Assembly (NCBI GenBank): GCA_018057705.1
Contig: JAGPDF010000043.1
Location: 1-41,044, forward strand
Source: Thermoanaerobaculia bacterium
Lineage (GTDB): Bacteria; Acidobacteriota; Thermoanaerobaculia; Multivoradales; JAGPDF01
Direction: 5' to 3'
DNA length: 41,044 bases
Positions 1 to 41,044 of this stretch are shown piece after piece. Numbering within the stretch: position 1 is the stretch's first letter; each line of letters starts with the position of its first letter. The notes below the pieces were generated by a model. It did no database searches, was not told where the DNA came from, and worked only from the letters and a program-made list of their open reading frames with translations. The position numbers were made by a program, and so were the translations under genes.

Positions 1-229
1 GTGCTTCCCGCTCGCTCTCGCGAGACAAAAACGGAAAGAGGCTCCGGAAGAGCGTTGATTTGTTCTTCATTGTCAACATTTTCGCGTGAGATGCAAGAGT
101 TTCGTGAAAGTTTTTTTCGAATCTCTCGCTTCAGCCGCGACGATTCGTGGCGCGAGAGGCGACATCACGACCGCGATCGAGCCGCTGCCGACGATCGCAA
201 TGCGCGCGCGCGGCGCCTCGCCGAAGGCT
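1..229. other. Intergenic left edge with an AT-richer patch
   Basis: I see no convincing gene here. The stretch from about 55 to 130 is clearly less GC-rich than the rest of the window and ends in a run of seven T at about 111-117. Just before that run, the sequences near 88-94 and 104-110 can pair into a short stem, so a weak plus-strand terminator for a gene left of the window is possible. Positions 173-179 and 192-198 form a perfect 7-bp inverted repeat about 30 nt beyond the recQ stop, without a following T tract on the minus strand. It could be a 3' hairpin for recQ. Both readings are weak. Confidence 0.3.
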
Positions 230-2062
230 TCAGTCTTCGTGTGGCGCGCCACCTAAGAGCGCGAGGAAGCGGCCGCCATAGCGCTCGAGTTTCTTCTCTC
301 CGATACCGGGAAGCTGCGCAAGCTGCGCGGCCGTGGTGGGCCGCAGCAGCGCCATCTCGCGCAGCGTCGAGTCGTGGAAGACGACGTAGGGCGGGACGCC
401 GGCGGCCTTGGCGAGCTCCAACCGCAGGGCGCGCAGGCGCTCGAAGAGCGCGCTCTCCGCGCTGCCGCCGGCGATTCCGGCGGCAGGGGCGCGGCCCTTC
501 GCCGCGCGCAGCTTCCTGCCCTTCTTCGCCGGTTCCTGCTCGAACCGGAACTCGACCTTCTCGGCGCCGCGGAGCACCGGCGCGGCACGCTCGGTGAGGG
601 CAAGGGTGTTGTGTCCCTCGGCGTCGGTGACCAGGAAGCCCCGCGCCACCAGCTGCCGGAAGACGCCGCGCCAGCGCCGGACGTCGAGCTCGGTACCGAC
701 GCCGAAGGTCGGCAGCTGGTCGTGGCGAAAGCGTTCGACCTTCTCCGTCTTCTCGCCGACGAGGATGTCGACCAGGTGCTGCGCGCCAAAGCGCTGGCCG
801 GTGCGGGCGACGGCGGAGAGGGCCTTCTGCGCCGCGATCGTGGCGTCCCAGGTGGAGATCGGCTCGAGGCAGGTGTCGCAGTTGCCGCAGCTTCGGGGAG
901 CCTCTTCGCCGAAGTAGCGCAGCAGGACCGAACGGCGGCAAGCGGTCGTTTCGCAGTAGGCGAGGAGCGCGTCGAGCTTGCGGCGCTCGACGGACTTCCT
1001 CTCCGGCGGCGCCTCGCCGCGCTCGATCATGGCCCGCAGCTGCACGACGTCGGCAAGGCCGTAGGCCATCCAGGCGTCGGCGGGGAGGCCGTCGCGCCCG
1101 GCGCGGCCGGTCTCCTGATGGTAGGCCTCGAGACTCTTCGGCGAGTCCATGTGGGCGACGAAGCGGACGTCCGGCTTGTCGATCCCCATGCCGAAGGCGA
1201 CGGTCGCGACGACGACGACCCCCTCTTCTTCCTGGAAGCGCGCGAGCACCCGCCGGCGTACGTCGGCGTCGAGCCCGGCATGGTAGGCGAACGCCTTCAC
1301 CCCCTTCTCGGCGAGGAGCGCCGCGGTCGCCTCCACCTTGGCGCGCGAGATCCGGTAGACGATGCCGGCGTCGCCGGAATGCTCGTCGGCGAGGAAGGCG
1401 AGAAGCTGCCGGCGGCCGCCGTCGTCCTTGTCGACCACGCGGTAGCGCAGATTCGGGCGGTCGAAGCTGGCGATGAACAGCCGCGCGTCCCGCAGCTCGA
1501 GTCGCTCGACGATCTCTCGCCGCGTCGGGGCGTCGGCGGTGGCGGTGAGGGCGATCCGCGGCACGCCGGGGAAGCGGGCGGCCAGGGTCGCGAGACCCAG
1601 GTACTCGGGGCGGAAGTCGTGCCCCCACTGCGCCACGCAGTGCGCCTCGTCGATCGCGAAGAGCGCCAGCCGGACCCGGCCGAGGAGGTCGAGGAAGCGC
1701 TCGGTCAGGAGCCGCTCGGGTGCCACGTAGAGCAGGTCGAGATCGCCGGCCAGGAAGCGGCGCTCGACGCGCGCCTGGTCGCGTCCGTCGAGGCTCGAGT
1801 TCAGGAACTCGGCCGCGATGCCGAGCTCGGCGAGCGCCGCGACCTGGTCCTGCATCAGCGCGATGAGCGGTGAGACGACGATGCCGGTGCCGGGGCGCAG
1901 AATCGCCGGAATCTGGTAACAGAGCGACTTGCCGCCGCCGGTCGGCAGGAGGACGACGGCGTTCCTGCCCTCGAGCAGGGTGTCGACGATCGCCTCCTGC
2001 TCACCGCGGAACTCCGGATAGCCGAAGAGCCGCAGGAGAACGCTCCGCGCCGCCTCGCTCAA
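230..2062 (-). CDS. recQ: ATP-dependent DNA helicase RecQ
   Basis: RecQ is a 3'-5' superfamily 2 helicase acting in recombination and fork repair in the cytoplasm. The 610-aa product matches the usual RecQ length. Visible parts are the Q motif near residues 12-25, Walker A PTGGGKS at 40-46, DEAH at 138-141, the helicase C lobe ending in HQETGRAGRDG near 315-325, four zinc cysteines (C375, C392, C395, C398) with the classical spacing, an RQC winged helix near 400-500, and an HRDC domain in the last 80 residues. I chose the TTG at 2062 because the open frame above it is the shadow of the overlapping glycosyltransferase, and SEAARSVLLRLFGYPEFR aligns with the normal RecQ N terminus. It follows the glycosyltransferase stop by 25 nt, so the two are probably cotranscribed. 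Confidence 0.95.
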   Translation of the reverse strand: MSEAARSVLLRLFGYPEFRGEQEAIVDTLLEGRNAVVLLPTGGGKSLCYQIPAILRPGTGIVVSPLIALMQDQVAALAELGIAAEFLNSSLDGRDQARVERRFLAGDLDLLYVAPERLLTERFLDLLGRVRLALFAIDEAHCVAQWGHDFRPEYLGLATLAARFPGVPRIALTATADAPTRREIVERLELRDARLFIASFDRPNLRYRVVDKDDGGRRQLLAFLADEHSGDAGIVYRISRAKVEATAALLAEKGVKAFAYHAGLDADVRRRVLARFQEEEGVVVVATVAFGMGIDKPDVRFVAHMDSPKSLEAYHQETGRAGRDGLPADAWMAYGLADVVQLRAMIERGEAPPERKSVERRKLDALLAYCETTACRRSVLLRYFGEEAPRSCGNCDTCLEPISTWDATIAAQKALSAVARTGQRFGAQHLVDILVGEKTEKVERFRHDQLPTFGVGTELDVRRWRGVFRQLVARGFLVTDAEGHNTLALTERAAPVLRGAEKVEFRFEQEPAKKGRKLRAAKGRAPAAGIAGGSAESALFERLRALRLELAKAAGVPPYVVFHDSTLREMALLRPTTAAQLAQLPGIGEKKLERYGGRFLALLGGAPHED

Positions 2063-2087
2063 GAGCGCCCGCCGGCCGGCGGTGCGC

Positions 2088-3188
2088 TCATCCGGCGTCC
2101 GCCAGGCCGATCCGGGCGAGCAGCGCCTGCTCGACCTCGGCGACCGGAATCTCGTGCAGGATGCCGCGATGCGTCGCGCATTCGCGGCGATGGCAGGGGA
2201 AGCAGGCCGGGCGCCGCGCGAGCACGATGTCGGCCGGATTCCACGGGCCGTTTCTCGCCGGATCGGTCGGACCGAAGAGCGCCACGGCGGGCGTTCCCAC
2301 TGCGCAGGCGAGGTGGAGCGGGCCGGTGTCGGCGGCGACGATGGCGCGCGCCCGCCGGGCGAGCGCCGCGAACTCGAGCAGCGAAGCCGGGAAGCTCGCG
2401 ATCGCCGCGCCCCCGGAGGCGGTGACGACGCGATGCGCGAGCGCCTCCTCGCCGGGTCCCCAGCAGACGAGGGTCGGAATGCGGCGCCGGGCGAGGCGCC
2501 GGGCGAGCTCGCCATACTGTTCGGCCGGCCAGAGCTTGGAGCTCCAGCCGCCCCCTGGATGGAAGAGGATCGGGCGCTCGACCGCGAGCGCCGCGAGCTC
2601 GCGATCGACCCGCGAGGCCTCGCGTTCGAAAGGCGGCAGAGGAAACTCGCGCCGCCCGACGGCGGAAAGACCCAGGGCGGCGAGCAACGCGAGGTTCTTG
2701 TCGATGACGTGCGTGACTCCGGGCGGCAGCGCATGGCGCTCGGTGAGCATCAGCGACGAGAGCGGTTCGCGGCGTGCGCTACCGCCGAAACCGATCCGGC
2801 GCCGGGCCCCGCTGACGCGTGCCCAGAAGCTCGACTTCCAGAGTCCCTGGAGGTCGAGCGCGATGTCGATGCGCGCCGCGCGGAGCTCGGCCACGGCCCG
2901 AGAGATGGCTCCCGGAACGAAGGGGCTGCGGGCAGGAATCGTCACGCAGGCGGCGACCGCCGGATTTCCGGCGACGAGCGGGCGCCCGGCGGGCTGCACG
3001 GCCCAGACGACCTCGAACCCGGCCGCCGCGAGCGCTGCCGCGACCGGCAAGGTGTGCACGATGTCGCCGATCGCCGACAGGCGCACGAGCAGGAGCCGCT
3101 CGCCTGCGCCGACGCCCGCTGCGAGCGCGGAGCCGGAATCGCCGCGGGGAGCCTCGGGGGTTGTCGGACTGGAAGAGACCGGGACCAT
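2088..3188 (-). CDS. Glycosyltransferase family 9 (heptosyltransferase-like)
   Basis: This 366-aa GT-B enzyme is of the WaaC/WaaF type, which adds heptose or a related sugar to lipopolysaccharide core on the cytoplasmic face. The nucleotide-binding opening RLSAIGDIVHTLP lies near residues 35-47. The HPGGGWSSKLWP segment and the motif ADTGPLHLACAVGTPAVALFGPTDP in the C-terminal half are hallmarks of family 9. About 30 low-complexity residues precede the first beta strand, so the true start could be a later codon. Its TGA is shared with an ATG of a 10-codon frame that leads to the recQ start. The exact sugar cannot be told from sequence. No lipid A or other core genes are adjacent. Confidence 0.85.
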   Translation of the reverse strand: MVPVSSSPTTPEAPRGDSGSALAAGVGAGERLLLVRLSAIGDIVHTLPVAAALAAAGFEVVWAVQPAGRPLVAGNPAVAACVTIPARSPFVPGAISRAVAELRAARIDIALDLQGLWKSSFWARVSGARRRIGFGGSARREPLSSLMLTERHALPPGVTHVIDKNLALLAALGLSAVGRREFPLPPFEREASRVDRELAALAVERPILFHPGGGWSSKLWPAEQYGELARRLARRRIPTLVCWGPGEEALAHRVVTASGGAAIASFPASLLEFAALARRARAIVAADTGPLHLACAVGTPAVALFGPTDPARNGPWNPADIVLARRPACFPCHRRECATHRGILHEIPVAEVEQALLARIGLADAG

Positions 3189-3199
3189 CGCAGGTCCGC

Positions 3200-3205
3200 A
3201 TGCTA
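3200..3205 (-). promoter_or_regulatory. Candidate -10 element for the glycosyltransferase-recQ unit
   Basis: On the minus strand TAGCAT sits about 12 nt upstream of the start codon at 3188, inside the 9-mer GGCTAGCAT. The same 9-mer pattern, GGCTAGNAT, precedes two other minus-strand genes in this window (31484-31492 and 39358-39366). No good -35 box is visible. If it is used, the transcript would be nearly leaderless. Confidence 0.3.
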
Positions 3206-3351
3206 GCCGATACGCCGCGACGGCGGCCTCGTCGCCCGGCGGAGTTCACCGGTTGCGGGCCACCGTCTGCCGACGCAGCGGTGACAGGTCCGCGGGCGCG
3301 GCGTAAGTTCCTCCCACAGCGCCGGACGAGCGTGGCGCGGAGGAGGGTGGG

Positions 3352-3747
3352 ATGGGCAGAATCGGCATGGATACGGTGAATCGAGGGATCTGGGGCTTCT
3401 TCCTGATCGCGGTCGGCGCGATGCTGCTGGCGGTGAACCTGGGAGTGGATCTGCCGCACCGGGTCTGGAACTACTGGCCCTTCCTGTTGATCGCCATGGG
3501 AACGGCGAAGCTCGCCCTCGGCGCGCGCGACGGCTGCGGCGACGGCTTCTGGCTGCTGCTCGGCGGGCTCTACGGCTGGATCAGCATCTGGCACGTCTGG
3601 GGGCTCGCCTGGGGGACGGCTTGGCCGATCTTCGTCATCGCCGGCGGTCTCTCGGTGCTGCTCAAACCGGCCTTCGCGCGCCGCAGGCGGCCCGACGGTC
3701 GCGATGGTGGACCGGCGAACGCCGTGGAGGTGGATCATGTCGGATGA
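3352..3747 (+). CDS. Small membrane protein, DUF5668 / LiaI-LiaF-like
   Basis: This 131-aa protein is built of four hydrophobic helices. The first is GFFLIAVGAMLLAVNLGVDL near residues 15-34, then WNYWPFLLIAMGTAKLALGA, two more tryptophan-rich helices, and a short basic cytoplasmic tail. This is the LiaI/LiaF N-terminal fold (DUF5668), found in proteins that tune envelope-stress two-component systems. The start is supported by a purine-rich GGAGGAGGGTGGG immediately upstream. It overlaps the next gene, which carries the same domain, by 11 nt, so the pair are likely membrane partners. Its molecular role is inferred only from the family. Confidence 0.75.
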   Translation: MGRIGMDTVNRGIWGFFLIAVGAMLLAVNLGVDLPHRVWNYWPFLLIAMGTAKLALGARDGCGDGFWLLLGGLYGWISIWHVWGLAWGTAWPIFVIAGGLSVLLKPAFARRRRPDGRDGGPANAVEVDHVG

Positions 3748-4486
3748 GTTCGGCCTCCGTACGTCACTGCGCGACCGTGCGCCCCGAAGTGCCGGCGAGG
3801 GGTCGGGTCCCGCAGCCTGGTTTTCGCCGCGACTCATCCTCGGTCTCGCGATCGTCGCGCTCGGCAGTCTCCTGCTGCTCGACAACCTGAACGTCATCGA
3901 AGCCGATCCGATCTACCGCTTCTTCTTCCCCGGAGTTCTCCTCGCGGTCGGCATCTCGGTCCTCGTCCAGGGCAGCATCTGGGGCTGGGTCTGGATCGTC
4001 GGCGGCGGGTGGGTGCTCGCCGAGAAGCTCGACTACGTCGAGCTCAGCTTCTTCCAGCTCTTTCTCCCGGGGGCGCTCCTTCTGGTCGGCGGCTCGCTCG
4101 TCTACCGGACCTTCGTCCGGCCGAGCTCGGCTCCTTCGGGACCGGAGGATCCGGCGAGCTACGTGCGCGCCTTCGCGGTGATGAGCGGCAACGAGCGCCG
4201 CGGCATCGCTTCGACCTTTCGCGGCGGCGACCTCGCCGCCTTCATGGGCGGCGTGACGCTCGACCTTCGCCAGGCGAAGATGACGCCCGAAGGAGCGGTT
4301 CTCGACACCTTCGCCTTCTGGGGTGGGATCGAGATCAAGGTGCCCGAGAGCTGGCAGGTGAGGGGGGAAGTGATCCCGCTCATGGGCGGCTTCGAAGACA
4401 AGACGCGCCCGAAGGCGGGCGCCGTCGAGGGGACGCTGGTCATCCGCGGCTTCGCCATCATGGGCGGGGTCGAGGTCTCGAACTAG
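3737..4486 (+). CDS. LiaF-like envelope stress sensor-regulator
   Basis: The 249-aa product has three to four N-terminal membrane helices of the DUF5668 type, beginning near ILGLAIVALGSLLLLDNLNV. A soluble C-terminal beta domain follows (about residues 140-249), with repeated FRGGDLAAFMGGVTLDL and FWGGIEIKVPE elements typical of the LiaF C-terminal domain. LiaF proteins restrain or transmit cell-envelope damage signals to a histidine kinase. A kinase gene begins only 11 nt downstream. I chose the ATG at 3737 because it has GGAGG 6 nt upstream. The family resemblance is clear, but the link to this kinase is inferred from order alone. Confidence 0.8.
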   Translation: MSDEFGLRTSLRDRAPRSAGEGSGPAAWFSPRLILGLAIVALGSLLLLDNLNVIEADPIYRFFFPGVLLAVGISVLVQGSIWGWVWIVGGGWVLAEKLDYVELSFFQLFLPGALLLVGGSLVYRTFVRPSSAPSGPEDPASYVRAFAVMSGNERRGIASTFRGGDLAAFMGGVTLDLRQAKMTPEGAVLDTFAFWGGIEIKVPESWQVRGEVIPLMGGFEDKTRPKAGAVEGTLVIRGFAIMGGVEVSN

Positions 4487-4497
4487 AGCGGGCGCCG

Positions 4498-5559
4498 ATG
4501 CACCCGATGATCGAACGCCCCGTCCGCCTCGTCGCCTACCTGGGCGTCGCCGCGATGTTCGGGGGGCTCCTCGCCTTGCTCGTGCAGGCGATCGCGCCGG
4601 GGAGCCTGCGCGGTGCCCTGGCGCTCTGTCTGCCGCTGGCGCTGGTCTACGCCTTCCAATGCCTCTCGGTCTGGTATCCGGTACGCCAGCTGCCGGCGAA
4701 CCGCGCCGGTGCGCCGCGTCTCGTCCTCCTGCTGGTCGTCGCGTCGTTCGCTTCGGCGGCCATCTGGACGGTCGTCGGACATCTCTGGGCGCGCCTGCTC
4801 GCCGAATCGGCCGGCTTCGCCGGGCTCCCGGCGCGCTTCGCGGCCGCGCTGCCGCTCTTCTTCGTCGTCGGTGTTTTCCTCTTCGCGCTCGCGACGCTGG
4901 TGCACTTCCTCTTCGTCGTCGTCGAGCGCTCGCGCGAAGCCGAGCGCCGGGGGCTCGAGCGCGAGGTGCACGCCCGCGAGGCCGAGCTCAAGTCGCTCAA
5001 GGCGCAGCTCGATCCGCACTTCCTCTTCAACAGCCTGAACTCGGTCTCGGCGCTCATCGGCTCGGACCCGCCGGCGGCCCGGCGCATGTGCTATCTGATG
5101 GCCGGCTTCTTCCGCAAGAGCCTCGGGCTCGGGCAGCGGCAGAGCATTCCCCTGGCGGAGGAGATCTACCTCGCCGAGACCTACCTCGCGATCGAAGAGG
5201 TGCGCTTCGGTGCGCGGCTGCGCACCCGCTTCCACGTCGCGGAGGAGACGCTCACGCTGGCCGTGCCGCCGCTCGTGCTGCAGCCGTTGATCGAGAATGC
5301 GGTGCATCACGGCATCGCGCACCTGGTCGAGGGAGGCGAGGTGACGATCCTCGCCGCGCGGCGCGGCGAGTTTCTGGAGCTTGCGGTCGAGAATCCTTGC
5401 GATCCCGAGCGCCCGGCTTCGCGCGGCGCCGGCGTCGGCCTCGGCAACGTCCGGGCGCGCATCGAGGCGCTCTTCGGGCATCGTGCGCGGGTCGACGTCG
5501 AAGCGCCGGCGGAGAGCTATCGTGTCCGCCTCCTCCTGCCCGCGGAACCTGCGTCCTGA
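4498..5559 (+). CDS. LytS/YehU-type sensor histidine kinase
   Basis: The product is a 353-aa membrane kinase. Four transmembrane helices fill the first 140 residues. A charged coiled linker follows, then the His_kinase (PF06580) motif LKAQLDPHFLFNSLNSVSAL, whose histidine is the expected phosphorylation site. The ATPase part shows the N box PLIENAVHHGI and the G box GVGLGNVRARIEALFG. No extracytoplasmic sensor domain is present, so sensing is probably within the membrane or through the LiaF-like partner upstream. The cognate regulator follows directly. The family normally pairs with LytTR regulators, and that holds here. Confidence 0.9.
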   Translation: MHPMIERPVRLVAYLGVAAMFGGLLALLVQAIAPGSLRGALALCLPLALVYAFQCLSVWYPVRQLPANRAGAPRLVLLLVVASFASAAIWTVVGHLWARLLAESAGFAGLPARFAAALPLFFVVGVFLFALATLVHFLFVVVERSREAERRGLEREVHAREAELKSLKAQLDPHFLFNSLNSVSALIGSDPPAARRMCYLMAGFFRKSLGLGQRQSIPLAEEIYLAETYLAIEEVRFGARLRTRFHVAEETLTLAVPPLVLQPLIENAVHHGIAHLVEGGEVTILAARRGEFLELAVENPCDPERPASRGAGVGLGNVRARIEALFGHRARVDVEAPAESYRVRLLLPAEPAS

Positions 5560-5625
5560 GCCAGTGGCGCGGGCGTCGCGAAGATGGCACCAACGACGGC
5601 GCCCGGGAGTGAGAGGATGCGTCCG

Positions 5626-6363
5626 ATGCGCGCCCTGATCGTCGATGACGAGGAGCTGGCCCGGGCGGTCCTGCGCGAGCTCCTTGCCGCCCACCCGGAG
5701 GTGGAGGTCGTGGGCGAGGCCGGAAACGGCTTCGCCGCCGTCAAGCTCGCCGAGGAGCTCGCGCCCGACCTGCTCTTCCTCGACATCCAGATGCCGAAGC
5801 TCTCCGGTTTCGAGGTGATGGAGCTCCTGGGAGACAAGGTCGCCGTGATCTTCGTCACCGCCTACGACGAGTTCGCGCTCAAGGCGTTCGACGTCCATGC
5901 GGTCGACTACCTGCTGAAGCCGGTCGAACCGGCCCGCCTCGGCGAGGCGATCGCGCGTGCGGCGAGGCGCCTCGACCTCGAGCAGGAGCGTCCTTCTGCC
6001 ACAGCGGTCGCCGCCGCGGCGCGGCCGCCCGGCCGGCCGCTCGAGCGCGTGCTGATTCGCGAAGAGGGTCGGGTGCACGTCCTGCCGCTCGCCAAGATCG
6101 ACTTCATCGAGGCCCAGGACGACTACCTGTCGTTCGCCGTCGGCGGCAGACGGCTGCAGAAGCAGCAGACCATGGGGGAGCTCGAAGCGCAGCTCGACGC
6201 CGGTCGTTTCGTGCGCGTCCATCGCTCCTACCTCCTGAACGTCGAGCGCCTCGCGCGGCTCGAGCTCTACGCCAAGGACAGCTGGATCGCGATCCTCGCC
6301 GACGGCACCCGCATTCCGGTCTCGCGCACCGGGCATGCGCGGCTCAAAGAGCTCCTGGGATGA
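5626..6363 (+). CDS. LytTR-family response regulator
   Basis: This 245-aa protein has an N-terminal receiver (residues 1-115) with the acidic pair in VDDEE, the phosphoacceptor in LFLDIQMPK, the switch threonine in FVTAYDEFAL and the lysine in DYLLKPVEP. An alanine-rich linker leads to a C-terminal LytTR DNA-binding domain. That domain starts at RVLIREEGRVHVLPLAKIDF and contains FVRVHRSYLLN. I preferred the ATG at 5626 over an in-frame ATG at 5584, because GAGAGG lies 9 nt upstream and the receiver begins at once. It probably regulates the ABC exporter genes that start 16 nt downstream, or its own operon. No direct repeat typical of a LytTR site was identified with confidence. Confidence 0.92.
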   Translation: MRALIVDDEELARAVLRELLAAHPEVEVVGEAGNGFAAVKLAEELAPDLLFLDIQMPKLSGFEVMELLGDKVAVIFVTAYDEFALKAFDVHAVDYLLKPVEPARLGEAIARAARRLDLEQERPSATAVAAAARPPGRPLERVLIREEGRVHVLPLAKIDFIEAQDDYLSFAVGGRRLQKQQTMGELEAQLDAGRFVRVHRSYLLNVERLARLELYAKDSWIAILADGTRIPVSRTGHARLKELLG

Positions 6364-6379
6364 AGGCGGGGGCGTCGGC

Positions 6380-7312
6380 GTGCTGATCGAGATCGAGCAG
6401 CTCGTCAAGGAGTACGACGGCCAGCGGGCGCTCGCCGGCGTCGATCTCGCGATCGCTGCCGGCGGCACGGTGGGCCTCCTGGGACCGAACGGGGCCGGGA
6501 AGACCACGCTGGTCGAGATTCTCGAGGGGCTGCGCGAGCCGACATCCGGCCGGGCGACCGTCTTCGGCCTCGATCCCCGACGAGACGCGCGGGCCCTGCG
6601 CCTGAAGATCGGCGTGCAACTCCAGGCGACCGCCCTGCCTCAGGAGCTGCGGATCTCGGAAGTCCTGCGGCTCTACGCGGCGCTCTACCCGAGCACCCTG
6701 GCGCCCGCCGTGGTGCTCGAGCAGGTCGAGCTCATGGGCAAAGAGCGCGCGCTGGTGCGCACCCTTTCCGGTGGCGAACGCCAGCGCCTGGCGCTCGCCC
6801 TGGCGCTCCTGCACGACCCCGAGTTGCTGATTCTCGACGAACCGACGGCGGCGCTCGACCCGGTGGCCCGGCGCGGCGTGCACGCAATCGTCGAGCGTCT
6901 CGCGGCGGCGGGCAAGACCGTGCTGCTGACGACGCACTACATCGAAGAGGCCGAGAAGCTCTGCAAGAGGGTGATCCTCCTGCGTCGTGGAACGGTGGTC
7001 GCGGACGGCTCGCCGTTCGAGCTCATCGGCCGCGCCGCGGGGCTCTCGACGCTCTGGATCGAGATCGAGGGGCCGTTCGATGCCGGCCCGCTCGAAGCGG
7101 CGGGTGCCGTCGCACAGGGTCACGAGGGCCGCCACCTGCGGTTCGCGGTCAGCGATCCTGGAGCGGTGATCGTCGCCCTCGGCGACCTGCTGCGCGCCGG
7201 CGGCGGGAGGCTCGTCGACCTGCGAATGCGCCGACCGACGCTCGAAGACGTCTACCTCGAGTGGATGGGCGAGAGCGCTCCCCAGGGACTCGGCGAGGAG
7301 CAGAACCCATGA
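6380..7312 (+). CDS. ABC-2 exporter ATP-binding protein
   Basis: The 310-aa ATPase subunit carries Walker A GPNGAGKTT near residues 35-43, the Q loop in GVQLQATALP, signature LSGGERQRLALALALL, Walker B LLILDEPTAALD and switch histidine TTHYIEEAEKL. The C-terminal 90 residues are the extension common in drug, bacteriocin or lipid exporters of the ABC-2 class. The GTG at 6380 gives the normal N terminus VLIEIEQLVKEYDG. The longer open frame upstream is the shadow of the regulator. It overlaps the permease start by 4 nt (ATGA). Adjacent to a LiaF-LytS-LytTR set, it may export or detoxify envelope-active compounds. The substrate is unknown. Confidence 0.9.
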   Translation: MLIEIEQLVKEYDGQRALAGVDLAIAAGGTVGLLGPNGAGKTTLVEILEGLREPTSGRATVFGLDPRRDARALRLKIGVQLQATALPQELRISEVLRLYAALYPSTLAPAVVLEQVELMGKERALVRTLSGGERQRLALALALLHDPELLILDEPTAALDPVARRGVHAIVERLAAAGKTVLLTTHYIEEAEKLCKRVILLRRGTVVADGSPFELIGRAAGLSTLWIEIEGPFDAGPLEAAGAVAQGHEGRHLRFAVSDPGAVIVALGDLLRAGGGRLVDLRMRRPTLEDVYLEWMGESAPQGLGEEQNP

Positions 7313-8163
7313 GCGTCGTCCGCAGCTCTCTGGCCCTCGCCTGGTCCTACCTGGTCGAAAACTCGCGCTCGCGGCCTGCGATCTTCTGGACGCTCGCCTT
7401 TCCGCAGCTCTTCCTCTTCGTATTCGCGTTCGTGTTCGCGGACGGTGAACCCGAGAAGGTCGCCTACATGATGCCCGGGCTGCTGACCCTGACCACGATC
7501 ACCTCCGCCTTCTTCGGTTACTCGATGCGACTCGTCGCCGAACGCGAGCGCGGAGCGCTGCGCCGGCTGCGGGTCACGCCGACGCCCGCGGGAGCCGTCG
7601 TGGCCGGACACATGATGCACGGGATGGTGAATCTCTCGGTGTCGCTGCTGTTTCAGCTCGCGCTCGCCAAGCTCATTTTCCGCTTTCCGATCGAAGGCTC
7701 GATCGGAAACCTCCTGGTCATGCTTCTGGCCGGCGAGCTCGCTTTCGTGCCGCTCGGGCTGTTCATCGGCTGCATTGGGCGGGACACGCGGTCGGCGCCG
7801 GCGCTGACCAACCTGATCGTGTTCCCGCTGATGTTCCTCTCCGGGAGCGCCATGCCGTTCTTCCTGCTGCCGGCGTGGGTGCAGAGCGTGGGGAGACTCC
7901 TGCCGGCGACCTACCTCAACGAGGGGCTCCAGCGGGTGATGATCGCGGGCCAGCCGCTCGCAGGACTCACCGGTCCGATCGCCGTCCTCCTTCTTTTCGG
8001 AGCGCTTGGACTGCTGCTCAACTCGATGCTCTTCCGCTGGGAGTCCTCGGACGCCCTGCCGCTCGGGCGCCTGGCGATCGGCCTCGCTCTCCTCGCCCTG
8101 ACGTTCGGCGCGGTCGCGCTGTGGGGCCCGGAGCTCTCCATGGCGACGGCTCCGAGCCTCTGA
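7309..8163 (+). CDS. ABC-2 type transporter permease
   Basis: The 284-aa protein has six predicted membrane helices in the ABC-2 arrangement. A first helix, AIFWTLAFPQLFLFVFAFVFA, is followed by a loop and RLVAERERGALRRLRVTPTP, the amphipathic coupling motif of this family. The helix LIVFPLMFLSGSAMPFFLLP precedes the conserved VGRLLPATYLNEGLQ segment. It is encoded with its ATPase by a 4-nt overlap and probably forms a 2+2 exporter. It ends the plus-strand envelope-response unit. The substrate cannot be deduced. Confidence 0.9.
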   Translation: MSVVRSSLALAWSYLVENSRSRPAIFWTLAFPQLFLFVFAFVFADGEPEKVAYMMPGLLTLTTITSAFFGYSMRLVAERERGALRRLRVTPTPAGAVVAGHMMHGMVNLSVSLLFQLALAKLIFRFPIEGSIGNLLVMLLAGELAFVPLGLFIGCIGRDTRSAPALTNLIVFPLMFLSGSAMPFFLLPAWVQSVGRLLPATYLNEGLQRVMIAGQPLAGLTGPIAVLLLFGALGLLLNSMLFRWESSDALPLGRLAIGLALLALTFGAVALWGPELSMATAPSL

Positions 8164-8170
8164 GACGGGG

Positions 8171-8176
8171 TATACA
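8171..8176 (+). promoter_or_regulatory. Candidate -10 element for the AI-2E family gene
   Basis: TATACA lies 9 nt before the start codon at 8186, in otherwise GC-rich DNA just after the permease stop. A convincing -35 box is lacking, because the appropriate spacing falls inside the permease coding region. A very short leader would result. Confidence 0.3.
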
Positions 8177-8185
8177 CTCGCCCGC

Positions 8186-9322
8186 ATGACGAGTCCGCCG
8201 GTGCCTGAACGTTCGAGCCTCGGGGCCCTCTCGCCGGCGCTGGGCATGGCCGCCGGCGTCGTCGTCGTGGCCGGGCTGAAGCTCGGCGCGCCGTTTCTCG
8301 TGCCGCTCGCCTTCTCGCTCTTCCTGGCCATCCTCGCCATGCCGCTGCTGCGCTGGCTGGTCGCGCGGCGCTGGCCGGCGTTTCTCGCCGTGCTGGTGAC
8401 CATGCTCCTGCTGGCCGCAGTGCTGGCGCTCTTCGTTCTGCTCTTCCTCGGATCGGTCGGCGAACTGCGCGAAGTCGGGCCGCACTACTACGCGCAGCTC
8501 GACGAGCGCCTCTCCTACACCGTCGACTGGTGGCAGGCGAAGGGGATCGCGATCCTCGACTGGGTGCCGCTCAAGTGGCGCCAACCGCAGACGCTGGCCG
8601 AGCTCGCGGGCGGAACGGTCAAGGGGCTGCTGCACCTGCTTTCGCAGACGACGATCGTGCTCCTGACCCTGGTCTTCATCCTGTTCGAGGCGCTGGTCGT
8701 GCCGCGCAAACTGGCGCGCCTGCCGGCGCACCTGCGCGAGCCGCTGCTGCGTTTCAGCGCGGTCTCCCAGGAGCTCCAGCGCTACCTGCTCATCAAGACG
8801 GCGATGTCGGCGCTCATCGCCATCGTGATCGGGCTCTGGGTGGCTCTTCTCGGGGTCGACTTCCCGGTGCTTCTCGCCCTCGTCGCCTTCGTCTGCCACT
8901 TCATCCCCAACATCGGCGCGGTCCTGGCGGCGGCGCCCGCAATGCTCTTCGCCTTCATCCAGTACGACCTCGTCCAGGCGCTCGTCGTCGGGGTCGGCTA
9001 CCTGGTGGTCGGGACCCTGCTCGGCAACCTCGCTGAGCCGGCGCTCCTCGGCCGCCGGCTCGGCATGTCGACCCTGGTGGTCTTCCTCTCGCTGCTCTTC
9101 TGGGGCTGGCTCTGGGGCCCTGTCGGGATGCTGCTCTCGGTGCCGCTCACCGTGACCATCAAGATCCTCCTGGAGCGCAGCGCCACCTGGGGTTGGGTTG
9201 CGATCCTCCTCGACTCGGGGGACCACCCCCGCGCGGTCAGCGCCCAGGGCGACCCTCTCGGAGCGCCGTCCGGCCCGGACGATTCGTCGCCGAAGCTCGG
9301 TCCGGGCTTGCCCGGCGCTTGA
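8186..9322 (+). CDS. AI-2E family (PF01594) membrane transporter
   Basis: The 378-aa integral membrane protein shows the fold of the AI-2 exporter / YdiK / PerM family. There are paired N-terminal helices (AGVVVVAGLKLGAPFLVPLA and the next), a helix with LAVLVTMLLLAAVLALFVLL, a long extracytoplasmic or amphipathic middle part, and the C-terminal cluster with FVCHFIPNIGAVLAAAPAML, matching the family's conserved F.PniGp segment. About 40 disordered residues rich in Pro, Gly and Asp end the protein. Some relatives export autoinducer-2 and others act as ion or Na+/H+ transporters, so the substrate is open. It is a single gene between the ABC exporter and the SUF operon. Confidence 0.85.
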   Translation: MTSPPVPERSSLGALSPALGMAAGVVVVAGLKLGAPFLVPLAFSLFLAILAMPLLRWLVARRWPAFLAVLVTMLLLAAVLALFVLLFLGSVGELREVGPHYYAQLDERLSYTVDWWQAKGIAILDWVPLKWRQPQTLAELAGGTVKGLLHLLSQTTIVLLTLVFILFEALVVPRKLARLPAHLREPLLRFSAVSQELQRYLLIKTAMSALIAIVIGLWVALLGVDFPVLLALVAFVCHFIPNIGAVLAAAPAMLFAFIQYDLVQALVVGVGYLVVGTLLGNLAEPALLGRRLGMSTLVVFLSLLFWGWLWGPVGMLLSVPLTVTIKILLERSATWGWVAILLDSGDHPRAVSAQGDPLGAPSGPDDSSPKLGPGLPGA

Positions 9323-9346
9323 CTTTCTCCGGCCGGTCCGTATCAT
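9319..9346 (+). promoter_or_regulatory. Promoter of the SUF operon
   Basis: TTGACT (9319-9324) and TATCAT (9341-9346) are separated by 16 nt, a good housekeeping sigma-factor spacing. The promoter overlaps the end of the upstream gene and would start transcription near 9353, some 40 nt before the regulator start codon. It is the best promoter match seen in the window, together with the one near 26038. Confidence 0.6.
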
Positions 9347-9358
9347 TGCCTTGAAACT

Positions 9359-9373
9359 GGACTGTCCAAGTCC
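9359..9373 (+). promoter_or_regulatory. Candidate operator for the Rrf2 regulator
   Basis: GGACT and AGTCC form a perfect inverted repeat around a 5-nt centre, and the region also reads as the nested palindrome TGGACTGTCCA. It lies just downstream of the expected transcription start of the suf promoter, where an autorepressor would block it. Rrf2/IscR proteins bind short dyads of this kind. Assignment to this regulator is inferred from position. Confidence 0.45.
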
Positions 9374-9394
9374 TGATTCTCCGAGGCGCCCACC

Positions 9395-9931
9395 ATGATC
9401 CGGATGACCAAGCAGACCGACTACGGGTTCGTCCTGCTCACCCGGCTGGCCGTCGAGCCGGGGAGGGCGATGAACGCCCCCGATCTCGCGGGGGAGACGA
9501 AGCTGCCGTTGCCGATGGTGAGCAAGATCCTCAAGTTGTTGGTACGCCAGGGCCTGCTGGCTTCCCACCGGGGTGTCAAAGGGGGCTATGCGCTGGCCCG
9601 TCCGGCGGCCGAGATCCACGCCGCCGAGATCCTTCGCGCCCTCGAGGGCGCGGTGGCGCTCACGGTCTGCATCGAAGGCTCACCCGGCGAATGCGACCGG
9701 GAGCCTTTCTGCACCGTGCGTGGGCCCTGGCAGCGGATCAACAAGGCGGTCTTCGAGGCGCTGGCCGGCGTGACGCTCGCCGAGCTGGCGGGCGAGACGG
9801 CTCCCCGGCTCGTGCAGTTGGGTGGCGCGCTCGGCCGCCCCGGCCGCGGGCAGGACGGCTTCGCGGGTATCGGCGGCCAGGGCAGCGCGGGCAGCCAGGC
9901 AAGCCCGGGCAGCCGAATCGAATCGCATTGA
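9395..9931 (+). CDS. Rrf2-family iron-sulfur regulator of the SUF operon
   Basis: The 178-aa protein begins with the Rrf2 winged helix-turn-helix ([16 protein letters not shown]; recognition part [20 protein letters not shown], then [12 protein letters not shown]). It has three cysteines in [15 protein letters not shown], in the place where IscR-type proteins hold a [2Fe-2S] cluster. Such proteins sense Fe-S cluster supply and switch suf genes. It is the first gene of the suf operon, 13 nt before sufB, and has its own promoter and dyad. The last 35 residues are a Gly/Ser/Arg-rich tail outside the family core. It resembles the SUF-associated Rrf2 regulators of many proteobacteria and acidobacteria more than E. 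coli IscR. Confidence 0.9.
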
Positions 9932-9944
9932 AGTTGGAGAACAG

Positions 9945-11396
<1,452 letters not shown>

Positions 11397-11436
11397 AGAG
11401 GCAAGGCGCGACTGGACTCACCGTCGAGCGACGGCA

Positions 11437-11510
11437 CCGGTCATGCGACTCGAGATCGACGCGTCAGCGGCAACCGCAAGCGAAGCGGCGCTCTCGAGTC
11501 GCATGACCGG
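11437..11510 (+). repeat. Hairpin 1 in the sufB-sufC spacer
   Basis: Arms 11437-11455 and 11492-11510 are perfect 19-nt reverse complements (CCGGTCATGCGACTCGAGA and its partner). The stem can be extended by CCGTCG (11421-11426) pairing with CGACGG (11511-11516) across a 10-nt bulge. The 36-nt loop is the conserved core (11456-11490) plus one base. Inside the core are the palindrome GACGCGTC and a mini-hairpin GCGG-CAA-CCGC. No T tract follows, so a simple intrinsic terminator is unlikely. Confidence 0.8.
11456..11490 (+). repeat. 35-nt core repeat, copy A (direct)
   Basis: This is one of two identical 35-nt sequences in inverted orientation; the other copy is 11581-11615. It begins TCGACGCGTC and ends AAGCGAAGCGGCG. 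I saw no further copy in the window. In a transcript the two loops would be perfectly complementary to each other, so they could form either two separate hairpins with kissing loops or one long duplex. Confidence 0.85.
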
Positions 11511-11554
11511 CGACGGCGCGGAGATCGGCCAAGCCGGTCGCGAAGGTGGAGCGA

Positions 11555-11640
11555 GGCCGTCGTTGCCACGTACTCTGGCTCGCCGCTTCGCTTGCGGTTG
11601 CCGCTGACGCGTCGAGCCAGAGTCCGTGGCACCGACGGCC
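11555..11640 (+). repeat. Hairpin 2 in the sufB-sufC spacer
   Basis: Arms 11555-11582 and 11613-11640 pair over 28 nt with two mismatches. The loop is 30 nt. The sequence 11581-11615 is the exact reverse complement of the core at 11456-11490. The stem sequence differs from that of hairpin 1 except for an outer CCGTCG/CGACGG and an inner GACTC, so the two elements share core and architecture but not stem. Confidence 0.8.
11581..11615 (-). repeat. 35-nt core repeat, copy B (inverted)
   Basis: This is the exact reverse complement of 11456-11490, 90 nt away. It fills the loop and inner stem of hairpin 2. Perfect identity of the core despite different flanking stems indicates either recent copying or selection on the core. 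Confidence 0.85.
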
Positions 11641-11687
11641 AAGCGAACCAATAGGTACTGGTACCTGACTGAACGAGGGAGTTTGAA

Positions 11688-12455
<768 letters not shown>

Positions 12456-12459
12456 GGCG

Positions 12460-13836
12460 ATGGCCGACCTGAGCGCAGTCTCCGCGCCGCCGCCGCCCGC
12501 CCCCCCGGCTGCACCGGCGAGCCCTCCGAACGCCGCTGTCGGATTCTTCGCCGCCGACTTCTCTCGCCTCCAGGGCGCGGAGACCTCCGCCTCGCGCCGG
12601 GCCCTGCGCGCCAAGGCCTGGGAGCATTTCGAGCGCCAGGGCTTCCCGACCCTGCGCCAGGAGGAGTGGCGGTTCACCAACGTCGCCCCGGTCGGCAAGA
12701 CGCTCTTTCGCCGTCCCGCCGCAGTCGACCGCGCGCAGCTCGCCGCCGGCGTCGACGCCTTCCGGCTGGCCGGCACTGTCGAGCTCGTCTTCGTCGACGG
12801 ACGATTCGACGCCGGGCTGTCGGCGACCGAGCTCCCGGCCGGCCTGACGGTGACGCACGTCTCCTGTCCTTCGGACGCGAGCCGCGCCGACGCCCTCCTG
12901 GGGAGCGTCGCCGGCATCGACACACGCCCGTTCGCGGCGGTTGCGACCGCCCTCTTCGAGGAGCTCGCCTTCGTCGAAGTGGCGCCCGGAGCGGTCGTCG
13001 ATGCCCCCCTCCACCTGCTCTTCTACTCGACGGCGCAGGAGGTCCCGGGTGCGAGCTTTCCGCGCACGCTGATCCACGCTGGCGAGCACTCCCAGGCGAC
13101 CATCGTCGAGAGCTACGCCGGCGACACCGATGCGGTCTACCTGACCTGCCCGGTCACCGAGATCGTCGCGGAGGCGGCCGCCATCGTCGACCACTACAAA
13201 TTCCAGCGCGACAGCCGGGAGGCATTTCATCTGTCCGGCCTGGCGCTCGCGACCGCTCGCGGATCGAGTGTCTCGACCCATTCTTTCTCGCTCGGCGGCG
13301 GGATCGTCCGCCACGACATCCAGGCCCGGCTCGCCGGGGAGGGGAGCGAGGCGACCCTGAACGGCCTCTATCTCGTCGACGGCCGGCAGGTCTGCGACAC
13401 CCACATGCGCGTCGACCACGTAGCGGCCCATTGCGACAGCCACGAGCTCTACAAGGGAATCCTCGACGGCCGGTCGCGGGCCGTCTTCAACGGCCGGATC
13501 TTCGTGCACAAGGGGGCGCAGAAGACCGACGCCAAGCAGACCAACCGCAATCTCTTGCTCTCGGACGACGCGCTGGTCAACACCAATCCGCAGCTCGAGA
13601 TCTTCGCCGACGACGTCAAGTGCACGCACGGCTCGACGGTCGGGCAGCTCGACGACGACGCCATCTTCTACCTGCGCTCGCGCGGCATTGGCGCCGAAGC
13701 GGCGAAGAGCCTGCTGACCTACGCCTTCGCCAGCGACCTCGTGGAGCGGGCCAAGGTCCCGGCCCTGGCACGGGAGCTGCGCGAGTTCCTCTTTCACTGG
13801 ATCCCGCAGGGTGATGTCGTCCGCGACGCCGTCTGA
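12460..13836 (+). CDS. sufD: Fe-S assembly protein SufD
   Basis: SufD is the SufB paralogue and partner in the SufBC2D complex. The 458-aa product starts with an Ala/Pro-rich tract. The N-terminal helical domain follows, with RQEEWRFTNVAPV near residues 66-78, then the beta-helix core (AEAAAIVDHYKFQRDSREAF), then the signature C-terminal segment with SRAVFNGRIFVHKGAQKTDA, QTNRNLLLSDDALVNTNPQLEI and the conserved CTHGSTVGQLDDDAIFYLRS. The ATG at 12460 is 4 nt after the sufC stop. Its 3' end overlaps sufS by 23 nt. Operon order B-C-D-S-U is the normal SUF order for SufU-containing bacteria. Confidence 0.95.
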   Translation: MADLSAVSAPPPPAPPAAPASPPNAAVGFFAADFSRLQGAETSASRRALRAKAWEHFERQGFPTLRQEEWRFTNVAPVGKTLFRRPAAVDRAQLAAGVDAFRLAGTVELVFVDGRFDAGLSATELPAGLTVTHVSCPSDASRADALLGSVAGIDTRPFAAVATALFEELAFVEVAPGAVVDAPLHLLFYSTAQEVPGASFPRTLIHAGEHSQATIVESYAGDTDAVYLTCPVTEIVAEAAAIVDHYKFQRDSREAFHLSGLALATARGSSVSTHSFSLGGGIVRHDIQARLAGEGSEATLNGLYLVDGRQVCDTHMRVDHVAAHCDSHELYKGILDGRSRAVFNGRIFVHKGAQKTDAKQTNRNLLLSDDALVNTNPQLEIFADDVKCTHGSTVGQLDDDAIFYLRSRGIGAEAAKSLLTYAFASDLVERAKVPALARELREFLFHWIPQGDVVRDAV

Positions 13837-15118
13837 GGCCGTCCCGCGAGGGGAGCTCGACGTCGAGCGCCTGCGGGACGATTTCCCGATCCTCGCCCGC
13901 CGGATCGGCGAGGCGCCGCTCTCCTACCTCGACAGCGCGGCGACCTGCCAGAAGCCGCGCCCGGTCCTCGTCGCCATGCAGCGGTTCTGCGAGGAGAGCT
14001 ACGGCTCGGTGGCGCGCGGTGTTCATCAGCTCGCAGCCGAGGCGACCCGGCAGTACGAAGCGGCCCGGGCCCGGGTCGGAGCCTTCCTGGGAGCCGCCTC
14101 GGCGGAGGAGATCGTCTTCGTGCGCGGCACGACCGAAGCGGCGAATCTCGTCGCCTGGAGCTTCGCACGCCCGAGGCTCGCGGCCGGCGACGAGATTCTG
14201 GTCACCGAGCTCGAGCACCACTCGAATCTCGTTCCCTGGCAGATGGTCTGCGAGGAGCGCGGCGCGCATCTGGTCGTCGTCCCGGTCGACGAGCGCGGCG
14301 AAGTCGATCCGGAGGAGTTCTCGAGCCGTCTCGGGCCGCGCACGAAGCTCGCCGCCTTCGCGCACGTTTCGAACGCGCTCGGCACCGTTCTGCCGGTGGC
14401 CGAGCTGGTACGACGCGCGCACGCTGCCGACGTGCCGGTTTTCGTCGACGGCGCGCAGTCGGCCCCCCATATGCGGGTCGACGTCGCAGCGCTCGGCTGC
14501 GACTTCTTCGCCTTCTCGGGCCACAAGGTCTACGGTCCGACCGGAATTGGAGCGCTCTACGGGCGGCAGGAGCTCCTCGCCGCCATGCCGCCCTGGCAGG
14601 GCGGCGGCGGCATGATCCGGAGCGTTACCTTCGAGGCGACGACCTACGACGACCCGCCGCGCCGTTTCGAGGCAGGCACACCGGCCGCAGTCGAAGCGAT
14701 CGGTCTCGCCGCGGCCATCGACTACGTCGAGGCGATCGGCTGGCCGGCGATCGAGCGCCACGAACGGAGCCTGGTCGAAGCGGCGGTCCGAGGTCTCGAA
14801 GCGATTCCGGGTCTCTCCCTCATCGGCCGGCCGCGGGAACGCGCCGGAGTGGTCTCGTTCGTGCTCGCCGGCATCCACGCCCACGACCTCGGAACGGTGC
14901 TCGACCACTACGGAGTCGCGGTGCGCGCCGGACATCATTGCGCGCAGCCGCTCATGCGCCGGTTCGGTGTGCCGGCGACCGTGCGCGCCTCGTTCGCGCT
15001 CTACAACACCCACGACGAGGTCGCGGCCCTGCTGCGGGCGCTCGCGGGAGCCCAGGCGATCTTCGGTACGGCGGGCGGCCGGGACGCAAGCGGCGAGCGC
15101 CGGGAGGGCGGCAGATGA
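13814..15118 (+). CDS. sufS: Cysteine desulfurase SufS
   Basis: SufS is a PLP enzyme that takes sulfur from cysteine and passes it to SufU for cluster assembly. The 434-aa product is a class V aminotransferase fold of type II. The PLP lysine lies in FAFSGHKVYGPTG (K238), the PLP-phosphate region in ELEHHSNLVPWQ, and the catalytic cysteine in VRAGHHCAQPLMRRFG (C376). A GTG directly before the ATG at 13814 is an alternative start. The start overlaps sufD. Its stop is shared with the sufU start (ATGA), suggesting coupled translation of the desulfurase and its sulfur acceptor. Confidence 0.96.
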   Translation: MSSATPSEAVPRGELDVERLRDDFPILARRIGEAPLSYLDSAATCQKPRPVLVAMQRFCEESYGSVARGVHQLAAEATRQYEAARARVGAFLGAASAEEIVFVRGTTEAANLVAWSFARPRLAAGDEILVTELEHHSNLVPWQMVCEERGAHLVVVPVDERGEVDPEEFSSRLGPRTKLAAFAHVSNALGTVLPVAELVRRAHAADVPVFVDGAQSAPHMRVDVAALGCDFFAFSGHKVYGPTGIGALYGRQELLAAMPPWQGGGGMIRSVTFEATTYDDPPRRFEAGTPAAVEAIGLAAAIDYVEAIGWPAIERHERSLVEAAVRGLEAIPGLSLIGRPRERAGVVSFVLAGIHAHDLGTVLDHYGVAVRAGHHCAQPLMRRFGVPATVRASFALYNTHDEVAALLRALAGAQAIFGTAGGRDASGERREGGR

Positions 15119-15558
15119 ACGAGCTCCAGGTGCTCTATCAGGAGGTGCTGCTCGACCACTATCGCAGCCCGCGCAACCAGGGCCATCTGGCCTCGCCGAC
15201 GGGCCGTGCCGAGGGTCACAATCCGCTCTGTGGCGACCGCATCGCGGTCGAGGTCGAGGTGGAGGGCGAACGCCTGCAGAAAGTGGCGTTCGAGGGCGGC
15301 GGCTGTGCCATTTCCACCGCCTCCGCTTCGCTCATGACCGAAGCGGTCGCCGGCATGACGCAGAGCGAGATCGCGGAGCTCTTCGACCAGTTCCGCAAGG
15401 CGGTGACCGGCGATCCGGCCGCCGATCCCGAGCCGCTCGGCAAGCTCGCCGTCCTCTGCGGCGTCAAGGATTTTCCGATGCGGGTGAAGTGCGCGACCCT
15501 GGCCTGGCACACGCTGTTGGCGGCGCTCGCCGGCGGCGGCAAGGTCTCGACCGAATAG
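15115..15558 (+). CDS. sufU: Sulfur-transfer / scaffold protein SufU
   Basis: The 147-aa product is a zinc-dependent sulfurtransferase of the SufU type, not classical IscU. The ligands C39 (NPLCGDR), D41, C64 (GGGCAIS) and C126 (RVKCATL) match those of Bacillus SufU, shifted by two residues. The extra segment of about 18-20 residues between C64 and the C-terminal helix (around FDQFRKAVTGDPAADPEPLG), which marks SufU, is present. It receives persulfide from SufS. It closes the operon and overlaps sufS by 4 nt. No SufE, SufT or A-type carrier is encoded nearby. Confidence 0.95.
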   Translation: MNELQVLYQEVLLDHYRSPRNQGHLASPTGRAEGHNPLCGDRIAVEVEVEGERLQKVAFEGGGCAISTASASLMTEAVAGMTQSEIAELFDQFRKAVTGDPAADPEPLGKLAVLCGVKDFPMRVKCATLAWHTLLAALAGGGKVSTE

Positions 15559-15566
15559 GCTTTCCT

Positions 15567-15586
15567 CGCGCCATCGATCCGGCGCG
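15567..15586 (+). terminator. Stem-loop after the SUF operon
   Basis: CGCGCC (15567-15572) and GGCGCG (15581-15586) form a perfect 6-bp GC stem around an 8-nt loop, starting 8 nt beyond the sufU stop. There is no T tract, so it is either an inefficient terminator or a 3' protective hairpin. Confidence 0.35.
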
Positions 15587-15667
15587 CCCGACAACTGGCA
15601 CAGGCAGGCGTCGAGACGCTGCGCGAGGTTGCGGCGCGGTCGCGGTGCCGTCGGCTCCGCGGTCGGC

Positions 15668-18600
15668 GTGGTAGCGTTCCGGCGCGTCTCGGACTTCGCG
15701 GGAAGGAGACCGGAAATCCGTTCGTTCTCTGCCGATCGGCTCGGGTTTCTCGCCGGCCTGGCGGCGATCTACTGGATCGCCCTCGGGGAGCCTCGACCCG
15801 CCGCTGCGCAACTTCTTCCGTTCACCGTCTACTCCGCCGAGGAAGGCCTGGCCGCGTCGCAGGTCTGGCACGTCCTGCAGGATCGCCGCGGTTACCTCTG
15901 GGTGGCGACCACCTGGGGCCTCTGCCGTTACGACGGAATCTCCTTCTCGACGATCTCGGTTCCTGACGGCCTGCCGAGCCCGAACGTCCGGCTGACGCTC
16001 GAGGACGAGACCGGCACGCTCTGGGTCGGCACCAACGCCGGCGTCGCTTCGTACGACGGCCGCACCGTCGTCTCCCACGCCGGCCGCGGCGGCGCCCTCG
16101 CAGGAACGATCTGGTCCGGCGCGATCGACCGTCACGGCGTCGTCTGGTTCGGCAGCGACCGTGGCCTGGTCTCCTGGAACGGCGAGGAGTTCCGCACCTT
16201 CGGGAGCGCCGACGGCCTGGCCGACGACTACGTCTACTCGGTGCTACCGGCGAGCGATGGTTCCCTCTGGCTGGGATCGCGCGGTCATGGCGTCGCGCGC
16301 TGCACTCTCGAGCCGGGCGGCCGCCTGGGGAGCTGCCGTGTCTTCACCGAGGCCGACGGCTTGAGCCACAACGCAGTGCGGGCGATGGCGGAGGACGCTG
16401 CGGGCGTTCTCTACTTCGCGACCCGCGGCGGTGGGCTGGCGCGTTTCGATGGCAACGGTTTCACGCGCTTCGGCGCCGCGGACGGGCTGCCCGACGACGA
16501 TCTCTACGCCCTCCTCGTGACCCGCGACGGCAGCGAGCTCGTCGTCGGCAGCTCCGCCGGCATCGGCATCTGCCCGCTGCCCGCGATGCGGCCCTGCCGC
16601 CTGCTGCGCGAGGCGAATGGCCTCGCGGACGACGACATCCACAGCCTCGTCGAGGATCGTGAAGGCGCGCTCTGGATCGGCTCCGAAGGTGGCCTCAGCC
16701 GCTTGGCACGCCGCGACCTGTGGAGCTACGGCGAGCGCGAGGGGCTGCCGGACAAGCAGGTCTACGCGCTCGCGACGGATGGCCGCGGCGGCATCTGGGC
16801 CGGCACGGTGGGAGGCCTGGGACACCTCTCCTTCGGTCCCAACGGCGAGCCCACGGCGAAGGTCTGGAGACGCAACGAAGGCCTGCCGGCGGACTGGGTC
16901 TGGGCGCTGCTCCAGAGCCGCCGGGGAGAGCTCTGGGTGGGCACCGAGAATGGGCTCTCGCGCCTCCTGCCCTCCGGCCGCTTCGAGACCCTGACCGTTG
17001 CGGACGGCCTCGCCGGCAACTACGTGGTGAGTCTCTTCGAAGACCGCTCCGGAGCGCTCTGGGTGGGAGCCCTCGACGGCCTGTCGCGCATTCGCTTCGA
17101 TGCCGACCGGCGCCCGTTGGAGGTGCGGAGCTTCCGGGCCGCGGACGGCCTGCCGGTGCAGCGCGCCTATGACATCGCCGAAGACGCCGGCGGGCGGCTC
17201 TTCATCGCCCACGGCGAAGGCCTCTCCTATAGCGACGGCGACCGCTTCCAGCAGGTGGGAGGGGCGTCCGGGCTCGATACCGGCAGTGTCCGCGCGCTGG
17301 CCCAGACCGCCGATGGCACTCTCTGGGCTGGTGGCTACGCCCGGCTGGCGCGGCTGATCTCTGCGCCGGGAAGCGGGTCGCCCCGCTTCGTCACCTACGG
17401 CGCGGCGAGCGGTCTCGCGGATCTGCTCGTGCTGACCATCGCCGACGACCGCGAGGGAAGACTCCTCCTGGGCACCAATCATGGAGTCCTCCTCTTCGAC
17501 CCGTCGGCGCGCGGCGGGCTCGGGGCGGTCCAGGCGCGTTTCGACCGCGCTTCGGGCGCGATCGCGAGCGAGATCTCCCACAGCAACGCCTTCGCGCGGG
17601 ACGAGTCCGGCCGCTCCTGGTTCGGCTTCAAGGGCGGACTGACCGGAATCCCGCCCGACCTCGGTGCACCGCGAGCGCCGGGGCCGCCGCCGGTATTCTT
17701 CGAGCGCCTGGCGACGCGCAGCGGATCCGAGTTTCACGCTCCGTTTGCGGGCCATGGACTCGCCGACGAGGTGCAGTTGGGACGGGAGCCGATCGTTCTG
17801 GCGCCCTCCGACTCGAACCTCCGCGTCGAAGTGCGCGCGCTGACCTTCAGCGGCGAGGGACAGCTGCGCTACCAGTTCCAGCTCGTCGGCTTCGAGAGCG
17901 CCTGGTCCGAGCCCCAGTCCGAAGCGTTCCGCGACTACACCAACCTCGATCCGGGCTCGTATCGCCTGCAGGTGCGGGCCGCGCTCGCCAACGGTGAGTG
18001 GAGCGCACCGGTCGAGCTCGCGCTCGAGGTCCTGCCGGCCTGGTACCAGCGCCGCCTGGTAGGACTTCTCCTCGCCCTGGCCCTGCTCGGGGCGGCCTTT
18101 GCCGCGGCCGCCTTCCGCACGCGGCGCATCCGGGCGCACAATCGCGCGCTGGAAAGAGACATCACCGAGCGCACCGACGACCTCGCCCGCTACACCCGCG
18201 CGCTCGAGGAGCATGCGCACGCGCTCGACCGCGCCAACGAGCGCATCCGGCTCGCCGACCGCCATCGCAGCGAGTTCCTGGCGAAGATGAGCCACGAGCT
18301 CCGGACCCCGTTGACGTCGGTTCTCGGCTTCGCGGCGCTGCTCGCCGACGGCCTCGGTGGCGGGCTCGATCCCCGCCATGCGCGCTACCTCGAGAACATC
18401 AGGGAGAGCGGCAATCAGCTCCTGCGCCTCATCAACAATCTCCTCGATCAGGCCAAGATCGAGGCGGGCAGGATGGACCTGCAACTCGAACCGGCGAGCC
18501 TCGAGTCGATCGTCGAAAGCGCGCTCTCGATGATGGAGGGCTACGGCGCCACGCGGGGCGTTCACCTCGCGGCGCAGTTTGGTGGCAATGTGCCGGCGAT

Positions 18601-19816
18601 CGTGGTCGATGTCGCGAAGCTCCGCCAGGCGATCCTCAACCTGCTGTCGAACGCGATCAAGTTCTCGGTCCGCGGCAGCGCGGTCGAGGTCCGCACGCGC
18701 TTCCTGCCGTCCGCGGAGTCCGGCTTCGGCGGTGGTGCCTACGAGATCGTCGTCGCCGACCAGGGGCCGGGGATCGAGCCCGCCGACCACGAGCGAATCT
18801 TCGAGCCTTTCCGCCAGTTGGCGACGCGCGGCGAGACGGTGCCCGGCACCGGCCTCGGACTCTCGATCGCGCGCCAGTTCATCGCCCTGCTCGGTGGCGC
18901 GCTCGAAGTCGAGTCGGCGGTCGGCGAGGGTGCGGCCTTCCGGATCCGCCTGCCGGTGAACGCTACGGCGCGACTTCAGGGGGCCCGGGAGCCGGCACGG
19001 GCAGGGGAACCCGGCGCGGTCGACCGGCCGCGGGTCGTGGTACTCGAGCCGGACCGCGGACGCTTCACGATGGCGGCCGGCGATCTCGAGCGCCAGGGCT
19101 TCCTCGCGGTGCGCGCGCCCGACAGCGACGAAGCGCGCCGGATGCTGCGCGAGCTGCGCCCGGCGGTGGTCGCGGTCGACATCTATCCCGAGCGTCTGGA
19201 GGCCTGGACGACGCTGCTCGCGCTCGAGAGCGATCTCTCGCGGGCGGCGATTCCACTGGTACTTTTCGCCTTCGCCACCGGCAGCGAGAGAGGAGTGGCG
19301 GCGAGCTTCGAGCGGCTTCTCCACGCTCCGGCCTCCGCTGGCGAGCTGGTGAGCGCGCTGCAGAGCGCGCCTGCCCGGAGCGGCCCGGACGCTTCCGGGA
19401 GACGCCGCGCCGGCCCGCAACGGCGCACGGTCTGGCTGGCCGCCGGCCAACGTCAGGCCCCACCGGAGCTCGATTCCGAGCTCGCCGGTGCCGGATTCCC
19501 TTGCCAGCGGCCGACAACGCCGGGCCGCGCGTTGGCGCAGGCGGCGGGCGGGGAGTTCGCCGCGATCGTCGTCGATCTGGGCGACCGCACCGCCGGCGGT
19601 CTCGAGATGGCCGTCGAGATGCAGGCCGGAAGAGCCTCCGATGCCGTGTGGATCGCACTTGCCCCCGCGGAGCTGACCTCGAGCGAGCGCAAGCGGCTCA
19701 TCGAGTATGTCGAGGGCGCCGCCGGTTCGGCCGGATCGGCGATCTCCGCTGCGGCGCTGCGGGTGACGCGCGGAGCGGCCGAGCCGTCGGGCGAGACACC
19801 GACCCGACCGCGGTAG
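15668..19816 (+). CDS. Two-component propeller hybrid sensor histidine kinase
   Basis: This is a giant membrane sensor of about 1382 aa. A hydrophobic signal segment (LGFLAGLAAIYWIALG) is followed by about 14 two-component-regulator propeller repeats of the form LWVGTxxGLxRxDG (to about residue 680, two seven-bladed propellers), a Y_Y_Y domain (GFESAWSEPQ..., DYTNLDPGSYRLQVRA), one transmembrane helix near 797-815, HisKA with FLAKMSHELRTPLTSVLG (H876), and HATPase with N box AILNLLSNAIKFS and G box GTGLGLSIA. Two receiver-like domains end the protein. They keep aspartates (D1171, D1303), but the acidic pair and the conserved lysine are altered. The periplasmic part resembles Bacteroidetes glycan sensors. 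The start is uncertain: GTG 15668 or TTG 15629. No cognate regulator is adjacent. Confidence 0.88.
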   Translation: MVAFRRVSDFAGRRPEIRSFSADRLGFLAGLAAIYWIALGEPRPAAAQLLPFTVYSAEEGLAASQVWHVLQDRRGYLWVATTWGLCRYDGISFSTISVPDGLPSPNVRLTLEDETGTLWVGTNAGVASYDGRTVVSHAGRGGALAGTIWSGAIDRHGVVWFGSDRGLVSWNGEEFRTFGSADGLADDYVYSVLPASDGSLWLGSRGHGVARCTLEPGGRLGSCRVFTEADGLSHNAVRAMAEDAAGVLYFATRGGGLARFDGNGFTRFGAADGLPDDDLYALLVTRDGSELVVGSSAGIGICPLPAMRPCRLLREANGLADDDIHSLVEDREGALWIGSEGGLSRLARRDLWSYGEREGLPDKQVYALATDGRGGIWAGTVGGLGHLSFGPNGEPTAKVWRRNEGLPADWVWALLQSRRGELWVGTENGLSRLLPSGRFETLTVADGLAGNYVVSLFEDRSGALWVGALDGLSRIRFDADRRPLEVRSFRAADGLPVQRAYDIAEDAGGRLFIAHGEGLSYSDGDRFQQVGGASGLDTGSVRALAQTADGTLWAGGYARLARLISAPGSGSPRFVTYGAASGLADLLVLTIADDREGRLLLGTNHGVLLFDPSARGGLGAVQARFDRASGAIASEISHSNAFARDESGRSWFGFKGGLTGIPPDLGAPRAPGPPPVFFERLATRSGSEFHAPFAGHGLADEVQLGREPIVLAPSDSNLRVEVRALTFSGEGQLRYQFQLVGFESAWSEPQSEAFRDYTNLDPGSYRLQVRAALANGEWSAPVELALEVLPAWYQRRLVGLLLALALLGAAFAAAAFRTRRIRAHNRALERDITERTDDLARYTRALEEHAHALDRANERIRLADRHRSEFLAKMSHELRTPLTSVLGFAALLADGLGGGLDPRHARYLENIRESGNQLLRLINNLLDQAKIEAGRMDLQLEPASLESIVESALSMMEGYGATRGVHLAAQFGGNVPAIVVDVAKLRQAILNLLSNAIKFSVRGSAVEVRTRFLPSAESGFGGGAYEIVVADQGPGIEPADHERIFEPFRQLATRGETVPGTGLGLSIARQFIALLGGALEVESAVGEGAAFRIRLPVNATARLQGAREPARAGEPGAVDRPRVVVLEPDRGRFTMAAGDLERQGFLAVRAPDSDEARRMLRELRPAVVAVDIYPERLEAWTTLLALESDLSRAAIPLVLFAFATGSERGVAASFERLLHAPASAGELVSALQSAPARSGPDASGRRRAGPQRRTVWLAAGQRQAPPELDSELAGAGFPCQRPTTPGRALAQAAGGEFAAIVVDLGDRTAGGLEMAVEMQAGRASDAVWIALAPAELTSSERKRLIEYVEGAAGSAGSAISAAALRVTRGAAEPSGETPTRPR

Positions 19817-19874
19817 ACGCGGCTGAGGCGCCTTCATGCCGGACATGGCAGGACTCTCGCAGGGCAGAGACCGT

Positions 19875-20588
19875 ATGATGACGCCGATGACGCGCGCGCG
19901 ACCGCACCTGGCCGGCCGACGGACGCTCCCGGCGCGGCTGCGGCTCGCTGTGCTGGTCTTGCTGCTCGCGCCGACCGCCGTCTTGCGGGCGGACGAGACG
20001 CTGCACTACCGCTGGAAGATCGAGGGCTTCTTCGGCGCCCTGGCCGGACTCTTCTTTCCCAGCCACGGCGACGCCAGGCTCAGCCAGTCCACCCTGGCCA
20101 GTGGGAATCTGCAAAGCTCCCTGCTCATCACCTCGGACGAGGTGAAAGACGCGAGCTACTTCACCTACGAGGCCGAGATCGAGCCCGCCACGGGACGCAC
20201 GGTCACGGCGCGCTCGAGTCAGCTGTGGCAGGGCAAACAGAAGGACAAGTCGAGCCCGCCGCTCGAAGCGGGAACAGTCGATGTCGCCTCGGCGATCCAC
20301 CTGCTGCGCCGGACCCTCCCCACGACCTCGCAGGAGATGGAGATCTGGTCCGACGGCAAGCTCTATCCCGTCCAGGTCCAGCCGGCCGGCACCGAAACAC
20401 GCAAGGTCGGTGGAAAGTCGGTGGAGACGCTCCACTACACGATCCGGCCGCTGGTGCGTCCCGAGCGCCGGGTGTGGAAGGGTGAGCTCGATCTCTGGTT
20501 CGCTCGCGATCCGCAAGCGACGCCGGTCGAGATGCTGGTCGCCCGCTCGCCGGCGCGGCTGCGCCTCGCGCTCGTCCAGAAACCGTAG
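19875..20588 (+). CDS. Secreted DUF3108 protein
   Basis: The roughly 237-aa protein has an arginine-rich N region and a hydrophobic signal (LRLAVLVLLLAPTAVLRADE), followed by an all-beta body starting LHYRWKIEGFFGALAGLF, matching DUF3108. Members are periplasmic beta-barrel-like proteins of unknown function, often encoded near envelope genes. The C-terminal pattern (WKGELDLWFARDPQATPVEM) is the usual end of the family. Starts at 19836 or 19875 are both possible; I prefer 19875 for a shorter signal peptide. It ends 30 nt before the superoxide dismutase gene and probably shares its transcript. Confidence 0.65.
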   Translation: MMTPMTRARPHLAGRRTLPARLRLAVLVLLLAPTAVLRADETLHYRWKIEGFFGALAGLFFPSHGDARLSQSTLASGNLQSSLLITSDEVKDASYFTYEAEIEPATGRTVTARSSQLWQGKQKDKSSPPLEAGTVDVASAIHLLRRTLPTTSQEMEIWSDGKLYPVQVQPAGTETRKVGGKSVETLHYTIRPLVRPERRVWKGELDLWFARDPQATPVEMLVARSPARLRLALVQKP

Positions 20589-20606
20589 GAGAGTCACTCT
20601 CGACCC

Positions 20607-20614
20607 AAGGAGGT
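20607..20614 (+). promoter_or_regulatory. Strong ribosome binding site of the superoxide dismutase gene
   Basis: AAGGAGGT, a perfect anti-16S match, lies 4 nt before the ATG at 20619. It is the strongest site seen in the window and fits a highly produced enzyme. Confidence 0.85.
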
Positions 20615-20618
20615 CCGC

Positions 20619-21368
20619 ATGTGGAATCGAAGAGAGGTGTTGCAAGGTTCGACCCTGGCGCTGGCTGGACTCGCCCTGCCCGCGACGCTCGCTGCCGGCT
20701 CTACCCAGGACCCCATCGCCGGCTCGCCCCCGGCAGCCAAGGCGCTCGGCGCGTTCGTCCTGCCGCCGCTGCCCTACGCCTACGACGCGCTCGAACCGGC
20801 GATCGACGCCGAAACGATGCGGTTGCACCACGGCAAGCACCACGCGACCTATGTCGCCAAGTTGAACGAAGCCATCGCGGCCGCGCCGGACCTGGCCGGC
20901 AAGAGCGTCGAAGAGCTCCTGCGGGACCTCGCACGGGTGCCCGAGGCGGTGCGCACCGCGGTGCGCAACCACGGCGGCGGGCATGCCAATCACACCCTGT
21001 TCTGGACTTCCATGAAGCCCGGCGGATCCGCCCCGCCCGCCGGCCGGCTGGCAGCAGCGGTCGCCGCGCAGTTCGGGTCGTTCGACGGCCTGCGCGAGCA
21101 GCTGACGAAGGCCGCCGGGGGCGTCTTCGGCAGCGGCTGGGCCTGGCTGTCGCTCGACGCCGGCAAGAAGCTTGCTGTCGCGACGCTGCCCAATCAGGAT
21201 TCGCCGCTGTCGGCGGGCCAGGCGCCGCTCCTCGGGATCGATGTCTGGGAGCACGCCTACTATCTGAAGTACCAGAATCGCCGCGCCGACTACGTCCAGG
21301 CCTTCTTCTCCGTCGTCGATTGGAGCGCGGTCGGACGGCGGTACGAGGAGACCGTCGGCCCGGTCTGA
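20619..21368 (+). CDS. sodA: Exported Mn-type superoxide dismutase
   Basis: It converts superoxide to peroxide and oxygen. The 249-aa product has a Tat-like leader ([20 protein letters not shown]) about 40 residues longer than cytosolic enzymes. Metal ligands are H70 (MRLHHGKHH), H125 ([10 protein letters not shown]), D208 and H212 ([15 protein letters not shown]). The glycine in GGGHANH and the glutamine in LPNQDSPL (Q193) are the outer-sphere pattern of Mn enzymes, not Fe enzymes. Twin arginines imply export folded with metal, so it would protect the periplasm. It is directly followed by a sigma/ChrR-type anti-sigma pair, suggesting stress-inducible expression. Calling it sodA rests on metal-type residues; cambialism cannot be excluded. 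Confidence 0.92.
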
Positions 21369-21446
21369 TCCGCCCCGTCACGGTCATCCGCATTCCCGCT
21401 CCGGGCGTAGGGAGAAGGAGAGTGGGAGTGCGGAGATCGTGAGAAG

Positions 21447-22076
21447 ATGCGCCTGACGTCGACAACAGCCCTGCAGAAACCCGTTGCGGCGGAGCTCTGT
21501 CGGGACGGGCGACGCCCCCAAAGGATGACTCCTCAGCCCTCCGACCTCGAACTTTTGCAACGCGTCGCGGTCGCCGACCGAGAGGCTTTCCGGCTGTTCT
21601 ACGACCGCCATGCGCCGCAGGTGCTCGCCTATGTGCGCTCCCTGGGCAGGAGCCGCGACGCCTCCGAGGATGTCGTGCAGGAGGTTTTCCTCGCCGTGTG
21701 GAGGAAGGCCGGCACCTATCGGCCGGAGCGCGGCGACGTCGCCGGTTGGCTCTACACCATGACCCGCAACAAGGTGGTGGACCTCTGGCGCAAGCTCCCG
21801 ACCGGCTCCGACCAGAGCACGGAGGAGTCGCTGGCGGCGCTCTCCGAGCGCCCGGAAGCCGAGAGCCGGGTGGTGTCGATCAGTCTGCGCAAGGCGATGG
21901 CCGACCTGAAGCTCGAGCAGCGCCAGGCGCTCGAGCTCGCCTACTTCGGCGGCCTCACGTACGAGGAGACGGCGGAGCGCCTGAAGCTGCCGGTGGGAAC
22001 GTTGAAATCGAGAATCCGTGCCGGGCTCGCCCTGATGCGCGGCGTACTGTCGGAGAGCGGCTCGTCGAGCCTCTAG
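21447..22076 (+). CDS. ECF RNA polymerase sigma factor (ChrR-controlled type)
   Basis: The 209-aa product has sigma-70 region 2 (FYDRHAPQVLAYVRSLGRSR, DVVQEVFLAVWRKAGTYRP, GWLYTMTRNKVVDLWRK) and region 4 (LELAYFGGLTYEETAERLKL, GTLKSRIRAGLALMRGVL). It is followed after 10 nt by an anti-sigma gene whose metal-binding residues match ChrR, so it probably belongs to the RpoE-ChrR (ECF11) group known for singlet-oxygen responses. An in-frame ATG at 21525 gives a shorter product starting MTPQPSDLELLQR, which is closer to the normal family start. Likely targets include the neighbouring dismutase, but no matching promoter was confirmed. Confidence 0.9.
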   Translation: MRLTSTTALQKPVAAELCRDGRRPQRMTPQPSDLELLQRVAVADREAFRLFYDRHAPQVLAYVRSLGRSRDASEDVVQEVFLAVWRKAGTYRPERGDVAGWLYTMTRNKVVDLWRKLPTGSDQSTEESLAALSERPEAESRVVSISLRKAMADLKLEQRQALELAYFGGLTYEETAERLKLPVGTLKSRIRAGLALMRGVLSESGSSSL

Positions 22077-22086
22077 GAAATCGCGC

Positions 22087-22725
22087 ATGAGTCGAGAACT
22101 TGCCCATCCGCAGGACGAGACCCTTCTGGATCTCGCCGCCAGTCAGTTGGATCGTCCCCACAAGCTGGTGCTCGAGGCGCATCTCGAGCACTGCGGCGCC
22201 TGTCGCCAACGCGTCGGCGAGCTGGCGGCTCCGGGAGGATGGTGGCTCGAGCAGTTGCCGTCCGAGGCGCCGTCGCGCGAGCTCTGGGAGAGGCTGGAGC
22301 GCCGGGTGGCCGCGCCGGCGCCGGCGGATCCGTTCGCGGCGCACTTGCCGCTGCCGGCAGCCCTGCGCACCGAGCTCGCTGGCGAGCGTCGGCCGCGCTG
22401 GTGGTCGATCGGTCTGAACGGCGGCCGGATCACGGTCCTGCTCGAGGACGCGGTCACGAAGTCGCTGCTGTGTCTCGGCGAGATGCCGGGCGGGCGGCGC
22501 TTTCCCCGCCACGAGCACCTGGGGTTCGAGCAGGTCACGGTCCTGGCCGGCGGCTATGCCGACGAGCGCGGTGAGTTCCTCGCCGGGGACTATGCGGTCT
22601 ACGAGCCCGGCTCGGTGCACGGTCCCGATACCCTCGACGGCGACCCCTGTTGGACCCTCTTTCGCCTCGACGGCAAGGTGCGCTTCGGCGGCTGGCGTGG
22701 AGCGCTGCAGCGGATCTTCGGTTAG
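22087..22725 (+). CDS. chrR: ChrR-like zinc/cupin anti-sigma factor
   Basis: The 212-aa product binds and holds the ECF sigma factor. Its N-terminal zinc anti-sigma domain has H7, H32, C36 and C39 (in EAHLEHCGACR), the same spacing as Rhodobacter ChrR H6/H31/C35/C38. The C-terminal cupin has H142, H144, E148 and H178, again equal to ChrR H141/H143/E147/H177 shifted by one. In ChrR the cupin is needed to respond to singlet oxygen and organic peroxides. All ligands are intact here, so a functional sensor is expected. It is coupled to the sigma gene and lies two genes after the exported dismutase. Confidence 0.93.
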   Translation: MSRELAHPQDETLLDLAASQLDRPHKLVLEAHLEHCGACRQRVGELAAPGGWWLEQLPSEAPSRELWERLERRVAAPAPADPFAAHLPLPAALRTELAGERRPRWWSIGLNGGRITVLLEDAVTKSLLCLGEMPGGRRFPRHEHLGFEQVTVLAGGYADERGEFLAGDYAVYEPGSVHGPDTLDGDPCWTLFRLDGKVRFGGWRGALQRIFG

Positions 22726-22780
22726 TCGAAGCCGTCCGCCCGTCGCCCCCGGCACCGCAGGCGGCCGCATCGCCATTTGC

Positions 22781-22786
22781 TAAACT
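22781..22786 (+). promoter_or_regulatory. Candidate -10 element for ispH
   Basis: TAAACT is located 10 nt before the ATG at 22797, in the 71-nt gap after the anti-sigma gene. No clear -35 is visible. If it is used, the transcript would be almost leaderless. Confidence 0.3.
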
Positions 22787-22796
22787 TCGCAATTCG

Positions 22797-23675
22797 ATGA
22801 AGATTCGACGCGCCGCGAAATACGGGTTCTGTGCCGGCGTCAGGATCGCCGACAAGAAGGTCAAGAAGTTCGCTCGCGAAGGCAACCGCGGCTCGATCCT
22901 CGGCCAGGTCGTCCACAACGAGCGCGTCGTCGACGAGATGGCGCAGTTGGGCGTCGGAACGGTGCAGCATTTCGAAGAGGCCGACGCCGGGGCGATCATC
23001 TTTTCGGCCCACGGCGTGCCGCCTTCGTTCCACGAGCGCGCTCAGGCCCGTGGCCTCAAGATCCTGGACACTACCTGTCCGTTCGTCTACGACATCCACG
23101 ACGAGGCGAGCGTCGCGCTGGCCGAGGGCGCCCACCTGGTCTTCATCGGCGATCCGCATCATCGCGAGGTGACCGGCTACACCCGCGACCTCGATCCCGG
23201 GCGCTTCCACATCCTGATGGATGTCGAAGAGGCCCGTGGGATCGACTGGTCGCGCTACTCCAAGGTCAAGATCTTCTACCAGACGACGCTGAACGCCGAC
23301 GACTTCGAGGATCTCGCGGGCTACATCGAGTCGCAGGTTTCCGCGACGCGGGCCGACACGATCTGCTACGCCACCAAGGAGAACCAGGAGGCGGCGCACG
23401 AGCTCGGGCGCGACCCGGAGATCGGGTTGATCCTGGTGATCGGCGGCAAGAGGAGCGCCAACACCCGGCATCTGTGGGAGATCTGCGCGCGCTCGAAGCC
23501 CTCTCACCTCATTCAGGGGGCGGAGGACATCGATCCCGCCTGGTTTCATGGGGTCGCCGCGGTCGGGATCACCGCCGGCGCGTCGACTCCCGACTATGTT
23601 GTCGACGAGGTCGAGGCGGCCATCGAACGCCTGGCACCGATGGCTCCGATGGCCCCGGCGGGGGCCCCCTCTTGA
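22797..23675 (+). CDS. ispH: 4-hydroxy-3-methylbut-2-enyl diphosphate reductase (IspH/LytB)
   Basis: IspH performs the last step of the MEP isoprenoid pathway, making IPP and DMAPP with a [4Fe-4S] cluster. The 292-aa product has three cluster cysteines, C12 (YGFCAGV), C94 ([10 protein letters not shown]) and C190 ([12 protein letters not shown]). It also has active-site histidines H40 (VVHNERVVD), H72 (FSAHGVP) and the HHREVTGY region with the catalytic glutamate, plus [14 protein letters not shown] near the end. The C terminus is a short repeat, [10 protein letters not shown], made by 9-nt units. The codon at 22797 gives the canonical start. It depends on the same Fe-S supply as the SUF operon upstream. 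Confidence 0.95.
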
Positions 23676-23688
23676 CCGGCCGGGACCG

Positions 23689-24678
23689 GTGAGCGATCCG
23701 CTCGCCAGGCTGCGCGAGGTGGTGCGCGGTCGCGGCGTGCGCGTCGTGCTGCCCGAGGCCGGCGACTCGCGTATCCGAAGCGCGGCTGCGGAGTGTGTCC
23801 GGCGCGGCCTCTGCGAGCCGGTCTGGCTGGAAGAGAGCGCGCCGGCCGTCCTGGCTGCGGCCCGCGACCACCTCGCTCGCCGCCTCGCGGCCCGCGGCCT
23901 CGCCGGCGAGGAGCTCGGACGAAGGCTCTCCGACCCCCTCCATCTGGCCTGCGCGCTGGTCGCCGACGGTGCTGCCGGTGCCGCGGTGATGGGCGCCGAG
24001 GCGACGACCGCCGACACCCTGCGCGCGGCTCTCGCCGCCGTCGGCCCACGGCCCGGGGTCGGCCGGGTCTCCTCGTGCTTCCTGATGACGTTGCGCGACG
24101 GACGATCTTTGGTCTACTCAGACTGCGCCGTGGTGCCCGACCCCGGGGCGGAAGAGCTCGCCGACATCGCGGTGGCCGCCGCGGCGAGCTGCCGGCTGCT
24201 TCTCGCCGAGGAACCGCGAGTCGCGCTGCTCTCTTTTTCGACCCACGGCAGCGCCCGCCATGAGCGGGTCGACAAGGTCGCGGCGGCGGCAGCGATCCTC
24301 GGGCGGCGCAGGGTCGATTTCGAATTCGAAGGCGAGATCCAGGCGGACGCCGCGCTGGTGCCGGAGGTGGCGGCGCACAAGTCGCGGGGTGCCGCCGTGC
24401 GGGGGCTCGAGGGGCGGGCGAACGTCCTCGTCTTTCCCGATCTCGATGCCGGAAACATCGCTTACAAACTCACCGAGCGACTGGCCGGGGCGCGGGCACT
24501 CGGACCGCTCTTGCAAGGACTCGCCTGTCCGGTGCACGATCTCTCCCGGGGCTGCTCGGTGGAGGACGTCGTCGATGTGATGACCGTCGCCGCGGCGGCC
24601 GCGCTGGGCCGGATGCCACGGATCGCCGAGAGCGGCCCGACGGCCGACCTGCGCGCGCACGAAAGGAGCTGCCGTTGA
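23689..24678 (+). CDS. pta: Phosphate acetyltransferase
   Basis: Pta interconverts acetyl-CoA plus phosphate with acetyl phosphate plus CoA. The 329-aa product is the short single-domain form (PF01515) as in Bacillus, without the long N-terminal domain of E. coli Pta. Diagnostic stretches are [10 protein letters not shown] near the start, [15 protein letters not shown], the [18 protein letters not shown] segment, [20 protein letters not shown], and the C-terminal [12 protein letters not shown] with [15 protein letters not shown]. The GTG at 23689 gives the family start. It lies 13 nt after ispH and its TGA overlaps the TTG of purD. No acetate kinase gene is next to it, which is mildly unusual. 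Confidence 0.92.
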
Positions 24679-26006
24679 AAGTACTCGTGGTGGGCGGCGG
24701 TGGCCGCGAGCATGCCCTGTGCTGGAAACTGCGGCAGAGCCCGGAGCTCACCGAGCTCTACTGTGCGCCGGGGAATCCGGGGATCGCTGCGGTCGCCGAC
24801 TGCGTCCCGATCGCCGCCGAGGAGATCCATTCGCTCGCCGATTTCGCGCAGGAGGCCGCGATCGACCTCACCATCGTCGGGCCCGAACTGCCGTTGACCC
24901 TGGGTATCGTCGACGAGTTCCAGGCCCGCGGGTTGCGGATCTTCGGCCCCAAGCGGCACGCCGCCGAGCTCGAGGGCTCGAAGGTCTTCGCCAAGGAGTT
25001 CCTTCGCCGGCACGCCATCCCGACGGCCGACTTCGAGATCGTGCACGACCGTGCCCAGGCCGCTGCAGCGGCGGTGCGCTTCGGCTTCCCGGTGGTGCTG
25101 AAGGCGGACGGTCTCGCGGCGGGCAAGGGTGTCATCGTGGCGGTCGACGTCGCCGAGCTCGAGGCGGCGCTCGTCACCCTGTTCGACGAACGACGCTTCG
25201 CGACCGCCGCCGATCGCGTAGTGGTCGAGGAGTTCCTCGAGGGCGAGGAGGTTTCGTTCATCGCAATCTCCGACGGCGAGCGCATCCTGCCCTTCGCGAC
25301 GGCGCGCGATCACAAGCGTCTGCTCGACGGCGACCGCGGCCCCAACACCGGCGGCATGGGTGCCTTCAGTCCGTCAGGCCTCCTGTCGGCCGACCTGGCC
25401 GCGAAAATCCTCGAGGACGTGATGCTGCGGACGATTCGCGGCATCGCCTCCGAAGGGCGGCCGTTCGTCGGGGTGCTCTACGCCGGACTGATGCTCACCG
25501 GCGACGGCCCGAAGGTGCTCGAATTCAACGCCCGATTCGGCGACCCGGAGGCCCAGGCCCTTTTTCTCCGCCTCGAGGACGACCTGTTGCCGATCCTCGC
25601 TGCCGGCGCGGCCGGGAACTTCGGCATCACCCGGCTGCACTTCCGCAAGGAGGCTGCGGCGGTGATCGTCCTGGCGAGCGCCGGCTATCCGGAGAAGCCG
25701 GTACAGGGCGAGCCGATCCTCGGCCTCGACCGGGCGGCGGCACTTCCCAACGTCGAGATCTTTCACTCCGGAACCGCCCTCGTCGACGGCGTCGTTGTGG
25801 CCGCCGGCGGGCGGGTCCTCTCGGTCGGAGCGACCGGGTCGACCCTCGCCGAGGCGCTGAAGAGCGCCTACGCCGCCGCCTACGAGGTTCATTGGCCATC
25901 GAAGATCCTGCGCAAGGACATCGGCCGGCGCGCCCTCGAGCATGGGACTCTCACCGGCGAAAGCGGCCTCTTCCGCCTGCCGATCCCCGACGACTCCGAC
26001 TCTTAG
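24675..26006 (+). CDS. purD: Phosphoribosylamine-glycine ligase PurD
   Basis: PurD joins glycine to phosphoribosylamine with ATP in the second step of purine synthesis. The 443-aa product starts [19 protein letters not shown] (N domain), carries the ATP-grasp core with [19 protein letters not shown] and [18 protein letters not shown], the signature [20 protein letters not shown], and the metal-binding [11 protein letters not shown]. Start is TTG at 24675 with GAAAGGAG 6 nt upstream. A later start would lose the essential glycine-rich loop. It overlaps pta by 4 nt and is followed by a GC hairpin. Confidence 0.96.
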
Positions 26007-26008
26007 CC

Positions 26009-26030
26009 CGGCGCCACCGCGACGGCGCCG
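26009..26030 (+). terminator. GC stem-loop after purD
   Basis: CGGCGCC (26009-26015) and GGCGCCG (26024-26030) form a perfect 7-bp stem with an 8-nt loop, beginning 2 nt after the purD stop and 7 nt before a new promoter. No U tract follows. It most likely ends the ispH-pta-purD transcript or stabilises it. Confidence 0.45.
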
Positions 26031-26037
26031 AATCACG

Positions 26038-26066
26038 TTGACAGCCCCTGGGGGGGGTGCCATCAT
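26038..26066 (+). promoter_or_regulatory. Promoter for the PSP1-hfq-pdxA unit
   Basis: A perfect -35 TTGACA (26038-26043) is followed by a 17-nt G-rich spacer and CATCAT (26061-26066). Transcription would start near 26073, leaving a leader of about 110 nt before the PSP1 gene. The leader holds no structure I can name. Confidence 0.55.
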
Positions 26067-26184
26067 GGCCGCAGGTTCGTGGTCGTCAGCCCGCCGGACG
26101 CCTCAGAGGGGCGTGTCATCGGCTCTCCTCGCCGCTTCTGGCGTGTTTCCTTGGTATTGATCGTGCAGTTCAGGTGAGCCAGTC

Positions 26185-26919
26185 ATGTCCGGTTGCGGCG
26201 GTTGCTCCTACAAGGGAATGTCCACGGCGGTCGAAACCGCCTACGTGGGTGTGCGCTTCGGCGAGGAGACCAACCTCACCCTCTGCGGGACCGGCGGCGA
26301 GCTCCTCGGCAGGGGCGCCGGGGTCATCGTCGAGGTGGAGGGCGAACCGGCCTACGGCCGTGTCGAGCAGTCCCCGATGCCGATCTTCAAGCCCTGCCAG
26401 AAGGCCTCCGCGAAGGCGATCCTGCGGCCGGCGACGACCGAAGACCAACAGGCGTTCGAGGCCAAGCTGGAGCGCGAGCGCGCCGCCAAGCTCTTCTGTC
26501 TCGAGCGCGTGCGGGCGCTCAAGCTCGAGATGAAGATCTCGAAGGTCGATTTCTCCCTGTCCGGCAAGAAGGCGACCCTGCACTTCACTGCCGAGCACCG
26601 GATCGACTTTCGCCAGCTCGTGCGCGATCTCTCACAGCGCTTTGGCGCCCGGATCCAGATGGTGCAGGTCGGGTCGCGTGACGAGGCGGCACTGCTCGGC
26701 GGCGTCGGCGTCTGCGGGCAGACGCTGTGCTGCTCGACCTGGCTCAAGGACTTCCGGCCGATCTCCATCCAGATGGCCAAACGCCAGAACCTCTCGCTCA
26801 ATCCGTCGAAGATCTCCGGTCAGTGCGGGCGGCTCCTCTGCTGTCTCGCCTACGAAGACGATCAGTACAAGGGCGCCAGGCGCCCGAAGGAAGACCCCCC
26901 GGTGACGGCAGCCTCATGA
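26185..26919 (+). CDS. PSP1-domain protein, RicT/YaaT-like
   Basis: The 244-aa cytosolic protein contains the PSP1 C-terminal domain, seen in RARSLTQRFG-like core residues here written [20 protein letters not shown]. The family cysteine clusters [15 protein letters not shown] and [14 protein letters not shown] follow. In Bacillus the relative RicT (YaaT) belongs to a complex carrying [4Fe-4S] clusters that affects RNase Y-dependent mRNA processing. Extra cysteines at the N terminus ([10 protein letters not shown]) are unusual. It overlaps the Hfq-like gene by 4 nt. In this setting a role in RNA metabolism is likely but inferred. Confidence 0.85.
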
Positions 26920-27326
26920 GCCAGCGTAAGTTGATTCGCCCCGACATCTCCGACAAGCGTGGCAGCGAGCCGCGTGCCGTGACCCGGCGCAAGCTCTCCC
27001 CTCCGGAGCAGACCAACGCCGAAGAGTTCTATTACCTGAAGCAGATGTCGGCGCGTACGCCGATGGTCGTCGTGCTGACCAACGACGAAGAGCTGCGCGG
27101 CTGGATCGAGTGGTACGACAAGGGTGCGATCAAGCTCAACCGCGCGGCCGGACCGAACCTGCTGATCCCGAAGCACAACATCCGCTACCTCTTCAAGGAA
27201 GAGGAGCTGCGCCGCACCCGGCGCCGGAGCCCCGAAGTGTCGGAGTCGGGCGCACCGCCCGGCAAGCGTGGGCCGGTCCCTGAAGAGGCCGGCTTGCCAG
27301 AGACCGAGCCGGAGAGCGAAGAGTAG
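26916..27326 (+). CDS. hfq: Hfq-like Sm-fold RNA-binding protein
   Basis: The 136-aa product has a central Sm fold. Sm1 is [20 protein letters not shown] followed by [19 protein letters not shown], and Sm2 is [12 protein letters not shown], with the KH pair of Hfq in the Sm2 strand. Compared with E. coli Hfq, it adds a basic N-terminal arm of about 34 residues and an acidic, disordered tail ending EPESEE. The fold supports RNA binding. Function as a true sRNA chaperone is inferred and the match is moderate. The ATG at 26916 overlaps the PSP1 stop, so the two are translated together. Confidence 0.7.
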
Positions 27327-27330
27327 GACC

Positions 27331-28386
27331 GTGTCCCTTCCGATCCTCGCGCTCACCCAGGGTGATCCGGCGGGAATCGGCCCCGAGATCCTGCTCAAGA
27401 CGCTCGCCGCGAGCGGATCGAAGGCCTCCCACACCGCCGGTATCGCCGGCCCCGCTGCGCCCGTCGTCCTCCTGATCGCCGAACGGGTCGCTCTCGAGAC
27501 GGTCGCGGGGCTCGTCCCAGGCTTCCCTTGGGAACGGGTGGTCGAGGTGGACGCGCCCGACCGGGCGACGCTCGAGACTCTCGGCGGGCGCGTGGCTCTC
27601 CTCGATCCGGTGGCCGAGCGGCGCCAGCTCGAGCTGGGGCGCTCGCGCGCCGCCGACGCGCACGGCGCCATGGCGGCGCTCGACGTCGGCATCCGCCTCG
27701 CCCGGGGCGGCATCGTCGACGCGATCGTCACGGCGCCAATCTCGAAAGAATCGATCGCGCATCACCTCCTGCCCGGCTTCGTCGGGCACACCGACTACCT
27801 CGCTGCCGCGTGCGGCCTCGAGCGCTACGGCCGCGACTACCTCATGGCGTTCCTGGCTCCGGGGATGCAGGTGGCGCTCCTCTCCGTTCACCTGCCGCTG
27901 CGCGCGGCGCTCGACGGGATCGGCAGGGAGAGTGTTCTCGCGGCGCTCGAATGCCTCGAGCGCCATGCCGGCGGACGTATCGCGCTCGCGGGGATCAATC
28001 CCCACGCTGGCGAGGGCGGTCTCCTGGGCAGCGAGGAGGGGGAGATTCTCGTCCCTGCTGTCGCCGAAGCGCGACGGCGGGGGATCGACGTGCGCGGGCC
28101 CGAGAGCGCCGACTCGCTGTTCGCGCGCCTGGCGCGCGACGAGTTCGACTGGGTTCTGGCGCTTTACCACGACCAGGGCCTGATCGCAGTCAAGAGCGCG
28201 GCGTTCGGCCTGGCGACGAACTGGACCGTGGGCCTCCCCTTTCTGCGTACGTCCGTCGACCACGGCACGGCCTTCGCGATCGCCGGCAGCGGCCAGGCCG
28301 ATGCCTCCCCGATGATCGCGGTGGTCGAGACCACTCTGAAGCTCCTCTCCGGCGAGCTGCCCCGGCGGCGCCGCGCCGAGGGCTAG
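27331..28386 (+). CDS. pdxA: 4-hydroxythreonine-4-phosphate dehydrogenase PdxA
   Basis: PdxA oxidises 4-phosphohydroxy-threonine in the DXP-dependent pyridoxal phosphate pathway. The 351-aa product begins LPILALTQGDPAGIGPEILL and has the segments VTAPISKESIAHHLLPGFVG then HTDYLA, GINPHAGEGGLLGSEE, DWVLALYHDQGLIAVKS and FLRTSVDHGTAFAIAG, including the metal-binding histidines. The GTG at 27331 is 4 nt after the Hfq-like stop and gives the exact family N terminus. It ends 12 nt before the diguanylate cyclase gene. Its product, after PdxJ, is needed by SufS in the same region, although no pdxJ is present here. Confidence 0.94.
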   Translation: MSLPILALTQGDPAGIGPEILLKTLAASGSKASHTAGIAGPAAPVVLLIAERVALETVAGLVPGFPWERVVEVDAPDRATLETLGGRVALLDPVAERRQLELGRSRAADAHGAMAALDVGIRLARGGIVDAIVTAPISKESIAHHLLPGFVGHTDYLAAACGLERYGRDYLMAFLAPGMQVALLSVHLPLRAALDGIGRESVLAALECLERHAGGRIALAGINPHAGEGGLLGSEEGEILVPAVAEARRRGIDVRGPESADSLFARLARDEFDWVLALYHDQGLIAVKSAAFGLATNWTVGLPFLRTSVDHGTAFAIAGSGQADASPMIAVVETTLKLLSGELPRRRRAEG

Positions 28387-28398
28387 CGGAACCGGGCG

Positions 28399-29988
28399 AT
28401 GACCCAGGCGCCGACCCGACCGCCGAACGCACCGCCGACTGCGCTCGGCGACGGCGGCCCCCCTCCGGCAGCGGACCCACTGGCGCTGCTCAATGAGCTG
28501 GCGCGCGTCGCGACCCAGGACTTCGCACTGCGGCCGATGCTGCAGCGCATCACCGACACCCTGGCGAGCCGGCTCGGAATCGAGCTCGTCTCGCTGGTGC
28601 GCGTCGATCGCGCCTCGAGCTCGTTCGTTTGCGAGGCGCTGACGAGCTCCCTGCCCACCGAAGTGCACGTCGGGTACACCCGGGAGCTCGGCAGTGGTGT
28701 CGTCGGCCGGGTCGCCGAGAGCGGCAGGCCGCTGTTGCTCGACGACGTCGGCGACTTTGCAGGCTACGTCGAGACCCTCGGCGGCGTCGTGTCCGAGCTC
28801 TGCCTGCCGATCACCCACAGCGGCAAGGTCGTGGCGTTGCTGAATCTCGAAAGCCCCCGGCCAGCGGCGTTCCACGGTCAGCTGGCGCTGTTTTCGGCGG
28901 TCGCCGAGCAGGTCTCCGGCGCCATCGCCTCGGCCCGGCTGTTCGACGAGACCCGCCGCCGGGCGTTCTTCCTGGAAGTGGTCAGCGAGGTCTCGCACAC
29001 GGCTCTGGCGGGCGGCGAGCTGCGCGAGGTCCTCGGGCGGCTGGCGCGCTACATCCAGGAGCGCTTCCACCTGACGCTCGCCGCCATCGTCGTATCGAAC
29101 GAGTCCGGGAGCGAGTGGGAGCAGCGCGCGATCGCGCTGCGTCCGGGGCTTACGATGCCGCCCCGCAAGCGCTGGCCGGTCTCGGCGGGGATCGTCGGGC
29201 GGGCCATCCGTACCGGCGAGCCGCAGCTGGTCCTCGACACCGCCAACGACCCGGACTTCTTCGGGCTGGACGAGAAGATCACCTGCGAGTACGCCGTGCC
29301 GTTGCGCTTCCAGGGTCGCGTTCTGGGCGCGTTCAACATCGAGGGCGAGGACCGGGCAGTGATGAACGAGGAGAACCTGGCGCTCTTCCGCACCATCGCC
29401 GAGCAGATCGTCGGCCGTATCGAGCTCGCGCTGGTCAACCAGAAGCTGCAAGAGGCGAATCGCGAGCTCGAGGCGCTCGCGCGGCGAGACGCCCTGACCG
29501 GAGTCGCGAATCGCCGCCAGTTCGACGAGGCGCTCGAAGCCGAATGGCGGCGAGCCCGCCGCGCCCGATCTCCGATCGCCCTCGCTATCGCCGATGTCGA
29601 TCACTTCAAGGCCTACAACGACGCCTGCGGACACCAGGCCGGGGATGCCTGCCTGCAGAGTGTGGCGCAGACGCTGGTCACCGTCGCGCATCGCGCCGGA
29701 GACCTGGTGGCGCGTTACGGCGGCGAGGAGTTCGCGATCCTCCTCCCCGGGCTGGACGGCGAGCAGGCCCGGGCGCTCGCGGAGGCGATGCGCCGGGCGG
29801 TGGAGCAGCGCGCCCTGCCGCACCCGTCGTCGCCGGTCGGCAAAGTGGTCACCGCGAGCCTGGGCGTCTGTTCGCTCGTGCCGCTGCGCGGCGACACCGC
29901 CTCGACGCTCGTGCACGAGACCGACCTGGCGCTCTATCGCGCCAAGGCCTCCGGCCGGAACCGCGTGGCGCGGTCCGGGTCGTCCTGA
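28399..29988 (+). CDS. GAF-GAF-GGDEF diguanylate cyclase
   Basis: The 529-aa soluble enzyme makes cyclic di-GMP from two GTP. Two GAF domains (about residues 30-190 and 195-345) would bind a small ligand. A short coiled segment (EANRELEALARRDALTGVAN) leads to a GGDEF domain (360-525) with active-site GGEEF at 441-445 and an inhibitory site RAGD five residues upstream. The conserved DALTGVANRR and IADVDHFKAYND blocks are intact, so it should be catalytic and product-inhibited. It faces the polysaccharide locus on the other strand, a common functional link for c-di-GMP. Here that link is only positional. Confidence 0.93.
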   Translation: MTQAPTRPPNAPPTALGDGGPPPAADPLALLNELARVATQDFALRPMLQRITDTLASRLGIELVSLVRVDRASSSFVCEALTSSLPTEVHVGYTRELGSGVVGRVAESGRPLLLDDVGDFAGYVETLGGVVSELCLPITHSGKVVALLNLESPRPAAFHGQLALFSAVAEQVSGAIASARLFDETRRRAFFLEVVSEVSHTALAGGELREVLGRLARYIQERFHLTLAAIVVSNESGSEWEQRAIALRPGLTMPPRKRWPVSAGIVGRAIRTGEPQLVLDTANDPDFFGLDEKITCEYAVPLRFQGRVLGAFNIEGEDRAVMNEENLALFRTIAEQIVGRIELALVNQKLQEANRELEALARRDALTGVANRRQFDEALEAEWRRARRARSPIALAIADVDHFKAYNDACGHQAGDACLQSVAQTLVTVAHRAGDLVARYGGEEFAILLPGLDGEQARALAEAMRRAVEQRALPHPSSPVGKVVTASLGVCSLVPLRGDTASTLVHETDLALYRAKASGRNRVARSGSS

Positions 29989-30015
29989 CCGGGTTCGCCC
30001 TTCGGCCGCTCCCGG
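29989..30015. terminator. Possible bidirectional stem-loop between converging genes
   Basis: The whole 27-nt gap folds: CCGGG (29989-29993) pairs with CCCGG (30011-30015), with an inner GCC-CTTC-GGC hairpin. It separates the two convergent stop codons. There is no T tract on either strand, so the call rests on position and stem only. Confidence 0.35.
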
Positions 30016-31470
30016 CTACGAAGCGCCGCGGCCCGACAGCACGACGGGCACGGTGCGGACGAGGATCTTGAGGTCGAGCCAGGGCGACCAGTTGTCGATG
30101 TAGGCGAGGTCGAGCTTCATCCACTGGTCGAAGTCGAGCTCGTTGCGTCCCGAAATCTGCCAGAGGCAGGTCAGTCCGGGCTTCATCGCCAGCCGCCGGC
30201 GCTGCCAGCGCTCGTACTGGGCGACCTCCTCGGGGATCGGCGGGCGCGGTCCGACGAGACTCATGTCGCCTTTGAGGACGTTCCACAGCTGCGGCAGCTC
30301 GTCGAGGCTGAACTTGCGCAGGAGCCTGCCGAAACGGGTCACGCGCGGGTCGTTTCGGGCCTTGAAGACCGGACCGTCCATCTCGTTCAGATGCTCGATC
30401 TCGCGCCGGCGCTCTTCGGCGTCGGCGATCATGGTGCGGAACTTGTAGAGCGTGAACAGGCGTCCGTTGCGCCCGCAGCGGACCTGGCGGAAGAGCACGG
30501 CGCCGCGCGACGTGAAGCGGATCAGCAGCGCCAGGAGGCCCAGGATCGGCAGCGCGAGGACGAGCAGCGCCGCCCCCAGGACGATGTCGAGAGTGCGCTT
30601 GAGCAGCAGCCCGCCGACGCTCGTCGGGCCGGTCGAAAAGGTGAGCAGCGGCACGCCGTCGAGGTCCTCGAGCTGCACGCTCGCCTTGGCGTGAGGGAAG
30701 AAGTTGAGCGCGAAGCGGGTGATGATGCCCTGCTCCTGCAGACGGAGGAAGAGGTCCTCGAAGCGGTCGAAGTCGCGCCGGTCGATGGCGAAGAGCACCT
30801 CGTCGATGACCTGCTCCTCGACGATCCGGCCGAGCTCGCTCACCCGGCCGAGAACCGGCAGGCCGCCCAGGGACTCGGGGATGGCCTCATCCTCGTCGGC
30901 GACGAATCCCGCGACGCGATAGCCCCAGAAGCGATGTCCCAGGATCGAGGCCGCGATCGAGCGCGCCGCTTCGTTGGCGCCGACGATCAGCACCGTGCGG
31001 TAGTTGAAGCCGTGCGCCCGGACGTAGCGCGAGCTCACCCGGAGGGCGAGCTTTTCGAACAGCAGGAGCGCTCCCGAGAGGAAGGCGAAGAGCGCGATCC
31101 AGATCCGGCTGAGGCGGTCGTCGTCGAGCAGGCGCTCGTCGAGGCGAAAGGCCCAGACGATGAGCAGGAAGAGGATCGAGGCGGTCGCGGTGATCCGGAC
31201 GATCGCCGTCGCCTCGTCGAGCACCGGCACGGTGCGGTGCGAGCGGTAGCGGCCCGATGACCAGAGCAGGAGGGACCAGAGCACCAGGGCCAGGGGCAGG
31301 AGCGGAAGATAGCGCTCGACCGGATAGAGCGCGCCGGGAATCCACCGCCCGCCGAGTGCCGGCAGCAGATGGCTGCGCAAGGCATGGGCGAGCAGGAACG
31401 CCGCCGAGATCAGGGCGAGGTCGAGCAGGAAGACGAGACTGGCGATGAGACGGGCTTGCTGCTTGAGCAT
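30016..31470 (-). CDS. Polyprenyl-phosphate sugar-1-phosphate transferase (WbaP/WcaJ type)
   Basis: The 484-aa membrane enzyme starts polysaccharide assembly by moving a sugar-1-phosphate to undecaprenyl phosphate. Four N-terminal helices precede a nucleotide-binding-like domain ([19 protein letters not shown]). After one more helix comes the catalytic bacterial sugar transferase domain, with [30 protein letters not shown], the catalytic [30 protein letters not shown] and [13 protein letters not shown]. It is the last gene of the minus-strand locus, 16 nt after the DUF1972 glycosyltransferase. The sugar is likely glucose or galactose by family, but this is not determined. Confidence 0.93.
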
Positions 31471-31483
31471 CGGTCGGAGCGAA

Positions 31484-31489
31484 ATTCTA
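31484..31489 (-). promoter_or_regulatory. Candidate -10 element before the sugar transferase
   Basis: TAGAAT (five of six consensus bases) on the minus strand lies 13 nt before the start at 31470, within GGCTAGAAT. It coincides with the TAG stop of the preceding gene. An internal promoter could let the initiating transferase be made apart from the rest of the operon. No -35 match is present. Confidence 0.3.
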
Positions 31490-32674
31490 GCCGATCCCCG
31501 CGGGATCTCCGGGAGTCACGGTGCCCGGAGAACTGGCCGCGTCGCGCAGCAGGTGGGCGTACTGATCCGCGATCGTCTCCCAGTCGTAGCGCTCGGCCGC
31601 GCGGGTGGCGGCAGCGCGCCCCCGGCGCGTGACCTCCTCGGGGTCGGTGCGCAACCGGTCGAGGATCGCCGCGAGCGACGGCGGGTCGTCGGCCCGGAAG
31701 TAGAGCGCGGTGTCGCCGGCCACCTCGCGATTCTCGGGAGTGTCGTTCACCACCAGGCAGTTGCCGTAGCCCATCGCCTCGACGAGCGCCGGGTGCGTGC
31801 CGCCGACCTCGGTCGCGTGGATGTAGACCAGGGCGTGCGAAAGGAGCTGGCGGTAGCCACGGCCGTAGATCGGACCGGGGAAGTGGATCCTCGGGTCGCG
31901 GGCGGGCCGGAACGAGGCGATGTAGTCGTTGGCGTAGGGGGCGCCTCCCACCATCAGGAGTGGAATCTCGCCCCCGACGCGAGCGAAGGCCTCGACGACG
32001 CGGTGCGGATTGTTCTCGGGCTCGAAGCGCGAAACGTAGAGGAAGTAGTTGCGCTTCTCGACCCCCAGCCGGCGAAGCGCCCCACTCTGCCTGAGCGGCC
32101 GCGCGTCGACGCCATAGGTCACGATCGCCGAGGGCGCGCCGTAGCGCGCGAGGTAGTGCGCGCGGATCACCTCGGCGTCGGTCACCAGCCGGTCCGGCAG
32201 CACGCAGGCCAGGCGCTCGGAGAGCGCGAAGACTGCACGCCCGAAGGCACCCCATTTGGCGCGGCGCTTTTCGATGCCGTCCACGTTCAGGAGGCTGGGC
32301 GTGCCGGCGGCCGACAGCAGTGGCAGGAAGAGGGCGTTCGCGGAGTTGACGACGAGCGCGGCGTCGAAGCGCTCGCCGGCGGCATGCAGGCAGGAGAGCA
32401 GCGTGTGTACGGGCGTGTCGAGGTGCTTGGTGCGGATCGTCGGCAGGTGCACCAGGCGCGCGCCGCGAAACCGGGCGCGGCGCAGTGGCGGTCGCACACC
32501 GGACCGGCCGCCGGTGCGGTCGCCCGGTCGCGGCGGGGAGGTCCGGCAGTAGACAGTGACGTCGAAATCACGCGCCACCAGGCGTGGCGCCAGCTCCGCG
32601 AAGAGCGTCTCGTAGCCGCCGTAGCGCCCCGGTATACCCCGGGAACCGATGAGAGCGACGCGCAGTTTTCTCAC
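31487..32674 (-). CDS. DUF1972 / GT4 glycosyltransferase
   Basis: This 395-aa GT-B enzyme has the N-terminal DUF1972 type (LRVALIGSRGIPGRYGGYET) and the C-terminal GT4 half (YFLYVSRFEPENNPHRVVEA, then THPALVEAMGYGNCLVVNDT with the donor-binding glutamate). Such enzymes often add rhamnose or a related sugar to a lipid-linked glycan. The GTG at 32674 overlaps the previous stop (GTGA) and gives the canonical start. It is the only GT4 in a cluster otherwise of GT2 enzymes. The sugar is not known. Confidence 0.9.
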   Translation of the reverse strand: MRKLRVALIGSRGIPGRYGGYETLFAELAPRLVARDFDVTVYCRTSPPRPGDRTGGRSGVRPPLRRARFRGARLVHLPTIRTKHLDTPVHTLLSCLHAAGERFDAALVVNSANALFLPLLSAAGTPSLLNVDGIEKRRAKWGAFGRAVFALSERLACVLPDRLVTDAEVIRAHYLARYGAPSAIVTYGVDARPLRQSGALRRLGVEKRNYFLYVSRFEPENNPHRVVEAFARVGGEIPLLMVGGAPYANDYIASFRPARDPRIHFPGPIYGRGYRQLLSHALVYIHATEVGGTHPALVEAMGYGNCLVVNDTPENREVAGDTALYFRADDPPSLAAILDRLRTDPEEVTRRGRAAATRAAERYDWETIADQYAHLLRDAASSPGTVTPGDPAGIG

Positions 32675-33747
32675 AGTGGCTCCGACTGGCGCAGGAACCA
32701 GCGTCCGATGGCACGTGCCGGCACCGTGCGACGCTGCTGGACGCGGCGGCGGTGGGCGAGGAGCTCGCGCCGCCGCTGCCAGAGCCAGGTGTAGGCCGGA
32801 AGCGAACTGCGTTCGCGCAGCAGCACCCAGGCGAGCGCCGCGAGATCGCGCGCCAGCGTGGCGGGCAACGTCCAAAAAAAGTTGCCGGGCGTCTGGTGGT
32901 CGATGCGCAGAAGATAGCGGTTCTTGAGCGAGTGCATGTTGACCGCGGGGGGCAGGGCAGACCGGCGTTCGGGGAGCACCCGGCGGCGGTGGGTCGCCAC
33001 GGCCGCCGGGTCGTAGAGGATCTCCCAGCCGCGCTCGCGCAGCCGGAAGGCGAGCTCGGCATCTTCGCGAAAGGAATGGAAGCGCTCATCGAACACCTGG
33101 CCGTCGAGCGCGACGTCGGCGAGCGCCGCGCGCCGCCAGAGGGTTGCCGCACCGGTGGCGCCGAAGACGCGCTCGGGGGCGCCGTATTGGCCGCGGTCGG
33201 GCTCGCCAGAGCCGCGATCGAAGTGCCGCCAGGTCCAGGAGAGCCGCATGCCGCAGGCGTCGAGCCGCGCCGGCTCTGCAACGCTGTCGGAGCGATCGGA
33301 GCGATCGGAGCGATCGGAGGCATCCGGGCCGGCGCAGGGTTCGCGGACGAGTCGGCCGGTGACCGCGGCGACGCGAGCGAGCGCGGGATCCTCGAGCCGG
33401 GCGACGAGAGGGGCGAGGAAGCCGGGCGAAAGCCGTGCGTCGGCGTTCAACGTCAGCAGGTAGGGCGCCGTCGCGATCGCGATCGCGCGGTTCATCCCGC
33501 CGGCGAAGCCCAAGTTGTCGGGCAACGCCACGAGGCGCGTCGCAATGGCCGCCGGCGCCCATTGGCGCGCCACGGCGACGCTCGCGTCGCTGCTCGCGCA
33601 GTCGACGACGACGAGCTCGGCGGGCGGCGGGTCGAGGGCGGCCATGGCGGCGAGCCCGCCGGGAAGGTCGTCGGCGGAGTCGTGGGTGACGACGAGGAGC
33701 GCGACCGGCACGGGAGCCATCGGAGCCATCGGAGCCATCGAAGCCAT
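32671..33747 (-). CDS. GT2 glycosyltransferase with iterated start codons
   Basis: The 358-aa product is a GT2 enzyme of the rhamnosyltransferase kind. It has a nucleotide-binding start VALLVVTHDSADDLPGGLAA, VVVDCASSDASV, NLGFAGGMNRAI, a DxD-like LTLNADARLSPGF and HSFREDAELAFRLRERGWE. It opens with a run of methionines ([12 protein letters not shown]) from a 9-bp tandem repeat, giving four in-frame start codons. A second 9-bp array codes for an acidic SDRSDRSDRSDS insertion near residue 150. It starts 14 nt after the stop of the preceding GT2 gene and ends in an overlap with the DUF1972 gene. Confidence 0.88.
   Translation of the reverse strand: MASMAPMAPMAPVPVALLVVTHDSADDLPGGLAAMAALDPPPAELVVVDCASSDASVAVARQWAPAAIATRLVALPDNLGFAGGMNRAIAIATAPYLLTLNADARLSPGFLAPLVARLEDPALARVAAVTGRLVREPCAGPDASDRSDRSDRSDSVAEPARLDACGMRLSWTWRHFDRGSGEPDRGQYGAPERVFGATGAATLWRRAALADVALDGQVFDERFHSFREDAELAFRLRERGWEILYDPAAVATHRRRVLPERRSALPPAVNMHSLKNRYLLRIDHQTPGNFFWTLPATLARDLAALAWVLLRERSSLPAYTWLWQRRRELLAHRRRVQQRRTVPARAIGRWFLRQSEPL
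33291..33317 (-). repeat. 9-bp tandem repeat inside the same glycosyltransferase
   Basis: Three exact units of AGCGATCGG (plus strand) with degenerate flanks encode repeating Asp-Arg-Ser triplets in a surface loop between two conserved GT2 motifs. The unit length keeps the frame. Confidence 0.85.
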
Positions 33748-33749
33748 CG
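33714..33749 (-). repeat. 9-bp tandem repeat at a glycosyltransferase start
   Basis: Three exact units of GAGCCATCG and one variant unit AAGCCATCG (plus strand) fill 33714-33749. Each unit contains CAT, hence a start codon on the minus strand. Gain or loss of units changes the N-terminal length and the number of starts in steps of three residues, without a frameshift. Confidence 0.85.
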
Positions 33750-33761
33750 AAGCGAGGGGCC

Positions 33762-34733
33762 TCAGGCCGAAGGTTCCAGAGGGTTGTGGAGCTCCTTCGG
33801 CTCCGGCGCTGACGGGGCCCATCCGGAGAGGCTCCCGGCCGCGACCTGGAGCAGCGCCTGCGCCGCCTGGCCGCGGCTCGCAGCGCGCGCCGGCCGGCGC
33901 AGCGGGAGCAGGAGCAGGCGGCCGAGAGCCGCCGGCCCGGCGAGGGCGCGAAAGGCGAGCGCCCAACCGTGGCCGTGGTGCTTGTCGAGGTAGCGGCAGA
34001 GATTGCGGTCGTAGGCAGTGAGGAAGGCGCCGTAGCCCAGGGCGCCGACGGAGCTGCCCTGGCGATGCCGGAAGAGCGCTGCCGGAAGGTAGATCAGTTG
34101 GTGGCCGCGCGCGGCGAGCCGTCGCGCGAGATCGACGTCTTCGAACCAGGCAGGGAAGAAGGCGTCGTCGAAGCCGCCGACCGCGTCGAAGATGCTGCGG
34201 CGCAGGGCGAGCGCCGCGGCCGCCGGCTGTTCGATCGGTGTGCCTGCCGAAGGCTCGACGGCAGGCCCGCCGCCCGGATTCCAGAACAGGGCATGGGCGA
34301 GCAGGGCGAGCGGTGTCGGCAGGCGGCGCAGCTGCCAGCCCGCCTGGGAGCTGCCGTCGAAGCCGACCAGACGCGGTACCACTCCGGCGACCCGAGGCGA
34401 GCTCTCGAAGGCGAGACGGACGGCGGCGAGGGCCCCCCCGGTGGGGCGGGCGTCCGGATTCAGAAAGAGCAGGAGCTCGGACCGCGCCGCGCGGGCACCG
34501 AAATTCGAGCCGCCCGCGAAGCCCAGATTTCTGCCGGGAGAGAGGAACCGGATGTTGCCGGCCAGCGCTCCGTCCCTCGCGAAGGACCTGCCGAGGCGCT
34601 CCGGGAGATCGCCATCCTGGTCCACGACGAGGAGCTCGAAGCGCCGGTCGTCCGGCCAGCCGGCGACCAACTCGGCCACGTCGTCGGCCGCGCGCCAGGC
34701 GACGACGATGGTCGAGAGCTCCGGTGTCGTCAC
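33762..34733 (-). CDS. GT2 glycosyltransferase (rhamnosyltransferase-like)
   Basis: The 323-aa product is a GT2 enzyme beginning TTPELSTIVVAWRAADDVAE. It has LLVVDQDGDLPERLG, NLGFAGGSNFGARAA, LLFLNPDARPTGGALAAVRL (metal site), and the acceptor-side [19 protein letters not shown], where the aspartates around EDVD are the catalytic region. The GTG at 34733 overlaps the preceding stop by 4 nt. It shares the NLGFAGG and ED.DLA motifs with the following gene, and the two look like paralogues. It probably extends the lipid-linked oligosaccharide. The substrate is unknown. Confidence 0.88.
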   Translation of the reverse strand: MTTPELSTIVVAWRAADDVAELVAGWPDDRRFELLVVDQDGDLPERLGRSFARDGALAGNIRFLSPGRNLGFAGGSNFGARAARSELLLFLNPDARPTGGALAAVRLAFESSPRVAGVVPRLVGFDGSSQAGWQLRRLPTPLALLAHALFWNPGGGPAVEPSAGTPIEQPAAAALALRRSIFDAVGGFDDAFFPAWFEDVDLARRLAARGHQLIYLPAALFRHRQGSSVGALGYGAFLTAYDRNLCRYLDKHHGHGWALAFRALAGPAALGRLLLLPLRRPARAASRGQAAQALLQVAAGSLSGWAPSAPEPKELHNPLEPSA

Positions 34734-35695
34734 GCCGCCGAGCCTATCCGGAAGCGCGCGGCGGCAGCGAGCGCGCGCCGGCTGGCCAGCACGGACGGCG
34801 GCGCGAAGGCCGCGAGCCGTGGCAGTGCGCCCGCCCAGCCGGCGACCACGCCCAGGGCGCGGGCGCCGTCGAAGCGCAGGCCGGCGCGGAGCAGATCGCG
34901 CAGATCGCGCGCCGCGAGGCGCGGCAGAGCGGAGGCGAACTCGCTGCCGAGCAGTCGCCGGAGTACCAGGAGCCGGTTGCGATGGATCGACCGCCAGCGG
35001 CCGAAGGGCGCGCGGCCGGCCGTCGCCTGGCCGGCATGCCGGGCGCATGCCGCGGGGACGCACCAGCTCTCCCACTCCGCCTCGCGCAACCGCACGGCGA
35101 GCTCGACGTCCTCGTAGTAGCTGCCGAGCCGCTCGTCGAAAAGGACCCCGGCGAGCGACTCGCGCCGGTAGAGGGCGGCGGTGGCCGAGACGCCGAAGAG
35201 CTCGAACGGCGCTGCGCTCGCTTCGGGCGGGGGCTCGCCCGCTCCGACCTGCACCGCCTGCCAGGCGCGGTTCCAGCCGATCCCGCAGCCTTCGACCTGT
35301 TCCGGACGGTCGAGCTCCAGGTGGACGCCCTGCACCGCAGCCGCGCGCGGTCGCCGGCCCAGCTCGCCGGCGAGCGCTGCGAGCCAGCCCGGCTCGACAA
35401 TGAGGTCGTCGTTGACGAGCGCGATGGCGGTGCTCCGCAGATCGGCGTGGACGAGTCCGAGATTGGCGGCGGCGGCGAAGCCGACCGGCTGCGGTAGCCT
35501 CAGGAGGCGCTCGCGCGGACGGTCGAGTGTCGGTGCGGGGACTGCGCCCTGGTGCACCCAGACCAGCTCCGCATCCTCGGTTGCGAGCTCGCGGCGCAGG
35601 GCGGCGAGCATCTCGTCCTGCCACGGCGAGTGCCCGAGCGAGGGCACGATGGCGGAGATGGCGGAGATGGCCGAGATCGGTCCGCTCAGCGCCAC
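34730..35695 (-). CDS. GT2 glycosyltransferase
   Basis: The 321-aa product is a third GT2 enzyme, more divergent. Its first beta strand is reduced to PISAISAISAIVPSLGHSPW. It keeps GFAAAANLGLVHADLRSTAI, the metal-site-like ALVNDDLIVEPGW, FELFGVSATAALYRRESLAG and YYEDVELAVRLREAEWESWC. The GTG at 35695 has GGAGG 4 nt upstream, within the preceding gene, and the two genes overlap by 10 nt. The repeated Ile-Ser-Ala near the start comes from a 9-bp tandem repeat. An alternative start further down would remove that repeat. Confidence 0.8.
   Translation of the reverse strand: MALSGPISAISAISAIVPSLGHSPWQDEMLAALRRELATEDAELVWVHQGAVPAPTLDRPRERLLRLPQPVGFAAAANLGLVHADLRSTAIALVNDDLIVEPGWLAALAGELGRRPRAAAVQGVHLELDRPEQVEGCGIGWNRAWQAVQVGAGEPPPEASAAPFELFGVSATAALYRRESLAGVLFDERLGSYYEDVELAVRLREAEWESWCVPAACARHAGQATAGRAPFGRWRSIHRNRLLVLRRLLGSEFASALPRLAARDLRDLLRAGLRFDGARALGVVAGWAGALPRLAAFAPPSVLASRRALAAAARFRIGSAA
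35648..35680 (-). repeat. 9-bp tandem repeat near the start of the third GT2 gene
   Basis: GATGGCGGA occurs twice exactly, followed by GATGGCCGA and a partial GATCGG, on the plus strand. It encodes ISAISAISAI on the minus strand. It is a third in-frame 9-bp array in the same operon with a different but related unit. Confidence 0.75.
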
Positions 35696-38007
35696 TCGAC
35701 CTCCGCCCGGTCGAGCACGAAGAACCCCGCCGCACCTGCGGGCGTCGAACCGGCGGCGCGGAAGCTCAGCGGCTCTCCGGCAGTGAATGCGAACGGCCCG
35801 GCGGCGAGCGTCTGCCAACCGAGCTCGCCGGCCGACACTACGGCCGGGTCGGCCGGCGAGGGCAGGTCCAGGGTCGCAACGAGCCTTTCGCCGGCGCGAA
35901 CCTCGAGGGCGAGCGCGGCTTGCGGCCCGGGGAACGGCGCGACCCGCAGAACGAGCCGGCAGGTGCTCCCGCCGGCGACCGGGACGACCGCGATCTCGGC
36001 CCCGGGCCGCAAGGCCCAGCCGCCGTCGAAACGTGTGCGATCGACGGTCCACCGTTCCGGGAAGAGCGCCCCGCCCCGGCGCGTCACCCAGGTGTCTTCG
36101 AACTCGATGCGCGCGGTCGGGAGCTTCTGGGCCGCGAGCAGGAGCGCGCTCCAGCCGAGAAGCAGCGAGAGCGCCGCGAGCGGCCAGGCGAAAGACGCCG
36201 CGCTGCTTCGCGCGCGAGGGCTCCGCCGGCCGGCGCCCCGCCAGCCGATCCCGAGGACGACGAGCGTCACGAAGAGCGGCACGATCCAGGTCGCTGGGCG
36301 TGTCCGGACCATGGAGGGAAAGAACCGCACGAAATCGACGGTCGAGCCCGCGGAGAGCTCGTCGAGAATCCGGCTGGAGCCGTCCGCCAGGCTGTAGGCC
36401 CAGGCCGGATGAACAAGGTAGATGAGCGCGAGCAGGGCGGAGAGCGCCGCGAGCACCGCGCCGAGCCACCGCAGGCCGAAAGCCGGGCGCCTCCGGGCCA
36501 GAAGCGGCGGCAGGAGCATCGCCAACGCCGGCAGCAGAACGACACCGTAGCGGAAGGGCGGCGACCAGCCGCCATACCATTCGCGGCGCATGCCGATCAG
36601 CAGGAGATAGGGCAGGAGGGCGACGAGCTCGGAGATCGGAGCCAGCCGGCCGGGGGGAGCGGCAACGACCGACTCCGCGGCGGGATCACGAGGCCGACTG
36701 TGACGCTGATGCCAGACGACGACAACCAGGGCCGGCAGGAGGAGGAGCCAGATCGGCGAGAGGGCGAAGAGACCGAACGCGACATCGAAGAACAGGCCGA
36801 AGTCACCGCGCACCTGGTCTCCCACCGGCACGGCGAAGATCGCGAGGTCGCTGCCGGCATACATGCGCAGCGGATTGCCGTAGCGCCAGAAGTTCCACAG
36901 CCCGAGGCCGAGGAGGGTCGCCGAGGCGAGCAGCAGGAGCTCGCGCCGCCGCCTGCCGGCGCCGCGCAAGCGGGCGATGGCCAGCGCGCCGAGCGGCACG
37001 GCGAGGGCGAGAAAGCGCAGTTTGAGCAGCGGCAGAGCGACGAGCGGCAGCGCGAGCGCGAGGAGCTCCCAGCGCGTCGTGGCCGACCTCGGCCCGGCCG
37101 ATCCCCGGCGGGCGGGGTCGAGCCGCACGAGCGAGCGGCAGATCAGGGCGACGAGCAGCGCGGCCGGGACCTCGACCCAGAACTGTCCGGCGAAGAGCAG
37201 GAGCGGGGGAGCGAAGGCGAGGATCATCCAGGCGGCGAGGAGGCCGCGAGGCCGGCGCGGATAGCAGGCTCGCGCCGCCTGCAGGCCGGCGGCTGCCGCG
37301 GCCGCGGCGAATGCCAGCATGCCGAGCTGGGCGCCGAACGGTCCCGCGAGGAGATAGAGCGGCGAGAGTGCGAGCGGCAGGAGGGCGCTGTGCCGGGAAT
37401 AGAACTCGGCGTTCGTCCCGGTCGGATCGCCGGGCTGAGGTTCGACCGGCACGGTCGTGAAGCTCCGCCAGGCCTGATCGCGGTACTCATCGGCGAGATC
37501 GACGTCCCCGTCTTCGGCGAGGCTGTGGGTGAGCAGAAGGTAGTAGGGCTCGTCGCCGTCGGGGGCGCGCGCCGTCGTCGTCCAGGGCCAGGCGAAGAGG
37601 TAGAGCGCCAGCGGCAGGGCGAAGAAGGGCCAGAGAGACGGCCCGGCTACCGAGCGCCGGAGGCGCACCGCGAGACGGAGGGTGCGGACGCCGGCCAGGA
37701 CGAGTCCACTGGCGGCGACGAGCTCCGACGAGCCCGGAACTCCCAGCGTGAAGTGCTGCAGCGCGAGCACGATCCAGCCCCCCCAGAGTCCGAGCTCCAA
37801 GGCGGAGGTTCGATCTCCCGCGGCGCGGCTGACCGACGCGAAGAGCGCGGCGACGACCGGCAGGACGACCACCATGCCGCGTACGCCGCCGAGCGGCAGT
37901 GCCGGCAGGAGGGCGGCGAGTGCGAAGCTCGCCGCCGAGGCTGCGAGAACCTGCCAGGCGGTGCGCTGCACCGGGTTCGGGTTGGGGCTCGCTCCGGCGG
38001 GGCTCAT
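35686..38007 (-). CDS. Multipass membrane protein, probable GT-C glycosyltransferase
   Basis: The roughly 773-aa protein has about a dozen hydrophobic helices. After the first helices comes a periplasmic loop with APDGDEPYYLLLTHSLAEDG, an acidic motif in the position where GT-C enzymes such as ArnT/PMT carry their catalytic acid. Further helices follow, then a C-terminal soluble all-beta region of roughly 130 residues (around ALRPGAEIAVVPVAGGSTCR to the end) that looks like a sugar-binding jelly roll. GT-C enzymes use polyprenyl-linked sugars on the outer face of the membrane. The assignment is structural inference, and no family motif is certain. It begins with an ATGA overlap with the preceding gene. 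Confidence 0.65.
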   Translation of the reverse strand: MSPAGASPNPNPVQRTAWQVLAASAASFALAALLPALPLGGVRGMVVVLPVVAALFASVSRAAGDRTSALELGLWGGWIVLALQHFTLGVPGSSELVAASGLVLAGVRTLRLAVRLRRSVAGPSLWPFFALPLALYLFAWPWTTTARAPDGDEPYYLLLTHSLAEDGDVDLADEYRDQAWRSFTTVPVEPQPGDPTGTNAEFYSRHSALLPLALSPLYLLAGPFGAQLGMLAFAAAAAAAGLQAARACYPRRPRGLLAAWMILAFAPPLLLFAGQFWVEVPAALLVALICRSLVRLDPARRGSAGPRSATTRWELLALALPLVALPLLKLRFLALAVPLGALAIARLRGAGRRRRELLLLASATLLGLGLWNFWRYGNPLRMYAGSDLAIFAVPVGDQVRGDFGLFFDVAFGLFALSPIWLLLLPALVVVVWHQRHSRPRDPAAESVVAAPPGRLAPISELVALLPYLLLIGMRREWYGGWSPPFRYGVVLLPALAMLLPPLLARRRPAFGLRWLGAVLAALSALLALIYLVHPAWAYSLADGSSRILDELSAGSTVDFVRFFPSMVRTRPATWIVPLFVTLVVLGIGWRGAGRRSPRARSSAASFAWPLAALSLLLGWSALLLAAQKLPTARIEFEDTWVTRRGGALFPERWTVDRTRFDGGWALRPGAEIAVVPVAGGSTCRLVLRVAPFPGPQAALALEVRAGERLVATLDLPSPADPAVVSAGELGWQTLAAGPFAFTAGEPLSFRAAGSTPAGAAGFFVLDRAEVEWR

Positions 38008-39296
38008 CGCTCGGTGGCCAGGAAGAAGATGGCGAGGCTGGTTTCGGCCGGCAGACCGGGGTGGCGTTCGAGCACCAGCTGCCGCGCGCCGAGCGCCTGC
38101 GGTAGCTCGAAACGGGCACGAGTCGTCTGACCGAGAAAGCGGCCGGCGCCGGGGATCCAGGAGATCCAGGGCTGCGGCGCCGGGCAGGCGAGCTGCGCCG
38201 CGACGTCGGATCGGCCGGCCGCCCATTCGGCGCTGTCCCGGCCGGCGACCAGGGCGCCGTTCCAGGGAGCCCGGGCCCCTTCCCGCCTGCCGCTCTCGTC
38301 CGGTTCTTCGGCGAGCGTGAGCGCGGCGATCTCCTGTCCGCAGGCGAGCGCGACGCCGTGGGTGAGATAGGAATCGACCACCAGCGATCCCACCGCGACG
38401 CCGGAGAGCTCGAGTGCCATGCGCGGCGAGGCCTGGGTCAGCACGACAGCGCGCTCCGAGAGGAGCCGCTCGGCCACCGGCCGGTCGAGCGACGCCACCG
38501 CGCCGAGCAACGTCGCAACGGGGGCGGCGCGCAGCCAGGGAAAGCTGCCGGCGAGGAGCGACGCCGCGGCGAACAGAACGAGGCCGCGGTGTGCGAGCCG
38601 CGCTCCGGCCTCGGATCCGAGGCCGGACGCAAGCCCCGCCGTGACGAAGACGAGCCCGACCCACCAGGGCTCCGCGGCGAGCTGCGGAGCGAGGAGAACG
38701 GCGAGCGCGACGGCGGTCGCCCTGCGGGGCGCGCCCGGTCCCTGACCCGTCGCGAGAAGCGCGGCGAGCGCCGCAGCGACTCCCGGCAGGAAGACGAGCA
38801 GGGCGAAGGTGGAAAGCGCCCGGCCCTCCACGCTTTCCACGTAGAGGCGGTGCCCGTGCAGCACGAGCGCCATCGCCAGCGCGAGCGCTGCGCAGGTGCG
38901 GAGTCGGGGGACCGGTCGGGCGGCGAGCTCGAGGCTGCCGAGGATGAGGACCGAGAGCGCGAGGAGCGCCGCCACGGCCGCCGGCCGCAAGCCACCCGAG
39001 GGCGGCACCGTGGCGACGAGCAGCGTCGCCGCGAGACCGAGTCCCACATGCACCGGCCGGCGCGCGGTGCCGAGGAGCGAAAGCGGTGCGAAGACGGCGG
39101 CGGCCCAGAACGCCAGAAAGAGGGTCTCCGCCGTGGCCGAAGAGCGCCCGGAGAGGGCCGGACCGAGCGTTGCGGCAAGGAGCATCGCCGCCGGCAGTGC
39201 CGTTCGAAGCGTGAGGTCGGCAAGCGTCGCAGGCCTCGGGCGCCGGGATCGCAGAGGCAGTCGCGCGCTCGAAGGGGGCGGCAAGGGCGGGCTCAT
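38004..39296 (-). CDS. Membrane protein of unknown function heading the glycan operon
   Basis: I do not recognise this 430-aa protein. After a basic N terminus (LPLRSRRPRP) come about eight hydrophobic helices in the first 270 residues, rich in Ala and Leu. About 150 residues of probably extracytoplasmic sequence follow, ending in beta-like strands (TRARFELPQALGARQLVLER). The soluble end recalls the C-terminal domain of the next protein, so they may act together in export, polymerisation or modification of the glycan. It could fill a polymerase- or flippase-like place, which the operon otherwise lacks, but no Wzx/Wzy motif is visible. It is the first gene of the minus-strand operon. Confidence 0.7.
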   Translation of the reverse strand: MSPPLPPPSSARLPLRSRRPRPATLADLTLRTALPAAMLLAATLGPALSGRSSATAETLFLAFWAAAVFAPLSLLGTARRPVHVGLGLAATLLVATVPPSGGLRPAAVAALLALSVLILGSLELAARPVPRLRTCAALALAMALVLHGHRLYVESVEGRALSTFALLVFLPGVAAALAALLATGQGPGAPRRATAVALAVLLAPQLAAEPWWVGLVFVTAGLASGLGSEAGARLAHRGLVLFAAASLLAGSFPWLRAAPVATLLGAVASLDRPVAERLLSERAVVLTQASPRMALELSGVAVGSLVVDSYLTHGVALACGQEIAALTLAEEPDESGRREGARAPWNGALVAGRDSAEWAAGRSDVAAQLACPAPQPWISWIPGAGRFLGQTTRARFELPQALGARQLVLERHPGLPAETSLAIFFLATER

Positions 39297-39451
39297 GGTC
39301 GGATCAAGAGTCGCTGTCGGCGCGGTAGCGGCACATGGGAGCGGAGATTCGCTTGCGATCCTAGCCTTTCGGGGTCGATCCGGCTGCGATCGATGCGGCT
39401 CACCGGAGTCTACGAGCGGGAAGGCGGGGCCGTTGATAAGCTTCGCGCACC
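39297..39451. other. Divergent intergenic region, glycan operon and serS
   Basis: This 155-nt region must hold the promoters of the minus-strand glycan operon and of plus-strand serS. On the minus strand GGCTAGGAT (plus 39358-39366) is a candidate extended -10. On the plus strand GATAAG, about 10 nt before the serS start, could be a weak -10. I see no T-box features: the region is too short, and no specifier-like structure is apparent. Confidence 0.4.
39358..39363 (-). promoter_or_regulatory. Candidate -10 element for the glycan operon
   Basis: TAGGAT on the minus strand, in the context GGCTAGGAT, lies about 60 nt upstream of the first gene of the operon. The same 9-mer pattern occurs before two other minus-strand genes. 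There is no convincing -35. Confidence 0.35.
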
Positions 39452-40732
<1,281 letters not shown>

Positions 40733-40770
40733 CGCAGGCCCCCACTGATTGCGTAGACTCAGCTGTAACA

Positions 40771-40890
40771 GGACCGTCCGGACGGGTCCGAGCGCAAGGC
40801 GGGCGCCCGAGGAGAGCGCGAGACGTACTTGGGTACGTTGAGCGATCGCCGAGGAAGTCCAACGCCGCGATCGGGCCCGGACTGACGGTC
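40771..40890 (+). repeat. Long quasi-palindrome between serS and tRNA-Ser
   Basis: Arms 40772-40828 and 40833-40890 are imperfect reverse complements folding about a TTGG loop. The apex is perfect (ACGTAC-TTGG-GTACGT) and so is the outer end (GACCGTC at 40772-40778 with GACGGTC at 40884-40890). The outermost 20 nt pair well, and the middle has internal loops. A second short palindrome, GTCCGGAC, lies at 40776-40783. It carries no gene. It may be an intergenic repeat of the species, a structured leader of the tRNA transcript or a serS terminator. No U tract follows the stem. Confidence 0.6.
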
Positions 40891-40900
40891 GTCTCGAAAA

Positions 40901-40990
40901 GGAGGGGTGGCGGAGTGGTCGATCGCGGCGGTCTTGAAAACCGCTGGGTCCTCACGGATCCCGGGGGTTCGAATCCCTCCCCCTCCGCCA
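40901..40990 (+). tRNA. trnS-UGA: tRNA-Ser(UGA)
   Basis: The 90-nt gene has acceptor arms GGAGGGG and CCCCTCC, discriminator G and an encoded CCA. The anticodon stem GCGGT/ACCGC (40928-40932 and 40940-40944) holds the 7-nt loop CTTGAAA with anticodon TGA at 40935-40937. A long variable arm typical of serine tRNAs follows, and the T arm contains GGTTCGAATCC. It would read UCN codons starting with UCA. It lies just downstream of serS on the same strand. Confidence 0.97.
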
Positions 40991-41044
40991 TGCTCCTCGC
41001 GTCGCGGCCTACTGCTGCGCCAGGACCCCGGTAGGCGCGCCGTT
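40991..41044 (+). other. Right edge beyond the tRNA
   Basis: The last 54 nt contain no gene, repeat or terminator that I can support. A tRNA 3' end can be an integration site, but no att-like repeat or integrase is visible. Confidence 0.3.

Follow-up and report, generated by a model that had tools for sequence, protein, structure and literature searches.

The spacer between sufB and sufC in an uncultured Thermoanaerobaculia bacterium (Acidobacteriota) carries two quasi-palindromes whose loops are inverted copies of one core, and alignment with the sole congeneric genome shows that, as far as two aligned loci can tell, the arms have been rewritten pair by pair, the loops inverted in place and the cores changed together since the species split. 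Our preferred explanation, to which we give about an even chance, is that these quasi-palindromes are rewritten at the DNA level and that, as mRNA, they would form stable intercistronic hairpins that passively set the processing or decay of sufB relative to sufCDSU. It is part of this evenly balanced explanation that the twin palindromes would already have been present in the sufB-sufC spacer of the genus ancestor. Our confidence that the rewriting takes place at the DNA level, as the alignments suggest, is moderate, and our confidence in a putative role of the hairpins in mRNA processing or decay, which is argued by analogy, is low to moderate.

The suf locus and its sufB-sufC spacer

The window, which is the whole stretch of 41,044 nucleotides that was analysed, belongs to a 5.08-Mb assembly (GCA_018057705.1, here G000), and the congener is the Thermoanaerobaculia MAG Go_SlAct_bin_66 (here G001); both are draft assemblies of many contigs. 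Pfam matches at the locus comprise an Rrf2 regulator, SufB, SufC, SufD, a class-V aminotransferase (SufS-like) and a NifU-type protein, and the spacer is flanked by the end of sufB and the start of sufC (Table 1). As listed, the sufB reading frame opens at the first GTG upstream, and its true start probably lies later than position 9822.

Table 1. Features of the sufB-sufC junction (window positions) and loci of a second hairpin family
Feature	Position	Strand or orientation	Remarks
sufB ORF (SUFBD_core)	9822..11396	+	Pfam; listed from first upstream GTG
Hairpin 1 (quasi-palindrome 1)	11428..11519	+	-58.6 kcal/mol as RNA
Hairpin 1 left arm, 19-bp perfect stem	11437..11455	+	
Core copy 1, GACGCGTCAGCGGCAACCGCAAGCGAAGCGGC with flanking bases	11456..11490	+ orientation	
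Hairpin 1 right arm, 19-bp perfect stem	11492..11510	+	
Linker, hairpin 1 to hairpin 2	11520..11554	.	
Hairpin 2 (quasi-palindrome 2)	11555..11640	+	-64.9 kcal/mol as RNA
Hairpin 2 left arm, 28 positions	11555..11582	+	mismatches at 11563 and 11571
Core copy 2	11581..11615	-	exact reverse complement of copy 1
Hairpin 2 right arm	11613..11640	+	
sufC (ABC ATPase)	11688..12455	+	
CGGGCTCCTATTTGARGCGTGGTCGCCCA-loop family loci	L129-L158 (G000), L179-L195 (G001)		

A sequence-only reading of this DNA had described two long hairpins at the junction, with loops that are fully complementary copies of one core in opposite orientations, and both parts of that description are confirmed. In hairpin 1 a longer imperfect stem encloses the perfect stem of 19 bp, whereas the stem of hairpin 2 has 28 positions with two mismatches; folding z-scores against shuffled sequences are -6.3 for hairpin 1, -10.5 for hairpin 2 and -7.3 for the whole spacer, and none of the shuffled sequences folded as well. 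The cores are perfect reverse complements of each other (35 of 35 nt), although this 35-nt core takes in some inner stem positions, which leaves fewer nucleotides strictly unpaired. Within the core lies the palindrome GACGCGTC, and a 20-mer from the core was found twice in the window at up to three mismatches, against an expectation of 0.01.

An assembly artefact is an unlikely origin for this arrangement, as the perfect arms are short and recombined cores would not leave stems that pair. When scanned against Rfam 15 at the gathering score, the window matched only a tRNA, with no match in the spacer, and the G001 suf locus had no match. A T-tailed intrinsic terminator (a GC stem followed by a T-run) was absent from 11300-11800, and no sigma-70-like promoter was found in the sufB-sufC spacer.

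Arms, loops and cores in two species

The sufB-sufC junction of the congener also holds two hairpins with inverted cores, in the order (-,+) as opposed to (+,-) in G000. When the G001 cores are reversed in silico, the hairpins, linker and flanks all align in place with those of G000, so that both 32-nt loops are inverted at aligned positions. Inversion of the pair as a whole was rejected as the source of this change, since reverse-complementing the pair gives (+,-) again; therefore, each loop was inverted inside its own stem, or by an equivalent event. The two cores of a genome complement each other at 35/35 positions in G000 and at 31/32 in G001.

The stems have diverged by 37-59% between the two genomes. 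The arms of hairpin 2 are identical at 16-17 of 27 positions (left arms 17/27) and those of hairpin 1 at 11 of 27, a level that without the flanks is too weak as proof of orthology. Changes on both sides of a pair that stay Watson-Crick number 8 in hairpin 2 and 12 in hairpin 1, and these 20 comprise 8 transitions and 12 transversions, with no transition bias; across the 120 pairs of the four stems there are 2 G.T, 3 A.C and 9 other mismatches. Stepwise compensation in an RNA helix is expected to pass through G.U and to favour transitions, an expectation used here without a calibrated null. When all four hairpins are compared, both partners vary in 16 of 24 pairs, a result reached in 0/500 shuffles. 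This upholds the earlier proposal that the stems covary around a conserved core.

Only 3-4 of the 32 sites in each core differ between the species, and both copies of a species share three of the core changes, so the two copies evolve together. Since four-fold degenerate sites of sufB, sufC, sufD and sufS differ by 23-39%, the core is probably under some sequence constraint, at least as judged from these two genomes.

Template switching as a candidate mechanism

Template switching is known to homogenise the arms of inverted repeats and to invert their spacers (Abraham & Hazkani-Covo 2021, PMC8604942), and compensatory changes combined with loop inversion have been described as its strongest possible footprint (Monttinen & Loytynoja 2022, PMC8794818). 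The suf pair has both-sided arm changes with complementarity kept (20 pairs; 16/24 columns) and, for both cores, a loop inverted in place between relatives. Because the published products match exactly, we infer that the covariation, the flips and the joint core changes stem from template switching. During replication, a switch between inverted repeats would let one arm template the other, an interstrand switch would turn the loop round, and one core could serve as template for the other core.

This mechanism leaves unexplained why the core is better conserved than the stems and the four-fold sites. In addition, an inversion of 32 nt is large for template switching, and loop flips of the same appearance would result if the arms recombined with each other.

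Distribution among genomes

The four known hairpins (two each from G000 and G001) were used to build a covariance model, which was searched against 149 genomes of the class; the element was found in these two genomes only, at the same site. Two further class matches (E 0.004-0.005) lacked the core on inspection, 13 other exact partial matches to the core among genome contigs came without a matching hairpin, and the core was not found in viral contigs. Within the G000 assembly, there is no copy of the core at up to three mismatches beyond the suf pair, and the covariance model gave chance-level extras only.

Four same-family relatives with readable spacers have sufB-sufC gaps of 27-46 nt and no twin hairpins. 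The sequence-only reading had counted absence of the hairpins from close relatives, together with flat transcript depth across the spacer, against a regulatory role, and half of that case holds: they are absent from the four same-family relatives and from 147 of the 149 class genomes. They are retained at the same junction in the congener. A general hairpin at this junction across the order was rejected (median z 0.07 over 47 spacers). A few genomes carry isolated strong hairpins in the sufB-sufC spacer that are unrelated to this element, among them two distant members of the order, at L097 (G014) and L093 (G038), with z of -6.1 and -4.8. At L012 (G006, ~1483-1530), SufB seems to drop its last residues and run straight into sufC with no spacer, which may reflect a fusion, a deletion or an assembly error. 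Elsewhere, an assembly N-gap in L111 (3566-3665) is flanked by two copies of one sequence, which makes the ORF at this point a probable artefact of scaffolding.

A dispersed hairpin family of the genus

The genus offers an internal control in a second hairpin family, unrelated to the suf core, that has the conserved loop CGGGCTCCTATTTGARGCGTGGTCGCCCA and covarying stems. G000 has 32 copies of it and G001 has 17, and the 146 other class genomes searched yielded none. An 800-kb sample of the genome served for the count of background hairpins. Flanking sequence matched 12 sites of this family between the two species, and loop orientation was kept in 11. At the remaining site (L129 383-412 in G000, L184 1500-1530 in G001), the loop has been turned round within its stem while the arms changed in compensation, and a later insertion of ~1.4 kb breaks one arm of the inverted-loop hairpin in G001. 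Because one of 12 orthologous sites shows such an event, in-place loop inversion is, on this alignment, a real and occasional event in the genus.

Two other features of the family were observed. An inverted pair of CGGGCTCCTATTTGARGCGTGGTCGCCCA hairpins, with ~140 nt between cores and a geometry like that of the suf pair, lies at L136 1501-1670 (G000 C16:37105-37273), and the orthologous G001 site (L181) has one hairpin copy. The non-Watson-Crick stem positions of the family are mostly A.C (83, with 14 G.T); on the other strand an A.C position becomes G.U, a hint that an RNA may be transcribed from there.

Weighing the explanations

The sequence-only reading held that the transcript could switch between two hairpins and one long duplex. 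A switch of this kind, in which the alternation, or kissing of the loops, would set sufC relative to sufB and selection would keep the loops opposite and complementary, strikes us as distinctly unlikely. The two states are nearly equal in G000 (-163.8 kcal/mol for two hairpins, -161.8 for the enforced 35-bp core duplex), but in G001 the core-duplex fold is 10 kcal/mol worse than the two-hairpin fold. Co-transcriptional folding should trap the local hairpins. The cores are complementary and change together in both species, and their opposite orientation was kept though both loops flipped; however, complementary loops follow from two inverted copies of one core, a by-product that cannot alone support a switch. 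Since homogenised arms and inverted spacers are the signature of template switching, neither the covariation nor the loop complementarity counts as evidence for the RNA switch. Scarcity of G.U pairs points to maintenance at the DNA level, and the element is absent from the remaining family members examined. In its strict form, as an RNA device in which selection requires each loop to complement the other and so tolerates a flip of both but never of one, and whose loop-loop state (kissing or long duplex) would control SufC relative to SufB, we consider the idea very improbable.

The pair could also be what remains of a small mobile palindrome, REP/BIME-like or of another kind, which landed once as an inverted pair and is now immobile, with any effect on the mRNA incidental. 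We regard this as unlikely, if worth serious consideration, as G000 is rich in dispersed hairpin repeats, including the 32-copy family with its inverted pair on C16, and has 11 matches to the Y1 transposase family (Y1_Tnp), and inverted-order dimers are typical of REPs (PMC3733652, PMC3116915). Against it, the other 147 class genomes and the rest of G000 yielded no second locus, and the suf stems greatly exceed the 5-13 bp published for REPs (PMC3733652). The many dispersed copies, the GTAG- or CGTC-type end tag on a short stem and the cognate RAYT flanked by the repeat that mark REP/BIME/REPIN elements were not found for the suf pair; none of the 11 Y1_Tnp genes is flanked by the suf core, because the core occurs only at suf. 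Near one Y1_Tnp gene (G000 C8:6095-6427) there are REP-like GGGACAGGCACG hairpins (L119 5933-6010 and 10677-10765), likely a REP/RAYT system.

Alternatively, the core may serve as double-stranded DNA, as a site at which a regulator, a nucleoid protein or a recombinase acts; the site would have been duplicated in inverted order, and its orientation would be immaterial. Conservation above the neutral level in a core whose orientation flips freely, and the palindrome within that core, would suit such a site, but with no further site elsewhere in G000, no promoter-like match nearby and no candidate protein found we give it little credence. An integron attC site was also dropped as a candidate: in attC the conserved parts are the stem ends, whereas in the suf pair the conserved part is the loop.

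In the preferred reading of DNA-level rewriting, the suf mRNA must, by folding prediction, still carry a pair of stem-loops of great stability (-58.6 and -64.9 kcal/mol). Other operons suggest by analogy that these could act as a passive intercistronic barrier or an RNase III-type processing site that uncouples sufB decay from sufCDSU, and they would be passive rather than a switch that senses a ligand or state. If the hairpins do also process suf mRNA, a mutational mechanism would be maintaining a regulatory structure at this locus. The locus is thus a natural case in which covariation, usually taken as proof of an RNA structure under selection, stands beside large in-place loop inversions that point to template switching, so it bears on covariation-based RNA discovery in bacteria and would allow the rewriting of arms and the inversion of 32-nt loops to be measured.

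Comparison with known systems

Hairpins that stabilise or process mRNA between cistrons include the malE-malF REP, those of Rhodobacter puf and that between iscR and iscS in the RyhB-regulated isc mRNA of E. coli. The suf pair is similarly a strong structure between cistrons of one operon and, as with iscR-iscS, the operon is one for Fe-S assembly. Unlike these hairpins, the suf twins have inverted identical cores.

The pair resembles REP, BIME and REPIN elements (PMC3116915, PMC3733652) in being extragenic and palindromic, in forming an inverted dimer with compensatory stem changes and in occurring in a genome with Y1-type transposases. It differs in its single locus, in stems of 19-28 bp or more as opposed to 5-13 bp and in having no linked transposase; in addition, its loop is conserved and its stems are free, whereas in REPINs the ends are conserved and the spacer is free.

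With quasi-palindromes shaped by template switching, the suf pair shares perfect arms that changed pair by pair, loops turned round within their stems and, on our reading, maintenance at the DNA level. Published inversions of this type are mostly short, with 2-5 substitutions in yeast genes and, in RNA genes, usually 4 nt and at most 7-8 nt (PMC8604942, PMC8794818), whereas the suf loops are 32 nt long and belong to two neighbouring hairpins with a common, co-evolving core.
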